From: Desulfobacula toluolica Tol2
Lineage (GTDB): Bacteria; Desulfobacterota; Desulfobacteria; Desulfobacterales; Desulfobacteraceae
Direction of reading: 5' to 3'
Length of the DNA stretch: 64,000 nt
Assembly: GCF_000307105.1 (NCBI RefSeq)
Contig: NC_018645.1
Span: forward strand, 3,557,501 to 3,621,500
Positions 1 through 64,000 of the stretch are shown here, in pieces. The position numbers and the translations under genes were made by a program. Within the stretch, counting starts at the first letter, position 1, and each line of letters starts with the position of its first letter. The notes beneath the pieces are model-generated. The model was not told where the DNA came from. It saw only the letters and a program-made list of their open reading frames with translations, and did no database searches.

Positions 1-250
1 GACTGAATTCAGATTCCTGGGGTTCTTTAACATGCATGACCATATCAGAAATACCGTAAATTTCTTCAGGAGTATCAAGAATGGCAGCTCCGGCTTTGAT
101 ATAAAGGTGATCCTCAAAGCCGGAACCAAGACCGGCATTTTTTTCAACATAAACCTTATGTCCATTGGTTTTCATCATATCAACCCCGGACGGCGTCATA
201 CTCACACGATTTTCCTGGGGCTTGATCTCCTTGAGAATTCCTATAATCAT
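1..250 (-). CDS. ald: Alanine dehydrogenase, N-terminal part (cut by window start)
   Basis: The minus strand from 250 downwards encodes about 83 residues opening MIIGILKEIKPQENRVSMTP, the start of the alanine dehydrogenase / pyridine nucleotide transhydrogenase-alpha fold. The family interconverts L-alanine and pyruvate plus ammonium using NAD. The KE.k..E.RV motif, a glycine-rich GAGLGSGF-like stretch and a V.HVKEPQ motif follow in the expected order. A good ribosome site (AAGGAG) lies 9 nt before ATG 250. The gene starts 7 bp after the purB stop on the same strand, so the two are probably cotranscribed. The C-terminal three quarters lie outside the window. Confidence 0.85.
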   Translation of the reverse strand, partial: MIIGILKEIKPQENRVSMTPSGVDMMKTNGHKVYVEKNAGLGSGFEDHLYIKAGAAILDTPEEIYGISDMVMHVKEPQESEFS

Positions 251-256
251 CGGCTG

Positions 257-1639
257 TTACTCCTTGCTTAAATAAGTTTGAAAATAGGTGTCAACCAAAT
301 TTTGTGCAAGCCCGATATAGGTCTCAGGGGTCAATTGCTTCATTCGTTTTTTAAAATCCAGCGGCACCTTTTCAAGGTCGTCAACAAACTTCTCCAGATC
401 TTTTTTCTCAATTTTCTTCCCTCGGGTAAGTTCTTTCAACCTCTCATAGGGATTTTCTTCTCCAAACACCCTCATGGCGGTCTGGAAAGGCTCTGCAAGA
501 AGCTCTTGATTATTATCAAGATCTTTTTGGATCACTCCATCATTCAATTCTATCTTGGACAACCCTTTTAATGAATTTTTCACTCCAATGGCAAAATAGC
601 CGAAGGCAGACCCAAGACTTCTTAAGACAGTGCTGTCACTCAGGTCTCTTTGAAATCTGGATTTTTGCAGTTTTACACACAAATGTTCCATCATTGATAT
701 GGCAATCCCCATGTTGCCTTCACTGTTTTCAAAATCAATGGGATTTACCTTATGGGGCATGGTGGAGGAACCGGTTTCACCTTTTTTTACGCGTTGTTTA
801 AAATAACCCTGACTGATGTAACCCCACATATCCCGATCCATATCAATAACGATTGCCGCAACCCTGATCATGGCATGCAAAACAAATGCAATAGAATGAT
901 TCGGATTTACCTGGGTGGTAAAAAGGATAGGTGCAAGTTTCAAATGGTTTGAAATAAACCGTTGTGATGCCTCAATCCAGTTAATTTCAGGATATACAAA
1001 ATGATGCGCATTATAATTTCCGGTTGCCCCGTTTATCTTTGCCTGAACCCGGCTTTGATCCATAACATCCGCTTCCTGTAACATCCGCCAGGCAAAATTG
1101 ATAAATTCTTTGCCGACTGTTGTGGGGGTTGCCGGCTGACCATGGGTTCTTGCCATCATTGGAACTGACTTATATTGCAAAGCTTTTTGCTCAATATCGG
1201 CAATAAGCTGTCTTAACAGGTTTGTTGCAGCCTTTTTGCCTTTTTTCAGCATCAATGCATAGGAGGTATTATTGATATCATCTGATGTACATGCAAAATG
1301 AACCCACTCTTTGATATCTGAAAGACCCAAGAGATCCAGCTTATCCTTTATGAAATATTCAACTGCTTTTACATCATGGTTTGTCTTTTTTTCAATTTCT
1401 TTAACATTGCGAGCATCTTCCAGATCAAAATTCTGGGCAATCTTATCCAGTTTTTCAGTACTCAGGTCGTTAAATGGTGCGAGCTTCAAATCGGTTAAAA
1501 TGAATTTAAGCCATTCAATTTCAACAAAGACCCGGTGCTTGATCAAACCATACTCAGAAAAAATATCTGCAATCTCTTTTGTCAATCCTGCATATCGACC
1601 ATCTAAAGCCGTCAGTGCATTTATCATGAATTTTTCCAC
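257..1639 (-). CDS. purB: Adenylosuccinate lyase
   Basis: 460 residues, the usual length for the E. coli-type enzyme. It cleaves adenylosuccinate to AMP and fumarate, and SAICAR to AICAR, in purine synthesis. The fumarase/aspartase superfamily signature GSSTMPHKVNPIDFE is present in the flexible active-site loop, with TSDDINN and ARTHGQPATP motifs earlier. Two in-frame starts (Met1, or Met5 in MINALTALDGRY) are possible; family N-termini resemble the second. It lies directly upstream of ald on the same strand. purA, the preceding enzyme of AMP synthesis, is 7 kb away at 8456-9745. Confidence 0.95.
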   Translation of the reverse strand: MEKFMINALTALDGRYAGLTKEIADIFSEYGLIKHRVFVEIEWLKFILTDLKLAPFNDLSTEKLDKIAQNFDLEDARNVKEIEKKTNHDVKAVEYFIKDKLDLLGLSDIKEWVHFACTSDDINNTSYALMLKKGKKAATNLLRQLIADIEQKALQYKSVPMMARTHGQPATPTTVGKEFINFAWRMLQEADVMDQSRVQAKINGATGNYNAHHFVYPEINWIEASQRFISNHLKLAPILFTTQVNPNHSIAFVLHAMIRVAAIVIDMDRDMWGYISQGYFKQRVKKGETGSSTMPHKVNPIDFENSEGNMGIAISMMEHLCVKLQKSRFQRDLSDSTVLRSLGSAFGYFAIGVKNSLKGLSKIELNDGVIQKDLDNNQELLAEPFQTAMRVFGEENPYERLKELTRGKKIEKKDLEKFVDDLEKVPLDFKKRMKQLTPETYIGLAQNLVDTYFQTYLSKE

Positions 1640-2117
1640 TCCATTACTAAAAATTAACCAATTAAAATCATTTGATTTTTATTACCAATTTTTTACACAA
1701 AACTCCGCCCAACATACTGTAATAATAAGAGTTTGATTTTTTATTTTGACAAATAAATCTGCCATGTATGTTTTTACATGTAAAGTCTTCAAAAATCCAA
1801 ACAGTGACTTTCATGCTTTGTTGTGGGCAAACCAAACAAAAAAAAACCAGGTCTTGCCCATGGCAGTTATCCAAAATTTTCATCCTAATTTACATACCCC
1901 ATAAAATAACAGACAATCTATCATTTAACAATCCATAAAGAAGACACAGCGCCTTGCAAACCAAATCACACACCCCCGGCTATAGAGCTTGATCACAAAT
2001 TGATAAAATCATCCGGCATTGAATAAATTTTGCAATAAAAATCAAATCAACAAATAAAACCGGTTTAAATTTTAGAAACATGGTTTAAATTTAATTAAAT
2101 ATCCCAGGGTTACCTAC
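1640..2117. other. AT-rich intergenic region between divergent purB and ihfA-like genes
   Basis: About 480 bp of very AT-rich sequence between the divergently transcribed purB and IHF-like genes. It should hold the purB promoter and upstream elements of the IHF-like gene. I see no convincing gene in it: the reading frame at 1668-1883 on the minus strand has low-complexity composition and no ribosome site. Confidence 0.5.
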
Positions 2118-2147
2118 TTGACAAGTACACAGGGAATAAAGTATTTT
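2118..2147 (+). promoter_or_regulatory. Putative sigma-70 promoter for the IHF-like gene
   Basis: TTGACA (2118-2123) and TATTTT (2142-2147) are separated by 18 bp and lie about 65 bp upstream of the ATG at 2211. The -35 is a perfect consensus match; the -10 is weaker. Confidence 0.5.
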
Positions 2148-2210
2148 AGCAAACGATTTTGAATTGATACTTAAAATAAAAAGCTTAATTTTGTTGCAGG
2201 AGTAGAATTT

Positions 2211-2492
2211 ATGGCATTAACCAAAACAATTATTGCTGAGAGAATACAAGAAGCACTGGATTTCCCCAGAACAACCACCTATGAAATCATGGAAGAGTTC
2301 CTTGAAATCATAAAAGAAACAATTGAAAACGGTGAAGATATTATGATCAGCGGTTTTGGGAAATTCTGTGTAAATGAGAAAAAAGCCAGAAAAGGCAGAA
2401 ATCCGGCAACTGATGAAGAAATGACCCTCCCGGCCAGAAGAGTTGTCACCTTTAAATGTTCCGGCAAATTAAGAGATCTGATCAATCCTTAA
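2211..2492 (+). CDS. ihfA: Integration host factor alpha-like DNA-binding protein
   Basis: 93-residue member of the HU/IHF family of small dimeric nucleoid proteins that bend DNA. The beta-arm region GRNPATDEEM...ARRVVTFK matches the IHF-alpha form (GRNP..G...ARRVVTF), and ISGFGKF is the conserved core before it. A GCAGGAG ribosome site precedes ATG 2211. It could be another HU-family paralogue, since the family is hard to subdivide by eye. IHF is a cofactor for many site-specific recombination events, which is notable in a window this rich in mobile DNA, but the link is only contextual. Confidence 0.8.
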   Translation: MALTKTIIAERIQEALDFPRTTTYEIMEEFLEIIKETIENGEDIMISGFGKFCVNEKKARKGRNPATDEEMTLPARRVVTFKCSGKLRDLINP

Positions 2493-2510
2493 GGCAACTT
2501 TCCTTTAGAA

Positions 2511-3755
2511 ATGCTTTTTTCAGAATACGCTATCACCCTCATAATTCTTACGACACTGACAGGCAGTTATCTTATTAATAACATTGCAGATTTTCTAAAT
2601 CTTGGAAATCTGAACCACCCCCTGCCAGAAGAGTTTAAAGACCATTATAACAACCAAAAATATATTGAGTCTCAAACCTATCTAAAGGCAAATACAAAAT
2701 TTGGTTTTATCACCTCAAGCGTTGATCTGGCAGTAGTACTGCTGTTCTGGTTTTCAGGCGGATTTCAAGCCATTGATTCCTTTGTCAGGTCATTTCATTT
2801 TAACTCAATTATTACAGGACTTTTTTTTACCGGCATTCTTTTAACTTTGAAGCTGATACTATATCTTCCTTTCACTATTTATGCCACTTTTGTGATTGAA
2901 GAAAAATTTGGATTCAATAAAACCACACCCATCCTTTTTGTTACCGACCTTATGAAATCCATTGTTCTCTCAGCTGTCTTGGGAGGACTGCTGTTATCAG
3001 TCATTTTAGGCTTTTTGGAATTTGGAGGCAGATTTGCCTGGATCATGTGCTGGACAGCAAGTGCTGTATTTCTTCTTGCTGTTCAATATATTGTCCCCAC
3101 ATGGATCATGCCGTTGTTCAATAAATTCAGCCCATTGGAAGACGGCCCCCTGAAAGAGGCTATTATAAACTATGCAGAATCAATTGATTTTTCACTTTCC
3201 AATATTTTTGTCATGGATGGGTCCAAACGAAGCAGCAAATCCAATGCATTTTTTACAGGTTTTGGAAAAAACAAACGAATCGTTTTATTTGATACCCTGA
3301 TCAAAGAGCAAACAATTGAAGAATTGGTTTCAATTCTTGCCCATGAAATGGGCCATTTTAAAAGAAAGCACATTGTCAAACGAATGCTTTTGGGCATTTT
3401 TCAAATGGGATTTATTTTTTATCTTATCTCCCTGTTTATCTCTCATGAAGGGTTGTTTCATGCTTTTTTCATGACAGATGTTTCCATTTATGCCGGTTTA
3501 ATCTTTTTTGGAATGCTATACTCGCCCATAGATTTGTTCATATCAATATTTTTTCAAATTTCATCCAGAAAGGATGAATACGAAGCTGACCGCTTTGCAG
3601 CTGAAACGATTCAAGACACAAAGCCATTGATAAATGCTTTAAAAAAACTGGCTGCCCACAACCTTTCAAATTTAACCCCACATCCTTTTTATGTATTCTT
3701 AAATTATTCCCACCCCCCTGTGCTTGCAAGAATCTCCACTTTAAAAGCCTTATGA
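2511..3755 (+). CDS. M48-family membrane zinc metalloprotease (Ste24/CAAX protease 1 type)
   Basis: 414 residues. The N-terminal half carries several hydrophobic segments typical of the M48 N-terminal membrane domain. The zinc site LAHEMGHFKRKH (HExxH) lies near residue 279, and a downstream KDEYEADRFA motif supplies the third ligand. Ste24-like enzymes act at the inner membrane in protein quality control; the bacterial substrate cannot be told from sequence. The start lies 18 bp after the IHF-like stop on the same strand, so cotranscription is possible. Confidence 0.85.
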   Translation: MLFSEYAITLIILTTLTGSYLINNIADFLNLGNLNHPLPEEFKDHYNNQKYIESQTYLKANTKFGFITSSVDLAVVLLFWFSGGFQAIDSFVRSFHFNSIITGLFFTGILLTLKLILYLPFTIYATFVIEEKFGFNKTTPILFVTDLMKSIVLSAVLGGLLLSVILGFLEFGGRFAWIMCWTASAVFLLAVQYIVPTWIMPLFNKFSPLEDGPLKEAIINYAESIDFSLSNIFVMDGSKRSSKSNAFFTGFGKNKRIVLFDTLIKEQTIEELVSILAHEMGHFKRKHIVKRMLLGIFQMGFIFYLISLFISHEGLFHAFFMTDVSIYAGLIFFGMLYSPIDLFISIFFQISSRKDEYEADRFAAETIQDTKPLINALKKLAAHNLSNLTPHPFYVFLNYSHPPVLARISTLKAL

Positions 3756-3857
3756 TCTTTTATCAATCCGACATTCATAGTATTTTTTAAAAATTTTGTT
3801 GATTTGGATTGAATATTATGAAAGCTTATTATCCCTAACAAGGAAAAAATAGATCCT

Positions 3858-4370
3858 ATGAAAAATCTTATTGTTACAGCGGATATTCATGGCAGCTACA
3901 GTTCATGGTTAACCATGAAAAATCTTTTAAAACCCACTGACGGACTTGCCGTTGCCGGTGATCTTTTTGACACAAAATACGGGAATTACACAAATATTGA
4001 TTTCCAGCCAGGCTCAATAAAAAATGAGTTAACATCTTTTAAACACCATTTTTATTATGTCTATGGAAATTGTGATACCCCCTCTTTTTTCCCGGGAGTT
4101 GACACGAAAATGGAGTTTACCGTTTTCAATAAAAAAATTCTTCTTTATCATGGTCATCGTCCTCACCACTGTTCTGAAGATATCGACATTGTCATACAGG
4201 GTCATACCCACATTTTTTCTCTGAAAAAAAAGAATGGCCAAATATTCATGAACCCAGGCTCCATAACGCAGCCACGAAACGGCAGGTACACATATGGATT
4301 GATTGATAACACGTCAGCAAATCTGATTGAACTTAAAACAGGAAAAAAATTAATCACCATAAAATTTTAA
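3858..4370 (+). CDS. YfcE/MJ0936-type metallophosphoesterase
   Basis: 170 residues with the calcineurin-like metal ligands in order: DIHGS near the N-terminus, GDLFD, GNCD, HGH and QGHTH, then NPGSITQPRN. This pattern is typical of small bacterial phosphodiesterases active on model phosphodiesters; the natural substrate is unknown. It is convergent with the J-domain gene, with only 21 bp between the stops. Confidence 0.85.
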   Translation: MKNLIVTADIHGSYSSWLTMKNLLKPTDGLAVAGDLFDTKYGNYTNIDFQPGSIKNELTSFKHHFYYVYGNCDTPSFFPGVDTKMEFTVFNKKILLYHGHRPHHCSEDIDIVIQGHTHIFSLKKKNGQIFMNPGSITQPRNGRYTYGLIDNTSANLIELKTGKKLITIKF

Positions 4371-4391
4371 ATTGATCATCAAAAAAACAGG

Positions 4392-5045
4392 TTATTTTTT
4401 ACCAACAAAATTAACCGGCTTAACCGGATCTATTTTATCTACCCTTTCGATACTCATCGGTTGGTATCTTTTATATTGTCCTGATGACATCTTTGCCTTC
4501 AATGTCATATAGTTTTGATACCCTTTGTATGGATTTGTCTTTTGAGCATATTTTTTCTTTTTATGTATACCTGTCTTTTTTTCTCCATCAGAGCCGACCT
4601 GATAAATGCTTTTAAAGACATCATCGAACCTGACCTTTTTACCACTGGTTTTCTTTACAGGTTTTTGTTTTTCAAATTTATTTTTAACGATTTTGCCATG
4701 ATTTTTGTTGTTGAAAAAAATTATCAATCGTCCAATCAATTTTGATAAAAAAGAAAAGGTCACCTCTTTTTCATGTCTCTCGGATTGATCTTTAATTGTT
4801 TCATTATCATGATTTTTTTCAGTTGTTTTTTTAACATCTTCAGTATTTCTCAGCAGAGGAGCAATATACCGAAATGCAAGGTTGATCTCTTTCATTTTTG
4901 ACTCTGCTGTTCGTTGTTGCCGGATTTTTTTTTCAGCCCTGTCAGGATGATACTTTTTTGCTAAATTCCGATAGGATTTTTTTGCATCTTCAAAAGAAAC
5001 ACCAGGTTTCAAATTTAAAATATGAAAAGCTGTTTTCTTGTCCAT
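4392..5045 (-). CDS. J-domain (DnaJ-like) protein
   Basis: 217 residues. An N-terminal J domain (about residues 4-60) has the HPD motif in KKYHPDRAEKK, which stimulates DnaK ATPase activity. The rest is lysine-rich and low in complexity, without the G/F region or zinc fingers of DnaJ, so this is a specialised type III J protein. It would recruit DnaK to an unknown client. It is divergent from the DUF89-like gene. Confidence 0.8.
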   Translation of the reverse strand: MDKKTAFHILNLKPGVSFEDAKKSYRNLAKKYHPDRAEKKIRQQRTAESKMKEINLAFRYIAPLLRNTEDVKKTTEKNHDNETIKDQSERHEKEVTFSFLSKLIGRLIIFFNNKNHGKIVKNKFEKQKPVKKTSGKKVRFDDVFKSIYQVGSDGEKKTGIHKKKKYAQKTNPYKGYQNYMTLKAKMSSGQYKRYQPMSIERVDKIDPVKPVNFVGKK

Positions 5046-5164
5046 AATTTATTCTATTATGCTTCTCAAAACAACGTGTCAAGGTCATTTACATTGCTAT
5101 TCAATTGCAAAACAACATTTGGAATGATACCATTGCCCGCATTATTTCTAAAAAAGGAGACTAT

Positions 5165-6910
5165 ATGGAAGACAAAACAAATATACCTGTTCGTATGGGT
5201 AAAAGCCCTGATTTTGATGCCTGGTTTACCTCTTTTTTCCTTAAAAACCATATAGACCCGTTTGCTTATCCGACAAAGGTTGGTTCAAGGGAACAAGTTG
5301 AATTTATGGTCTACCCTGAAAATGGAGAACGGTATTATCCTTGTTCCGACAAAATGTTTAATGCTATCATGTCAAGAAAATACCCTCCGCATCTAAAAAA
5401 TCATTACGAGCAGGTGTTTGATAAAATAATTGCCCTGATTGATGAATTGATAGATTCTGAATATAACAAACAGTTTTTAAAAACCCTGGTCAAGATAAAA
5501 TATGATGATGAAATCCAGACCGGTCTTCTGATTCCGTCCCGGCTTGAAAAAAGATTGTACACAATATTTTTAAGCCGTACTCACATCGAAAATCCGTATT
5601 CAGCTGAAAAAAGAGCAACCAATAAAAAAATAAAAAAATTTTTAAACTCAGAAACCTTTAAAAAGGCATTGAATCAGATTGGTGATTCCGTACAAACCAT
5701 TGAAGACCTTACACTGGTTGAACTCAGGGAAAAAATAAAAGCAATTGAATTTCAAAGACTATTAACCCTTGTTGCACAAGATAATCTATGGACCCATGAA
5801 AATCCAAAAATTCCGCCCCTGGCCCAAATAAAAGAGATATTTAAGACTCCAATCAGAGGGAATGGTTTTTCTAAGTTGCTTCAAATATTGCAAGCAAAAA
5901 AACAAAAAATTTTATGGCTGGCTGATGAATCAGGTGAAATTATTGTAGATCTTACCATTATCAAATTTATGGCCGAACTTGGTCATGCGGTTATTTTTGC
6001 AGTAAAGGAAGCACCGTTTTTCAAAAAAGTCTGCCTGGCTGACACTAGGACAGATCCGATTCTTGCAAAAGAATTTGAAACCGCACATTTTATTCATGAA
6101 AAAACCATCAGCAAAAACAACCTGGTAAAACTTTTAAAACATGACAAAAACATCTATGTGGTATCTGATGGGACCAGTGAAGACTTAAACCTTCTGCTTG
6201 TCTCTACTACCTTTTCCAGGATATTTAAAGAGGTTGATTGTGTCGTATCACGGGGCGAAACCCAGAAAAAAAGGTTGATTGACTCTCACTTCCAATTCAC
6301 CCAGGATATCATCAATATCAGTCTTGAAAAAAAGGCTTTAACAGTGACCTATAAACCCAGACACCCTGATTTTATACAATTTTCACACGAACAGCTGGAA
6401 GAGGTGGCAAATAAAATTATTGATGAAATGAAAACAGCCAGAAAAAAAGGGATGACAGTAATGTTTTACAGCGGCATCATCGGATCCATCCCCGGAAAAA
6501 TTGATGTGGCAAAAAAAATAATGGGTACTTTTATTGACCATCTGTATCAACAGTCTGCCGATCTTTTTATCATCAACCCGTCAAAGTATTATGAGCCTGG
6601 AATGGATGCAGACGACCTGATGTATATGTGGGAAATCGTTCAAAGAAGCACATATATCGATATTTGGAGGTTCCAGACATCAGATGATATTTCCGAAAGC
6701 TTTTCATTGTTAAATAAAAAGGTTCCCCCGGAATGGATCGGTAAAGATTCAACCTATAGCACAGGCTGCACCAAAGAGATGAGAATTGCCAGGGATGTTC
6801 AAAAGAAAAATCCAGAGATGCAACTTATTGGACCGTCTTGGGATAAATTTATGCGCCGGAATGAATACGGGGTGGGATCCATGTATGACCAGAGACTTGC
6901 CGATTCATGA
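5165..6910 (+). CDS. Large DUF89/ARMT1-like protein, function unknown
   Basis: 581 residues from ATG 5165, chosen because AAAGGAG lies 8 nt upstream; the frame opens earlier at 5105 without a ribosome site. The central part, roughly residues 255-400, contains LWLADESGEIIVDLTIIKFM followed by a VKEAPFFKK stretch. This resembles the DNxGE..fD metal-site core and V...P..ND segment of DUF89, a family of metal-dependent damage-control phosphatases. The key Asn is replaced by Glu here (DESGE). The C-terminal 150 residues include a glycine-rich GIIGSIPGKID segment I cannot place. Assignment to DUF89 is tentative. Confidence 0.5.
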   Translation: MEDKTNIPVRMGKSPDFDAWFTSFFLKNHIDPFAYPTKVGSREQVEFMVYPENGERYYPCSDKMFNAIMSRKYPPHLKNHYEQVFDKIIALIDELIDSEYNKQFLKTLVKIKYDDEIQTGLLIPSRLEKRLYTIFLSRTHIENPYSAEKRATNKKIKKFLNSETFKKALNQIGDSVQTIEDLTLVELREKIKAIEFQRLLTLVAQDNLWTHENPKIPPLAQIKEIFKTPIRGNGFSKLLQILQAKKQKILWLADESGEIIVDLTIIKFMAELGHAVIFAVKEAPFFKKVCLADTRTDPILAKEFETAHFIHEKTISKNNLVKLLKHDKNIYVVSDGTSEDLNLLLVSTTFSRIFKEVDCVVSRGETQKKRLIDSHFQFTQDIINISLEKKALTVTYKPRHPDFIQFSHEQLEEVANKIIDEMKTARKKGMTVMFYSGIIGSIPGKIDVAKKIMGTFIDHLYQQSADLFIINPSKYYEPGMDADDLMYMWEIVQRSTYIDIWRFQTSDDISESFSLLNKKVPPEWIGKDSTYSTGCTKEMRIARDVQKKNPEMQLIGPSWDKFMRRNEYGVGSMYDQRLADS

Positions 6911-6935
6911 ATTATAACCAGCCAATGCCTGTTTT

Positions 6936-7334
6936 TTATCTTTTTTCATAATCATCAATGGCAAGATGGAATGCAGCCAGTGCATGTGCTGCACAATGCG
7001 CTTCTTCTTTGGGCAGTGTCTTTAAATAGACGGTTATATCATTGGCTGCAATTTTTCTGGCCTTTTCAATAGTTTGACCGTTTGCAAATTTGATAACTGT
7101 GTTGGCACAGGCATGTGAAAACAAACATCCTTTAATATTATAAGATACCGATTGTATTACAGCGTTTTTGATCATCAGATAAAATTCAATTGTATCACCA
7201 CATTCCCTGGTCTTTTTTCCATAACCGTTACAGGATGTAAGGGTTTCCTGATAGTCTCTTTTCATTGCCATTTCCAGAAATTCAAGGGAATGGTCATTCC
7301 AAAAATCAAATGTTTTGTCGCTTTTAGTATTCAT
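6936..7334 (-). CDS. NifU/IscU-type iron-sulfur scaffold-like protein
   Basis: 132 residues resembling the IscU/NifU N-terminal domain that assembles Fe-S clusters. The three family cysteine regions are visible: ECGD, GCLFSHACAN and HCAAHA, in the expected order. The second region has an extra cysteine compared with the usual GCGSAIAS. No cysteine desulfurase is next to it, so it may be a stand-alone or regulatory relative. A near-perfect 14-bp inverted repeat lies just upstream of its start codon. Confidence 0.7.
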   Translation of the reverse strand: MNTKSDKTFDFWNDHSLEFLEMAMKRDYQETLTSCNGYGKKTRECGDTIEFYLMIKNAVIQSVSYNIKGCLFSHACANTVIKFANGQTIEKARKIAANDITVYLKTLPKEEAHCAAHALAAFHLAIDDYEKR

Positions 7335-7339
7335 TTTCT

Positions 7340-7370
7340 GTAATATCCCATAATTTTTATGGGATATTAC
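7340..7370. promoter_or_regulatory. Perfect 14-bp inverted repeat before the NifU-like gene
   Basis: The arms 7340-7353 and 7357-7370 (GTAATATCCCATAA and its complement) are separated by 3 nt. The repeat ends 6 bp before the start codon of the minus-strand NifU-like gene. It could be a repressor operator or an mRNA hairpin masking the translation start; the sequence alone does not decide. Confidence 0.6.
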
Positions 7371-7604
7371 ATATTTTACACCAATGATGCAAGACCAATC
7401 ACACGATTGCTCAATGTAACAATCGTTTTTCCTATCAGATCGCCACAGGAATATTCTGTGTCCACAGAAAACATATTTGATAAAGGCTATAAAAAATTTA
7501 TAGTTTCAAAAAAGATTAATTTAATTGGTTTCAAGGTGATCAAATTTGGAAAAGCGCGAGGCAAAAAAAAGGATTCTGGTAAGTGCCCCAACCCCTTGTC
7601 ATAA

Positions 7605-7681
7605 TGGCGCGCCCGGCAGGATTCGAACCTGCGACCCCCTGATTCGTAGTCAGATACTCTATCCAGCTGAGCTACGGGCGC
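7605..7681 (-). tRNA. tRNA-Arg (anticodon ACG)
   Basis: A 77-nt cloverleaf on the minus strand. The acceptor stem GCGCCCG (7675-7681) pairs with CGGGCGC (7609-7615), the CCA end is encoded at 7605-7607, the T loop reads GGTTCGAATCC, and the anticodon loop CTACGAA gives ACG. Confidence 0.97.
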
Positions 7682-8000
7682 ACAACATGGAGACAGTATA
7701 TATCAGGCTTTTTGAAAGATTTCAAGTTTTTTGTTTTTCAAATTTTTCTTAGATTTTGGTCAAAAAAAACCCGGCCATTTGATTCTCTTAAAAATCATCT
7801 TTTGACCGGTCTACAGTATACCTGATAAAATTATGGACGGCCTCGGATCTGTCCGATTGAACGTATTTTCACATGATATTCGTCTGGACGAACGGATATG
7901 ACCCGACATCCACTTTGGTTTTGTTATATTAATTTTTGGACAAAACAATTTAATTGATTTGACCTTAGGAAAAAAGATTTATATAAGTATTGGTTGAATT
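7682..8000. other. Intergenic region between tRNA-Arg and tadA
   Basis: About 320 bp of AT-rich sequence. Part of it must hold promoters for the minus-strand tRNA-Arg and the plus-strand tadA-purA pair. I see no gene and no clear repeat. Confidence 0.5.
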
Positions 8001-9745
<1,745 letters not shown>

Positions 9746-9784
9746 ACTTTTTTATTTTTTTTGTGTATAGTCTTTTGCGGCAGT

Positions 9785-9861
9785 CGGGATGTGGCTCAGT
9801 CTGGTAGAGCACAGCGTTCGGGACGCTGGGGCCGGAGGTTCGAATCCTCTCATCCCGACCA
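9785..9861 (+). tRNA. tRNA-Pro (anticodon CGG)
   Basis: 77 nt including CCA. The acceptor stem CGGGATG pairs with CATCCCG, and the anticodon stem-loop CAGCG-TTCGGGA-CGCTG gives CGG. It stands immediately before the first prophage gene and so is a candidate integration site, although no matching attR was found. Confidence 0.97.
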
Positions 9862-9915
9862 GCACCAATCAAGGGTTTTCACAATTCCTATCCAATCAAG
9901 ATCTAAAAAAACATG

Positions 9916-10398
9916 TCACCTTGGTGACACCCTGGAAAAACAATCAGAATACAAATGCTCATCAGAATATAAATCGACATGAGCATCATAATAAAACACT
10001 CGACCAAAATCCTGGACAGCTCGATAATATTTTTTTACCCTGGCCAGGCGTAAAGACATTAAAAGTTTATTATAAGTTTCAGCCCGGACGATTCTCTGCA
10101 TGTTGTCTAAAAAGATTTGATTTGACAGCTTAAAACCAGCCTCTGAATTAAAAACGGTAAAACACCAATCATGAATCATGCAGGCAGCTTTAATACTGAC
10201 AAAATAAACAGTATCCGGAACCATAAAATCACCCAGGCCACCAGGACCACACCCATTGACCACCTCTGATCGAATTTCCTTTGATGTTTCCCAGAAAGAC
10301 CTGGGAGCTGCTAAAGTGTAGCCGGCTAATTCCCCCATGACAATTGGATCAGAATCAATTGCATGTGGCAGGCTATCAGCAAAACTTTTTAAGTTCAT
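9916..10398 (-). CDS. Phospholipase A2-like phage protein
   Basis: 160 residues from ATG 10398 (AAGGAAGG 9 nt upstream). The segment NGCGPGG...KAACMIHDWCF matches the secreted phospholipase A2 core: a glycine-rich calcium loop with cysteine, then CxxxHDxC with the catalytic His-Asp pair. This fold hydrolyses the sn-2 ester of phospholipids. As the last gene of the late region, beside a small membrane protein, it could act in lysis or be carried in the virion. Enzymatic activity is inferred only from the motif. Confidence 0.6.
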   Translation of the reverse strand: MNLKSFADSLPHAIDSDPIVMGELAGYTLAAPRSFWETSKEIRSEVVNGCGPGGLGDFMVPDTVYFVSIKAACMIHDWCFTVFNSEAGFKLSNQIFLDNMQRIVRAETYNKLLMSLRLARVKKYYRAVQDFGRVFYYDAHVDLYSDEHLYSDCFSRVSPR

Positions 10399-10491
10399 TT
10401 TCAACAACCTTCCTTTTTACGGATAAAATATTTGTAATAATTTTTCATGGCCTCATCCACTTTCTTTTTGATTTTTTTACAAATTTATAGG

Positions 10492-10680
10492 TCATCTCTT
10501 GCCCCACCACTTTTTTTGAAAGTCCCAGGCTTTTGGCATTGTGATAAATACAAAAGTCACTGTAACAGTCAGAAAAGCTATCAAATCAGTCCAACCGTCG
10601 CATGTATTGGGTAATTTCCCATATACCCATGAAAAAAAGCCAACGACATATCCAATTACTTCCTTCCAATCAATTTCCAT
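10492..10680 (-). CDS. Small single-span membrane protein, holin candidate
   Basis: 62 residues from ATG 10680. One strong hydrophobic segment, LIAFLTVTVTFVFITM, is followed by a basic tail ending WWGKR. Size, topology and location at the end of the late operon beside the phospholipase-like gene suit a holin, but no family signature is recognised and it could be a structural membrane protein. Its start lies 5 bp after the upstream gene's stop. Confidence 0.45.
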   Translation of the reverse strand: MEIDWKEVIGYVVGFFSWVYGKLPNTCDGWTDLIAFLTVTVTFVFITMPKAWDFQKKWWGKR

Positions 10681-10686
10681 CAATCA

Positions 10687-10962
10687 TCATCCTTGCCCCG
10701 GCCCTATCACCAAAACAGTTCCGGATGCCGGGAAAATATTTTTCATCTTCCTTATCACGAACATACTGTTCAAATTACCATTTCTGGCTGCCAGAGCCAC
10801 TTGATCCCCTATCTTATATTCTTGAAAAGAATCATTGATTGAAACCTTCAGGCCGGATGTAGTTTGAACAGTTATTTTTGCACCTGAAACAGATGTTACT
10901 TTTCCGAACGAATAATCCTTGCCGGGATTTTTTAGATTAAATTGTTTTAGAGTGTCAACCAT
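10687..10962 (-). CDS. Small phage protein with beta-rich KOW-like core, unknown
   Basis: 91 residues. The segment FGKVTSVSGAKITVQTTSGLKVSIND...YKIGDQVAL has alternating beta strands like small OB/SH3-type domains in phage baseplate proteins. Its role is unknown. It is tightly packed with its neighbours in the late operon. Confidence 0.55.
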   Translation of the reverse strand: MVDTLKQFNLKNPGKDYSFGKVTSVSGAKITVQTTSGLKVSINDSFQEYKIGDQVALAARNGNLNSMFVIRKMKNIFPASGTVLVIGPGQG

Positions 10963-10975
10963 ACCTATTCCTCAG

Positions 10976-11545
10976 CTAATCCTTTGTTAAATCAACGTAT
11001 TCAACCGTTTCAACAGTATTCACTATGCTGTCCGGCGTACCAGATATGGTCAGATTCGTAATGGTTGTCAGAACGTTGATACCCCTTCGTGTTGACTGTA
11101 TCTGTACCACATCCCCGATTTTTAGAGACGGGATGGGGTTTGCAATACTGATATCTCTAATTTTTGACGTATGGGTATGGGCGTTGATTTCATATGTTGC
11201 CCGGCGTTGAATCAGAGATTCAGATTGATATATACTGTTGCTGATTTCCGGCAGATCGGCAGATGGTGATACTTGAAAAATTTTAGTTTCATCGCCGGAC
11301 TCCCCAGATACCTTGAGATGGTGATCCAAGGAGGCATTAAAAAATGTGAAACTGGAAGACCCACTTAAAATGACTGTGCTGCCGGTTCCATATGCTGCGC
11401 TGCCGGAAGCAATCCCCCCCGTTCCTGACTGCGCTGCAGATTCCGAATCATGCACAGTGACGCTGATATCTGACCCGCTGTCTGCCAACCCAATATACAG
11501 GGTATCATCCGCCTGGATATTCCAATCAACTATACTAAAGGACAT
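10976..11545 (-). CDS. Phage tail-region protein, unknown
   Basis: 189 residues, rich in Ser, Gly, Thr and beta-prone segments, as expected for a distal tail or baseplate component. No recognised domain. It overlaps the stop of the upstream gene by 16 bp, supporting one late transcript. Confidence 0.6.
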   Translation of the reverse strand: MSFSIVDWNIQADDTLYIGLADSGSDISVTVHDSESAAQSGTGGIASGSAAYGTGSTVILSGSSSFTFFNASLDHHLKVSGESGDETKIFQVSPSADLPEISNSIYQSESLIQRRATYEINAHTHTSKIRDISIANPIPSLKIGDVVQIQSTRRGINVLTTITNLTISGTPDSIVNTVETVEYVDLTKD

Positions 11546-11940
11546 AACCCACTCTCCGCTTTTTCACCCATCAGGCCCATGCGCCAGCCCCTTGTGGCGG
11601 TTCCATGGTATTCCCGCCCTTCAAGAGCCATCCGTTTTAAAACCTGTCGGGTTTTATAATTAATTTCCCAACTCACCACATGCCCCCGCCAAGCCCCGCA
11701 AAAGAAAAAAGATTCGATCCTGGCCTTGGCTTTTTTCCCGAATGCCTGACTGGCCTCCACAAAGAAATTGTACTTTTCAAACCCCTTCAGGATCAGGATT
11801 TTTTTATTGGGCAGTTTGATGCTCATTTCTCCGATGCCGGTCAATTTTTCCCCGTTTTCGGATGCCCACCCTGGGTCTGTCTCTCGGATATCCGGGGAGC
11901 TGTAGACTATACCGTCATTAAATGTAATCGTGTAATTCAT
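11530..11940 (-). CDS. Phage tail-region protein, unknown
   Basis: 136 residues. The N-terminal MNYTITFNDG and the ILILKGFEKYNFFVEA core suggest a small structural protein. No family is recognised. It sits between other late genes and overlaps the next one. Confidence 0.6.
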   Translation of the reverse strand: MNYTITFNDGIVYSSPDIRETDPGWASENGEKLTGIGEMSIKLPNKKILILKGFEKYNFFVEASQAFGKKAKARIESFFFCGAWRGHVVSWEINYKTRQVLKRMALEGREYHGTATRGWRMGLMGEKAESGLCPLV

Positions 11941-11950
11941 AGCAGCTCCC

Positions 11951-12292
11951 TTATTTAGTTGAACACTTATCTTGAACTCGATTGAAAATCTTTTTAGAAA
12001 TATTTCTACGCTTCTGAACTTTGGGATTGTCTGGATTGTTGTTGGTGCCTAACCAAGCCAATGGGGATTTTGAGAGCGCTCGCTTTACTCGATTAAAATG
12101 CTTTTCATAATTGCGCTCAGCGGTAAATAGGCCGGGTTTCTTTCCACCCATTTCTCTTTGAGCCATTCTCATAAAATGAGTCGAATCAAAAGTTATGAGA
12201 GCATCCATAGCGCATATCGCCATCCTTGCATCATTCACATCAGGCTTCCCACCTGATTTACATATTTCAATAATTTCACTGAGTGTTTTCAT
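11951..12292 (-). CDS. Hypothetical phage protein
   Basis: 113 residues, largely helical with a lysine/arginine-rich C-terminal half (VQKRRNISKKIFNRVQ). The composition differs from the flanking beta-rich tail genes, and it may be a small chaperone or nucleic-acid-binding protein. GGAGGG precedes the ATG. Confidence 0.6.
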   Translation of the reverse strand: MKTLSEIIEICKSGGKPDVNDARMAICAMDALITFDSTHFMRMAQREMGGKKPGLFTAERNYEKHFNRVKRALSKSPLAWLGTNNNPDNPKVQKRRNISKKIFNRVQDKCSTK

Positions 12293-12300
12293 GCCCCCTC

Positions 12301-12960
12301 CTATGAGTACAGATAACGCAAAGTCAGTACCAAATCCGTTGAACTCCCCGGCGTATGGGTTCCATTCGTTACAAGCTGTTTGATATTGAAATACAGATTT
12401 TTTCCTGCTGATAAGGCTGCTGTATCCAGCTCAATCCTGGAATCCGTACCGGCCAACGGTGTTCCGGCCCAGGTTGCTGACCCTGGACTTGCGTTTGTGG
12501 TGGCAATGGCCCGGATGGATGAATTTGCAGGGGTTCCAGACCCTAAAAAGTTATCTTCTGCCGTGGCATGGGTATTGTCATCCCAGGCTTCAAGATAAGG
12601 GATACCTGCGGTTGCACCGTCAAAATAGATGGCGAATACATAGCGGTTGTCTCCCCCAGACTGTTCCCCTGCACTGGTTCCGGCCAAAAATACTTGGTCA
12701 AAAACTGATTCCGAATTGTCTTTAATAAAAGTTTTCTCCGATTCATTACTCCCTGAATCAGGAATAATACTCGGGTATCTTGTACCGGTTAAAGCGTCGC
12801 CATCTGTCTGCTGTTCAGAACACCATGCCAATGCATCATTTGTAAGGTCAATAACTACCCAATTTGAAGAAGATCCACCAGCACCACCTGTGGCGTTGCC
12901 AGTGTTCTCCCCATCATTTGCGGTATTGTTGAAAAGCCAGTATGTGTTCGGTTTTGTCAT
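12301..12960 (-). CDS. Phage tail/fibre-like structural protein
   Basis: 219 residues, acidic and rich in Gly, Ser, Thr and Asn, with few lysines. The C-terminus NGTHTPGSSTDLVLTLRYLYS is beta-rich. This composition is typical of tail-tip or fibre components exposed to the medium. No family assigned. Confidence 0.55.
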   Translation of the reverse strand: MTKPNTYWLFNNTANDGENTGNATGGAGGSSSNWVVIDLTNDALAWCSEQQTDGDALTGTRYPSIIPDSGSNESEKTFIKDNSESVFDQVFLAGTSAGEQSGGDNRYVFAIYFDGATAGIPYLEAWDDNTHATAEDNFLGSGTPANSSIRAIATTNASPGSATWAGTPLAGTDSRIELDTAALSAGKNLYFNIKQLVTNGTHTPGSSTDLVLTLRYLYS

Positions 12961-12963
12961 TTT

Positions 12964-13914
12964 TTATATTTCCTTAATTATGCTGTCCAGATTCATTGCA
13001 TAAACCGCCTGAAAAGACGGAATTGTTCCGATCGCCATAAGGTCCATGCCTATATCTGTTATATTGTTTCCATCCCCCAGGGCGATATCCATTGCTGCAT
13101 CCAAGGTGATAATTCCATCCGCAAGGGAAATATCCAGAAGAATGTTTTTTATATCTTCTTTTGCAAGTTGAATATTTAGAGGGGTGTCTTCAATCTCCTG
13201 GGAACCAATAAACAAATCCAGTTTATTGTTTTTTCTTGCCCATGCCGCCGCCTGGGCATCAATAGGCATATCAGTCATTGATTGAAAGTAGGCGGCAATA
13301 TCAAGTTTTGCGTCTTCTTCTGTCCACTGCGCCACATGGATATCAAGGGGGGCATCGTTAAGTTTGGATTGCCACAATTCAATATCCATTGCCATATCTT
13401 CAAGGACGGTGGTGGCAATAAGGGTTAATATCTGATCGTCGGCACTATTACTGGCATTATGCTGATCAAAAGTACCATCATATATTTTTGTGCTATTTGA
13501 TATTGCAGCATTATAAGTTGTATCAGTGATTGCATCAGTGCTTATATGAATTTTTACATTTTTAGCACCATAATCCGTGTCATTACCATTTGAATGCCCA
13601 TTGTTTATCGTGATACCATCAAATGTCTGCTCAGAATTAAAAACAATAATAAGCCGTTGATTGGTTATGTTGTAATGCGATGACATCCATGACGTTTCAT
13701 ACCGATCATTGATCTTTGTCAGGGATGTATCGAATGCTCGCCAAGGATCAAAGGGGCCAGGACTACTGCTCGTAGCATATACAGAAAAAGCCGTGTTGAT
13801 CATTGAAATTGGAGTTCCTGATAAAGTAAATTCTATAGATCTAATATTCAGATAATCACTACTTCCCCAATTATCAGCGATATCCAGGATAACCGATTTA
13901 GCTGTATACGACAT
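12964..13914 (-). CDS. Tail protein with discoidin-like N-terminal domain
   Basis: 316 residues. The first 150 resemble a galactose-binding (F5/8 type C, discoidin-like) jelly roll: PWRAFDTS...ETSWMSS...LIIVFNSEQTFDGITINNGH, the usual pattern of residues around a bound sugar. The C-terminal half contains repeated short acidic helical units of the form D-Ax-LDI/PLDI (for example LNDAPLDIHVAQW and IEDTPLNIQLAKE). A host-surface binding role in adsorption is an inference from the fold. Confidence 0.55.
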   Translation of the reverse strand: MSYTAKSVILDIADNWGSSDYLNIRSIEFTLSGTPISMINTAFSVYATSSSPGPFDPWRAFDTSLTKINDRYETSWMSSHYNITNQRLIIVFNSEQTFDGITINNGHSNGNDTDYGAKNVKIHISTDAITDTTYNAAISNSTKIYDGTFDQHNASNSADDQILTLIATTVLEDMAMDIELWQSKLNDAPLDIHVAQWTEEDAKLDIAAYFQSMTDMPIDAQAAAWARKNNKLDLFIGSQEIEDTPLNIQLAKEDIKNILLDISLADGIITLDAAMDIALGDGNNITDIGMDLMAIGTIPSFQAVYAMNLDSIIKEI

Positions 13915-13926
13915 CTAACCCCCTTT

Positions 13927-14358
13927 TCACAAAAGTACTTCATGGTCCGGGTTTTCCTCACAGATCAACCTGATCTTGTAACCTTTCTTCCCGTCGGCAC
14001 ACCCGCCGCAAACGGCCTGTTTATACATAAGTGCATTACAGGCAGGGCATTTGATTTGTGACCGTTTTAAACCCATGCTTGTTTTTTGTTTCGGTTTCCG
14101 CATTTTTTGTTTTGCTTTCATGCTTTCAACAGCTTTTTTAATATCTTCCTGTCTTTTTTTAAGAGACTGCACCCAATAAGCATTGTCTAAAAAATAAAAT
14201 TCCTGGTTCTCAGGTTTTGTTTTTTGCGGGAACAAACCACTTGTCTGCAATTCCTGCCGTAAAGCATTCTCATCCTGGTATAACTCAAAAGCTTTCAGCA
14301 CGTCAGTTTTATTAAACGCCTGCAGCATTGAAACTATTTGTTTCTCTGCGGTTTTCAT
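13927..14358 (-). CDS. Phage protein with C-terminal zinc ribbon
   Basis: 143 residues from ATG 14358 (GAAGGAG upstream). The N-terminal two thirds are helical and basic. The C-terminus has two CxxC pairs, CPAC...CGGC, consistent with a zinc ribbon. Function unknown. Confidence 0.6.
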   Translation of the reverse strand: MKTAEKQIVSMLQAFNKTDVLKAFELYQDENALRQELQTSGLFPQKTKPENQEFYFLDNAYWVQSLKKRQEDIKKAVESMKAKQKMRKPKQKTSMGLKRSQIKCPACNALMYKQAVCGGCADGKKGYKIRLICEENPDHEVLL

Positions 14359-14368
14359 ATTTTCTCCT

Positions 14369-15484
14369 TCAACATTGCCACTCATAAATATCTTGATGTT
14401 CTGCTACCTCATAATAAGCATCAGCATCAGGAATAGGGCCGTATATATCAACTAAACATCCCGATTTTGCCGAAGTAAACGTACAGTTTTCACCTCTTGG
14501 ATACACACCATTTGTGCGCCTTGAATCTCGTATTCTATATTTATACCTTCCTTCAATAATGTCTTTAACGCAGTCGGTTGAATAATGAGAATAACAGTCT
14601 GTTACTGGAAAATTTTCACGTTCTATAAAAACCCATTGTCCAACGGTTGCCCTAACATCAACGGAACAACAACCCACTGTAAATGTTTGTGTTCCACATG
14701 CGCCTTCCGGCATAGTGATTAATTTCGTAGTTCCATCGCTGCAAACATATTCAGCCGATTCACCGGGAGCAAGAACGTCAGGCCCAGAAACCATTTCACA
14801 GCCGCATTCTTCCTCTCGTACCTGCTCACAATGAGCCTCGCATTCAGCCATATGTTCTTCCTGTAGCCGGTTGAATTCTTCATAATACCCGGCTGAATAA
14901 GCATCGTATGCATCGCTTGCCTGCTCATGTAGCGTTTTTGAATAATCGTAAGTGTTCCCTTTTTCATGAATCTCTGAATCACATATCTCAGAGCAGGTAC
15001 AGGCCTGGTCAGGGCAATCTGAGGCACTTGATACTCCGAACCGCATTTTTTCACGGTCATCTCCCATTAAATTATCATAAGAGGCCATTTTACTTAAAAT
15101 CATGGCATCACAAGGAGTTATTGGGCCGGGTGTGAGATCTACTGGTGAGGTTGAGCTTCCTCCACCGCCTCCATCATCACCGCTACCCCCTACACTACCT
15201 CCATCATCAGTACCAAGTCCGGGGGCAACATCACCTTCACCTTCGCCGGGGAAAAGACTTCCGTCACCTTCGCCATCACCAGGGGCTGGTATTTCTTCTT
15301 CTCCCACACTGGGCAACCCAGGATCAGGAATAATCGGATACCATGGGTCAGGGTTAGGATCAGGTTCAGGCAAAGGCGTGGGAGGTTCATCAGGAATAGG
15401 GCCGTCTTCATCATCTATAATGTCACAATGATCAACGACAAATATTTTTTTCCTTCAACGACAATTAAAATTCCCGTTTCTCAT
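14369..15484 (-). CDS. Proline/glycine-rich cysteine-rich phage protein with an in-frame TGA at codon 10
   Basis: The long frame runs from 15373 (TTG) to 14369, but coding character extends upstream to an ATG at 15484. That ATG sits 2 bp after the stop of the preceding gene with AAAGGA before it. The only interruption is TGA at 15455-15457: MRNGNFNCR-stop-RKKIFVVDHC. Residues 30-110 are Pro/Gly/Asp-rich; the rest has many cysteines (CPDQACTCSEICDSEIHEK, HMAECEAHCEQ, ECGCEM). The TGA could be a point mutation of a Cys codon, a sequencing error, readthrough, or selenocysteine. I see no strong SECIS hairpin after it. Confidence 0.5.
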
Positions 15485-15488
15485 TCCT

Positions 15489-15686
15489 TTATAACCTGCT
15501 GATTTTATATTTTTTTTCATTATTGACTTGATATTTTTTGTAACATTGATAATATCCCTCACGCCGGTCTGGAGGATAGGGCAACTGCTGGGAAGCAACC
15601 CGAGCGCCGTGACTGGTGACGAAGACATGGGGGGCAGTATGCTGTCCAATGTATTCTGCCCTTCCCCCCATGTTTTTGTCCTTCAT
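15489..15686 (-). CDS. Small hypothetical phage protein
   Basis: 65 residues, start ATG 15686, rich in aromatic and His/Pro residues. It ends directly before the ATG of the next gene, which supports translation as part of the late operon. It lacks a strong ribosome site, and the DNA before it (15690-15755) contains a GC-rich palindromic stretch, so it may not be a real gene. Confidence 0.35.
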   Translation of the reverse strand: MKDKNMGGRAEYIGQHTAPHVFVTSHGARVASQQLPYPPDRREGYYQCYKKYQVNNEKKYKISRL

Positions 15687-15755
15687 GCGTTAAATCCCCG
15701 CGCCTTAGCGCGGAACAAATACCCCGTAGGGCCGCCGGAGGCATATTGTTTTTCT

Positions 15756-15935
15756 TCATTTTTCTGCTTGATACTTGAAACCCGCTTTAATCAATATATC
15801 CTCCAAAATTATCCCAACCTCACCTCTTTTTTTGAGCTCATCAAGCATCCACCGCTGGATGCGGGCATTCACATGAACACGCTTTAGATGTGACGGCAAT
15901 TTCGGTTTTGGTTTTCCTCTATATCCTCCACGCAT
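15756..15935 (-). CDS. Small ribbon-helix-helix DNA-binding protein
   Basis: 59 residues, MRGGYRGKPKPKLPSHLKRV at the start, then a VHVNARIQRWMLDEL...VGIILEDILIKAGF segment. A basic beta strand followed by two helices is the Arc/MetJ ribbon-helix-helix pattern. AAGGAG lies 6 nt before ATG 15935. It is the last phage gene before the IS21 element, and the insertion separates it from the upstream tail genes that would have shared its transcript. Confidence 0.6.
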   Translation of the reverse strand: MRGGYRGKPKPKLPSHLKRVHVNARIQRWMLDELKKRGEVGIILEDILIKAGFKYQAEK

Positions 15936-16065
15936 ACCATCTCCTTTTTAAATAAAAAAACCCGAAAGCCTTGCCATTCAAAGATTATAGATAACCGTAC
16001 AACGCTTTACAAAAAAAATATGTGATTTTCGCATAAAAAAATGGCCGTTTATTATTCATCTGTTT

Positions 16066-16299
16066 TTAAACAGGATTATTATAAAAACCGGTTCTGCCAT
16101 GTGTTAGGCCATGTCGTGATAATATACGCCCAATAGTTCTCACAGAAGGTATTGGCTGGATATTCTCATTCTCCATTTCCTCCCTTATAACCCTGGCGCC
16201 ACAGTGCAGGCCTCTATTGTATAAATGCAGCCGTATCATTTTGACAATTTCTACGAGTTCTTCCCTGGTATATGCTGTTTCCATATCGTGTTCGAACAT
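16066..16299 (-). CDS. Short frame at IS21 end, transposase N-terminus-like
   Basis: 77 residues starting in overlap with the istB stop. The segment LYNRGLHCGARVIREEM...IPSVRTIGRILSRHGLTHGR resembles the helix-turn-helix region that precedes the DDE core in integrase-type transposases (GA..I...L....S..TI.R.L.RHGL). No catalytic domain follows, so it is either a small accessory IS protein or the remnant of a longer transposase gene cut off at the element end. Confidence 0.45.
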   Translation of the reverse strand: MFEHDMETAYTREELVEIVKMIRLHLYNRGLHCGARVIREEMENENIQPIPSVRTIGRILSRHGLTHGRTGFYNNPV

Positions 16300-17048
16300 T
16301 ATCTTGCCTCCTTTTTGGCCTGCTCCATGCGATAGCTCTCAACATTCAATTCAAAGATAATGCTGTGATGAACAAGCCTGTCGATAGCCGCAGCCGTCGT
16401 CATCGGATCTTTAAAAATCTGTTCCCACTTGGAAAAGGGAAGATTGCTGGTGATCATCAGACTGCCTTGCTCATACCGGTCTGCCAGGAAGGTGAACAGC
16501 ACCTCCATCTCTTCCCGGCTTTGCTGGACATATCCGATATCATCGATAATCACGGCATCAAACCTGGAGAGGCTTTTGAGCTTTTTTGTCAACTCAAGCT
16601 CCCTTTTGGCGATCAGCAGCTCCTGAACAAGCTGGCTGCATGAGATGAAAAGGACCTGCTTTCCTTTTGCAATCAATTCATGGCCAATGGCACACAACAG
16701 ATGGGTTTTCCCGCTTCCCGGATTCCCAAAGGCCAAAATATTTTCAGATCGGCTTAAAAAAGAGCCGTCGATCAGTACATTCAAATGATTAGCGACCTTT
16801 ATGGGAAGGCGTTTTTTATCAAAATTTTCAAAGGTCTTTGACGGTGGCAGCTTGGATGCCCTCAGGTTCCGTGCTATCCGGTTTTGCCACCGCACTTCAC
16901 ATTCAAGATTCAGCAGCTGTAAAAGATACTGTTCATACCCCCATGACTCCGCCCGGGCCTGATCTGCCATTTCTTCATAGCTGCGGCGCATGGTCGGCAT
17001 GTGGAGACTCTTGAGATGGTTCATGATCTGGTCATGATCACTCATCAT
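16299..17048 (-). CDS. istB: IS21 family helper ATPase IstB
   Basis: 249 residues. AAA+ ATPase with Walker A GNPGSGKTHLL, Walker B AVIIDDIGYV and a sensor region MITSNLPFSKW. IstB is related to DnaC, loads on target DNA and activates the IstA transposase. It overlaps istA by 4 bp, typical of translational coupling in this family. Confidence 0.95.
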   Translation of the reverse strand: MMSDHDQIMNHLKSLHMPTMRRSYEEMADQARAESWGYEQYLLQLLNLECEVRWQNRIARNLRASKLPPSKTFENFDKKRLPIKVANHLNVLIDGSFLSRSENILAFGNPGSGKTHLLCAIGHELIAKGKQVLFISCSQLVQELLIAKRELELTKKLKSLSRFDAVIIDDIGYVQQSREEMEVLFTFLADRYEQGSLMITSNLPFSKWEQIFKDPMTTAAAIDRLVHHSIIFELNVESYRMEQAKKEAR

Positions 17049-18523
17049 GCTGCCACCTCCTTGAGAAGTTTGTCATAAAGGGTTAAATCAACTGCCGGAA
17101 TATGGATATCATCTGGTCCGGCAACAGGGGCATTGGATTCCATAAGGCGCTGAACCGCATCTTTGCTGATTTCATGGCTTTCGTTTATTAAAACCGTCAG
17201 AGCACTGTCTACAGCCACTTCACTGTCTTTTGCGGCAAGGTATAGAATCTTCAAATATCTTGAGGCAGCGCTTTGAACAGTATAGCGTTCTTTTAAATAG
17301 TCATAGGCAATCCGGAAACGGCTGGTGGGAAACATGGCATCACGATAGCGGTAGTTTTCAAACGCCCTCGGCTTTTTGACCAGGCTGTCAATGATATGCC
17401 GGTAATTGATTTTGTGCTTCCCCTCACCCCGTAACCGTGGCAAGGTGTCGATCTTTTTCTGTCCGTACCAGATTTCCAGACATTCCATGTAAAGACGAAC
17501 CTGTATTTTTTCTCCTATGAGCCTGCTGTTCACTGAGTAGACATTGTGATTGACTCGTATGGTACTGCTGGGACCGACTTTTAAATCCAGTTTTTTACAT
17601 GAGTCGATCCGGCGTTTGGGGAGCCGATGCAGGAGTTCCACTTCTTCTGCAAGGCGGCCTTTTCGGCCGGCATTCAGTTGCCCAAACAACCTGGACAGAA
17701 AACTCTCATACTCTTCCCGGTCTTTAAAATCCCGGTGACCTCTCAATAACAGGGCTTGTTCAACGGCTTTTTTGAACCGGTAATTGCGCTGCTCCACATC
17801 ACCATTTTCATTGGGGCTGGACGGGTTCGTTTTAGAAGGAGTCAGACCGTAATGGTCGACAAGATCCTGATATCTGCGGGTGAACTCTTCCGGGTGGGTC
17901 TCCTTGTTGACAGCGGCAGCCAAGCGATCTGTGCGGTGATGATACGGTACACCGCCCAATTCCCATAAAGCATTTTGCAGGCCCTGGCTCAGGCTTTCAA
18001 AACTCTCGGAGAAACATATGGTACCGGTTTCCCAGTTGGAATAGGTTAAAACAAAATGATAAATCATGTGATCAAAAGGAACGCCGGATATGGTGATGCC
18101 CAGCTCATCCATATGGGTGAAGTCAGACTGGCATAATTCGCCCGGCTTATGAATTTGAGCGAAGAAAATTTCTTTACCCGGTCCTTCTGTTGCCCTCCAA
18201 TGTTTTATCCTCCGTTGCAAGGTCCTCAACTGCCCATCGGCAAATCGGCTTGGCTGGTTTCTTTGAAGATCCTCAAAAATGGTTTTGGCTTCCAACCCCG
18301 GATTTATTGATAACATTCCTTTGATACCATCCCATACGTCTTCAAACGGGTCCTTACGTGTTCTCCAGTTATGCTCCTGTTTAAGTTCGCTTGGCAATTT
18401 GCCCATTTTACGGTACTTTCGAGCCGTTTTTTCATCCATACCTGCTTTCATTGCTGCTATCCCGAAATTTTTTTCAGTTTGAATCAACTTGAATAACCTC
18501 CTCACTTGCTGGTCCGTTACCAT
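17045..18523 (-). CDS. istA: IS21 family transposase IstA
   Basis: 492 residues from ATG 18523, preceded by GAAAGGAGAG. It has an N-terminal helix-turn-helix (ARKYRKMGKLP region) and a retroviral-type DDE core: QSDFTHMD for the first Asp, HRTDRLAAAVN for the second and SPNENGDVEQRNYRFK for the Glu. The frame is intact, so the element may be active. Confidence 0.95.
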   Translation of the reverse strand: MVTDQQVRRLFKLIQTEKNFGIAAMKAGMDEKTARKYRKMGKLPSELKQEHNWRTRKDPFEDVWDGIKGMLSINPGLEAKTIFEDLQRNQPSRFADGQLRTLQRRIKHWRATEGPGKEIFFAQIHKPGELCQSDFTHMDELGITISGVPFDHMIYHFVLTYSNWETGTICFSESFESLSQGLQNALWELGGVPYHHRTDRLAAAVNKETHPEEFTRRYQDLVDHYGLTPSKTNPSSPNENGDVEQRNYRFKKAVEQALLLRGHRDFKDREEYESFLSRLFGQLNAGRKGRLAEEVELLHRLPKRRIDSCKKLDLKVGPSSTIRVNHNVYSVNSRLIGEKIQVRLYMECLEIWYGQKKIDTLPRLRGEGKHKINYRHIIDSLVKKPRAFENYRYRDAMFPTSRFRIAYDYLKERYTVQSAASRYLKILYLAAKDSEVAVDSALTVLINESHEISKDAVQRLMESNAPVAGPDDIHIPAVDLTLYDKLLKEVAA

Positions 18524-18572
18524 CCAAATCTCTCCTTTCATAAGATTTGGCGGCTTTTACCATTTTTTTGAT

Positions 18573-19919
18573 TTATATTTCAGGAATTTTAATTGTCGTT
18601 CGGCGGGTATTATATATGACGCTGATCACAGGTCTATTGTTGATAGTCGCCCATGCTAAAACTTGGGCGCAATTCCCAAAACAAACGCCATTCCCGGACA
18701 TTTTGGCGTTCAAAGAAGATCCGCAAGCACAAATATTTCCAAGCTTGATATCCATAGTGGCTGAGGCCCCAGCGCATTCAGCTGTAACACTTACATCAAA
18801 AGCCGTGTTACCTGCTGTAACAGTGTTTACAGCACAACCCTCAGTAATATATGAAATAACCAAGGTTTGATCACAATATGTAAATGGATCATGAACTGCA
18901 ATTTCGTTACCTTCAAATACACATCCGGTTTTAGACTCATCCCAATAATTATTTTCATGAGCTGCGTCTGTATAAGCCCAGATTCCAACAACGCTTTTTA
19001 TCAGAAATTCGACCGTCACTTTATGATAATTATCAGCATTATAAATTCCACCAGACATCAGATACTCACCTGTGGGGGTATCTGTACTGCCCAAAGTGAT
19101 CCCGTCTTCACACGTCCAATGCACCATGGTGTTATCAGCTATGGCCCCGTCCTGGTCGGACACAAAAGCAAAAATAGTCCCGGTTGATATGCCATCAGCG
19201 GGCAGACAATCCGAATCATCCAGAACAGTTAATTCGACGGAAGTTGATGATTCACTGCCCGCCGAACTAATAAGGATTCTATTCCCCCACTCCGGGTATT
19301 CAATGCTTTCACTAATATCCGCAATATCAATATCAGTGACGGTGTGATCCGCAGCTGCAGGGTGAAAAACATTGTTTCTGATCACAAGTTCCCCGTCCGT
19401 ATTGCACCCAACATACCCACCGGCAAAAGTTGCCAGTTCAGATATCACATCAATGGGATATGCGCTTTCGACCGCATACGATCCCGCATAAACTGTATAA
19501 TCGTCCATCTCAAAGTTGATCGACAGCCCGCACAGGCCCGCCATTTCAGTCATTATGGCGTGGCAAGTTGTATCCAGTCCCCATTCTTTTGATACTTTGA
19601 CTGCAAAAGGAGGCCCAGCTTTTGCTGTTTCAGACCTGCCCCACACTCCCTGGCTCAGTGTTGAATCTGGTGTGGCAGAAACAGGGGGTTGCTCGATATA
19701 AAACATACCCTGTGACACCCAGACATCACCGTTTTTAGTTTTTACTTCCACGCGCAATTGGGGGAAAATTAAAAAATCAAATTGATCATAAAATGAAGGA
19801 TCTGCAGCCGATAATGTCAATTCTCTGGCATAAGCTCCTTTACTTTCCGTGATCTGAAAGCTTTCAATCTGTTCTTTGATTGAAACCCCGTCCAGCAATA
19901 CATCCCAATCCAATGCCAT
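18573..19919 (-). CDS. Phage distal tail / baseplate protein
   Basis: 448 residues. The first 200, MALDWDVLLDGVSIKEQIES then QLRVEVKTKNGDVWVSQGMFYIEQ, resemble distal tail proteins that follow the tape measure in siphophages. The C-terminal 120 residues are Cys-rich (GNICACGSS...GVCFGNC), which may form disulfides or bind metal in the tail tip. The stop at 18573 lies at the IS21 boundary, so the natural C-terminus might have been altered. Confidence 0.6.
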   Translation of the reverse strand: MALDWDVLLDGVSIKEQIESFQITESKGAYARELTLSAADPSFYDQFDFLIFPQLRVEVKTKNGDVWVSQGMFYIEQPPVSATPDSTLSQGVWGRSETAKAGPPFAVKVSKEWGLDTTCHAIMTEMAGLCGLSINFEMDDYTVYAGSYAVESAYPIDVISELATFAGGYVGCNTDGELVIRNNVFHPAAADHTVTDIDIADISESIEYPEWGNRILISSAGSESSTSVELTVLDDSDCLPADGISTGTIFAFVSDQDGAIADNTMVHWTCEDGITLGSTDTPTGEYLMSGGIYNADNYHKVTVEFLIKSVVGIWAYTDAAHENNYWDESKTGCVFEGNEIAVHDPFTYCDQTLVISYITEGCAVNTVTAGNTAFDVSVTAECAGASATMDIKLGNICACGSSLNAKMSGNGVCFGNCAQVLAWATINNRPVISVIYNTRRTTIKIPEI

Positions 19920-20369
19920 CTATATCTCCTTGCTGATCACAATCAGATTAATTTCGTATGAAAAAATGGTGTAGTTATTATATGCGTACAGGATATTCCG
20001 CCAGGCCCTAAACCCTTTGGGATTCCTGCTGAACTGCACTTTCCAGCATTCGTACCCATCCGTGAAATACCACTGTCCGTCAATCGTTTCATATGCGGAC
20101 TGCAGGGCGGTCACGGTTGCCTGGTTCAATGCCGCGGTATCTGAAAAGCTGATCAATCCATCCTGTACCGACACGCCGAAATCCTGAATCACCACACCCC
20201 CCAGGGTGCGGATCACAGATCCCCTGTCCTGTGCAGACCCGGCAGGATTATACTCTGAAAAAACAGGGTCTTGATCAAAGATAATCAATGTTGCCGGTAC
20301 GGGACTTGAGCTGTCCGGGTTCAGGGTGGCTGAAATATCGGTTGAATATATCCTGAATTTACCGGGCAT
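19920..20369 (-). CDS. Phage tail protein
   Basis: 149 residues directly downstream of the tape measure gene, overlapping it by 11 bp. The fragment VNQATVTALQSAYETIDGQWYFTDGYECWKVQFSRNPKGFRAWRN-like pattern suits small tail-tip proteins. Position is the main evidence. Confidence 0.6.
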   Translation of the reverse strand: MPGKFRIYSTDISATLNPDSSSPVPATLIIFDQDPVFSEYNPAGSAQDRGSVIRTLGGVVIQDFGVSVQDGLISFSDTAALNQATVTALQSAYETIDGQWYFTDGYECWKVQFSRNPKGFRAWRNILYAYNNYTIFSYEINLIVISKEI

Positions 20370-23300
20370 AGGTAAGCCTCATTCTTGACATTTCTTTTGC
20401 CATTTTTTTAATCGCCATACGGGAATCAGGATCAGTGATCTTGACCGGGGCTTCCATGTCCCCTGCCTGGAATCGGACAACAAGAGTTTCAGAAGGGGAT
20501 TGTCCACCGTTGGCCATGGCCATACCACCGGTGGCAAACCTTTGAACCGGTATTTCAGGGAGTGATAAATTTGAAATTAACCCGCCGATTCTGGCTTTAA
20601 CTACTCTCTGCATGTCAGGCAGGTTAAGGCGCATGGAGTTTAATTTGCTAAAAAATCCGGCACCGTACTTTGCAACGGCTTCCTTGCGGATAACGAACTC
20701 CCCGGCTTCCAGCAGTGCCTTTATCTTATCTCCGCCTCCATAACCAGGAAGACGTCCACCGCTGGCAAAACCGACAGGCCCGCCGGTCTGTTTTTCTTCA
20801 ACTGTTTGTTTTACGGTTTTTTGGATGGTCGTAATGGTAATGGTTTTGGTTTCATCTCTGGTTAAATCATTTATCTCAGATTGAGCGTCTTCAAGATTCT
20901 CAAGGATGATCTCTACATTTGTTTCTCTCTTTTTTGTGATTTCATCCAATTGCTTTTGAATTGCCTTTGCGGTTTCTTCCCATTGCCCTTGTGAACTTTT
21001 GGCGTTATCTTTTTGTTCCGAATACAAATCAATCATGAAATTACCAACAGCTTTAACTCCATCTTTCGCGACCTCTTTCGTCGTGTCAAGACTTTTGACA
21101 ATGATATCCTCACCATCTTTTGTTGAGCTTTTGATTTCTTCAGCAAGCCCGGCATAAAGGCCTTCAGCATCTTTTGCCAGAGTCTCTGCTAATTTATAAT
21201 CACCATTTCTCAGGGCTTCTTTTGCTGCATAAAACTTTTCATCCGCCTGCAACCGTTCATCGTTCCACTGTTCTTCATCAGTCATGCCCTTCCGGTTCAG
21301 CTCCCGGAGCTTGTCTGCGGTGGACATGCGGGCGGTCTTGATTTTATCTTCCCACTCAATCACCTTTTTGGCATATTTTTCAGCCTCGGCTTTGGCGGTT
21401 TTATATGCTGCCTTGGCCTGCTTTTCAAAATCGTCCAGCTGCTCCTTTGTCGCCTTGACCGCTTCAGCCGGTTTTTTCATGGCATCCGCTGCCTGCTCAC
21501 CGGCTGTTTTAACTTTTTTTAAATCGCTGTTGATTTCTTTTATGCGCTGATTCACGACCTTCAGCTCAGCTTTTGCGTCAATGGCTTCCTTTGTGGCAGT
21601 TCCCAAAAAGGTAGTTTTTTCAGATTTGGTCTGTAGCTGAACCTGCAGGGCCACCCAATAAGCCTTTGTCTTTGCAAGTTTCCTGCTCAGCTCTTCCAGT
21701 TCTTCCGGGGCCGTGCCTGTTATATCTTCCGGCAGTTTTACATCTTTGAATTCTTGAAACTTTTTCATGATCCTATCAGAAGAATCATACAGCCGGTTTT
21801 GTGCGTCCTTAGCTTCTTTCTGGGCATCACGCATTTCACGGAATGCCTGAACAGCCTTCCAGATCTCGACCCCGGTGTAAGCAATGTTAATAATAAGGCC
21901 AGCTTTCATCGCCAGGCTAGCCGCCTTAAACTGAGTTGTAAGAGATCCGACGGAAGCCCGTGTCAACGCAATATTACTCATACATTCTTTGAGCCCAAGC
22001 ACAACCGTTGACAGCCCCATTTTCCACAGCAGAAATACGGCAGATCCTGCAGCCAAGGTCGAAAGCAAAATTTTGGTAGGCGTATCCGTTTCCGACACCG
22101 CATCCTTGAACAACCGGATGCCCTTTAACGCCGGAAGCAAACCCTTTGAGACTAAACCGCCAAGCTCAATGCCAAGCTCGCTGATTTCGTTCTTAAAAAG
22201 CTTGATCTGATTTTCCGGCGTGTCCTTCATCTTGTCAAAAGCGTCCTGCATGGAACCGGCTGACTTGGTCATACCGTCCGTTATTTCCTTGAGCCCGTCC
22301 AGATTCTGGGTCAGGGCCATAACGGCTGTTCTTGCTTCCACGTCCGGGATCAACATCCGCAATTGATCCATGGAAAGCGATTTTTTGCGAATGGCTTCCA
22401 GTGTCGGGATCAGTCCCTCCCAGGTGATTCCCAATTCTTCAAATTTCTTTTTGGCCTCGGGCGCGGGAGCGGCCATGGCCGTAATGGCACCCTTAAGGGC
22501 CGTGACCGCTTGCGGGGTTTTGATCCCGGCCTTGGTCATGGTGGCAATGCTTGTCGCCACATCCTGGAATTTCACACCTGCCGACCGTGCCGTGGGCAGC
22601 ACGTCACCGATGTGTTGAGCCAGTTCGGGAAAGGTTGTCACACCGGACTTTACGGTCTGGAACAAAATGTCATATACATCATCAAGTTCACCAATTGATT
22701 TGCCGTAAGCGTTGATCACGCTGACACCGACATTAACAGCAGTCTTGGTGTCGGTAACACCGGCAACAGCAGCCTTGGCAGACAACTCAAGAACAGTGGT
22801 TGATTTTTCAAGTGCAACCCCTGCCGAAATGATATCATATTCAGCAGCGGCCAGTTCAGACGCGGTCTGGGGAATCCTTGTGGACAGGGTCAAGATCTCT
22901 TTTGACAATGCGGCATGGCGATCCTTTGACACGTCCAATAAGGTATTCACCTCCGCCATACGCTGGGAAAATCCGCTGAAGCCGGTGAATGACTTGACAA
23001 AGGTGAAACCGATACCGGCCAGGGCGGCAAGGCCTGCGGATGCCGTTGAAAGAGAGCCCGACCAGCTGTTGGTTTCATTCTTGAGTTCTCTGATTCTTTT
23101 TTTGAGCTGCAGCTTGGCCTCGGATAGTTCTTTTGCGGTAAGCTTGCCGGATTTCTTCAGCAGGTTATAAGCCTCACCCGTCTGTTTGATTTCGCTCTGA
23201 ATATCTTTATATGGTCTTACATTCAACATACCCTTTGCGGCGTCGATCTTTGCCGCCTTTGAAAATTCCTGCCGGGTTTGGGATAAGGACTGTTTAAGCT

Positions 23301-23661
23301 TTTTTTGCTCGGCACTTAAATTTTCAGTATTAATCCCGGCTTCTTTCAGGGACCTCCGCAATTTTTGCAAGGATTGATGATTCTGTTGAAAAGCCTTTTT
23401 TAATGTACCCGCCTCTTTTTTTGCCTTATTGAACCGGTTGGAAAGGTCTTTTGTCGGCTGATCTGCAGCCTTGATCTCTTTTGCAAGTTTGGATACCTCT
23501 GCCTGGGCCGCAACCCAGGCCGCTTTACTTTCCTGGACATCCTTTTTCAGTTTTTTAAAGGACTCGATTTTACCCAGGGCGGACAAATCTTTTTCAAGCT
23601 TTTGTACCTCGGCAGACCCTTCGGTTTTCGTCTTGATTTTTATATCAATATCGTGACTCAT
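20359..23661 (-). CDS. Tail tape measure protein (TP901-like core)
   Basis: 1100 residues, the longest gene in the prophage. An N-terminal coiled coil (residues 20-200, Lys/Glu/Gln rich) is followed by the TP901 core from about 220 to 560 with FSQRMAEVNTLLD, LSKEILTLSTRIPQTASEL and ALKGAITAMAAPAPEAK. There is then a hydrophobic segment (ILLSTLAAGSAVFLLWKMGLSTVVLGL), more coiled coil and a Gly-rich tail. It sets tail length; by the usual proportion of about 1.5 angstrom per residue the tail would be about 165 nm. The start overlaps the previous gene (ATGA). Confidence 0.9.
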   Translation of the reverse strand: MSHDIDIKIKTKTEGSAEVQKLEKDLSALGKIESFKKLKKDVQESKAAWVAAQAEVSKLAKEIKAADQPTKDLSNRFNKAKKEAGTLKKAFQQNHQSLQKLRRSLKEAGINTENLSAEQKKLKQSLSQTRQEFSKAAKIDAAKGMLNVRPYKDIQSEIKQTGEAYNLLKKSGKLTAKELSEAKLQLKKRIRELKNETNSWSGSLSTASAGLAALAGIGFTFVKSFTGFSGFSQRMAEVNTLLDVSKDRHAALSKEILTLSTRIPQTASELAAAEYDIISAGVALEKSTTVLELSAKAAVAGVTDTKTAVNVGVSVINAYGKSIGELDDVYDILFQTVKSGVTTFPELAQHIGDVLPTARSAGVKFQDVATSIATMTKAGIKTPQAVTALKGAITAMAAPAPEAKKKFEELGITWEGLIPTLEAIRKKSLSMDQLRMLIPDVEARTAVMALTQNLDGLKEITDGMTKSAGSMQDAFDKMKDTPENQIKLFKNEISELGIELGGLVSKGLLPALKGIRLFKDAVSETDTPTKILLSTLAAGSAVFLLWKMGLSTVVLGLKECMSNIALTRASVGSLTTQFKAASLAMKAGLIINIAYTGVEIWKAVQAFREMRDAQKEAKDAQNRLYDSSDRIMKKFQEFKDVKLPEDITGTAPEELEELSRKLAKTKAYWVALQVQLQTKSEKTTFLGTATKEAIDAKAELKVVNQRIKEINSDLKKVKTAGEQAADAMKKPAEAVKATKEQLDDFEKQAKAAYKTAKAEAEKYAKKVIEWEDKIKTARMSTADKLRELNRKGMTDEEQWNDERLQADEKFYAAKEALRNGDYKLAETLAKDAEGLYAGLAEEIKSSTKDGEDIIVKSLDTTKEVAKDGVKAVGNFMIDLYSEQKDNAKSSQGQWEETAKAIQKQLDEITKKRETNVEIILENLEDAQSEINDLTRDETKTITITTIQKTVKQTVEEKQTGGPVGFASGGRLPGYGGGDKIKALLEAGEFVIRKEAVAKYGAGFFSKLNSMRLNLPDMQRVVKARIGGLISNLSLPEIPVQRFATGGMAMANGGQSPSETLVVRFQAGDMEAPVKITDPDSRMAIKKMAKEMSRMRLTYAR

Positions 23662-23753
23662 GAATCATCCCTTTTACACGCCTTGACCGCTTCATTCACC
23701 GCTGCCTCAAAAAAACTCCAGCCGTATTCCCAAACTTGATGATGCCCCAGCAT
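23658..23753 (-). CDS. Tiny ORF between tail chaperone and tape measure
   Basis: 31 residues, MLGHHQVWEYGWSFFEAAVN at the start, overlapping the tape measure ATG by 4 bp. The position is that of the second tail-assembly chaperone product (lambda GT or P2 E') normally made by frameshifting. Here it has its own ATG 2 bp after the stop of the first chaperone, so it may be made by reinitiation or by a frameshift. Confidence 0.5.
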   Translation of the reverse strand: MLGHHQVWEYGWSFFEAAVNEAVKACKRDDS

Positions 23754-23755
23754 GA

Positions 23756-24094
23756 TTAATTTACAGCAGGCGGAGTCGAGGCTTTTTCTTTCAAAACCGC
23801 TTCCCCTATTTTGGCCATTCTGCTCATCATGTTGGCAAAAAAAGGGTTGAGATTTTCAACCCCGTCAATAACCTGTTTCAGTTCGGAAGGTGAAAAATCC
23901 TCTTCCAGCTTTTTAACGGAAATGCCGGTACTTCCCGCAATCGCAACCGGCGGAAGGCTGTCCGGGAAAAGCAGGTCAATGGTAGTTATCTTTTCCTTTT
24001 CCATTTCATCCATCATATCCCGGATCTGGGCCACGCTCAGCTCCTTGATTGTGATATCCCTTTCACCGATTGTAATCGTTTTTGTCCGCTGCAT
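23756..24094 (-). CDS. Tail assembly chaperone-like protein
   Basis: 112 residues, MQRTKTITIGERDITIKELS at the start. The length, the ITI.ELSVAQIRDM pattern and the site between tail tube and tape measure match lambda G-type chaperones that coat the tape measure before tube assembly. Confidence 0.65.
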   Translation of the reverse strand: MQRTKTITIGERDITIKELSVAQIRDMMDEMEKEKITTIDLLFPDSLPPVAIAGSTGISVKKLEEDFSPSELKQVIDGVENLNPFFANMMSRMAKIGEAVLKEKASTPPAVN

Positions 24095-24106
24095 TACGCT
24101 TCACTC

Positions 24107-25072
24107 CTATCCAATAATCTCAGTTTTAAAATACTCCTGCCCGGACGGCTGAGTGGTGTCCGCCAGGACGGTGGCATTGACGCCCAGGATTGCCGCACCG
24201 GACCCGATAAGCGGAAAATCTCCGTTCAGATTGATCTGAACTTTATGAAATGTCCACCGCATTCGTGGGCCCTGGTCATTCTTGTCGGATGCGAAAATCA
24301 GTTTTTTCTGAACACTACTAGCCGACATGGCCCAGGTGTATTTTGTGTTTACTGCCTCATGATCATATGACGCCACGTCCTCATCTGCTATGGAGCCAGT
24401 GGACAGCTTGCGGATATACCCGTAATCCGGGTCAAGGGAATAATCCGTACCTTGTACCCGCCGGATTGCACCGGTTGAATCAGTTACAACCACATCCTCT
24501 AATGTTTCAATGCCGGAAGGCGTGATGTAATTGGTATCCTGGGTTTCATACACCTGCTCGCCGGTCTGAAATGTACCGGATACGTTGACTAACTCGACAT
24601 ATCCGGACCCCACAAAGGCAATCTTACCGGTTGCCGCCGATGTGCCGCCGGTCACGGTATCGCCAACGGCCAGGCTACCGGTAATGACTCCGGTCAGCTT
24701 GGTGGAAAACACGTTCATATGACCCAGCTCGATGAACAGATCAGCCGCTAATGTCGGGTTCGCTTGATATACATAACTTGCAGATTGATTCAAAGCATTG
24801 AAGCTGCCTGACAACAGCGCCATTTTTAAGTTTTCATTGGTCATTTCCCGCAAACCGAAACTAAGAGATGCTTCCCGCTCTGATTCGACTTCCAGGATCG
24901 TTGCCCTGGATGCGTGCAAATTGGTTTTCATTTTGTCCGTTGATACGGACAGGTTAAAATTCAAGTTCTCAAGATCACCAAGCAAGTCAAAAGATGACCC
25001 GCCCACTGCACCGGCATAAGTCCTGCCGGTGCCGTTATACCTAACGTTGTTTGCACTGGGTGCTAATGGCAT
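24107..25072 (-). CDS. Major tail tube protein
   Basis: 321 residues, beta-rich and Gly/Thr-rich, with VGGSSFDLLGDLENLNFNLS near the N-terminus and repeated ALSV-type strands. It lies between the tail terminator and the tape measure chaperone, the usual place of the tube gene. It is longer than many tube proteins and may carry an extra Ig-like decoration domain (residues about 120-200). Confidence 0.7.
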   Translation of the reverse strand: MPLAPSANNVRYNGTGRTYAGAVGGSSFDLLGDLENLNFNLSVSTDKMKTNLHASRATILEVESEREASLSFGLREMTNENLKMALLSGSFNALNQSASYVYQANPTLAADLFIELGHMNVFSTKLTGVITGSLAVGDTVTGGTSAATGKIAFVGSGYVELVNVSGTFQTGEQVYETQDTNYITPSGIETLEDVVVTDSTGAIRRVQGTDYSLDPDYGYIRKLSTGSIADEDVASYDHEAVNTKYTWAMSASSVQKKLIFASDKNDQGPRMRWTFHKVQINLNGDFPLIGSGAAILGVNATVLADTTQPSGQEYFKTEIIG

Positions 25073-25095
25073 ATTAATTTCCTTTTTTTATGTAG

Positions 25096-25560
25096 TTATC
25101 CCGGTAACCCGCGCCGACTTGATTTTAAAATTTTAATGGGTATGACTGATCCGCTGATAAACAATGGGTAAGTACTGATCGATCCTGATTCCCCATTGCT
25201 GTCAAGGCTGGCAATTCTGGCCCGGTAAAGGGCATCCTCGGCCAGTTCCCGCAGGGTTTCCGCCTTGATAAATCCGGCCATGGTTCTGCAATTGCCGTTG
25301 GTGATAATCTCTTCATCAATCACCCCCACGCCTATCTCCAATTCCCAGGAAATCTCCCGGGCAGAATCCCCCCTGACCTGCCGGATGGATGTTACTGCAA
25401 CAACCGGATAATCCGTTTCCGGCTCCGGCGGGTTTTTTTCATCAATATCGATGCAAACCGTCTGAGTTTTCCCAAAGGTCTGTTGACACCAGGCCGTTAA
25501 TGTTGCATCGGACGATAATGCGGTTTTAATCTGTTCGATCAGTTCAACTGTGGTCATCAA
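25096..25560 (-). CDS. Tail terminator-like protein
   Basis: 154 residues. The pattern LIEQIKTAL...VAVTSIRQVRGDSAREISWELEIGVGV resembles Gp37/lambda U-type tail terminators, which cap the tube and join it to the head. It overlaps the previous gene (ATGA) and precedes the tube gene. Confidence 0.6.
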   Translation of the reverse strand: MMTTVELIEQIKTALSSDATLTAWCQQTFGKTQTVCIDIDEKNPPEPETDYPVVAVTSIRQVRGDSAREISWELEIGVGVIDEEIITNGNCRTMAGFIKAETLRELAEDALYRARIASLDSNGESGSISTYPLFISGSVIPIKILKSSRRGLPG

Positions 25561-26258
25561 TGATATTCCTTTGTTAAAACATTCAAGTCGCTTTCTTTTT
25601 TCACTGCGCGCCCGCTTAAATACCGGTTCAGGCTGCGGAAAAATTTACGTTCAATATTGCCCATGATATTATCTTTTTCCTGTTCGAAAATCGGTTCAAT
25701 GACAGGTCTTGCAGGTGTTTTCAGGGTGGTGGTCGATTTTTTAACAGGAAACCCCAGGGCAAATAACATCTTACGCATCCGGGGCGTGATCCGGGTCTCA
25801 TAACCCTTGGCATGCATCCGGGCCAGCCTCACCATGGAATCTGAAACACCTGCCGACTGCATAAAGCCTATATTGACCATCTGCATATCCTCATCATACT
25901 CATAGCGCACAGCCCCGGCCAGCTTGGAAAGTGGAGCCTTTTTCTTTGACAGCATGACCTCCTTGTACTGCCGGACACGCTTTTTACTGCCTTTCCTGCC
26001 TTTCCAGACCATCCTGTAATTCTTGACACTGCCCCTTTTGGCTCTTGCCAGCACGCCGGTATGGGGATTAAGCTCATCCCAGCCTCCGTCAACACCGCCG
26101 CCCCGGATTGCCTCCTGAATCAAACCCTTCAAACGATACCCTTCGGACTTCAAAGCCGAAGCCGTTGCCCGTTCCGCATACTGAGGAAACGCTTTCAGCA
26201 ATGCGGAAATATTTTCAATAGCCAGTTCTCCGCGCTCATCAAGATGTATTTCAAGCAT
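25557..26258 (-). CDS. Minor tail protein Z / HK97 gp10-like
   Basis: 233 residues. MLEIHLDERG...ISALLKAFPQYAERATASALKSEG is the helical opening of the lambda Z / gp10 family of head-tail completion proteins. The C-terminal half is basic. Its place between the connector and the terminator is as in lambda. Confidence 0.65.
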   Translation of the reverse strand: MLEIHLDERGELAIENISALLKAFPQYAERATASALKSEGYRLKGLIQEAIRGGGVDGGWDELNPHTGVLARAKRGSVKNYRMVWKGRKGSKKRVRQYKEVMLSKKKAPLSKLAGAVRYEYDEDMQMVNIGFMQSAGVSDSMVRLARMHAKGYETRITPRMRKMLFALGFPVKKSTTTLKTPARPVIEPIFEQEKDNIMGNIERKFFRSLNRYLSGRAVKKESDLNVLTKEYH

Positions 26259-26601
26259 CGTATACCTCCGTCACAGTCCAGACCGCCCCGTCAATTTCAA
26301 TGGTATCCAGGTAATGGGGCTCCGGCACATCCGATGCCTTAACCTCAACCGTGGCCAAATCCCTTGTTCTGCCACGATCAAAAGCAGACCGCACATCCCT
26401 CTGGCAGATCACGTTCCAGGTATAGTCATCCCCTTTTTTGCCATGACTGTTGTTTTCCTGTACCCCGTATTCGACCAGGGCGGCAATGGACACTCCCAAG
26501 CCCGTTGCTTTTGGCGTGTAAACCACGGTTTTGGCAAACTCATCCGTATTGAAAAACGCAGCATCCAGATCCACCTGCAGCTGATCCTTGAAAGCACTCA
26601 T
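26251..26601 (-). CDS. Head-tail joining protein (lambda FII-like)
   Basis: 116 residues with TVVYTPKATG...VWTVTEVYDA, short strands typical of FII/gp9-type stoppers. Position after the capsid and the small FI-like gene matches the lambda order. Confidence 0.6.
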   Translation of the reverse strand: MSAFKDQLQVDLDAAFFNTDEFAKTVVYTPKATGLGVSIAALVEYGVQENNSHGKKGDDYTWNVICQRDVRSAFDRGRTRDLATVEVKASDVPEPHYLDTIEIDGAVWTVTEVYDA

Positions 26602-26637
26602 GAAAACCTCCTTTCCAGCCCAGGGGCAGCCGGTATA

Positions 26638-26808
26638 TCAGGCATGGCCTTGTTCCTTTCCTCCCACCACATCAAGGACAGGTTCCCCGGCATTTTTTTC
26701 AATGAGTTCATCCACGATTTCTTCCGGCCATTCATGATCCGAATCAGGCGGATAATGCTTGCCCCCATAAACCACTGTCCGGGTAAGAAGTATCTTTTTT
26801 TTTGCCAT
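26638..26808 (-). CDS. Small head-completion protein
   Basis: 56 residues from ATG 26808 (GGAGGGG upstream). MAKKKILLTRTVVYGGKHYP then an acidic tail; similar short KKKILL..TV.Y.G..Y..G proteins are common between the capsid and connector genes of tailed phages. Its role is not established. Confidence 0.6.
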   Translation of the reverse strand: MAKKKILLTRTVVYGGKHYPPDSDHEWPEEIVDELIEKNAGEPVLDVVGGKEQGHA

Positions 26809-26836
26809 AATCCCCTCCTGTAATCTAACGGGTAAA

Positions 26837-27862
26837 TTAATCCACCACCGTAACTTCAATGACGGCTTCAGGCTGCCAGGGCACCGGCAGCGGCCTTGAC
26901 TCGGCAAGTACCCAGAGAGCGGACGGATCTTCTTTCATCCATGCTTTTGAAAAAAGTTCTCCCACCACCTGGGCCCCGGCCTTAAGATCAAGAATGAGAC
27001 CGAATTCAATGGTAAACCGTGCCTGGGTGGCAATCAGATAAATCTTGTTGGCCGGAATCAAACTCTGATCCACACCGCTGTCATCTTCATAGGCAGACCC
27101 GTAACTGTAAACGTCAATTCCACCCAGGTTGCCCATGTAATTGGACGTGGCCTTCCAGGTAAACTCTCCTGCGGAAATCCGACGGACATCAAAGGCCTTA
27201 TCCTCTTCCAGGCGATCTCCCAGGGATGCTGCAGCGTCCGTTCCGCAAATCATGATGGTCGGACCGAACCCCAGGGCATTGATGATCATCTGAGCCCAGG
27301 TTTTAATCTGCTTTCTGGGTTTGGATGCAGTATCAGACCACTTGTCCGTGCCTGCAAGAACAATCTTATGAGCTGCAGGCATAAGATAATCCACCTGAAA
27401 AGCAACATTATCCTGGGTGACGGACATGGTGCCGGTCAAAGCCTGGGCACACATCCATTCGGTCCGGTTGAAAATCTGGTTTTTCAAATTCTTCTGTTCC
27501 GTGGCAATTTTCTTTTTCTTTGCCGTCATGATGTCGGTAATTCCGCCGGCATAATAAATCTGACCCGGCCCTTTCTGGCCCAGAAGATCCTTTGCAGGCA
27601 TGGGGTGTTTGAGCCGGATTCTGGGTGTTTTTACCATTTTGGCCTGCCGGGTGGTCCCCTTGACGATCTTGCCGCCTTCAAGATCCGTGACAAACGGAGC
27701 CAGCTTTTTGCCACCTTTTTCAATATCAACTTCAATGGTGTCCGACTCGTTGGTATTTCTCTGATTGAACACCAGGTCCTGAAGCATCCTGGGCGGTGTT
27801 ATAATCTGCTCAATGGTTCTTGTCTGAACTCTCCAGTCAAGATCGGGTATGTCTAAACTCAT
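26837..27862 (-). CDS. Major capsid protein (lambda E family)
   Basis: 341 residues. Features of the lambda gpE family are present: RTIEQIITPPRMLQDLVF near the start, an APFV...GK-rich N-arm, and a C-terminal FSKAWMKEDPSALWVLAESRPLPVPWQP-like ending. It forms the HK97-fold shell and lies directly after the decoration gene, as in lambda. Confidence 0.85.
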   Translation of the reverse strand: MSLDIPDLDWRVQTRTIEQIITPPRMLQDLVFNQRNTNESDTIEVDIEKGGKKLAPFVTDLEGGKIVKGTTRQAKMVKTPRIRLKHPMPAKDLLGQKGPGQIYYAGGITDIMTAKKKKIATEQKNLKNQIFNRTEWMCAQALTGTMSVTQDNVAFQVDYLMPAAHKIVLAGTDKWSDTASKPRKQIKTWAQMIINALGFGPTIMICGTDAAASLGDRLEEDKAFDVRRISAGEFTWKATSNYMGNLGGIDVYSYGSAYEDDSGVDQSLIPANKIYLIATQARFTIEFGLILDLKAGAQVVGELFSKAWMKEDPSALWVLAESRPLPVPWQPEAVIEVTVVD

Positions 27863-27892
27863 TTTAATATCTCCTGAATATCGGTTAAGATT

Positions 27893-28252
27893 TTATTTCA
27901 CGTAAATGCCCAAGGCTTTCAGCTCGGCAATAGCCGTGGCTTTCTGATTCTCCGTGATCCCGTCCGGCCAGGTCAGGTAATGTTCGATAGCCGCTCCGTG
28001 TTCCATGAAGACGGCAGGCTCATCCCCTGCACTCGCATCCAGATCCCCGTAAAGAATTGCAGCGGCTTTTTCGGACCCGTCTTCAGCAGCCGGGGCAAGC
28101 TGAACCTTTTTGCCGGTTGCCGTCACAATGCCCACCACGGTTCCGGAAACATGATTGCCGCCGGAAAGAGTCCCGGGCATCATGATAGGCGGATGATCCC
28201 CGATAAAATTTTTGTCTTCAAACGTTCTGGTTGTCATTCCAAAATCCTGCAT
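27893..28252 (-). CDS. Head decoration protein (lambda D family)
   Basis: 119 residues: GNHVSGTVVGIVTATGKKVQL...AAAILYGDLDASAGD...PAVFMEHGA is the characteristic pattern of gpD-type trimers, which stabilise the expanded capsid. Confidence 0.85.
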   Translation of the reverse strand: MQDFGMTTRTFEDKNFIGDHPPIMMPGTLSGGNHVSGTVVGIVTATGKKVQLAPAAEDGSEKAAAILYGDLDASAGDEPAVFMEHGAAIEHYLTWPDGITENQKATAIAELKALGIYVK

Positions 28253-28289
28253 GGTATGATCTCCTCTTTAAAATTCAGGTTAAGGCCTA

Positions 28290-28706
28290 TTAGCCGTTGA
28301 CCAGGTTGGCATATTCGGAAGCCTGATCTTCAACGCTTTTGCCCGATGCCTTTTCCTTGTCTTTTTCCAGTCCCACCCCATTGGAATGCGCATTTTCCAG
28401 CCCAGCCAGGATTTCTGCCCGGCTTGATTTATCGTCGTCATCTTCCCGGGCCTTATTTGACTGACCGAAAATTTCTTTCAGAGAATTGGCCACATCAGCG
28501 CTTGCCCCGGAATTAACAACAACCGTAAATTTTCCGGCGGCATCTTCGCCCAAAACTGCCCCGGCAAGATCCAGAACCCTTTTGGTTTCAGCGTCAACCG
28601 CATCCTTGATTTTCTGTTCATTCTCTGCAGCAGCCTCGGCTTTTCCCTTTTCCAGGACCTGGCCATACAGATCAGAGTGCTCATTTTTCAATGTTGTAAG
28701 ATCCAT
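28290..28706 (-). CDS. Nested scaffold protein (lambda Nu3-like internal start)
   Basis: ATG 28706 lies in frame within the protease gene and is preceded by AAAGGAGAAGATC, a far better ribosome site than chance would give. The product is 138 residues, MDLTTLKNEHSDLYGQVLEK at the start, helical and charged like phage scaffolds. In lambda, Nu3 is made the same way from the 3' end of gene C. Confidence 0.7.
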   Translation of the reverse strand: MDLTTLKNEHSDLYGQVLEKGKAEAAAENEQKIKDAVDAETKRVLDLAGAVLGEDAAGKFTVVVNSGASADVANSLKEIFGQSNKAREDDDDKSSRAEILAGLENAHSNGVGLEKDKEKASGKSVEDQASEYANLVNG

Positions 28707-29495
28707 GATCTTCTCCTTTTTTAAAATTAATGCGAAATATGATTCAAAATCCTGTTCAACCCTGTCGATTAAACCTTTCTCCAGGGCCTCTTCTGCAAGG
28801 AAAACTTTACCATCAGCCATGGCCAATGCCTTTTCAGCATCAACCCCCCGGTTCCGGGCCACGGAATCGACAAAAATCGTGTAAAGGTGGTCAAGCCGTG
28901 TCTGGAAATAATCCTTGGCCTGTTTACTCAAAGGTTCGTCTTCATTCCCCAGGGCTTTATAAGTTCCTGCCGTAAGGTGGGTGAAATTCAAGCCCGCGTT
29001 TTCATTCCATTTTGACCAGTCAACATGAACCGTCCGCACACCGATGCTTCCCACGCTGGCAGTGACCGGGGCTGCAATATGCCGGGCCGCAGAACCGATC
29101 CAGTAGGCTGCCGAACACATCAGGCCATCTGCATAGGCGTAAATGTGTTTCTTTTTTCCCGCATCAAAAATAAAGTCCGCAAGTTCCTTACACCCGGTTA
29201 CAAGCCCGCCCGGAGAAAAAATCTTTAACGCTATGGCCTTAACGGCGGGATCATTGATTGCCGCTTCAACCTGGTTGCGGATCAGATCATATGAAAACCG
29301 ATAAAGGGAATATTGAACCGGTATGATTGCAATTTCATTTTGAATATTGAGATTTACACCCTTTTGACCGCCGTCTGAAAAAGAAGCGGCCATGTCTTTA
29401 TTCTCGGCCTGAAGCCGGCGGGCAATGGACTCCAGGGCATCTTCCGTAATGGCCCAGGGCTCGGACAGTATATTAAAATCACTTTTCAGAATCAT
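28290..29495 (-). CDS. Capsid maturation protease with scaffold domain (lambda C family, S49)
   Basis: 401 residues. An S49 (SppA-like) protease domain covers about residues 45-245; the likely nucleophile is Ser128 in GLMCSAAYW and the general base Lys180 in AGTYKALG. From about residue 264 the protein is a helical, charged scaffold domain. It overlaps the portal gene by 17 bp. An internal ribosome site and Met264 would allow the scaffold to be made separately. Confidence 0.88.
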   Translation of the reverse strand: MILKSDFNILSEPWAITEDALESIARRLQAENKDMAASFSDGGQKGVNLNIQNEIAIIPVQYSLYRFSYDLIRNQVEAAINDPAVKAIALKIFSPGGLVTGCKELADFIFDAGKKKHIYAYADGLMCSAAYWIGSAARHIAAPVTASVGSIGVRTVHVDWSKWNENAGLNFTHLTAGTYKALGNEDEPLSKQAKDYFQTRLDHLYTIFVDSVARNRGVDAEKALAMADGKVFLAEEALEKGLIDRVEQDFESYFALILKKEKIMDLTTLKNEHSDLYGQVLEKGKAEAAAENEQKIKDAVDAETKRVLDLAGAVLGEDAAGKFTVVVNSGASADVANSLKEIFGQSNKAREDDDDKSSRAEILAGLENAHSNGVGLEKDKEKASGKSVEDQASEYANLVNG

Positions 29496-31017
29496 CGGAC
29501 GGCTCCTTTTGAGATTGTTTTTTCACCTCGGCGGGCGGAATGATATCAAGTTTCCTTTCCAGTTTCCGTTCGCAGGACCTTTGCTGCAGGTTGGCTTCGT
29601 AATCCCCGCCGCCGATCTCCGCCGTAACACCCGCAAGTGTGGAAATGTTATGCTGAATGGCCAGAATATTGGCTTTGATTTCTTTTAACGGATCTACGTT
29701 GCCCTTGCGCGGCGGAATCCAGGTGGCACGGGTATAGGCGTGAACCGCATCATACCAGTCCGGGGACCCTTTCGGCAGAACGATCATGCCCCGCAGCCAG
29801 GCCTCTTCAAGCACCATGCTCCACACCGGCTGGCAGAATCCGTCCACCATCCATTTTTGATACATGGCAAATACCCGCCCGGCTTCCAGCAACGCCGCCC
29901 TGGCGGACGAATAATTGGTTTTTGAAAAATCTTTGGCAATCACTTCATAGGGCATGCCGATGGAAGCACCAATGGCCCGCAGAATCCGCTCCACAAAAGC
30001 GTCAAAGGAATTACCCGGGCGGTCGCTTTTAAGAACATGGGGCTTTTCATTGATATTGCCGTAAAGAACCGTACCGGGTACGGATTCATGATACCGTGTT
30101 TTTTCAGCATTCGGATCAGCACTGCGCATCCCTTCAGCCGTGCCATAGGGATCAGAGGTTTCGATAAACACAGGGAAAGAAGATGCAATGATGGCACCCA
30201 CCACCTCAAATTCAAGATAGTCATTGAGATCTTTGAAAAACTTCATGGCAGGTGCAAGGATGGAAACACCCCGAACCTGTTCTTCTGTTTTGGCGATGAA
30301 ATTATGGATTGCACCTGGCCGGTGTCCGGCCTTGGCCCTGACTTTGGTAAAATCACAGGAAGCAAGATCATAGTTTATGAATGCATCATCAGGATCAGCC
30401 ACCCAGTATCCGGTGGGCATGCCGTATTCCCCGAACTCCACCCCGTCCTTGATATTTTCTTTTTCCGTCAAATCAGAAGGCGTGTATACTCGCAGCGGAT
30501 CAACCGCCTGCAGGGCCAGGGAAAATACCCTGCCCGGACGGTTAATCATCAAAGGAATGCGAAAGAATTCCCCTTTGATAAGCATGGTTCGTATGGCCAC
30601 AAGACAGTTCTGCCAGAAAGAAAGCCTGCCTGCAGCATCACTTTCCTGCTGCCAGATATGCCAGGCCCACTCCGCCTGGGTCTGAAATTCCCGGGACTGA
30701 ACCTCGTTCCAACCCAGAACCTTTGCATTCGGTCTGGACTGGGGCTGCAACCCGGTTCCAACGGAGTTGACGGCAATGGAATCAATACTGGATGCGGCAT
30801 GGGTGTCATTTGCGGCAAGATCCTCGGCCCGGTCTGCAATGACCTGTCTTTCCATCCTTGCGGAATAGGCAGTGTTCCTGGATACAAACCAGTTTGAAAG
30901 GGTCCCGCGTAATCCACCGGCAACCCTTGACACCTCATATGATCCGTATGGTTTGGCCCCGGTCTGCCGCAATGGCCGGTTATCAGGTCCGTAAAGGACA
31001 GGAGGATTGCCGCTCAT
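29479..31017 (-). CDS. Portal protein (lambda B family)
   Basis: 512 residues. The family pattern AEDLAANDTHAASSIDSIAVNSVGTGL then QSREFQTQAEWAWHIW, and GMPYEVIAKDFSKTNYSSAR, is clear. The dodecameric portal forms the DNA entry vertex and binds the terminase. It overlaps the W-like gene by 4 bp. Confidence 0.88.
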   Translation of the reverse strand: MSGNPPVLYGPDNRPLRQTGAKPYGSYEVSRVAGGLRGTLSNWFVSRNTAYSARMERQVIADRAEDLAANDTHAASSIDSIAVNSVGTGLQPQSRPNAKVLGWNEVQSREFQTQAEWAWHIWQQESDAAGRLSFWQNCLVAIRTMLIKGEFFRIPLMINRPGRVFSLALQAVDPLRVYTPSDLTEKENIKDGVEFGEYGMPTGYWVADPDDAFINYDLASCDFTKVRAKAGHRPGAIHNFIAKTEEQVRGVSILAPAMKFFKDLNDYLEFEVVGAIIASSFPVFIETSDPYGTAEGMRSADPNAEKTRYHESVPGTVLYGNINEKPHVLKSDRPGNSFDAFVERILRAIGASIGMPYEVIAKDFSKTNYSSARAALLEAGRVFAMYQKWMVDGFCQPVWSMVLEEAWLRGMIVLPKGSPDWYDAVHAYTRATWIPPRKGNVDPLKEIKANILAIQHNISTLAGVTAEIGGGDYEANLQQRSCERKLERKLDIIPPAEVKKQSQKEPSDDSEK

Positions 31018-31238
31018 CTTACAACCCTCCCCTGTCTCATTACTATCCGCCCGGTTCCCGCCTCAACCCGGTCTTTTTCTGCATAAAGTTTATCAAGTTT
31101 TTTCTCAATAAACTCAGCATCAACCCGGGTCAACTGCCTGCCGGAAATAGTATACGTCTGTCCGAGGCTTACCGCGTCGTCAGCCGCCTCCCACAATTCT
31201 ATTTTTTTATTAATTCTGTCTAAGGTATATCGTGCCAT
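31014..31238 (-). CDS. Small head-tail joining protein (lambda W-like)
   Basis: 74 residues, two predicted helices around a short beta hairpin (YTISGRQLTRVD), as in the gpW family. It sits just upstream of the portal gene, the lambda W position, and overlaps it by 4 bp. Confidence 0.65.
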   Translation of the reverse strand: MARYTLDRINKKIELWEAADDAVSLGQTYTISGRQLTRVDAEFIEKKLDKLYAEKDRVEAGTGRIVMRQGRVVR

Positions 31239-31347
31239 AGCCCACAGGCTACCACAATATATAGGGGCAGGTCATGCACACCATGCGCAGTATGCGCACT
31301 ATGCACAAATACTATTAGATAAATGAAATAATCTTCTAATAGTAAAA

Positions 31348-31371
31348 AAGCCCGGTAAATTGACCGGGCTT
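31348..31371 (-). terminator. Rho-independent terminator after the Panacea gene pair
   Basis: The perfect hairpin AAGCCCGGT-6 nt-ACCGGGCTT is followed on the minus strand by a run of T. It lies 35 bp downstream of the stop at 31406 and should end the toxin-antitoxin transcript before the head genes. Confidence 0.85.
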
Positions 31372-31405
31372 GAGGTGGTGTTGATTTGTACTATTTTATC
31401 ATATT

Positions 31406-32134
31406 TCAAACAGAACCCGAGTTATAAAAAACTTCTTCCAGCAATTCAAAATAAGTTAAAAGAGAACTTTCTTCCCTGACCTTATCAAGAAGATACAAAT
31501 TGAAAACATCATCTATTATTTCCATAGCCTCTTCACTCAGTTTGTAACCCGTTCTTTTAAAAGAATTGTGATGTCTGCCAATTGGTTGTAAATGATCTAA
31601 CCGGAGAATTGATTCCTTAGGGCCGCCCAATGGCAGTTTATCCCAGATAAATTGAGGATATCTGACATGCCTGACCCGTTCTATGAATTCCGGATTGTAC
31701 CCGGCCCTTGTTCCGTCCCTGTCAGCCCCGTAATACGGAGCCACAAGATATGTTTGAGCCGTACTATTTTTCGGTTGTCCTCTTCTAACCTTTTGTTCCA
31801 CTAAATGCCTTGTTTTTCCGATTACCAGGCATGGCCTTAATTTTGCTTTATAGGCGGTCCAAACCTCTTTATCATTCAAAGACATGGCTGCAACTGGAAG
31901 GTCTTCACGTTTTCTCGGAGCTTCAATGTTCAACGGAGCGATTTTAACAATTGCTTTATCGTGAATTCTGGCTTCTTGCCTTCCTACCGGGGTAATGGTG
32001 TTTGGAATCTGATCAACATATGGAATAAATGCTTTAACGAGGAATCCTCGCTCAACTGTTTTAGAATCGTTTTTTTTCCACCAGGAAGATGAAGGTTCGA
32101 CTATGGATTGAAGAGAATCATCAGGGAAAGACAT
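31406..32134 (-). CDS. Putative toxin partner of Panacea antitoxin, possible MazF/PemK-like core
   Basis: 242 residues, ATG directly after the TAA of the upstream gene. The central region KAKLRPCLVIGKT...AQTYLVAPYYG...SILRLDHLQPIGRH recalls the MazF/PemK pattern RP.LVi ... P.t ... s.v.ldql..id. That fold cleaves RNA or binds other targets. The ends do not match anything I know. The toxin role is inferred from pairing with a Panacea-domain gene; the MazF-like fold is tentative. Confidence 0.45.
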   Translation of the reverse strand: MSFPDDSLQSIVEPSSSWWKKNDSKTVERGFLVKAFIPYVDQIPNTITPVGRQEARIHDKAIVKIAPLNIEAPRKREDLPVAAMSLNDKEVWTAYKAKLRPCLVIGKTRHLVEQKVRRGQPKNSTAQTYLVAPYYGADRDGTRAGYNPEFIERVRHVRYPQFIWDKLPLGGPKESILRLDHLQPIGRHHNSFKRTGYKLSEEAMEIIDDVFNLYLLDKVREESSLLTYFELLEEVFYNSGSV

Positions 32135-32923
32135 TTATTCCGAAAAATCTCCTTTTCGTGATTGTGATTTCCAAATATCAGAAGAAAAACGGGCGTCGAA
32201 TTCCATCTTGGGTATCGGATCACCGCCAAGACTTTCAACCCAATCCAAACCCTCATCATAAATATCATCATATAAAGGCTTCACTGGAGATTTTATAAAC
32301 CCATCCTTTTTTTGAGTTTGTTGCGACGCTCTTTTTTCCCTTATGGCCTTCATGGCCTTTCTGAACTTTTTCTTTTTTTTGATCGTTAACCGGTCCCATT
32401 GAAGTTCATATACCGGCTTTTCTTTTTTCTTTTTTACGGCAAGAGAAAAGTCAAGTAACTCTCCCGGGGCCGCGGAAATCATTGGTGCAGTTCTGTATAC
32501 ATACCCCAAAAGACTTGGAGTATCTTTGTTATATTTATGAATATCATCCTGAAGTCTGGCACTTATCACCAGGGGAAGGGATTTTCCTTTTTGCTCGAAC
32601 AAATCATAATTTGCCAAAGAATATCTGATAAAAGTTTCGTTTTCTTCATACCTGCTGTCAATCAACCTTTTTTCAGCGTTTATTTCAGCAAGGGCGGGAT
32701 CAATGCAACAATGCACCTCATTATTCCAAGGTCCGAAATTATGAAACTTCCATTCTATTCCTGTGTAGGACTCTCCATTATTATATTGGGCATATGCGAG
32801 ATCCGCCAGATAGACGTATTTGATGATATGAATTGGACCTAAATCCCTGTCAAAAAAGTCATCTTCTTGACCTGCAGCCAGCAACGCATACTGGATAATA
32901 TTATATATTCTTTTTCGATTCAT
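32135..32923 (-). CDS. Panacea-domain (SocA/DUF4065-like) antitoxin candidate
   Basis: 262 residues. HIIKYVYLADLAYAQ then GIEWKFHNFGPWNNEVH is the core of the Panacea domain (l.K.lYLaD ... yg..yh...GPfs.ev), about residues 30-75. Panacea proteins neutralise many unrelated toxins encoded next to them. The C-terminal 60 residues, with a basic KKKKKFRKAMKAIREKRASQ segment, would be a partner-specific region. It is the first gene of a two-gene operon with a terminator after it. Confidence 0.6.
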   Translation of the reverse strand: MNRKRIYNIIQYALLAAGQEDDFFDRDLGPIHIIKYVYLADLAYAQYNNGESYTGIEWKFHNFGPWNNEVHCCIDPALAEINAEKRLIDSRYEENETFIRYSLANYDLFEQKGKSLPLVISARLQDDIHKYNKDTPSLLGYVYRTAPMISAAPGELLDFSLAVKKKKEKPVYELQWDRLTIKKKKKFRKAMKAIREKRASQQTQKKDGFIKSPVKPLYDDIYDEGLDWVESLGGDPIPKMEFDARFSSDIWKSQSRKGDFSE

Positions 32924-33074
32924 AAAATATCAACTTTCTTTCGTATTCCAAAGATAAGCTTGTTAAAATAAGAAAACAAGAATAAAAAATCAACCCATTC
33001 TTTGTTTGGGGGTTATTTTATTTGGCAGGGGTGATGATAACGTATTCATGAGCAGATACGGCAATGGGTTTTCC

Positions 33075-33199
33075 GGATAACGCTGAGGGTAACGGGCAGC
33101 AAGGGTTTCCAGTAAAATTAATTAAAAGTACCACCGTTCCAAAGTTGTTTCAATATTTAATAAAAAGCCGCCCCTTGCTGTTCGGTTGACCCGTTGGTT
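33075..33199 (-). repeat. attC-like site A of the prophage GNAT cassette (R'' half split by intron)
   Basis: Read on the minus strand, R' is GTTATCC (33075-33081). The inner arm GGGTAACGGGCAGC...GGTTTCC is complementary to the distal CCCTTGCTGTTCGG arm near 33175. The R'' GTT is at 33197-33199 and continues as AGCC after the intron (35131). It is more diverged than the array copies but shares their length and layout. Confidence 0.75.
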
Positions 33200-35130
33200 G
33201 TGTGCCGGGCACGGCACACGTCTTAAGGGTGAGCCTGCATCTTCCTTTATGGAAGTCAAGGCAAGTCCCAAGCCCAGCCAGATGGAGGCGAAGGGCATAG
33301 TGTTATCACAACGGGGTCCCGGTGACGGTACTCCGGAAGGCAGTGGCTTCGCCGAGGCGGAGTGGCACAAAAGTACGGGGTGACGTACAGAAATCGAGTT
33401 AGGCGTGCATTTGCGGGACGAGCCTGCAACACAAGGTAAAGTCCTCTATCCATTATAGGCAATGTCCGTATACTCGGCACCCACGTATTGAAAGACGTGT
33501 GTTTTACCCCGGGAGATCTTCCATGCTGCCCTGGGATGCCGCGTGCGGCAGAAATTGGCTGAGGGCAGGGTAACCTGCTCCGACCGCATGGAAGAAGTCA
33601 GCAGAGGGCATAGTAGCCGCAGGAAAACGAGCCGTGAATTCCACGGAGGACTCACCCCGGTGAAGGCCCGAACGGTGCCCGGACCGAATGGTACGGGTAA
33701 ATGATAGAGACAAATAGGAGGTGTATACTTATGGACATATTGCCACAGCAGATGGAAATGTTCACAGCGTTACAGATCACCGAAAGTCCGACAGAAAGTT
33801 CCCGACTCATGGAGTTTATCCTTGAAAGGGGAAACATGTTCAGAGCATTAAAAAGGGTCCGTAGCAACAAAGGGGCACCTGGAATCGACAACATGACCGT
33901 TGATCAACTACCGGGTTACCTCAGACGCCACTGGCCCAAAGTTAAGGGAAAGTTGCTGCAGGGAAACTACAAGCCATTACCGGTGAAAAGGAAAGAAATT
34001 CCTAAACCCGATGGCGGAGTAAGACTGCTCGGCATTCCAACAGTTTTGGATCGTTTGATCCAGCAAGCCGTCAGCGAGATATTGCAGCAAATATGGGACC
34101 CGCATTTTTCTGAGTCCAGTCATGGATTCAGACCTGGAAGATCCCAGCATGATGCCATACTCCAAGGCAAAGTTTATCTGCTCTCAGGATATACACACTC
34201 TGTTAATATGGATCTTTCCAAATTTTTCGACAGAGTGAACCATGACCGCCTCATGAGCCGTCTGGCTGAAAGAATAAAGGATAAGCGGGTTCTCAAGCTT
34301 ATCCGAAGTTACTTAACAGCCGGTGTCATGATCGACGGGGTGGTTGTATCTGCCGCTGAAGGAACTCCTCAAGGCGGCCCTCTTTCACCAGTGATCTCAA
34401 ATATCGTTTTGGATGAACTGGATAAAGAGTTGGAGAAAAGAGGGCATAAATTTGTCAGATACGCTGATGACTTTGTCATATATCTCAAGAGCAAGAAAGC
34501 GGCCGAACGTGTTATGAAAAGTGTTACACGGTTTATAACCGTAAAGCTCAGGCTCAAGGTCAATGAAGAGAAAAGCAAGGTCAGCCGACCATGGCTGGAC
34601 AAATTTCTCGGCTACACATTTATCAGTATGTGCGGCAAGACCAAGATCCGCATACACCGGAAAACAATCGAGCGCTTCAAAGAAAGGGTTCGAGAATTAA
34701 CAAACCGGAACTGTGGTCTAAGTCTTCCCCAGATCATTGATAAATTGAATATGTACATCAGGGGATGGTGGAATTATTACTGTCTCACCGAAGCAAGACA
34801 CATATTCAAGTCCTTGAACGGCTGGATTATCCGCCGCTTGAGATGTGTTGTATGGAAACAGTGGAAAAATCCCGGAACGAAAATCCGGAACCTGCTTAAA
34901 CGAGGCATACCGTTTCAATATGCCGTCACTTGCGGAAATTCCCGCAAGAAACACTGGCGCATGAGCAGGGTTAAATGGGTTGTCATGGCTCTGCCAAACA
35001 AATATTTCCTTTCTCTTGGATTATTTCTGCCCGGGAACTAATCTGCCTGATCAGCCGAACCGCCGGATACGCGATCCGTATGTCCGGTGGTGTGGGAGGG
35101 CTCCTCAGTGATGGGGGGTCCTATCCCGAT
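33200..35130 (+). mobile_element. Group II intron, copy 1 (group IIC-attC type, 1931 nt)
   Basis: 5' end GTGTGCC, 3' end TCCTATCCCGAT. Domains V-VI are recognisable in 35060-35125 (CGAACCGCC...GGTGGTGTGGGAGG hairpins). It encodes a reverse transcriptase/maturase without an endonuclease domain, as group IIC introns do. It is inserted after the GTT of an attC R'' box, antisense to the GNAT cassette gene. The boundaries were fixed by comparison with the other copies and with uninterrupted attC sites. Confidence 0.93.
33731..35041 (+). CDS. ltrA: Group II intron reverse transcriptase/maturase (copy 1)
   Basis: 436 residues from ATG 33731 (AGGAGG 9 nt upstream). Reverse transcriptase blocks are in order: GAPGIDNMTVDQL, PKPDGGVRLLGIPTVLDR, GFRPGRSQHDA, the TPQGGPLSPVISN block and the active-site YADD in VRYADDFVIY. 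The maturase X domain ends GWWNYYCLTEARHIF...RRLRCVVWKQWK. There is no HNH endonuclease. The protein assists splicing and retrohoming into single-stranded or hairpin DNA. Confidence 0.95.
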   Translation: MDILPQQMEMFTALQITESPTESSRLMEFILERGNMFRALKRVRSNKGAPGIDNMTVDQLPGYLRRHWPKVKGKLLQGNYKPLPVKRKEIPKPDGGVRLLGIPTVLDRLIQQAVSEILQQIWDPHFSESSHGFRPGRSQHDAILQGKVYLLSGYTHSVNMDLSKFFDRVNHDRLMSRLAERIKDKRVLKLIRSYLTAGVMIDGVVVSAAEGTPQGGPLSPVISNIVLDELDKELEKRGHKFVRYADDFVIYLKSKKAAERVMKSVTRFITVKLRLKVNEEKSKVSRPWLDKFLGYTFISMCGKTKIRIHRKTIERFKERVRELTNRNCGLSLPQIIDKLNMYIRGWWNYYCLTEARHIFKSLNGWIIRRLRCVVWKQWKNPGTKIRNLLKRGIPFQYAVTCGNSRKKHWRMSRVKWVVMALPNKYFLSLGLFLPGN

Positions 35131-35157
35131 AGCCTTCAAGTTTTCCATTGGCACCGC

Positions 35158-35937
35158 TCATATTTTCACCTGATCGATGAAGAAACCGTTCAGGCAAAGC
35201 CGCACACCTCGATCTTGGGCTTCTTGATATTTTGCCTTGTCTCGATAGAGGACCTTGCCATTGATCAATATTTCAATTACAGGGTCACGACTGCCTTCAT
35301 GAAGGTGGAAGGAAAAGGCTACGCGCTCGGCTAAATGAACCTGTCCATCGGTACTCTGCATGGAACGAGGAGAGAAGCTATCAATAGGTGAAACGTCGTC
35401 GCTCCACTTTCGATCTTCTGGAAAAATGCTAATACGAACTGTTGTGTTGACGCCTTCAGACGGTAGTTGTAAGGGTTTTGTAAGCACCCTATAACCTTGG
35501 GCGTTACGACCGTACTCACCTTCAACCACAGTAAAGCCCATAGACTTCCAAAATGGGATTGAAGACAATGGTTTGCATTCGATTTGAAGCACCATTTCGT
35601 CTTGCTCCAATGCGAGATCAATGCAATGCTCCACAACGAGGCGACCCAAGCCCTTCCCTCTCCAACTGTTTCGAATTTGCAGAATGCCTGATTGAAGCAG
35701 CTGACCCCACTGGTAACCGATAGGAATGCCTTCCATTTTGTCTAATAGGACGAGAAGATTACCTTCTTGATGGCATTGTTTGGTTAAGTTCCAGTTGCAG
35801 AGAAAATTACCGTGAACGCCCTGGCTCTTTTCTTCCTGAAGCCACTCATGAATCCTCGGCATGTCTTCGTCTGTTGACCATCGGATCTCTAATGGCCAGT
35901 TCTTACCATCTATTTTATGAAGAATTGATTTACTCAA
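35158..35937 (-). CDS. GNAT-family acetyltransferase with C-terminal extension (integron cassette gene)
   Basis: 259 residues, TTG start with AGAGGTGATCC upstream. The N-terminal GNAT domain shows the acetyl-CoA loop NSWRGKGLGRLVVEHCIDLA and IPFWKSMGFTVVEGEYG; the substrate is unknown. The C-terminal 110 residues are a separate beta-rich part. Its stop lies 27 bp from the intron and attC A, as expected of a cassette gene. The upstream sequence near 35960 (TTAGCGC on the minus strand) could be the cassette's other boundary. Confidence 0.8.
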   Translation of the reverse strand: MSKSILHKIDGKNWPLEIRWSTDEDMPRIHEWLQEEKSQGVHGNFLCNWNLTKQCHQEGNLLVLLDKMEGIPIGYQWGQLLQSGILQIRNSWRGKGLGRLVVEHCIDLALEQDEMVLQIECKPLSSIPFWKSMGFTVVEGEYGRNAQGYRVLTKPLQLPSEGVNTTVRISIFPEDRKWSDDVSPIDSFSPRSMQSTDGQVHLAERVAFSFHLHEGSRDPVIEILINGKVLYRDKAKYQEAQDRGVRLCLNGFFIDQVKI

Positions 35938-36238
35938 CGGATCACCTCTTTAAAGCGCTAATCACTGATTATCAGGTCTACTTGCCTTGATAAGTTGCAA
36001 AAAAGGTTAATATCAGGTCAAGTTCCATTGTTGGACATCTGATTCATATCGACTATTCTAAAACCCAATGGTGCAGACATCCAGATGCTGAGTCAGTATC
36101 AATATTTTCGTTGTCTGTAAAGATATTTTACTTGCCAACTTTTGTGAAAAAGTAATTTATTGTGATGGAATATGGCAAATTAATTTTTATTGGAGAAAAA
36201 AATCATCCTGGGGAATTCAGCTTAAATAAACTTTTTGT
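35938..36238. other. Non-coding stretch upstream of the GNAT cassette
   Basis: About 300 bp of AT-rich sequence with no convincing gene. It separates the GNAT gene from the 255-bp direct repeat and probably includes the right junction of the inserted cassette. Confidence 0.5.
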
Positions 36239-36493
36239 ATCAGCAACTTTACTTTTGTTCAAATCCAGGGCAACCGCACCGGCAACCCGGGATAAAAATC
36301 AATCACTCATCAAGCATCAAGAACCCGAATTCCCAAAACCTGCCAGACCCTGCCACCGTCGTTCCTTGGCCTGTAAGTTCGGATGCCGCCAACCAGCGCA
36401 TATAATTCCTTGAAAAACACCGCCCTGGAAAGGCCGGGTTCACTGATTTCACTGCAATAGTGCCGATACCTTTCAAAAAGACTATTCTTGCTG
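36239..36493. repeat. 255-bp direct repeat, copy 1
   Basis: This stretch matches 37305-37559 over 255 bp without gaps, at roughly 90% identity. Copy 1 includes the 3' part of the intact gene at 36310-36600. Together the copies flank the HigBA-like pair. Confidence 0.9.
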
Positions 36494-36600
36494 GTCATTC
36501 CGTCCTCATCAAGCTCGCAGATATCCTCCACAAACCCGCGGACGGTTTTATCCGCCCTGTCAAAGTCAGCCTGGGCGACTTCCGGGTATTCATCATCCAT
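36310..36600 (-). CDS. Small protein with primase/helicase C-terminal winged-helix-like module
   Basis: 96 residues. VRGFVEDICELDEDGMTSKNSLFERYRHYC...RVWQVLGIRVL resembles the winged-helix tail of P4/D5-type primase-helicases. The same pattern ends the helicase at 45161 and the Bro-N protein at 37548. Alone, it may be a DNA-binding adaptor or a relic of a larger gene. It overlaps the antitoxin gene by 8 bp. Confidence 0.55.
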   Translation of the reverse strand: MDDEYPEVAQADFDRADKTVRGFVEDICELDEDGMTSKNSLFERYRHYCSEISEPGLSRAVFFKELYALVGGIRTYRPRNDGGRVWQVLGIRVLDA

Positions 36601-36934
36601 GAATAGCTTTTATTTCCAATCGTACTCCAAGTCCGTTTAAAATACTGACAAGCGTTTTTAAGGTAGGATTCCCTTTTTTAAACATCCGGTAAAGGGATTG
36701 TCTTGTCAATCCGGTTTTTCTGGCCAGTTCCGAAACCCCGCCGTCTTTTGATTTAGTGATATAAAAAATCGTTTTCATCAAGCTTTTGAAATTATCATCT
36801 TCAGAATTTAAATCCTGGAGCGTGTCCCGTAACAAATCAGGAATTAACCCCGGATTTTCTTTTAACTGCTCAATGATAAAATCATCCATGTCCTGCATGG
36901 ATTTGATATCTATTTTTCCAGTTCTTTCAGCCAT
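36593..36934 (-). CDS. HTH antitoxin (HigA / prophage addiction antidote type)
   Basis: 113 residues. The C-terminal helix-turn-helix GGVSELARKTGLTRQSLYRMFKKGNPTLKTLVSILNGLGVRLEI is the DNA-binding prophage/antidote pattern. It follows and overlaps the toxin gene (toxin first, as in higBA). It should bind the toxin and repress their shared promoter. Confidence 0.75.
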   Translation of the reverse strand: MAERTGKIDIKSMQDMDDFIIEQLKENPGLIPDLLRDTLQDLNSEDDNFKSLMKTIFYITKSKDGGVSELARKTGLTRQSLYRMFKKGNPTLKTLVSILNGLGVRLEIKAIHG

Positions 36935-37224
36935 TTTACAGCCCTTTCAATATCCCTGTTCTGGTTTGACTTTGTGCCACCGAGCAGCAATAACATGGTT
37001 GGAGATATCATGGTGTAATAAATTCGGTGGCCGTCCTTAAACCGCAATTCAGCGATCTTGTCTCTCAGGTGTTTGTGGTCTCCAAGATTGCCGGTTGTAA
37101 TCTGAGCAAACCGCCTGATTATTTTTGTTTTGGCCTTGTTTTCAAGAGTCGCAAACCACTCTTTAAAAATTGATTTTCCGTTTTTCTCGGAAATCTTAAC
37201 TTTCATGACCTTTGTCTCTTTCAT
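36910..37224 (-). CDS. RelE/HigB-family toxin (Gp49-like addiction killer)
   Basis: 104 residues with KEWFATLENKAKTKIIRRFAQI...HKHLRDKIAELRFKDGHRIYYT...LLLGGTKSNQNRDIERAVKWLKEL, the classic phage Gp49/HigB pattern. RelE-type toxins cleave ribosome-bound mRNA. Basic catalytic candidates are conserved in LRF.DGHRIYY. Expression is probably autoregulated by the following antitoxin. Confidence 0.8.
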   Translation of the reverse strand: MKETKVMKVKISEKNGKSIFKEWFATLENKAKTKIIRRFAQITTGNLGDHKHLRDKIAELRFKDGHRIYYTMISPTMLLLLGGTKSNQNRDIERAVKWLKELEK

Positions 37225-37304
37225 GGCTTATAGTGTATGCATATAATTTACATTTGTCAAACAAGAACTTGGAAATAAAATTCATCCGTGTGCTTCTTCT
37301 TCTC

Positions 37305-37559
37305 ATCAGCAATTTTATTTTTATTCAAATCCCGGGCAACCGCTCCGGCAACCCGGGATCAGAATCAATCACTCATCAAGCATCAAGAACCCAAATCCCC
37401 AAAATCTGCCAGACCCTGCCACCGTCGTTCCTTGGCCTGAAAGTTCGGATGCCGCCAACCAGCGCATATAATTCCTTGAAAAACACCGCCCTGGAAAGAC
37501 CGGGTTCACTGATTTCATTGCAATAGTACCGGTATCTTTCAAAAAGACTATTCTTGCTG
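37305..37559. repeat. 255-bp direct repeat, copy 2
   Basis: Gapless match to 36239-36493. Its edge cuts into the end of the Bro-N gene, where the CAGCAAGAATAG junction supplies that gene's stop codon. Confidence 0.9.
37376..37559 (-). pseudogene. Truncated copy of the 36310-36600 gene
   Basis: In the second repeat the reading frame of the 96-residue protein continues from the SKNSLFERY residues to its stop at 37376 with several substitutions (HYCS to YYCN, TYRP to TFRP). It lacks the first 35 codons and a start codon. It overlaps the tail of the Bro-N gene in another frame. Confidence 0.7.
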
Positions 37560-38333
37560 TTGAGCCTTTTTCAGTCGCAGCCCGAAATAGGAAACGGTTC
37601 CGCTTTTCATCTTCTCAAATCCGGCTGATAAAATAGCCCCAAATTTCTTTTGCGTCAGCATCTTCATTATCCTCTGGTTCCGGCACCAGGAGCAAAAGGC
37701 ATTGTACAGGGCCGTGGACGATTCCTGGTACTCTTCGGAAAACTCGCACTGATCAGCCAGAAAGTCTTCAATGACCTGCTTCCCCCATTCCAATGTGCCC
37801 ACATTTGTTTTGAGCTTTTTTTCATCCAGCTTTTGAATAAGATCATCCACCGGCATACCGGTAAAATAATTCAGCGCCCGCAAGGCTGCCTCTCCCCCGA
37901 GATACCTATCCGCACTTTCCACCAGCTTGGACATGGGGAAATACATATTCCCGGCTTTTTTCACACCACTGTCATTGATAAACCCGCTCTGATCGGTTCC
38001 CGGTATCTGGTATCCCCCGGTTTTGCGGATGCTGGGCAGGACGTCATTGAAAACCCATTTCCTGAAAATCTCGGCTTCCGGTTTATTAGATCTGAATATC
38101 AAACGGTAAAGACCGGGTTCATTGATGACAACCACATTTTGTTCGCCACCAGGGGTGCGCATTCTTTGCGCTCCCTTTTCATCATCGTCCAAAGTTCTGA
38201 TCGCATCTCTTGCTCTTGGATATTCAAGTATATTGCAAACATCCTTTGCCACCCACCAGGACTCTCCGTTCTCATCCTGAATTACCCTGACCAAATGATC
38301 ACCAAAATTAAACGGTATAATAGTTTTATTCAT
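37548..38333 (-). CDS. Bro-N domain protein with primase-type winged-helix tail
   Basis: 261 residues. The N-terminal Bro-N domain (about 8-105) has WWVAKDVCNILEYPRARDAI, INEPGLYRLIFRSNKPEAEIFRKWVFNDVLPSIRKTGGY. The C-terminal 70 residues, DFLADQCEFS...FGAILSAGFEKMKSGTVSYFGLRL, match the C-terminus of the prophage helicase (FEKSKSGTVTYHGVGL). Bro-N proteins are phage DNA-binding regulators or antirepressors. The last residues KAQQQE come from the repeat junction, so the original end may differ. Confidence 0.75.
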   Translation of the reverse strand: MNKTIIPFNFGDHLVRVIQDENGESWWVAKDVCNILEYPRARDAIRTLDDDEKGAQRMRTPGGEQNVVVINEPGLYRLIFRSNKPEAEIFRKWVFNDVLPSIRKTGGYQIPGTDQSGFINDSGVKKAGNMYFPMSKLVESADRYLGGEAALRALNYFTGMPVDDLIQKLDEKKLKTNVGTLEWGKQVIEDFLADQCEFSEEYQESSTALYNAFCSWCRNQRIMKMLTQKKFGAILSAGFEKMKSGTVSYFGLRLKKAQQQE

Positions 38334-38586
38334 GACAGTCTCCTTCTGTAATAAAAGAATCCCTGAGTTTAAAAAACATCGAACTCATTCCATCGGCCAT
38401 TTCCTGGGAAAGCCCATGGATGCTTTGATACATACCGATAACAAGTAGAAAACAGAACTCACCTTCTTTGATTGAAAAAGATGGAAAAACCGGGTTGCCG
38501 GTACAATTCGGAAACGGGATAACATTGATTGGCAAGGCCTGATCAGACCGGGGACATTCTTGTGAAACGTGGATGGATTTGTTCAT
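38326..38586 (-). CDS. Small phage protein, unknown
   Basis: 86 residues from ATG 38586 (AAGGAG 8 nt upstream). It contains FCFLLVIGMYQSIHGLSQEMADGMSSMFFKL and overlaps the Bro-N gene by 8 bp. No family recognised; it is probably part of one transcript with Bro-N. Confidence 0.6.
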   Translation of the reverse strand: MNKSIHVSQECPRSDQALPINVIPFPNCTGNPVFPSFSIKEGEFCFLLVIGMYQSIHGLSQEMADGMSSMFFKLRDSFITEGDCHE

Positions 38587-38589
38587 AGC

Positions 38590-38870
38590 GGATCTCCTTG
38601 TGAAAAAATTATTTGATCCCGCTTTTGCCATGTCAAAAACAAAAACGGGTTGAATCTGGTTGACATACCGGCCCACAAGGAAACCGGCGGGTCTTGCGAC
38701 CCCCAGACCCAACCCGCGAATAAACAGGCTGAGACGCGCAACAAAAAAAGCGTCAAAAAAACAGACGCCGTTGCGTCTTGTGGATTCCGGATGTCAAACC
38801 AGATCGTGGATTTTGCCACGATGGGTTCAGCATATCAGAAGCCGGAAATCTGTCAAGACGTTTTTACGCT
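38590..38870 (-). ncRNA. Structured untranslated leader upstream of the Bro-N operon
   Basis: About 280 bp with strong hairpin potential, including GACGCAACGG...CGTC arms and poly-T-interrupted GACGCT/AGCGTC repeats around 38725-38780. Frames through it continue into the gene at 38326 but look non-coding. The arrangement recalls regulatory RNA leaders of P4-like immunity regions. This is a weak structural inference. Confidence 0.3.
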
Positions 38871-39152
38871 TCATTCATCTTGCGGATAAAGATTGCGTAA
38901 GATTGTCCGGATATTGCCCTTCAACTCAAACGAACGCACCTTTTCATATGTTTTGATCAAATCCCAATCGACATCCGGATCATTGTCGTTGATCAGAGCG
39001 ATATTATGACCGTTGTGAACGATCTGAAACCGGCCCACTTCTGCAAGCCCGGATTTATTGGCCAAAATGGAATATATCTGACTAAGCTGGGGGGTGAAAA
39101 TTTCTCTACAGTCATGGCAAACCATGCTATTATATCCAAATTTTGAAAACAT
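38871..39152 (-). CDS. Small hypothetical protein, divergent from nuclease-like gene
   Basis: 93 residues from ATG 39152 (AGGAG 9 nt upstream), or 84 from 39125. It has a CHDC pair near the N-terminus, then VGRFQIVHNGHNIALINDNDPDVDWDLIKTYEKVRS. No family recognised. Its start lies 14 bp from the start of the divergent plus-strand gene, so their leaders overlap. Confidence 0.55.
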   Translation of the reverse strand: MFSKFGYNSMVCHDCREIFTPQLSQIYSILANKSGLAEVGRFQIVHNGHNIALINDNDPDVDWDLIKTYEKVRSFELKGNIRTILRNLYPQDE

Positions 39153-39166
39153 ACTGGGAAACTCCT

Positions 39167-39748
39167 ATGAAAAATTTAATTTATAAAACAGAGCCTGAGT
39201 ATTGCACCGATATTAAAAAGGCCCTATCGAAAGACTTTGAGCTTTTGCCGGAGGAAACAATCCACTGGCCCATTGAAGGAGAAACGAAAAGAGTCGATTT
39301 CATCATTCACCCAAAAGCCCACCTGATAAAACACGGCTTTGACGCCGAAAAAATAGCCATTGAAGTAAAAAGCCCGATAAACAAAAATCCTGAAGCCGTC
39401 AAAAAACTACTGGACTGCATCTCTCAAGCCCACTCTTACACCATGTGCAAACATAACGGAGAGTACATTGATTTTGTCTTGATCTATCCTGCAATAGAGC
39501 TGTTTTTTGAATATGATTTTATCTACAAATACAAATCAGATCCTCGAAACAAGTACACCCGACAAGAGATCAATCTTTTGCACAGAGTGCTGCAAAGGGC
39601 AAATATCGGATCACTGAAAATCAATCAGGAATCATATCAAATCAATTTCGCAGGAACCCGATTTTATAGCCCAGAAAAAGGTAGATCAAAAATTAAAAAT
39701 CTTGGAAAAATTCGCAGAATTGGATCACAAAAAATAATTCTGAAATAA
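39167..39748 (+). CDS. PD-(D/E)XK nuclease-fold-like protein (phage accessory gene)
   Basis: 193 residues from ATG 39167. ETKRVDFIIHPK...DAEKIAIEVKSPINK gives the D...ExK active-site pattern of the PD-(D/E)XK superfamily, followed by LLDCISQAHSYT and DFVLIYPAIELFFEYDF. It is the only plus-strand gene within the late block and is AT-richer than its neighbours, so it looks like a moron with its own promoter. A role in restricting other DNA is possible but not shown. Confidence 0.5.
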   Translation: MKNLIYKTEPEYCTDIKKALSKDFELLPEETIHWPIEGETKRVDFIIHPKAHLIKHGFDAEKIAIEVKSPINKNPEAVKKLLDCISQAHSYTMCKHNGEYIDFVLIYPAIELFFEYDFIYKYKSDPRNKYTRQEINLLHRVLQRANIGSLKINQESYQINFAGTRFYSPEKGRSKIKNLGKIRRIGSQKIILK

Positions 39749-39827
39749 TTCCAGCACAACCCATTGTTTGTAATGTTATCCCATATTTATCTTTTCCTGA
39801 TTGAACGCTTTTGATGAACACCCCAAG

Positions 39828-40022
39828 TTAGCCGCAATTCATGCTGCATTCATCCAAAAATTTTTCAATTTTACTTTCCTTAACCCGAATACCCTGCCTG
39901 CTGCCGATTTTAAACGCCGGCAAAGCGCCTTTTTCAATGAGGTTGTAAACATGCCTTCTACTGCATTGAAGCCTTTGCCCTACCTGGTCAACATTCAAAA
40001 GCCGGTCTCTGACCTTTTCCAT
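39828..40022 (-). CDS. Excisionase-like helix-turn-helix protein
   Basis: 64 residues from ATG 40022 (GGGAGGGG upstream). RLLNVDQVGQRLQCSRRHVYNLIEKGALPAFKIGSRQGIRV is a MerR/excisionase-type winged HTH. It follows the terminase gene; it could be an Xis or a late regulator. No integrase is adjacent. Confidence 0.7.
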   Translation of the reverse strand: MEKVRDRLLNVDQVGQRLQCSRRHVYNLIEKGALPAFKIGSRQGIRVKESKIEKFLDECSMNCG

Positions 40023-40038
40023 AGCCCCTCCCAAAATT

Positions 40039-42057
40039 CTATCTTCTGTTGAACCATGACGGCCGGGACCTCGACCCCGCATCCCGACCATGGCTTTCAT
40101 TTTTTTCTAAAGCTTTCACTGGTTGATTCGGATTCGGGAACAAATTCACACCACCCCCCGGCCATTCCCAGTCCGCCACGATAGAAGCAATGCACTCACA
40201 ATCAAGGTAATGATTATCTTTGCGTATCCGCTCCCAGGTTTCCACACCCTTATCATTGACCTGCTTTTCCTCCGCCGTGATCTGCCGGGCATAATCAAGC
40301 TGGGTTTCTTTGTGCAGATATGCCCCGCCCTGGTCTTTTTCCATGGCTTTAAACATCCGCTCATAAAACATGTCCTTGAGTTTGTCCGTGTCCAGGATCG
40401 CCAGCCGCATGCCCATGCGCAGCGGCTTGCCGGACGGAGTTTTATTTAAGATCGATCCCATTTTCATTTTTGTGGGAAGAGGATTTGAAGACCCTTTGCA
40501 GCCCCACACCCGGCAGGTCCTGCTAAAGCCCGCATAATCCTGGAGCCACAGATAAGCCTCTTCTGTGGAAGAAATCTCTTTTTTATATTTACCGCCACCG
40601 GTATCCAGCCCGGCCCGCCAGATCCGCATGTGCCTGTCCGAATTTTCAACCGGATAAACCTTTTCAAACAACAGGTCTTCCAGTTCCTTCCAGGTGCCAA
40701 GCTGATGGTAATCAATCAGCCAGCTCGTATAATCCTTTGCCCAGGCCCGGACTACATACGGGAACCCGGTCTTTTGCAGATCAATACCCGCCGTGAGCGC
40801 AACGGCAGCTTCCGGCACCACCTGGGGCGGCAATTTAGTCTTACATCTCAAAACCTCTTCATCTTCCTTTTTGGCCAGGACCTCGTATTCTTCCCAGGGC
40901 ATGGCCTCAAAACTGTTTCGAAAATCCTTGAGCTTTTTCTTGGTTTTCATCCCTTTCAAAAAGGCGGCGGCACATTCACTCAACGACACAAAATAACTGT
41001 TCCATGCAGGCAGGTGAAACCCCACGTTTGCCGGACGGAATTTTTCAAGATAGCTCTCAATGGAAATAACGGTCCCCCTGGCGATCCAATCCCCATTCCG
41101 GGCGGCACGGTTTCTGATATTATCATCCCACAACTCTTGGCAATGTTCGCACTCGTACCGGGCCAGCTTTTTGTTCTTGATTTCTTTTGGATCGGCTTTT
41201 GATCCGCCGTCCCATTTAATCCGTTTCATCGTCATCAACTGCAACTGGCCGCAGAACGGGCATTTGACATGGTAGTCAAAAATCACATCCGTGTTGTGAT
41301 TCAACTCCTGCCAAATATTACCGGATTTAACCGTGGGGGTGGATATCTTCCAGTGCTTTGAAATATCCCTGTAGGTGATCAGCCGCTTATCGATCAGATC
41401 CAGGGGAGAGGCCTCCTTTTTGGCATCCCCGAAACCAGGCTTGTCGATCTCATCGGATATGACATACCGGATTGGTTTATTTGCAAGGGCTGATACAGAC
41501 CCGGCCCAGCCAAAGTAAATGGTCATGTGCTGCAGGTTGATACGTGACGATGACAAATCCTTTTCATAACCGGTCAGGTACGAGCGCAGCCGGACGGAGT
41601 TTTGCAGCATCGGAGTCACCCTGTCCTTTGCATTGTCATTGGATGTCTTTTCATCCGGATAGGTATACAGGATATCCCCAGGTGCAAGATCGATCCGGGA
41701 ACCGATAAAGCTATGCGCCACCTCGGATATACCGGTCTGGGGAGACTTGCAAACAATAATCTCCCGGACAAACGGCAAAGCAGCCGCATCCATAATACCC
41801 ACGGAATACGGGGTAACACTGTTTTTCCACAACCCCGGCAACACGGATTTAACCAGGACCCGGTGTTTTTCCGACCAGACCGAAGGCTTGATCTGCTTAC
41901 GCTTTCTCAAAACTTTACGTTCAGCCCTGGAAAAAGCCACATTGACGGACAGCACCCCCTCAATCATCAAACCGGTCAGGGTTTGCCACAGCTCCCGGGA
42001 ACACCACGCCGGCCTTTTTACCCGGATCTCTTCTTTTTCTTTGAATAACAGAGTCAT
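40039..42057 (-). CDS. Terminase large subunit (lambda GpA family)
   Basis: 672 residues from ATG 42057, preceded by GAGGAGGAG at the end of the small subunit gene. The ATPase has the Walker A-like CKSPQTGISEVAHSF and Walker B VISDEID. A zinc-binding CPFCGQLQ...CEHCQ follows, and the C-terminal nuclease region begins ALTAGIDLQKTGFPYVVRAW. It packages DNA and cuts cos ends; a cos-type phage is therefore likely. Confidence 0.92.
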   Translation of the reverse strand: MTLLFKEKEEIRVKRPAWCSRELWQTLTGLMIEGVLSVNVAFSRAERKVLRKRKQIKPSVWSEKHRVLVKSVLPGLWKNSVTPYSVGIMDAAALPFVREIIVCKSPQTGISEVAHSFIGSRIDLAPGDILYTYPDEKTSNDNAKDRVTPMLQNSVRLRSYLTGYEKDLSSSRINLQHMTIYFGWAGSVSALANKPIRYVISDEIDKPGFGDAKKEASPLDLIDKRLITYRDISKHWKISTPTVKSGNIWQELNHNTDVIFDYHVKCPFCGQLQLMTMKRIKWDGGSKADPKEIKNKKLARYECEHCQELWDDNIRNRAARNGDWIARGTVISIESYLEKFRPANVGFHLPAWNSYFVSLSECAAAFLKGMKTKKKLKDFRNSFEAMPWEEYEVLAKKEDEEVLRCKTKLPPQVVPEAAVALTAGIDLQKTGFPYVVRAWAKDYTSWLIDYHQLGTWKELEDLLFEKVYPVENSDRHMRIWRAGLDTGGGKYKKEISSTEEAYLWLQDYAGFSRTCRVWGCKGSSNPLPTKMKMGSILNKTPSGKPLRMGMRLAILDTDKLKDMFYERMFKAMEKDQGGAYLHKETQLDYARQITAEEKQVNDKGVETWERIRKDNHYLDCECIASIVADWEWPGGGVNLFPNPNQPVKALEKNESHGRDAGSRSRPSWFNRR

Positions 42058-42061
42058 GATT

Positions 42062-42604
42062 TTACTCCTCCTCAAACATAACCTGAAAAGTTCTTGTGGT
42101 GGCATAGCTGTTCAACTCCGCTTCCAGAGAACTGTGAAGGGCCTGCAGAAAATCCGGGGCCTTTTCAGGCTTGCCCCCGACCAAAGCGATCCACTCCCCC
42201 ACATTGGTTTTAAAACTATGCTTCAAACCCGTCTCCAGGATCACGGCCCGCGCCGCCAGCTCCGCCTCAAAATCCTTGCGCGGCAAATACTTGCCCTGGT
42301 CCCGCTCCAGCTCAAACCGCTGCTTTTCTATTTTCAGATTCAGGCTTTCCACTTCCCTGGACGTCTTCCGGGCATGAATATCGCTCAAGTCCTCAATACT
42401 CCCCTCTTTTCTCTCCAGGTTGGCGGCATAAGCCCGAACCTCGGTTTCCGGCACTGTGCCGTCATCATTCACCCGGATCAGATTCTTGCCCTTGTCCCTG
42501 GAAATCTTGGATTTTGAAACCTTGAACCCGGCCTGGTCCAAATGCCGCACCACGGCCCGCAGGCTTGGAAATGAGGACGGTGTATTAATGCCTTTTTTGG
42601 TCAT
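42062..42604 (-). CDS. Terminase small subunit-like protein
   Basis: 180 residues: an N-terminal HTH-like part (PSSFPSLRAVVRHLDQAGFKVSKSKISRD), then a coiled-coil (SREVESLNLKIEKQRFELERDQGKYL), as in Nu1-like small terminases. It lies directly upstream of the large subunit and overlaps the preceding gene by 4 bp. Confidence 0.75.
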   Translation of the reverse strand: MTKKGINTPSSFPSLRAVVRHLDQAGFKVSKSKISRDKGKNLIRVNDDGTVPETEVRAYAANLERKEGSIEDLSDIHARKTSREVESLNLKIEKQRFELERDQGKYLPRKDFEAELAARAVILETGLKHSFKTNVGEWIALVGGKPEKAPDFLQALHSSLEAELNSYATTRTFQVMFEEE

Positions 42605-43536
42605 ACGGCCTCTATTTTGTAATCTTTTACAACCATGCCTTCCGACTTATTCCCACGGACATGGGGCTGCCACCAATACAGGCCCGTATATTTTCCGAAA
42701 AGCGGAGAATCTTTCGTATAATTTTTAAAATGACCCCGGCAAAGGTGAATTTTCATTTTTATTCCCGAATCCCCGGTGCCGCTTTTGTTTTCGCTTTTTG
42801 ACGGCAGTACAAGCTTTAAGGTTTTATATACAAACAATTCCTGTTTGCCCTTTTTCTTTCTTTTTTTGTTTAATTTCGCCGGTGGGTGATTATCCTCGGT
42901 CACAACGTTTTTGCAGTTCAGAAGCATCAAGGCTGCATTCAATGCCACCAGATCCCGATGGTCGTCCTGCATCAAACCCTGGGACATCCGCATAAATTTT
43001 CTGCCCATGGGAATAGGGAAAATGTTCGATGCATAATACGACTGTATAACTTCCGGTGATCCACCATTTCTTTCTATATAAGGCGTTAACAGTTTCCTGA
43101 GTTGCTCATTTTGTCCAATCGTCTTGCCGACGGAAATAAGATATTGCTGGGGACTGGCGATCCATTTTCCGTAAAATCTTGGCCAGTTTACAATCCAGGC
43201 CATCATCGTGCTTCCGCCAAGGTCCTTGACCAGGACACCGCGCTTGGGGACATCCTCTTCCATGGCCACGTCAGGTGCAAAATTTTCAAATTCAAACCAG
43301 CAAAGATCATAAGGCAAACGGACATGCTCCCCGCATTCTCCGTAAAACACCCTTGATTTTTCATGGAAAATTTTGTCCATCGGAGTTATGAAATCCTGGA
43401 ATTTACCCAAGTGGAAATGCTTGGCCTGTTTTATGGAGTCGATAATAAGCCCGATGCCCTCATTAAAATGGTTGTTTTCAAGAATGTTGTTCTTTCTCAA
43501 ACAAGCCAGATCTTCTACCACATGATGTCCGTACAT
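42601..43536 (-). CDS. Conserved phage protein, unknown function
   Basis: 311 residues, ATG 43536 with AAAGGGG. The C-terminus HLCRGHFKNYTKDSPLFGKY then GLYWWQPHVRG is a motif found in many phage and mobile-element proteins of unknown role. It sits between primase and terminase. Confidence 0.7.
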   Translation of the reverse strand: MYGHHVVEDLACLRKNNILENNHFNEGIGLIIDSIKQAKHFHLGKFQDFITPMDKIFHEKSRVFYGECGEHVRLPYDLCWFEFENFAPDVAMEEDVPKRGVLVKDLGGSTMMAWIVNWPRFYGKWIASPQQYLISVGKTIGQNEQLRKLLTPYIERNGGSPEVIQSYYASNIFPIPMGRKFMRMSQGLMQDDHRDLVALNAALMLLNCKNVVTEDNHPPAKLNKKRKKKGKQELFVYKTLKLVLPSKSENKSGTGDSGIKMKIHLCRGHFKNYTKDSPLFGKYTGLYWWQPHVRGNKSEGMVVKDYKIEAV

Positions 43537-43575
43537 ATATTCCCCTTTATTGAATTTTAATAAATTAAAACCGCA

Positions 43576-44913
43576 TTAAACCGCATTTTCATTCATCCAC
43601 TCTTTACCGGACTTGCAGTTACCACCATGGATAATGGAGTCCTTATGATAAACCCGCAGATACCAATGAATTTCATCATCCCCGAAGAACAGGTCCCGGA
43701 TGCGTTGCCGAATCGCACGATTTTGGAACCCCGGATCAAACAGGATTTCAGCACGGGTTTCTTCTGCATGTATTTTAACCGGATATTTTGACAGAAGCAT
43801 TTGCAATTCCTGGAGAGGATACATTTCTTCAGGAATCTTGTAGTCCGTGTAGGTTTCCAGGGTCAGTGCCGGTGGAAGCCCGGCCAGGATCCACTCTTTG
43901 ATCGCCACCCCGGCCCGGAATGCTTCACCGGGATCCTTGCCCTGGGGAACCGGCCACCGTCTGGCATTGTCAAAGTTGTCCAGCCACCATTTTGAAGCCT
44001 TGCGCCCGGCTTCGTCATAATCCAGGGCCACCAGGATGCGAAGGGCCTTTTTCAGCCGGTAAAACACGCCGGAACCGGGCTTGATGGCCGCAGACCCCAG
44101 GGCCACCGAACCGGTTATGGAGCCTGCCTGCCGGGCAATCATCATTTCATCCAGCTCCGATTCAACCACCACAAACGCCTTGTGATCCGGATTATGACCC
44201 ATGACATCCTGGCCGGATCCGGGAACGGCGTAATACTTGATATCTTCCTTGGACCGCAGATCCGCTCCGGGCCGTCGAATCCTGATCCGGTATATACGTC
44301 CGTCCTTAAAACACGGGATAACAATTCCCCTGGGGATCCAGAGCATTTTCTTTTTGCCGTTGGTTTTCTTGATTACGGGCAGGCCCCAGGCTTCCCGTGG
44401 CCGAAACATGCAGTCTTTCCCTTTTTCCCCCTGGAACCAGCCCAACCTGAACCCTTTGACGGCCTGGAGGTCCAGTCCGCGCCCGGCAACGTAACCAAGA
44501 ACCTTTTTGTTCTCCAGGAGCGCCTGGTGAGACTTGTCCACAAACTCTTCGGCTTTCATCCGCCATGTTTCCACCGGTTCCTCATATGTCCGGGGCCTGA
44601 ACTCTTTATTCCGGCCATCCGAAACCGGGCGGTACCCGGCAGGCCGGTAATTATCCGGCATGGACCGACCCGCAGCCCGGAACGCCTCCCGGTAATAACA
44701 GCCCCGGAAATCCACCAGAAACTGGACGTCATCCCCAGCTTTACCGCACCCACGGCACCAGTAAGAACCACGCCCCCCCTTATCAGCCGGCCAGACGCGA
44801 AAACGGTCCCGACCTCCACACGACGGGCACGGCCCGGCATACTCCCCTCCGTTTGTGGAAGACACCTTTTTCAGAACGCCACCAGCACCGCCGATCAACT
44901 CAAGCAATCCCAT
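43576..44913 (-). CDS. DNA primase (zinc ribbon plus TOPRIM)
   Basis: 445 residues from ATG 44913, chosen for GGGAGGGAG upstream. The frame opens at 45036, but those residues are non-conserved. The N-terminal zinc ribbon CPSCGGRDRFRVWP...WCRGCGKAGD is P4/CHC2-like; the TOPRIM core has VVVESELDEMMIARQAG and LVALDYDEAGRKASKWW. It would prime phage replication with the adjacent helicase. Confidence 0.85.
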   Translation of the reverse strand: MGLLELIGGAGGVLKKVSSTNGGEYAGPCPSCGGRDRFRVWPADKGGRGSYWCRGCGKAGDDVQFLVDFRGCYYREAFRAAGRSMPDNYRPAGYRPVSDGRNKEFRPRTYEEPVETWRMKAEEFVDKSHQALLENKKVLGYVAGRGLDLQAVKGFRLGWFQGEKGKDCMFRPREAWGLPVIKKTNGKKKMLWIPRGIVIPCFKDGRIYRIRIRRPGADLRSKEDIKYYAVPGSGQDVMGHNPDHKAFVVVESELDEMMIARQAGSITGSVALGSAAIKPGSGVFYRLKKALRILVALDYDEAGRKASKWWLDNFDNARRWPVPQGKDPGEAFRAGVAIKEWILAGLPPALTLETYTDYKIPEEMYPLQELQMLLSKYPVKIHAEETRAEILFDPGFQNRAIRQRIRDLFFGDDEIHWYLRVYHKDSIIHGGNCKSGKEWMNENAV

Positions 44914-45160
44914 ACCGGTTCTCCCTCCCGGACCTGCCGGACATATGCCGGACAAGAAAAAAAGAACGTCCGAAATCCTGAAAGCCTTTATTAATAGTCT
45001 TTTTATTTTTCCTTTGGACCTTTGGACCTTTTTCACCAGAAAAAAGAAAAATAAAAATAAGAAAAAATATTCTATAGTTTAGGAAATTTTTGTCCATTTG
45101 TCCGAACCTTCCAATCCCTGTGCTTTTTTTCAAGCAAATTCAGTGGGATATATACTTGGA

Positions 45161-46729
45161 TTAATCCTTGAACAGCTCGTTTACACCGTCCGAACCGTCC
45201 GAGTCCGAAAGCAGGCCCACACCGTGATAGGTAACGGTCCCACTTTTGGACTTCTCAAACCGTTTTCCGAACAACACACCGAACCGCCGCATCTTCGGTT
45301 CCTTGTTGGAGACGTTTTTATGCCACCACTCCACAAACGCCTCATATACCTTGGTCGCGTTCACATGATAATCCGTACCGGTGACGCAGCACTCCCGGAT
45401 AAAATCACCGACAATATCCTCTTCCTGCTTGTACGCTTCCACGGCCTGCTTGACCGCTGCAGGCCTTTTCAGCCCGATCTTCTGAAATTCAAGACACCCC
45501 TTCACCATCCAGGCCAGGATCTGGGGATGCTCGGCCTTCAATTTTTCTTTCAGCTCCAGATCCGCCCGCCGTTCAAACTCCTTTTCCGGCTCCCGGTTCA
45601 CAAAAGACAAGGTGAACGGGATTTTGACCATCCGTTCCCAGAACGCAAAATCATCTGCTGGTGCATGAGGGTCGTTGTTGGTCTGCAGGAATAAGGTATG
45701 GGTGGGCTTGAAATTGACTTCATACTTATCATTCGGATTCCTGCCGGCCATGGTGTCATCGCCGGTCAGCCATTTGACACGGGACGGTGATATCTTGCAG
45801 TTCTGGTCCGTCTCAGAGGCAAACACGAACCGGCGCCCACGAAGGGCCATGATATCCGGTGTCGGCCCGGAGGAATTGGTGATCCTGCCCTGATCCAGGA
45901 GCATTTCAGACCGGACGGCCCCGGCCAAAGGCCCCATGATTTCGGTTATTCGCTCGATGATCGTGCCTTTGCCATTCCTGCCCCGGCCGGACATGACAAT
46001 AAAAATACCAACCACCACCATGCCGATCAGCCCCAGGCCGATCAGCCTCTGAAGGAACCGCACCATTTCTTCGTCACCGACCAGGATCTCCATCAAAAAT
46101 TTTTCCCAAGCCGGGGCCTCGGAATCTATACCGTCCTCGGGCCAAGCTACCGGACTGGCTTTGAGCAGATAATCTTTTTGACGACCAGGCTCCAGCTCAC
46201 CGGTTCGAAGATTGATCACCCCGTTTGCGCACGGCAGCAACCAGGGCTTCTGGTCAACCTCTTCCCCTTCAATTGCAAGGGGATTTTCAGACGTGCAGGC
46301 AAAATACAAACAATTCAACCGCCGGCGCTTTGTTCGAAGAGCCGAAACCCGTTGATTCAACAATTTGCGTTTGACCATCAACTCTCCTACCGGTTCATCT
46401 TTGGCTTCAAGCTCACGCATTTTTGATGATGTGCGTTTGGCTTCATCCTGGTAGACCCTGGCCACTTTCTCCACCGAAGCAAGGGCACGGCTTTTTTTAT
46501 CAATTTCCCAATGATGATCGGACCAACACATCCAGCAATCCATGGAAATGTTGAATACAAAATCATTTGGGAACAATTTCTTAAACAGCTCTCCATCACC
46601 CAATTCATTCTGATTCAGGCACTCCATAATAAATTTGGAATCCAGGCCATCACCACCGCCACCATCCTCGGTCTGTTCATCTTTACTGCGCTTCATGACC
46701 TGTTCCTTTAAATTTAACACCTTACCCAT
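45161..46729 (-). CDS. P4/D5-type replicative helicase (primase C-terminal family)
   Basis: 522 residues, start ATG 46729 with GAGGATACG. The D5_N region (NPLAIEGEEVDQKPWLLPCANGVINLRTG) precedes the SF3 helicase with Walker A SGRGRNGKGTIIERI and Walker B-like RRFVFASETDQ. The last 80 residues form the winged-helix tail shared with the Bro-N protein. It is paired with the separate primase gene. Confidence 0.9.
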   Translation of the reverse strand: MGKVLNLKEQVMKRSKDEQTEDGGGGDGLDSKFIMECLNQNELGDGELFKKLFPNDFVFNISMDCWMCWSDHHWEIDKKSRALASVEKVARVYQDEAKRTSSKMRELEAKDEPVGELMVKRKLLNQRVSALRTKRRRLNCLYFACTSENPLAIEGEEVDQKPWLLPCANGVINLRTGELEPGRQKDYLLKASPVAWPEDGIDSEAPAWEKFLMEILVGDEEMVRFLQRLIGLGLIGMVVVGIFIVMSGRGRNGKGTIIERITEIMGPLAGAVRSEMLLDQGRITNSSGPTPDIMALRGRRFVFASETDQNCKISPSRVKWLTGDDTMAGRNPNDKYEVNFKPTHTLFLQTNNDPHAPADDFAFWERMVKIPFTLSFVNREPEKEFERRADLELKEKLKAEHPQILAWMVKGCLEFQKIGLKRPAAVKQAVEAYKQEEDIVGDFIRECCVTGTDYHVNATKVYEAFVEWWHKNVSNKEPKMRRFGVLFGKRFEKSKSGTVTYHGVGLLSDSDGSDGVNELFKD

Positions 46730-47017
46730 TTCGTATCCTCGCGAAAAATATTTATAAATTCAACATGTTGTCCCATGTCCCTCCCATTTTAAAAATTAAG
46801 TAGACACGTCGACCGAGCTGACACGACCCCTGTAAAACAAAGCCCCGGAAGGACCCAAAAACGTTTTGATAGAATCTCCTGATGATTGGACTTTGGTTTG
46901 AGTTTTTCAGTGAAAGGGGCGCGGGGATGGCCGGGGACGCAATCTTCCCCCCTGAAGGGCTACCGGCCAACGCAAATTGTCCGGGTCGTTTTATATCCGT
47001 TATCCGGAAAATTTTTT

Positions 47018-47206
47018 TCAAAGCTGATTCACCTTATTCTGATCATATTTGGGAAGCAAAACGCCCAGGTAACAGCCGCCGTTTTTTCCTGTTTTCACTT
47101 TCAAGCCGCATGAACAGGACTGATCACCATTACCGCCTCGGTCACACTCTGAGCAAGCCACCATGGGACGGCCACGATTGTCTTTGTAGGAATGTTTTGG
47201 ACTCAT
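47018..47206 (-). CDS. Small cysteine-rich phage protein
   Basis: 62 residues with SECDRGGNGDQSCSCGLKV, four cysteines that could bind zinc. AGGAG is 8 nt before ATG 47206. Unknown role in the early region. Confidence 0.6.
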   Translation of the reverse strand: MSPKHSYKDNRGRPMVACSECDRGGNGDQSCSCGLKVKTGKNGGCYLGVLLPKYDQNKVNQL

Positions 47207-47378
47207 AAGATATCTCCTGTTTTGATCATATGATTGATGCCGGTTGATACAGCATCATTGATTATTGATTGAAAGCCGGATTCGCACAGGCCAGCTCCGG
47301 CAAGCATTTTTATAAGGAAAGTCACACAGTGGAAAAAGGCCCGTTATTAACGCCACGGTGCCGGGCGCAAAAAATTTA

Positions 47379-47891
47379 TCAGACATAAAACACACGCCCC
47401 GGGAACACGCTTGGATTCAAAAGGCCCTGGTGAAAGCTCAACATGGCATCTTCGACATCCTGACGGAATTTCATGTCCGTGGCCTCCCTGATCCCGTCCG
47501 GGTGGCAGTGCTGATTGTTGGCAATTTTATTGAAATAGATTTCGTGATAATACGGCATATGACGCTCGGCATAGGCCAGCATGCCCTGTGCCAGATCATG
47601 GAACCCGGCCACCCAGGTATAGGCTATGACATCGATGATGGTTCGATCCGTAATAACAATATCAAACCGCTCCAGGGCGGTCAGTTCCTGTTTGATCTGA
47701 TTGCCGAACAACCATTGCTGCGCCACTTCGGTGGTTTCCTTATTAATAGGATATGGGCAGAAGGCCTCCTGGTCGCACAGAACATGAACCGATTTTTTCG
47801 GCTGCAGGTATTTCAGATCTACGGCCATGCGATAAGCTGCTGTAGATTTGCCGGTGCCGTGTGTGCCTGAAAATGAAATGATCCTGGACAT
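47379..47891 (-). CDS. P-loop NTPase, nucleotide kinase-like
   Basis: 170 residues. Walker A SFSGTHGTGKSTAAYR at the N-terminus, then VITDRTIIDVIAYTW, the D.R.i.D...Y pattern of AAA_28/thymidylate kinase-like enzymes. It may supply nucleotides or modify small RNAs; the substrate is unknown. Adjacent to small early genes. Confidence 0.75.
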   Translation of the reverse strand: MSRIISFSGTHGTGKSTAAYRMAVDLKYLQPKKSVHVLCDQEAFCPYPINKETTEVAQQWLFGNQIKQELTALERFDIVITDRTIIDVIAYTWVAGFHDLAQGMLAYAERHMPYYHEIYFNKIANNQHCHPDGIREATDMKFRQDVEDAMLSFHQGLLNPSVFPGRVFYV

Positions 47892-48086
47892 TCAATAATA
47901 CTCCTTTTTTCCGGTTAAAGGGTTCATGATGGAACGCTTGCCTTTTTCAGGCTTTTTGGTTTTCTGTACGGGAAGCGTGGCCTTAAGCTCCGCAATCCTG
48001 CGTTTTGTTTCCTTGACTAACTCTTCCATTGAATCAATGGCCTTTATTATTGCCAGATGCTCCGGTTTCAGTTTTGTCAGGGACAT
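47892..48086 (-). CDS. Small helical early phage protein
   Basis: 64 residues. An N-terminal coiled-coil helix (EHLAIIKAIDSMEELVKETK) and a basic tail ending NPLTGKKEYY. Starts 3 bp after the CII-like gene's stop. Function unknown. Confidence 0.6.
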   Translation of the reverse strand: MSLTKLKPEHLAIIKAIDSMEELVKETKRRIAELKATLPVQKTKKPEKGKRSIMNPLTGKKEYY

Positions 48087-48088
48087 GA

Positions 48089-48625
48089 TTACCTTCCCGT
48101 ACCTGTCGCGGATTTACCGTCCGGGACGAATTCAGTTAAAACCGCCTTGTATTTTGCTTTCAGATCAGCCAGGGCGCTCATGGCCTCATCACACTCCTTG
48201 ATGCCGGTCAAAGCCTCAGACCGACTGACCTTGTTGTCTTCAAGGGCCTGAAGCGTGGCCCGGAAAGCTTCGCCCGATTCCTTGTCGGCATTGGACAAGA
48301 GTTTTAAAAAGCCCTTGTTTTTATCCTGATTTTTTGGAATGGTGAAAATGCCCCGATCCATGGAATTCAGCATCATGGAAACGGGTTTGAAATTGCCCGT
48401 TATACAGCAGATCTTAAAAATGGTTTTGAACCCCAGTTTATATCTTGGCTGGCCGTCAGGGTTTTCCGGGTCCGGGGGATTGACCTCCAGATTATAATTT
48501 GGATCAAGCTGCTTATATAAAGAATTGACCGAAATCCCCAGGTAGTCGGCTAATTCCTTGGAACCGTAATCATGGGCGATTTTCTGCAACTCAAGTAACG
48601 CCCCTCTCCAGTCAACATGCACCAT
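48089..48625 (-). CDS. Phage regulatory protein, CII-like
   Basis: 178 residues from ATG 48625. GALLELQKIAHDYGSKELADYLGISVNSLYKQLDPN is the helix-turn-helix of the phage regulatory CII family seen in P2/Mu-like and other prophages. It probably controls early transcription or lysogenic choice. First of three closely spaced early genes. Confidence 0.75.
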   Translation of the reverse strand: MVHVDWRGALLELQKIAHDYGSKELADYLGISVNSLYKQLDPNYNLEVNPPDPENPDGQPRYKLGFKTIFKICCITGNFKPVSMMLNSMDRGIFTIPKNQDKNKGFLKLLSNADKESGEAFRATLQALEDNKVSRSEALTGIKECDEAMSALADLKAKYKAVLTEFVPDGKSATGTGR

Positions 48626-48720
48626 AACAATCAATCCCCAATTCCGTTATTTACAATTTGATCCTGTTTTGATTGATTATTACGAGTTCGCCTTCCATTC
48701 ATAAAAACAGGAGATGAAAA

Positions 48721-48963
48721 ATGACTTATCAAGATGTATTGATCCAAATCCTTTCTGAAGTAACCGGCAAACCAAAAACAGAAGTTGGAAATCTTTTTGA
48801 TGCAATTAAAACGACGATCCCACCAGGGCATAAATTTGATGAAGAGCTCCCACCTGAAAAGGCGAAAAAAATACTTTCCGACCTCCGAAAGGAAAAAAGC
48901 GGGATACTCACTTGGCTTGCTCAAGGCGCTATTAATGCTGAAAAAAAAGCCGGACATGCTTAA
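48721..48963 (+). CDS. Small hypothetical protein on the opposite strand of the early region
   Basis: 80 residues, ATG 48721 with AGGAG 8 nt upstream: MTYQDVLIQILSEVTGKPKT at the start, then LPPEKAKKILSDLRKEKSGILTWLAQGA. It is all helical, with no family recognised. It is convergent with and overlaps the gene at 48960 by 4 bp and is transcribed against the early operon. Confidence 0.65.
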   Translation: MTYQDVLIQILSEVTGKPKTEVGNLFDAIKTTIPPGHKFDEELPPEKAKKILSDLRKEKSGILTWLAQGAINAEKKAGHA

Positions 48964-49253
48964 GCCACCAATTGCTTGAACAATTCTCGAACTTTTTCAC
49001 AAATAATCCAGTAGTCATCATCCGTTCGAACAATTGTTCTCAAAAACTTTTCAAAGTCATACAAACCATGGTGGTGGTCATCAACACGGCGCTGCCGTGG
49101 TTTGAATACACCTTCAACCGATTCTGAAACCAGATCACGTAATTCCTTATATTTTTCCGCAACATTTTTTCTATCGAGGTTGGCACCTTTAATATCAAGC
49201 TCTTTGGCTATGTCCAAAATTCTGATTTTTTGATCATTGGTCAGTGATTCCAT
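48960..49253 (-). CDS. Hypothetical early phage protein
   Basis: 97 residues, ATG 49253 with AAGGAG. Helical and charged; residues VDDHHHGLYDFEKFLRTIVRTDDDYW. Second gene after the Cro-like gene, function unknown. Confidence 0.6.
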   Translation of the reverse strand: MESLTNDQKIRILDIAKELDIKGANLDRKNVAEKYKELRDLVSESVEGVFKPRQRRVDDHHHGLYDFEKFLRTIVRTDDDYWIICEKVRELFKQLVA

Positions 49254-49349
49254 TGGAAACTCTCCTTAAAGTTATGGTTCATAACAAACACCCGCCGTGC
49301 CTGTTATTTTTATTTGAAAACAATGTGGCTATTCTGCAATCAATTAAGT

Positions 49350-49610
49350 TCATGCAACCAACATTTTTGGACTTTCTGTTTGCTTTTTACCCGTTTTCGG
49401 ATTATCTTCTGACTTAGAATGTGTGTCTGACAAACATAATTCAGGAAACCGGAGCTGTATGATTTTTAAAACAACATCACCGGGCGGAGTTGTTTTGCCG
49501 GATTCATAAAAGGAAATATTGTAACGTTTTTTATTAATTAATGGGGAAAGCTGATCTTGAGTTAAGCCAAGTGCTTTTCTTGAAACTTTAATAAAAGTTG
49601 CTGTATCCAT
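49350..49610 (-). CDS. Cro/CI-type HTH regulator (Cro-like)
   Basis: 86 residues. FIKVSRKALGLTQDQLSPLINKKRYNISFYESGKTTPPGDVVLKI is a standard HTH_XRE domain. It is divergent from the repressor gene with the dyad at 49628-49664 between them, so it probably acts as the Cro-like switch for early genes. Confidence 0.75.
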   Translation of the reverse strand: MDTATFIKVSRKALGLTQDQLSPLINKKRYNISFYESGKTTPPGDVVLKIIQLRFPELCLSDTHSKSEDNPKTGKKQTESPKMLVA

Positions 49611-49627
49611 AATTAGCTCCCAATAAA

Positions 49628-49664
49628 GTGTGTATTACAAGCATTGTGTGCTTAAAATACACAC
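49628..49664. promoter_or_regulatory. 37-bp nested dyad, likely phage operator
   Basis: GTGTGTATT (49628-49636) and AATACACAC (49656-49664) form the outer arms. AAGCA/TGCTT (49639-49643, 49649-49653) form an inner pair around a 5-bp centre. It lies in the intergenic gap of the divergent Cro-like and repressor genes, where their operators belong. Confidence 0.7.
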
Positions 49665-49724
49665 ATATATTTGGCCATGTCAATATTTTTTTGCTTAAAT
49701 TTTAAGCTTTTTTTTAATGAAGTT

Positions 49725-50180
49725 ATGAAAACATCTGAAATAATAAAGAATTTAAGAAAAAAAACGAGCTTAAAACATAAGCATATAGCGGACGTTTTAG
49801 GTATGAGCCGCTCAAATTATGGAAATAAAGAAAACGGCAAAATTTCTTTCACAGCCGATGAACTTTTTTTAGTCCTTGAATTCCTAAGAAAACATGTAAC
49901 AGAAGAAGAATATTTAAATTCTATCACCGACTTAATAGGATCACAAAGCCAGGCCGTAAAAACCGAAATAAAAAAGTCCACTGACCAGCAAAAACAAAAA
50001 ACACCAGTCCCGATGGACTCCGCCATCCAGATCCTCCAGGAGGCCTTGGAAGAAACCGGCGTCAAAATCAATGAAAAACAAAAACAGGCTGTCCTTAAAA
50101 TACTCCGGGAAGAACTGGCAAAATCAGAGAATAAAACAAAAGATGATATCAAAAAATATCTTGAGGTTTTTGGGAAATAG
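49725..50180 (+). CDS. CI-like phage repressor
   Basis: 151 residues from ATG 49725 (an upstream start at 49671 in the same frame is less likely). The N-terminal HTH is LRKKTSLKHKHIADVLGMSRSNYGNKENGKISFTADELFLVLEFL. The C-terminal part is helical without an obvious peptidase domain, so it may not be RecA-cleavable. It is the only prophage gene of this block on the plus strand at the right end, as expected for the maintenance repressor. Confidence 0.75.
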   Translation: MKTSEIIKNLRKKTSLKHKHIADVLGMSRSNYGNKENGKISFTADELFLVLEFLRKHVTEEEYLNSITDLIGSQSQAVKTEIKKSTDQQKQKTPVPMDSAIQILQEALEETGVKINEKQKQAVLKILREELAKSENKTKDDIKKYLEVFGK

Positions 50181-50448
50181 AGGTCAGCTTCAATCCACGC
50201 CTGATACCGTATTTAACCGATATCCTTATCAATGACATGCGGGAGTTTTATTTGCATTTGTAAATTGTATTATAGATTCAATTTTTCATAAAAAAAAATG
50301 CAAAAATAGGGGTTTTCCCTGATTGACTTTTACTTATTTGGATTGTATGTCATAAACACATTGTTCGCAAAAAATCATTAATTACCGATCAATTCATCGG
50401 ATGAAATTGAGAATTTTTAACAAGAAAAATAATAATAACAGGTGATAT
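50181..50448. other. Intergenic region after the repressor
   Basis: AT-rich, gene-free. It includes a TTGTATGTCATAAA element at 50343-50356 also found at 50974-50987 before the toxin-antitoxin module. A weak promoter-like TTGACT (50323) lies upstream. Confidence 0.45.
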
Positions 50449-50745
50449 ATGATTCCACAAGGCGTCAAATATGTAGGCTTCCCATGGTTTGAAAAAAAGA
50501 ATTTCAAGAAACTGATGAAACTATTCGTTGACAACCATCTTTTGCATGATTCCTATGGTGAATGGCTCAAAGATGCTGAGCATAAATATAACTCTCTCAA
50601 GGAAAAAGGCATCACCGTCGACAAAGTCAACATCGATCCGAAGACCTTTCCTTCGTGGTGTAAAAGTAGAGGCTTGAATATCGATACCAAGGCAAGGATG
50701 GAGTTCGCCAACGAGTTTGTTGCCAGAAAGTATCTCGGGAAATAA
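50449..50745 (+). CDS. Hypothetical protein
   Basis: 98 residues, lysine- and aromatic-rich: MIPQGVKYVGFPWFEKKNFK then LPSWCKSRGLN-like tail. A weak GGTGATAT precedes ATG. No family recognised; it lies between the prophage and the acetyltransferase toxin pair. Confidence 0.55.
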   Translation: MIPQGVKYVGFPWFEKKNFKKLMKLFVDNHLLHDSYGEWLKDAEHKYNSLKEKGITVDKVNIDPKTFPSWCKSRGLNIDTKARMEFANEFVARKYLGK

Positions 50746-50998
50746 AGCAACTACCTTACTTTTGCCATTATCAATTGATATTACGGCTTTATTGTTACTA
50801 TGCTGTTTGTTTTTGAGATTCATCTTTTATTACTCCAATTAATTTATCGTAAAAGATAATGCACATTAACAATATATACTCTTTTATACAATGAAAATAA
50901 ATAAATAAACTCAGGACAAAGCTATTCGATATATTCAAGAATACGGCTGAACCCTGAAAAGGGGCCGGTTAAATTGTATGTCATAAATACATTTTTTA
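50746..50998. other. Gene-free region before the toxin-antitoxin promoter
   Basis: AT-rich DNA without a supported gene. A second copy of the TTGTATGTCATAAA element lies at 50974-50987, just before the promoter at 50999. Confidence 0.5.
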
Positions 50999-51027
50999 TT
51001 GACACAATTGATACTCTATTTTATAAC
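50999..51027 (+). promoter_or_regulatory. Consensus sigma-70 promoter of the GNAT toxin-antitoxin module
   Basis: TTGACA (50999-51004), 17 bp, TATAAC (51022-51027), 80 bp before the antitoxin ATG. Confidence 0.7.
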
Positions 51028-51107
51028 GGCTGGGATTTTATACGATTGCATTTTATGCTATTGTTGTTATTATTAACGAAAAAGGAATCAAAAAGAAGGA
51101 GGTTGTT

Positions 51108-51275
51108 ATGGCGATACCAATTGCACCGACCCCCGTCTTAAAAGGCAAAGAAGCCGTTGAATTCCAGAAACGTCTTGATGCCGATTTAAAACGGCCGGTT
51201 TCATTGGTCGACACACCCAAACTTGAAAAAGCGCGTAAATTAATCAAACAGTATGCCGCACAATACAAGAAATAG
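51108..51275 (+). CDS. Small antitoxin candidate of a GNAT toxin pair
   Basis: 55 residues starting MAIPIAPTPVLKGKEAVEFQ, with AAGGAGG upstream of ATG 51108. The second half, PVSLVDTPKLEKARKLIKQYA, looks like a helical toxin-binding tail. The protein overlaps the acetyltransferase gene by 23 bp, the typical arrangement of antitoxin followed by GNAT toxin. It has no ribbon-helix-helix I can recognise. Confidence 0.65.
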   Translation: MAIPIAPTPVLKGKEAVEFQKRLDADLKRPVSLVDTPKLEKARKLIKQYAAQYKK

Positions 51276-51828
51276 GATCAATGAAGACGGGTGGCTCTTA
51301 ACAAAATTAGTCGACTTTAACTTATCTAAAAACTTCGACTGTGGGGATTGCGATTTGAATGAATATTTCAAAGAAGACGCAGTTGCCCACAGAGAGGAAC
51401 TTTTAACAGAAACATATCAACTGACAGATACCTCATCGGAGTTACCCTTCCCCATCGGCTTGGTAAGTTTATGTAATGATGCTGTCAGGAAAGAGAAAAT
51501 CAAAGGGCAGGATTTTTACAAAGACCTTGCAGACAAAAAGCGATACCCGGCCTATCCTGCTGTTAAAATAGCAAGGCTTGGGATTCATATTGATTTTCAA
51601 AACGTAAATATGGGTCGGCACATGATTAATTTAATAAAAAGAATGTTTCTGGATGATAATAGAACCGGCTGTCGACTGCTAACTGTGGATGCGTATAACA
51701 ATGAAAATGAAAAGGTTGTTAATTTTTATAAAAAAAACGACTTTCAATTTTTTAATAATAAAGACGCAACCAGGCAAACCAGAGCAATGTTTTTTGATTT
51801 AAAACGACTGTCCTTACATTTAAAATAA
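51253..51828 (+). CDS. GNAT acetyltransferase toxin candidate (TacT-like)
   Basis: 191 residues. The FNLSKNFDCGDCDLNEYFKEDA opening, VKIARLGIHIDFQNVNMGRHMI (acetyl-CoA loop region) and LLTVDAYNNENEKVVNFYKKNDFQFF match GNAT toxins that acetylate aminoacyl-tRNA. The first residue is uncertain: ATG 51253 lies inside the antitoxin gene and no other start fits. The upstream promoter drives both. Confidence 0.75.
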   Translation: MPHNTRNRINEDGWLLTKLVDFNLSKNFDCGDCDLNEYFKEDAVAHREELLTETYQLTDTSSELPFPIGLVSLCNDAVRKEKIKGQDFYKDLADKKRYPAYPAVKIARLGIHIDFQNVNMGRHMINLIKRMFLDDNRTGCRLLTVDAYNNENEKVVNFYKKNDFQFFNNKDATRQTRAMFFDLKRLSLHLK

Positions 51829-51882
51829 TTATCCTATCTTGATTCATTAGTTTTTGATGGGGAAGTTATTTCGTCCTCATTC

Positions 51883-53424
51883 CTAATCAATCTCGACTCT
51901 GTTTCGTCCGTTTTGTTTTGCAGCATACAAAGCCTTATCCGCATATTTGATAAGTGAATCTATTGAGATATTTTCATCATTCCATCTTCCTGCGACACCT
52001 ATACTAACGGTTATTCCAGTTATATTCCCGTCTAAATTCAGAATCATTTTTTCAATGGCCTGCCTCAACCTTTCAGAAATAGTTGCGGCAACCTTACGAT
52101 TCGACTCTGGCATTATCAATATGAATTCTTCACCTCCGAATCTTCCGAGATGGTCGACATCGCGTATATTAGCTGCAATTGTTGCAGCGAATTCTTTTAA
52201 TACTTGATCTCCACACTGATGCCCCCAAGTATCATTTACATTTTTGAAATGATCAATATCAAACATCAACACTGAAAGCGGGGTATTCATTCTGATCGAA
52301 CGCCTCATTTCAATCTCTGCCTGAATTTCAAACTGACGTCTGTTAAAAACTCCAGTCAAAGGATCAATCGCAGCCAATTTTTCAAGCCTTTGCATCAACA
52401 TTCGCTGTTCGGTAATATCGTAAAATGTGATAATTGTACAAACATGGCTTTTGTTTATGATTTTTATCTGTTTTAAGGATAATTTTAAAAAGACCTTGCT
52501 GGTATCAGTTTCTAAAACAATTTCCATACCTGCAATAGAAAAATTATTAATACCGTCTATTATTTCTGGCTGAAAAACAAAAAGCTGCTCCAGACTCTTT
52601 CCAATGGCTTTATCGTTGATTGACTTAAATAACGTAGAGCAACGTTTATTAAAATCAATCAGTTGTAAATCAGGATTAACAACAAGTATGGCATCATTCA
52701 TTTCATCAAATACAACATCCCTTGCAACTGGAACAATATTGAAAAGCGAAAACCAATAGATGGCGGACGCATAGAGAATCGCACTGATTGTAAACATGTA
52801 AGGGTTAATATCAAAATGTTTCGGAGCAATTCCGCCCAAATAAATCAGTAAAGTAAACCATTGAAGAATCAATGCGACCATAATCAACAGCGTCTGCATT
52901 CGGTACACAAATGCTGTTTTAAAAAAATACTTAATAAACAAAACTGTACAATAACTTAGTGCATAGAGAAGATATATAATATTTATGAAATAAAAAATAC
53001 CTGCCTCGAAACTCAACATCGGCCCAAAATGAGAGTTAAAGACAGCAGGATTTTTATAAAAAAGTTGGTGATACTGATTTGTCCACCTAGCAACAAATGA
53101 GATAAATGGGACTATAAAAAATAATAAACTCCTAATACAGGTTACTTTTTCCCCATAACCTGTATAGCATAAGGTGAAGATTATTAATAATCCGGGTATA
53201 AATGGTATTCCGATATATTGAAATTTAGACCAGAAAAGCATGGATTCCAAATTTACGCTCATCCGCTCAAATGCATAACCAAGTGCATAAATAGCTGCTG
53301 CTGCTGTAAAAAGTGAAAAACTGAAATTCAGGGGAGTCAATTTAAATCTTAAACTATAGATACAAAGAGAAATACAGAAAAAAAAACTTACAAAAAGCAT
53401 TATATCGGGCAATCCTATCTCCAT
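51883..53424 (-). CDS. Membrane diguanylate cyclase with 7TM, PAS and GGDEF
   Basis: 513 residues. Seven hydrophobic segments in the first 215 residues resemble the 7TM histidine-kinase N-terminal sensor; a PAS-like domain covers about 225-335 (DEMNDAILVVNPDLQLIDFN). The GGDEF domain has DIDHFKNVNDTWGHQCGDQVL and active-site GGEEF, with an RxxD inhibitory site (RDVD) five residues before. It makes c-di-GMP in response to an unknown signal. It lies just beyond the outermost attC, but has no attC of its own, so it probably is not a cassette. Confidence 0.9.
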   Translation of the reverse strand: MEIGLPDIMLFVSFFFCISLCIYSLRFKLTPLNFSFSLFTAAAAIYALGYAFERMSVNLESMLFWSKFQYIGIPFIPGLLIIFTLCYTGYGEKVTCIRSLLFFIVPFISFVARWTNQYHQLFYKNPAVFNSHFGPMLSFEAGIFYFINIIYLLYALSYCTVLFIKYFFKTAFVYRMQTLLIMVALILQWFTLLIYLGGIAPKHFDINPYMFTISAILYASAIYWFSLFNIVPVARDVVFDEMNDAILVVNPDLQLIDFNKRCSTLFKSINDKAIGKSLEQLFVFQPEIIDGINNFSIAGMEIVLETDTSKVFLKLSLKQIKIINKSHVCTIITFYDITEQRMLMQRLEKLAAIDPLTGVFNRRQFEIQAEIEMRRSIRMNTPLSVLMFDIDHFKNVNDTWGHQCGDQVLKEFAATIAANIRDVDHLGRFGGEEFILIMPESNRKVAATISERLRQAIEKMILNLDGNITGITVSIGVAGRWNDENISIDSLIKYADKALYAAKQNGRNRVEID

Positions 53425-53602
53425 GCTATAAATATCATTCTCATGAATTGTAACTTCTTATTTTTCATACGCTACTCATTCTTTATCAATCAAATTAACA
53501 GGTTAAATATATTTTTTATAAAATAGCTAAATATTTGAAATTATTAATATTCAAATCAAGCCAAAGCCGTATCTTAAATTTGAATGGCATTTGAAATAAC
53601 AA
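53425..53602. other. Upstream region of the diguanylate cyclase gene
   Basis: AT-rich, gene-free, running from the GGDEF start to the R' box of attC B; probably contains the promoter of that gene. Confidence 0.5.
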
Positions 53603-53729
53603 AACTAACGTTTGGGTAACGGGCGGCAAGGGTTTCCAAAAAAATTAAATGAAAGCACATCATTCAAAAGTTTTTTTAACCTTTAAAAAGAAGGAGACCC
53701 TTACTGTCCGGTTCACACGCTGGTTATCT
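53603..53729 (-). repeat. attC-like site B (uninterrupted)
   Basis: 127 bp. On the minus strand R'' is AGATAAC (53723-53729) and R' is GTTAGTT (53603-53609). Between them GGGTAACGGGCGGCAAGGGTTTCC is complementary to GGAGACCCTTACTGTCCGG with a long central spacer. The only array copy without any insertion, so it serves as the reference for mapping introns. Confidence 0.85.
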
Positions 53730-53907
53730 TTAAAATTTTGTATAGCTAAAAGAGGCTGTCATTCAGTTTAAATTATAAAGTCTACTGACATTAAAACGTT
53801 CAAATTCAATTTGTCATGTTGTTAAGATTCAAAAATTAAAGAAAAACAAGAGTATCCTGTTAAAAAGACCATGGGTTTTTATTAACAAGGGTTTTTAAGC
53901 TTTCTCC

Positions 53908-53939
53908 GAATATTAACTTTTTGTACAAAGTTAATATTC
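53908..53939. repeat. 13-bp perfect inverted repeat, copy a
   Basis: Arms GAATATTAACTTT / AAAGTTAATATTC around TTGTAC, just after the thioesterase stop. It is nearly the same as the repeat at 54619-54650. Possible terminator or mobile palindromic repeat. Confidence 0.75.
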
Positions 53940-53952
53940 AGATAGACATGGA

Positions 53953-54372
53953 TCACTGTCTTTTGATCTTCTCAACCACATCCTTTGGAATATCCCTGGC
54001 CCTGATATTATCAGGGTTGGAAAGGTCCATGCATATCCGCTTTTCAAAACCTTCCACCGTTAGTGTGTCATCCGATGCAAGTGTGATCCTGTGATTCAGG
54101 TGAACGGTCTTGTCTGTCAGTTCTTCAATGCCGGTGGTGATCCGGATGGTCTCATGATAACGGCCCGGTTTGAAATAGCGACATCCGGTCTCCACCAGTC
54201 CGAACCCAATCTGCCTTTTTCCCATCAAATCGTTCAAATTTACGCCCAGAGACTCAAAAAAAAGGTGGCCGCAAGCGTCGATCCATTCATAATAACGGGG
54301 GTAAAACACGATTCCCACAGAATCCAGGTCACCCCACATGATTTTCCGTTCCACAATATTTTGATATGTCAT
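53953..54372 (-). CDS. Acyl-CoA thioesterase, 4HBT hotdog fold (cassette gene)
   Basis: 139 residues. KIMWGDLDSVGIVFYPRYYEWID has the WxDxDxxGxVxxxxYxxW signature with catalytic Asp, followed by a hotdog helix (FFESLGV) and a DGKFEKRICMD-like strand. YbgC-type enzymes cleave acyl-CoA thioesters. GGAG lies 7 nt before ATG 54372. Located in the cassette ending at attC B, flanked by paired hairpins. Confidence 0.85.
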   Translation of the reverse strand: MTYQNIVERKIMWGDLDSVGIVFYPRYYEWIDACGHLFFESLGVNLNDLMGKRQIGFGLVETGCRYFKPGRYHETIRITTGIEELTDKTVHLNHRITLASDDTLTVEGFEKRICMDLSNPDNIRARDIPKDVVEKIKRQ

Positions 54373-54618
54373 TTGAGTTCTCCATTATTGTGCTAAATCA
54401 GAGTTATAATAATGATCTGCCTGATCCCGGTCCTTCGAGGACAGAAAAAACTAAAATTTTCTTATAAAGTGGCCCCCATGTCAAGACCTTTCTTGTTGTT
54501 TCCTTTTAACAATGAATCTCGTTAAATTTTTGACACAATAAAAATGGAGCTGTTTTAACAGTTTACCTCCTTCCAGTATCTTCTTACATCATAAAAGCCA
54601 TAACCCCTTTAAATATCC
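54373..54618. other. Intergenic DNA before the thioesterase gene
   Basis: Gene-free leader between the thioesterase start and hairpin b; with 54651-54778 it makes about 400 bp before attC 2, unusually long for an integron cassette, so this cassette may carry its own promoter. Confidence 0.45.
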
Positions 54619-54650
54619 GAATATTAACTTTTTACCAAAAGTTAATATTC
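54619..54650. repeat. 14-bp perfect inverted repeat, copy b
   Basis: Arms GAATATTAACTTTT / AAAAGTTAATATTC around TACC. Same arms as 53908-53939, flanking the thioesterase gene on the other side. Confidence 0.75.
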
Positions 54651-54778
54651 AAATTCTCTGAAATGAGAAATTATAAATATACATTTCCAAAGTCAATATT
54701 AATTATTATCCTATCTATGAGCATACTAATGATCCAATTTTTTATATACTAAAGTGGATCAATTCCAAAACTGCGGTT

Positions 54779-54900
54779 GCTGAACGCTTGGGTAACGGGC
54801 AGCAAGGGTTTCCAATAAAGTTAATTGGAAGCACATCATTTAAAAGTTTTTCAACCTTTAAAAAGAAGGAGACCCTTGCTGTCCGGTTCACCCGCCTGTT
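54779..54900 (-). repeat. attC-like site 2 (split by intron copy 2)
   Basis: R' box on the minus strand GTTCAGC (54779-54785), inner arms as in site B, and R'' GTT at 54898-54900, resuming as ATGC at 56832 after the intron (GTTATGC when rejoined). Belongs to the LysE cassette. Confidence 0.85.
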
Positions 54901-56831
54901 GTGTGCCGGGCACGGCACACGTCTTAAGGGTGAGCCTGCATCTTCCTTTATGGAAGTCAAGGCAAGTCCCAAGCCCAGCCAGATGGAGGCGAAGGGCATA
55001 GTGTTATCACAACGGGGTCCCGGTGACGGTACTCCGGAAGGCAGTGGCTTCGCCGAGGCGGAGTGGCACAAAAGTACGGGGTGACGTACAGAAATCGAGT
55101 TAGGCGTGCATTTGCGGGACGAGCCTGCAACACAAGGTAAAGTCCTCTATCCATTATAGGCAATGTCCGTATACTCGGCACCCACGTATTGAAAGACGTG
55201 TGTTTTACCCCGGGAGATCTTCCATGCTGCCCTGGGATGCCGCGTGCGGCAGAAATTGGCTGAGGGCAGGGTAACCTGCTCCGACCGCATGGAAGAAGTC
55301 AGCAGAGGGCATAGTAGCCGCAGGAAAACGAGCCGTGAATTCCACGGAGGACTCACCCCGGTGAAGGCCCGAACGGTGCCCGGACCGAATGGTACGGGTA
55401 AATGATAGAGACAAATAGGAGGTGTATACTTATGGACATATTGCCACAGCAGATGGAAATGTTCACAGCGTTACAGATCACCGAAAGTCCGACAGAAAGT
55501 TCCCGACTCATGGAGTTTATCCTTGAAAGGGGAAACATGTTCAGAGCATTAAAAAGGGTCCGTAGCAACAAAGGGGCACCTGGAATCGACAACATGACCG
55601 TTGATCAACTACCGGGTTACCTCAGACGCCACTGGCCCAAAGTTAAGGGAAAGTTGCTGCAGGGAAACTACAAGCCATTACCGGTGAAAAGGAAAGAAAT
55701 TCCTAAACCCGATGGCGGAGTAAGACTGCTCGGCATTCCAACAGTTTTGGATCGTTTGATCCAGCAAGCCGTCAGCGAGATATTGCAGCAAATATGGGAC
55801 CCGCATTTTTCTGAGTCCAGTCATGGATTCAGACCTGGAAGATCCCAGCATGATGCCATACTCCAAGGCAAAGTTTATCTGCTCTCAGGATATACACACT
55901 CTGTTAATATGGATCTTTCCAAATTTTTCGACAGAGTGAACCATGACCGCCTCATGAGCCGTCTGGCTGAAAGAATAAAGGATAAGCGGGTTCTCAAGCT
56001 TATCCGAAGTTACTTAACAGCCGGTGTCATGATCGACGGGGTGGTTGTATCTGCCGCTGAAGGAACTCCTCAAGGCGGCCCTCTTTCACCAGTGATCTCA
56101 AATATCGTTTTGGATGAACTGGATAAAGAGTTGGAGAAAAGAGGGCATAAATTTGTCAGATACGCTGATGACTTTGTCATATATCTCAAGAGCAAGAAAG
56201 CGGCCGAACGTGTTATGAAAAGTGTTACACGGTTTATAACCGTAAAGCTCAGGCTCAAGGTCAATGAAGAGAAAAGCAAGGTCAGCCGACCATGGCTGGA
56301 CAAATTTCTCGGCTACACATTTATCAGTATGTGCGGCAAGACCAAGATCCGCATACACCGGAAAACAATCGAGCGCTTCAAAGAAAGGGTTCGAGAATTA
56401 ACAAACCGGAACTGTGGTCTAAGTCTTCCCCAGATCATTGATAAATTGAATATGTACATCAGGGGATGGTGGAATTATTACTGTCTCACCGAAGCAAGAC
56501 ACATATTCAAGTCCTTGAACGGCTGGATTATCCGCCGCTTGAGATGTGTTGTATGGAAACAGTGGAAAAATCCCGGAACGAAAATCCGGAACCTGCTTAA
56601 ACGAGGCATACCGTTTCAATATGCCGTCACTTGCGGAAATTCCCGCAAGAAACACTGGCGCATGAGCAGGGTTAAATGGGTTGTCATGGCTCTGCCAAAC
56701 AAATATTTCCTTTCTCTTGGATTATTTCTGCCCGGGAACTAATCTGCCTGATCAGCCGAACCGCCGGATACGCGATCCGTATGTCCGGTGGTGTGGGAGG
56801 GCTCCTCAGTGATGGGGGGTCCTATCCCGAT
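54901..56831 (+). mobile_element. Group II intron, copy 2 (1931 nt)
   Basis: Same length and ends as copy 1, GTGTGCC to CCCGAT, and identical through the stretches I compared. Inserted between GTT and ATGC of an attC R'' box. Confidence 0.95.
55432..56742 (+). CDS. ltrA: Group II intron reverse transcriptase/maturase (copy 2)
   Basis: 436 residues, the same protein as copy 1 at every position, with intact YADD and maturase domain; start ATG 55432 after AGGAGG. Confidence 0.95.
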   Translation: MDILPQQMEMFTALQITESPTESSRLMEFILERGNMFRALKRVRSNKGAPGIDNMTVDQLPGYLRRHWPKVKGKLLQGNYKPLPVKRKEIPKPDGGVRLLGIPTVLDRLIQQAVSEILQQIWDPHFSESSHGFRPGRSQHDAILQGKVYLLSGYTHSVNMDLSKFFDRVNHDRLMSRLAERIKDKRVLKLIRSYLTAGVMIDGVVVSAAEGTPQGGPLSPVISNIVLDELDKELEKRGHKFVRYADDFVIYLKSKKAAERVMKSVTRFITVKLRLKVNEEKSKVSRPWLDKFLGYTFISMCGKTKIRIHRKTIERFKERVRELTNRNCGLSLPQIIDKLNMYIRGWWNYYCLTEARHIFKSLNGWIIRRLRCVVWKQWKNPGTKIRNLLKRGIPFQYAVTCGNSRKKHWRMSRVKWVVMALPNKYFLSLGLFLPGN

Positions 56832-56854
56832 ATGCCATTGATTTCTGATTCTTT

Positions 56855-57469
56855 TTATTGGTCTGTCATAGCGAGCTTTATTCCAAGTGCTGCAAAGGTG
56901 GCAGCAAAGGTACGTTGTAAACAAATAATGATCCTGGGTGAATTAACTACGTATCTACGAACACCATTTGCCGAAATACCATAAAATATGAATACGACTA
57001 AAGTCATGGCCATGAACATTAAACTGAGAAGAACCATATTTAAAGTTGGCGAGGAAGCATTTGGATTTACAAAAAGAGGTAAGAAAGCTAAAAAAAATAT
57101 AGAAAGTTTTGGATTGAGAATGTTGATCAAAAATCCTCTTCTGACTATTTGCCATAATCCAATCTTTGTTGAAGGCGAGTCGAATTTTAATGAGCCTGTT
57201 TCTCTCCACATAGCCCAAGCTAAATACAACAAATACGCAGCACCTGCTAATTTGATAACTTGGAATGCGAGAGCACTCATATGAATAATAAAAGATAATC
57301 CAAGTATGCTTGCAGATAAATGCGGTATAATTCCTGCTGTGCAGCCAAAAGCAGCCGCAATACTTGCTCGCCAACCAAGGAAAAGGCCATTAGAAATCGT
57401 ATAAATCACCCCCGTACCTGGTATCAGAACAACGACAAGTGACGTTATCAGAAATTCTGTACTAAACAT
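56855..57469 (-). CDS. LysE/RhtB-family exporter (cassette gene)
   Basis: 204 residues with about six hydrophobic segments. VVVLIPGTGVIYTISNGLFLGW then AAAFGCTAGIIPHL is the PGP..G motif region of LysE/RhtB amino-acid exporters (IPGT in place of IPGP). It would move amino acids or related metabolites out of the cell. Its start is 41 bp from the R' box of attC 3, and its stop is 23 bp from the intron end at attC 2. Confidence 0.88.
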   Translation of the reverse strand: MFSTEFLITSLVVVLIPGTGVIYTISNGLFLGWRASIAAAFGCTAGIIPHLSASILGLSFIIHMSALAFQVIKLAGAAYLLYLAWAMWRETGSLKFDSPSTKIGLWQIVRRGFLINILNPKLSIFFLAFLPLFVNPNASSPTLNMVLLSLMFMAMTLVVFIFYGISANGVRRYVVNSPRIIICLQRTFAATFAALGIKLAMTDQ

Positions 57470-57509
57470 TTTATTTTCTCCTTAAGCATATGTGACTTTT
57501 GATACACGG

Positions 57510-57631
57510 GTATAACGCTTGGGTAACGGGCAGCAAGGGTTTCCAATCAGTTGATTAAAAGCACATCATTCAAAAGTTTTTTCAACCTTTAAAAAGAAGG
57601 AGACCCTTGCTGTCCGGTTCACCCGCCTGTT
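57510..57631 (-). repeat. attC-like site 3 (split by intron copy 3)
   Basis: R' GTTATAC (minus strand of 57510-57516), conserved arms, and R'' GTT at 57629-57631 with ATAC after the intron (59563-59566). Belongs to the lipoprotein cassette. Confidence 0.85.
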
Positions 57632-59562
57632 GTGTGCCGGGCACGGCACACGTCTTAAGGGTGAGCCTGCATCTTCCTTTATGGAAGTCAAGGCAAGTCC
57701 CAAGCCCAGCCAGATGGAGGCGAAGGGCATAGTGTTATCACAACGGGGTCCCGGTGACGGTACTCCGGAAGGCAGTGGCTTCGCCGAGGCGGAGTGGCAC
57801 AAAAGTACGGGGTGACGTACAGAAATCGAGTTAGGCGTGCATTTGCGGGACGAGCCTGCAACACAAGGTAAAGTCCTCTATCCATTATAGGCAATGTCCG
57901 TATACTCGGCACCCACGTATTGAAAGACGTGTGTTTTACCCCGGGAGATCTTCCATGCTGCCCTGGGATGCCGCGTGCGGCAGAAATTGGCTGAGGGCAG
58001 GGTAACCTGCTCCGACCGCATGGAAGAAGTCAGCAGAGGGCATAGTAGCCGCAGGAAAACGAGCCGTGAATTCCACGGAGGACTCACCCCGGTGAAGGCC
58101 CGAACGGTGCCCGGACCGAATGGTACGGGTAAATGATAGAGACAAATAGGAGGTGTATACTTATGGACATATTGCCACAGCAGATGGAAATGTTCACAGC
58201 GTTACAGATCACCGAAAGTCCGACAGAAAGTTCCCGACTCATGGAGTTTATCCTTGAAAGGGGAAACATGTTCAGAGCATTAAAAAGGGTCCGTAGCAAC
58301 AAAGGGGCACCTGGAATCGACAACATGACCGTTGATCAACTACCGGGTTACCTCAGACGCCACTGGCCCAAAGTTAAGGGAAAGTTGCTGCAGGGAAACT
58401 ACAAGCCATTACCGGTGAAAAGGAAAGAAATTCCTAAACCCGATGGCGGAGTAAGACTGCTCGGCATTCCAACAGTTTTGGATCGTTTGATCCAGCAAGC
58501 CGTCAGCGAGATATTGCAGCAAATATGGGACCCGCATTTTTCTGAGTCCAGTCATGGATTCAGACCTGGAAGATCCCAGCATGATGCCATACTCCAAGGC
58601 AAAGTTTATCTGCTCTCAGGATATACACACTCTGTTAATATGGATCTTTCCAAATTTTTCGACAGAGTGAACCATGACCGCCTCATGAGCCGTCTGGCTG
58701 AAAGAATAAAGGATAAGCGGGTTCTCAAGCTTATCCGAAGTTACTTAACAGCCGGTGTCATGATCGACGGGGTGGTTGTATCTGCCGCTGAAGGAACTCC
58801 TCAAGGCGGCCCTCTTTCACCAGTGATCTCAAATATCGTTTTGGATGAACTGGATAAAGAGTTGGAGAAAAGAGGGCATAAATTTGTCAGATACGCTGAT
58901 GACTTTGTCATATATCTCAAGAGCAAGAAAGCGGCCGAACGTGTTATGAAAAGTGTTACACGGTTTATAACCGTAAAGCTCAGGCTCAAGGTCAATGAAG
59001 AGAAAAGCAAGGTCAGCCGACCATGGCTGGACAAATTTCTCGGCTACACATTTATCAGTATGTGCGGCAAGACCAAGATCCGCATACACCGGAAAACAAT
59101 CGAGCGCTTCAAAGAAAGGGTTCGAGAATTAACAAACCGGAACTGTGGTCTAAGTCTTCCCCAGATCATTGATAAATTGAATATGTACATCAGGGGATGG
59201 TGGAATTATTACTGTCTCACCGAAGCAAGACACATATTCAAGTCCTTGAACGGCTGGATTATCCGCCGCTTGAGATGTGTTGTATGGAAACAGTGGAAAA
59301 ATCCCGGAACGAAAATCCGGAACCTGCTTAAACGAGGCATACCGTTTCAATATGCCGTCACTTGCGGAAATTCCCGCAAGAAACACTGGCGCATGAGCAG
59401 GGTTAAATGGGTTGTCATGGCTCTGCCAAACAAATATTTCCTTTCTCTTGGATTATTTCTGCCCGGGAACTAATCTGCCTGATCAGCCGAACCGCCGGAT
59501 ACGCGATCCGTATGTCCGGTGGTGTGGGAGGGCTCCTCAGTGATGGGGGGTCCTATCCCGAT
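57632..59562 (+). mobile_element. Group II intron, copy 3 (1931 nt)
   Basis: Full-length, same ends as copies 1 and 2, inserted at the same R'' position of attC 3. Confidence 0.95.
58163..59473 (+). CDS. ltrA: Group II intron reverse transcriptase/maturase (copy 3)
   Basis: 436 residues, identical in sequence to copies 1 and 2; start ATG 58163 after AGGAGG, intact YADD site. Confidence 0.95.
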   Translation: MDILPQQMEMFTALQITESPTESSRLMEFILERGNMFRALKRVRSNKGAPGIDNMTVDQLPGYLRRHWPKVKGKLLQGNYKPLPVKRKEIPKPDGGVRLLGIPTVLDRLIQQAVSEILQQIWDPHFSESSHGFRPGRSQHDAILQGKVYLLSGYTHSVNMDLSKFFDRVNHDRLMSRLAERIKDKRVLKLIRSYLTAGVMIDGVVVSAAEGTPQGGPLSPVISNIVLDELDKELEKRGHKFVRYADDFVIYLKSKKAAERVMKSVTRFITVKLRLKVNEEKSKVSRPWLDKFLGYTFISMCGKTKIRIHRKTIERFKERVRELTNRNCGLSLPQIIDKLNMYIRGWWNYYCLTEARHIFKSLNGWIIRRLRCVVWKQWKNPGTKIRNLLKRGIPFQYAVTCGNSRKKHWRMSRVKWVVMALPNKYFLSLGLFLPGN

Positions 59563-59630
59563 ATACACTTGAAATAAAATGAATGTATATTGATAAAAAC
59601 CTATGGCATAATTTTCTAAAATAGTTGCTA

Positions 59631-60170
59631 CTACCTTGAAGCAGTTAATTCAACGATATGTTTTGCCGCCTCTTGGACCAAAACATTTCTAGCCTTATCA
59701 GCTCCCTGCAAAGTCGTGGCACCTCCATATTCGTTATTAAACCCGACTTCCAGCCCTGTAAAACGCTCTTGACCTTCCATCTCTGCAAATACTTTCCCGT
59801 CTGATGAAATGTATTTCGCAGTATAAATCAAAGACCCTCGACCAGCGCCAAACCCGATAATGAGCCTCGCCGCTGCATTCCCAGGAGAGAAAGTCTTCAC
59901 ATCAACGGCAAGAGTCATCCCTTCTTTTTCATCATCGATATCAAAACCTGCAATGATCAATTTCGCTTTCAAGTACTTCTCTAAATCATGCAGCAACCTA
60001 TCATCCACGCCTTGCCCAGCTCCATTAATGTGTATTTCAGATATGTTATTTGAAATTGATGCCAGATTACCTGATGGGGCTTGAGCGATATGCTTTGTTG
60101 AACATCCAGTTACCAGTACAACTGCAATAAAAATAAAAAATATTGCTTCTCGATATTTGTTCCTTCTCAT
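59631..60170 (-). CDS. DUF4410-like outer-membrane lipoprotein (cassette gene)
   Basis: 179 residues from ATG 60170 (AAGGAGG 6 nt upstream). Signal peptide with lipobox IAVVLVTGC, Cys at about position 23. The mature part has DLEKYLKAKLIIAGFDI then AARLIIGFGAGRGSLIY...TGLEVGFNNEYGG...KARNVLVQEAAKHIVEL, a DUF4410-type pattern. Function unknown. The start lies 15 bp from the R' box of attC C, typical of a cassette. Confidence 0.75.
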   Translation of the reverse strand: MRRNKYREAIFFIFIAVVLVTGCSTKHIAQAPSGNLASISNNISEIHINGAGQGVDDRLLHDLEKYLKAKLIIAGFDIDDEKEGMTLAVDVKTFSPGNAAARLIIGFGAGRGSLIYTAKYISSDGKVFAEMEGQERFTGLEVGFNNEYGGATTLQGADKARNVLVQEAAKHIVELTASR

Positions 60171-60184
60171 GATGCCTCCTTCAT

Positions 60185-60307
60185 GTATAACGATTGGGTA
60201 ACGGGCGGCAAGGGTTTCCAATAAAGCTCGTTGAAAGCACATCATTCAAAAGTTTTTTCAACCTTTAAAAAGAATGAGACCCTTGCTGTCCGGTTCACCC
60301 GCTGGTT
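60185..60307 (-). repeat. attC-like site C (split by IS91-like element)
   Basis: R' GTTATAC (minus strand of 60185-60191), conserved arms; the R'' GTT is at 60305-60307. The matching flank GTTATGC appears at 62703-62709 beyond the IS91-like element, so the site was interrupted within or next to its R'' box. Confidence 0.85.
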
Positions 60308-60435
60308 CAAGTAAGCCGCTACGCGGCAGATTAAGCCGTATCATCATTGTTCAATTCCATTGCTCATGGTATCTTGTTACCGGCTTGCAGGTCGGTATCT
60401 TCACCCGACAAGGTTAAAGAAAAAAGGAAGATACC

Positions 60436-61311
60436 ATGAGCAATTTAATCAAACGTTTTAAAGAAGATCTCCAACTTGCCGGTTATGCAAAAAGGAGCAT
60501 TCAATCCTATACCAGTTCGGTTTTAAGACTACAGCGCTTTTACAATAAACCATTAGAAGATATCACTGAAGAACAGCTCCGTCAATACTGGCTTTGCTGC
60601 CAGAATGAATTCGGCTGGAGCGCTGCTACTCTGCGGATCAGTTACTCTGGTATTCAGCATTTTTTTACCAAAACGCTGGTCCGGTCCTGGAACATTTTCA
60701 ACGACATCAAATGGAAGCGTGAGCAGACCTTACCGACTATTCTGAGTCTGGAGGAAGTCAGAAAGATTATTTATGCCCTTCCCACTGTGCAAAGTCATGC
60801 ATTTTATTTGACATTATATTCCATGGGACTGCGTTTAAGGGAGGCAACAACACTTCAGGTCAAAGATATTCTTTCCGACAGGGGACTTGTGCATATTCAC
60901 GGTGGAAAGGGTGCCATGGACAGGACGGTGCCTTTACCCAAAATAACCCTGTTGACGTTGCGCAAATACTATAAAACCCATCGCAATTCAAAATGGATAT
61001 TCCCTGCTTTGGGCCGCAATGGCGGTAAGGACGCTCAATATGCCAAAAATCATGTCAGTGACAGTGGGGTTCAAGGCGTTTTGCGATCTACTTTGAAACG
61101 CCTGAAGTTTAAAAAACATGTTCACCCTCATGTCTTCCGCCATGCCTATGCGACGCATTTGCTGGAAGCTAATATCCCCATACGCCATGTGCAAAAAATA
61201 TTAGGCCATAAAACCCTTAAAAGCACCATGATTTATCTGCATGTGACCACACAGGCCCAAGTTGATTCCAATGACAAAGTTTCCAAAGTCATGCAGGGGG
61301 TGTTGTCATGA
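60436..61311 (+). CDS. Tyrosine recombinase (IS91-associated, XerC-like)
   Basis: 291 residues. N-terminal SAM-like DNA-binding domain, then catalytic residues: SMGLRLREATTLQVKD (first Arg), HVFRHAYATHLLEANI (HxxR), ILGHKTLKSTMIYLHVT (His and Tyr). Found upstream of several IS91-family transposases as an accessory gene; its role may be circle resolution. It is not an integron integrase: there is no intI-specific patch. Confidence 0.9.
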   Translation: MSNLIKRFKEDLQLAGYAKRSIQSYTSSVLRLQRFYNKPLEDITEEQLRQYWLCCQNEFGWSAATLRISYSGIQHFFTKTLVRSWNIFNDIKWKREQTLPTILSLEEVRKIIYALPTVQSHAFYLTLYSMGLRLREATTLQVKDILSDRGLVHIHGGKGAMDRTVPLPKITLLTLRKYYKTHRNSKWIFPALGRNGGKDAQYAKNHVSDSGVQGVLRSTLKRLKFKKHVHPHVFRHAYATHLLEANIPIRHVQKILGHKTLKSTMIYLHVTTQAQVDSNDKVSKVMQGVLS

Positions 61312-62393
61312 GTGCTGTTCAAAAAATCTTCCAAATGTATGGGCCGAAATATCTGACACTTTATGGAGATCGAATGCCGAAGTCTCATAAAAAAACCATA
61401 CGGGATATCAGTGCCTGCAGAAAGGGTTCCTTTGGAACAATGGTGTATGAATGTGATGACTGCCGTAATCTGCATTTTATTCACTGCTGCTGCGGCAATC
61501 GTCATTGTCCCAACTGTCAGCAGAGTAAAGCGGACCAATGGCTGGATCAGCAGATGAAAAAGCTGCTGCCGACCTATTATTTCCTGTTAACCATTACACT
61601 TCCCCAGGGCCTGCGGGATGTTGTAAGGTCTCATCAAAAATTATCTTATGGTGCCCTGTTTTCATGCACCAATGAAGCCCTGAAAAAACTGGCACAAGAT
61701 ACACGGTTTATCGGATCTGATCGAATCGGATATCTGGCAGCCCTCCACACATGGGGCGGCATGCTTCAGTATCATCCACATTTGCATATAATAATTCCCG
61801 GAGGTGCTTTATCTGATAATGACCAATGGCTTTCTTCCAGACAGGATCTGTTTGTTCACACAAAACCTCTGGCGGTCATTTTTAAAGCCAAATTCAAAGA
61901 TGCCATAAAAAAAGCCGGGCTGCTCGATAAAATTGATTCCGCAGTATGGAAACAGCAATGGGTGATTGACAGCCAGGCCGTGGGGCAGGGACAAAATTCC
62001 CTGCGCTATCTTTCAAGATATGTGTTCCGGGTTGCCATCTCCAATAATCGTATTAAAAGCATTGAAAATGGCGTCATCAAATTTTTGTATAAAGACCGTG
62101 AAAAAAAGAAGTGGAAAACTATGGCATTGGATGCCATGGAGTTTATCCGACGGTTCTTGCAGCATGTTCTTCCCAAAGGGTTTATGAAAATTAGACATTA
62201 TGGATTTCTCAATCCCAACAGCGCATTGTCCATAGAAAAAATCCGTGAACTCATCTCATTCATCCATGACATTATTGCTCTTTTTATTAAAATCCCGGAA
62301 CTTGAAATACCGGGTATTAAATGCAGCCATTGCGGGCATGATTTGAAATTTATTTTCTTTGCAAAGCCGGAACCAAGAGGCAGGCCCGGATAA
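61308..62393 (+). CDS. IS91-family HUH transposase
   Basis: 361 residues. N-terminal zinc binding CDDCRNLHFIHCCCGNRHCPNCQ, HUH motif YHPHLHIIIPGG, and a catalytic Tyr region SLRYLSRYVFRVAISNN. Rolling-circle transposase that nicks one end (oriIS). Overlaps the recombinase stop (ATGA). Intact frame. Confidence 0.93.
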   Translation: MSAVQKIFQMYGPKYLTLYGDRMPKSHKKTIRDISACRKGSFGTMVYECDDCRNLHFIHCCCGNRHCPNCQQSKADQWLDQQMKKLLPTYYFLLTITLPQGLRDVVRSHQKLSYGALFSCTNEALKKLAQDTRFIGSDRIGYLAALHTWGGMLQYHPHLHIIIPGGALSDNDQWLSSRQDLFVHTKPLAVIFKAKFKDAIKKAGLLDKIDSAVWKQQWVIDSQAVGQGQNSLRYLSRYVFRVAISNNRIKSIENGVIKFLYKDREKKKWKTMALDAMEFIRRFLQHVLPKGFMKIRHYGFLNPNSALSIEKIRELISFIHDIIALFIKIPELEIPGIKCSHCGHDLKFIFFAKPEPRGRPG

Positions 62394-62653
62394 CTTCACA
62401 AAACTGACTACCCGGTGTTGCTCGACTTTAAAAACAGCCTGATAAATGACTATCGACATGCTTCAGTATCCGTACGCCAAATTGACGGTATTTTAATTTT
62501 TGACCTGGGTTTTAAGGGCTGAAAACGACCTGAATTTTGATTTTTACATCAGGATAAAGGCCATCTTTTGATATTTTAATCACATCTTGTCATAAACACA
62601 TCCAGCAAATCGTTAACCTTTCCCCCTATTGATCCGCGGCTTCTTGAACCATA
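62394..62653. other. Non-coding 3' part of the IS91-like element
   Basis: About 260 bp between the transposase stop and the end hairpin; no gene seen. Confidence 0.6.
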
Positions 62654-62695
62654 GGATTAGTACCGAGCCTCGTGCCTCGGCACGGTTACTAATCC
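62654..62695. repeat. Terminal hairpin of the IS91-like element (oriIS candidate)
   Basis: GGATTAGTA (62654-62662) pairs with TACTAATCC (62687-62695), with a further CCG/CGG after a 1-nt bulge. It ends 7 bp before GTTATGC. Confidence 0.7.
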
Positions 62696-62703
62696 TTTAT
62701 TTG

Positions 62704-62931
62704 TTATGCGGTTTTGTTTGTTCTATGTCCTATTAGACCGTGCCAATATCCTTTTAATCTATTTTTAAGTTTATGCCTGCAATCATCGCAGAATGCTGGA
62801 AGATTTGGCATGTTAGTTTTTTCCCTTACCCATATTAGATCAGATGTCGATCTACGATTAAGTAACTCACCGCAATCATCACAGTAGATCTGTGAAAACA
62901 CTTGTTTTTTCTTTTTATATTTTTTACTCAT
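62704..62931 (-). CDS. Small double zinc-ribbon protein (cassette gene)
   Basis: 75 residues. CDDCGELLNRR and FCDDCRHKLKNRLKGYWHG give two CxxC pairs, likely one zinc site, with basic ends. Its TAA stop overlaps the R'' box GTTATGC of attC C. Function unknown. The ATG lacks a strong ribosome site. Confidence 0.65.
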   Translation of the reverse strand: MSKKYKKKKQVFSQIYCDDCGELLNRRSTSDLIWVREKTNMPNLPAFCDDCRHKLKNRLKGYWHGLIGHRTNKTA

Positions 62932-63093
62932 TAATATCCTTAACGTATTATTTTAAACTGAGGGCTATCATTTTAAGCTAGAACACCCCGTAGAATAAGG
63001 ATCTTCTGAAAGGGCTTGTTTCTGAGGCTTACACGCTGAAAGATTCTCATCTATCGGTTCAAACTGTCCCGCTTTAGTCAGTAGCTAAGCTGA

Positions 63094-63216
63094 GCATAAC
63101 GCTTGGGTAACGGGCAGCAAGGGTTTCCAAAAAAGTTAATTGAAAGCACATCATTCAAAAGTTTTTTCAACCTTTAAAAAGAAGGAGACCCTTGCTGTCC
63201 GGTTCACCCGCCTGTT
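63094..63216 (-). repeat. attC-like site 4 (split by intron copy 4)
   Basis: R' GTTATGC (minus strand of 63094-63100), conserved arms, R'' GTT at 63214-63216. Its cassette gene lies beyond the window and the intron. Confidence 0.85.
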
Positions 63217-64000
63217 GTGTGCCGGGCACGGCACACGTCTTAAGGGTGAGCCTGCATCTTCCTTTATGGAAGTCAAGGCAAGTCCCAAGCCCAGCCAGAT
63301 GGAGGCGAAGGGCATAGTGTTATCACAACGGGGTCCCGGTGACGGTACTCCGGAAGGCAGTGGCTTCGCCGAGGCGGAGTGGCACAAAAGTACGGGGTGA
63401 CGTACAGAAATCGAGTTAGGCGTGCATTTGCGGGACGAGCCTGCAACACAAGGTAAAGTCCTCTATCCATTATAGGCAATGTCCGTATACTCGGCACCCA
63501 CGTATTGAAAGACGTGTGTTTTACCCCGGGAGATCTTCCATGCTGCCCTGGGATGCCGCGTGCGGCAGAAATTGGCTGAGGGCAGGGTAACCTGCTCCGA
63601 CCGCATGGAAGAAGTCAGCAGAGGGCATAGTAGCCGCAGGAAAACGAGCCGTGAATTCCACGGAGGACTCACCCCGGTGAAGGCCCGAACGGTGCCCGGA
63701 CCGAATGGTACGGGTAAATGATAGAGACAAATAGGAGGTGTATACTTATGGACATATTGCCACAGCAGATGGAAATGTTCACAGCGTTACAGATCACCGA
63801 AAGTCCGACAGAAAGTTCCCGACTCATGGAATTTATCCTTGAAAGGGGAAACATGTTCAGAGCATTAAAAAGGGTCCGTAGCAACAAAGGGGCACCTGGA
63901 ATCGACAACATGACCGTTGATCAACTACCGGGTTACCTCAGACGCCACTGGCCCAAAGTTAAGGGAAAGTTGCTGCAGGGAAACTACAAGCCATTACCGG
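63217..64000 (+). mobile_element. Group II intron, copy 4 (cut by window end)
   Basis: Starts with GTGTGCC as the other copies; the first 784 nt match them apart from an A for G at 63831 (GAG to GAA, silent). Confidence 0.93.
63748..64000 (+). CDS. ltrA: Group II intron reverse transcriptase/maturase (copy 4, partial)
   Basis: The first 84 codons, identical to copies 1-3 at protein level; continues beyond the window. Confidence 0.93.
   Translation, partial: MDILPQQMEMFTALQITESPTESSRLMEFILERGNMFRALKRVRSNKGAPGIDNMTVDQLPGYLRRHWPKVKGKLLQGNYKPLP

Follow-up and report, generated by a model that had tools for sequence, protein, structure and literature searches.

Group IIC-attC introns of the S.ma.I2 type combine a IIC ribozyme with a reverse transcriptase (RT) that lacks an endonuclease domain. 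They insert into the R'' box of the attC bottom strand, antisense to the integron cassettes and, according to the available text of the published accounts, also occur in CALINs and at other hairpins nearby (PMC7923331, PMC8876359). The consensus target given there for the majority of these introns is TTGT/T (IBS1/IBS3; PMC7923331). In a IIC structure, as far as the available account describes it, the first base beyond the insertion site is held by one EBS3–IBS3 pair, A with dT (PMC10190682). S.ma.I2 has been reported to silence downstream cassettes, with an outward promoter restoring expression (review excerpt, PMC8876359). Introns that repeatedly home onto introns are found in the twintrons of bacteria and archaea, and the nested introns of Methanosarcina have been described, in the accessible parts of these reports, as a perpetual homing site (PMC4424553, PMC4649490). 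The intron described here is a group IIC-attC intron, as a variant with a shifted target. It shares with the S.ma.I2 type its ribozyme class, its protein architecture and its orientation at attC, but differs in being present as 23 insertions in one genome, some in head-to-tail stacks. Unlike the published TTGT/T type, it inserts after TGTT or GGTT and before A, G or C, and carries EBS1 AACA and EBS3 U. Whereas one intron lies inside another in twintrons, the copies here join the end of one to the start of the next and leave both uninterrupted.

The window, a 64-kb stretch of the Desulfobacula toluolica Tol2 genome, holds four copies of this intron (Table 1). A sequence-only reading had placed four near-identical group IIC introns at the GTT of attC R'' boxes, antisense to the cassettes, with exact boundaries and 1931 nt in each of the three complete copies, and this description is borne out. 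The three complete copies are identical letter for letter over their 1931 nt. The copy at 63217 has one difference from the reference in its 784 nt inside the window (position 615); it is complete in the genome, where it shows three differences over 1931 nt. All four are preceded by GTT and begin with GTGTG, and the complete copies end in CCCGAT, in agreement with the GUGYG and RAY termini of group II introns. Rfam models for Domains I–IV score above gathering (RF02001, 93 bits; RF01998, 40.8 bits), and the Domain V/VI model RF00029 stops exactly at the intron end, 56831, with 35.5 bits, under its gathering score of 40. The intron protein is an open frame with the same sequence in the three complete window copies, and its only Pfam domains over 446 aa are PF00078 and PF08388; a Pfam search found no endonuclease domain. 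The presence of RT and maturase domains without an endonuclease domain places the intron in class IIC, as had been proposed. Within its cassette the intron lies between the gene and the attC stem, antisense to the cassette. The assignment of one copy to a prophage also holds: the 33200 copy sits with a lone attC and a GNAT gene, flanked on one side by a phage portal gene and on the other by genes for anti-repressor, terminase and primase. Separately, a C4 antisense RNA (RF01695, 57 bits) lies at window positions 38645–38717 on the minus strand, upstream of the prophage anti-repressor gene. A C4 antisense RNA upstream of an anti-repressor is an arrangement known from P1-like phages.

Table 1. 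Features of the intron and its surroundings in the 64-kb window (window positions; attC sites as seen on the intron strand)
Feature	Position	Strand	Basis or remark
Solitary attC in prophage, ends GTT/	33086..33199	+	nhmmer attC profile, 87.6 bits
Group IIC intron, complete, 1931 nt	33200..35130	+	Same as 54901 copy; Rfam RF02001, RF01998
Intron-encoded RT/maturase, 446 aa	33701..35041	+	ORF list
Cassette gene, GNAT acetyltransferase-like; its attC holds the intron of 33200	35158..35937	-	Pfam
Empty attC, same family (GTT/ATCTTT)	53608..53725	+	nhmmer, 116.9 bits
attC, ends ...CCTGTT/	54784..54900	+	nhmmer attC profile; folds
Group IIC intron, complete, reference copy	54901..56831	+	1931 nt; Rfam models
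EBS1 (AACA), Domain I loop	55129..55132	+	Alignment with relatives; RF02001 hairpin loop
EBS3 candidate (T/U)	55172..55172	+	Varies with register in relatives; RF02001 alignment
Intron-encoded protein, RVT_1 + GIIM	55402..56742	+	Pfam
Cassette gene, LysE-type translocator	56855..57469	-	Pfam
attC, ends ...CCTGTT/	57515..57631	+	nhmmer attC profile
Group IIC intron, complete	57632..59562	+	Same as reference copy
Intron-encoded RT/maturase, 446 aa	58133..59473	+	ORF list
Cassette gene, DUF4410 protein	59631..60245	-	Pfam
attC, ends ...CTGGTT/, filled by IS91-like element	60190..60307	+	nhmmer attC profile
IS91-like element at GTT of attC	60308..62707	+	Tyrosine recombinase 60436–61311, Y2/IS91-type transposase 61308–62393
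attC, ends ...CCTGTT/	63099..63216	+	nhmmer attC profile
Group IIC intron, cut by window end, continues to genome 3622647	63217..64000	+	

In the whole genome, searched as a single contig of 5,197,905 bp with the best 40 of 52 candidates scored, there are 23 insertions, comprising 22 complete copies and one copy in two pieces. A pattern count of intron starts gives 24, the 23 insertions and one broken relative. All 23 belong to three cassette regions, the prophage copy at 33200 among them. The first region is an array beside an integron integrase at 2.36–2.44 Mb (TIGR02249, 405 bits against a cut-off of 265), the second lies at 3.05–3.09 Mb with a second integrase close by at 3.036 Mb, and the third is the window's own cluster, beside which no integrase was seen in the stretches read. 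Eleven of the 22 complete copies, the query included, are identical, and the remaining 11 carry between one and five differences each, in keeping with the very recent movement suggested earlier. The split copy is interrupted by a 2,355-bp insertion (genome 2428965–2431319) with an 8-bp duplication; the same 2,355-bp stretch also occurs, identical, at genome 3626735–3629089 and 3630905–3633259. The broken relative, of 74–76% identity and in two pieces at genome 3085214–3090205, is of the TTGT/T type, with EBS1 ACAA and EBS3 A, and is flanked by TTTGT on its 5' side and T on its 3' side. The DNA breaking it is about 3 kb long, and 2.7 kb of that is also present at window positions 15920–18628. 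No relative of the intron protein was found in the viral contigs searched.

The sequence upstream of each of the four window copies, read on the intron strand, is an attC bottom strand of about 117 nt that forms a long bulged hairpin with GTT at the insertion point. Two of these attC, folded as single-stranded DNA on the intron strand, give long hairpins with z-scores of -3.7 and -4.8, none of 200 shuffles being as good. The four insertion sites folded all contain the hairpin, the remaining sites having been judged by inspection. The site family is that of an integron: an integrase lies beside the main array, and the sites are bulged palindromes with RYYYAAC/GTTRRRY outer boxes, although the boxes are only loose matches in some. 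One VCR-like attC family precedes 16 of the 19 non-stacked insertions. By this context and the folds, the insertions have a hairpin upstream of a short IBS1 in place of an IBS2, a class IIC feature. In all, the 23 insertions consist of 16 directly at main-family attC, one at a short attC-like hairpin, two behind the 3' end of an IS91-like element and four stacked. Thus 20 of the 23, the 16 direct and the four stacked, are at main-family attC, in R'' of the bottom strand and antisense. The copy at 3047319 is preceded by a shorter hairpin of the same plan, by eye an attC of another type.

At least 37 near full-length main-family attC were counted, 35 in the regions read and two more among the best 40 of 78 candidates scored, a 28-nt fragment being excluded. 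Sixteen hold the intron, five an IS91-like element (one a remnant) and 16 are empty. The uninterrupted sites had been used to fix the empty pattern and do belong to the same family, one ending at 53725 in the window and others beyond it. The proposal that the intron had spread through a whole array thus stands for the spread, with 23 insertions in the genome, and falls for the whole, the array not being filled throughout. A search of the rest of the genome for further copies and empty sites had also been proposed, with differing ends, or copies mainly outside attC-like hairpins, as grounds for abandoning the reading; neither was found. Occupancy varies with the first base after GTT. Among sites not filled by an IS, the intron is present at 15 of the 25 with A or G and at one of the seven with C (p = 0.04).

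It is very unlikely that the intron spread as a passenger of integrase-driven cassette duplication instead of by retrohoming. IntI could move the intron, since it sits inside the cassette, integron integrases are present, and some of the cassettes appear in two arrays. However, the final 3' flanks are distinct in 19 of 19 cases, even over 8 nt, and so point to separate insertion events; one cassette end that carries the intron has a related counterpart that lacks it (83% identity, 3636444 versus 3637030); and two copies sit behind an IS91-like end.

The target of the intron departs from the published TTGT/T consensus. Once stack and split joints are removed, the 19 copies of the genome follow TGTT or GGTT and are followed by A in 12, G in six and C in one, with T in none. 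By contrast, among 12 close-relative copies from other genomes aligned in full, the 3' joint is readable in 11 and has T in all 11, with TTGT on the 5' side in ten and GGGT in one. A Serratia plasmid intron, whose 5' part was read by eye, also has T as its first 3' exon base, as in the published type. The D. toluolica intron and relatives in three genomes (G226, G299 and G105) use a target one base further on, with TGTT or GGTT ahead of the intron. Alignment of Domain I reveals two changes that track this register. The EBS1 loop reads TGC-ACAA-CAAG in one register and TGC-AACA-CAAG (one variant CAAT) in the other, and the second register-linked base is A or T within CGTA(A/T)A. This base is the EBS3 candidate, as it is register-linked and lies in the same region as EBS3 in the available description of the IIC structure (PMC10190682). 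GGTT sites pair with EBS1 at only three of four bases.

The association extends to a wider set of loci, in which 68 of the 389 genomes from the class have an intron-start match among the matches listed. With the D. toluolica genome left out, 148 raw rows were reduced to 117 and then to 115 by dropping own-5'-palindrome, short and repeat rows; by EBS1 these are 28 ACAA, 31 AACA, 42 unreadable and 14 with another reading. Among the matches listed, ACAA introns insert after GT in 27 of 28 rows and have A at EBS3 in 28 of 28. AACA introns insert after GTT in 28 of 31 rows, the exceptions being one stack, one mixed site and one GGTC, and have T at EBS3 in 24, C in one and an unread base in six; rows in either register share ancestry and do not count as independent. 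In a tree of 19 proteins, of which some are partial, an ACAA intron (L050) nests with the D. toluolica intron inside the AACA group, so that at least two register changes are needed. A third target class is seen at three loci (L131, L196 and L212), where a 5' exon ending TTTTGTG/ meets a fully complementary EBS1, CACA.

These observations are probably accounted for, insertions and stacks alike, by retrohoming to a site that can be targeted again after a one-base shift of register. The intron would retrohome into the folded attC bottom strand, recognising the hairpin, a 5' IBS1 of TGTT or GGTT and one 3' base. Paired changes of EBS1 from ACAA to AACA and of EBS3 from A to U would set its register one nucleotide downstream of the TTGT/T type. 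A U at EBS3 is expected to pair with A and to wobble with G, and the intron itself starts with G; a filled site would therefore still be usable, with the hairpin, the IBS1 and a tolerated +1 base all in place. The next copy could then reverse-splice between the attC and the resident copy, leaving an exact head-to-tail stack with the older copy presumably downstream. An EBS3 A would instead face G at a filled site and should fail. Counter to this scheme are one intron of the genome at a C, one AACA row with EBS3 C and the incomplete pairing of GGTT sites with EBS1.

Four copies in the genome begin exactly at the end of another, with zero bases between. They form a stack of two at 2360759–2364620, a stack of three at 2395510–2401302 and a stack of two at 2409197–2413058. 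Such stacking fits insertion that is blind to occupancy. With 20 insertions on 37 sites, a blind model which counts IS-filled sites as available predicts 15.6 distinct sites (15.0 on 32 sites) and 16 are observed, while 20 distinct sites, the outcome of full protection, have a probability of 0.0016. Insertion of a ready-made tandem in one event, from a dimeric intron RNA or from RT reading a circular intron twice, seems unlikely. The two copies at 2360759–2364620 are identical, as it would predict, but the other two stacks are of mixed sequence, with the reference joined to a 615A/1197T/1474A haplotype (2409197–2413058) or three different haplotypes following one another (the triple). Outgroup bases leave most between-copy differences without polarity; only at 2409197–2413058 does the downstream copy carry a change that is clearly derived, and that of the triple stack has none.

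Exact stacks also occur outside this genome. One (G226) consists of two intact AACA copies; in another (G247) an AACA remnant of 622 nt comes first, and the second copy has EBS3 T and an EBS1 not read as AACA. These bear on the view that stacks arose by homologous recombination, gene conversion or repeat mis-assembly rather than by re-insertion, which appears quite improbable. In its favour, the arrays are crowded with identical introns and IS copies, and gene conversion could have shuffled the recurring between-copy differences. A crossover between introns of different cassettes should, however, leave cassette DNA between the copies, an exact end-to-start joint gives no common sequence to recombine at, and the joint is present in three genomes between copies that differ. 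For re-targeting, the comparison of registers, taken alone, is weak evidence. Among the matches listed, stacks are found in 5 of 54 AACA rows (4 of 23 in D. toluolica and one in G226) and in 0 of 28 ACAA rows, all with EBS3 A (p = 0.12), or in 1 of 31 and 0 of 28 when the D. toluolica genome is set aside (p = 0.53), in counts that leave out the G247 stack and whose rows share descent. A second sample, 395 genomes from the phylum including 17 already covered, gave no further clear stack and one match with three mismatches (G569).

Several candidate stacks were rejected: in G010 the match lies inside a coding frame, in G242 the hit proved to be a normal exon end (TATACTGTT), and in G209, G212 and G021 the neighbouring copies do not abut. 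One further joint (G161, L229, reverse strand at about 2388) has the 3' end of a IIC-like intron, a single T and then an AACA intron, apparently the pattern expected if two introns had used both registers at one site.

The IS1111-attC group consists of IS elements with attC as their target. Here too a second kind of mobile element occupies attC, but it is IS91-like, with a Y2-type transposase, and inserts at the very base used by the intron. The genome holds nine full copies and remnants, and GTT precedes the intact left end in 10 of 10 cases; by site, five of these are main-family attC, three are short attC-like sites by eye and two are unclear. At one gene end, ATCTGAT(T/C)AGTTC, the intron is inserted before it at 2381793 and the IS at 2366293, at the same base. 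Two intron copies directly follow an IS91-like 3' end. For these the intron may have occupied GTT first, with the IS later inserting in front of it, or it may have targeted the IS end; the former is a serious though tentative possibility. It draws on the constant GTT at IS left ends, GTT followed by the intron being equally usable, and is opposed by the hairpin and TTTGTT at the IS 3' end itself and by an intron start behind like sequence in a genome of the same genus. That start (G222, L133, minus strand 620) comes right after sequence resembling the IS91-like 3' end.

A simple sigma-70 scan for an outward promoter in the intron gave one site, lying on the intron's own strand, against 3.6 expected by shuffling, which says little. 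Neither end-to-start IIC stacks nor a one-base register shift was reported in the open literature at the level of titles and abstract openings, a body outside which the key IIC-attC papers lie, and priority is not thereby established.

Homing elements are usually expected to protect their own site by splitting it. It is plausible, if still tentative, that the target-site immunity of IIC introns amounts to one base pair, EBS3–IBS3, and that a one-base shift together with EBS3 U abolishes it, so that the site would renew itself and stacks would accumulate, the register having changed at least twice. A natural pair of variants, one base of register apart, may thus separate self-limiting from self-renewing insertion. 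Furthermore, attC sites are landing pads common to a retroelement and an IS91-like transposon, at the same base, and this shared landing base is relevant to the filling, silencing and reshuffling of cassette arrays.
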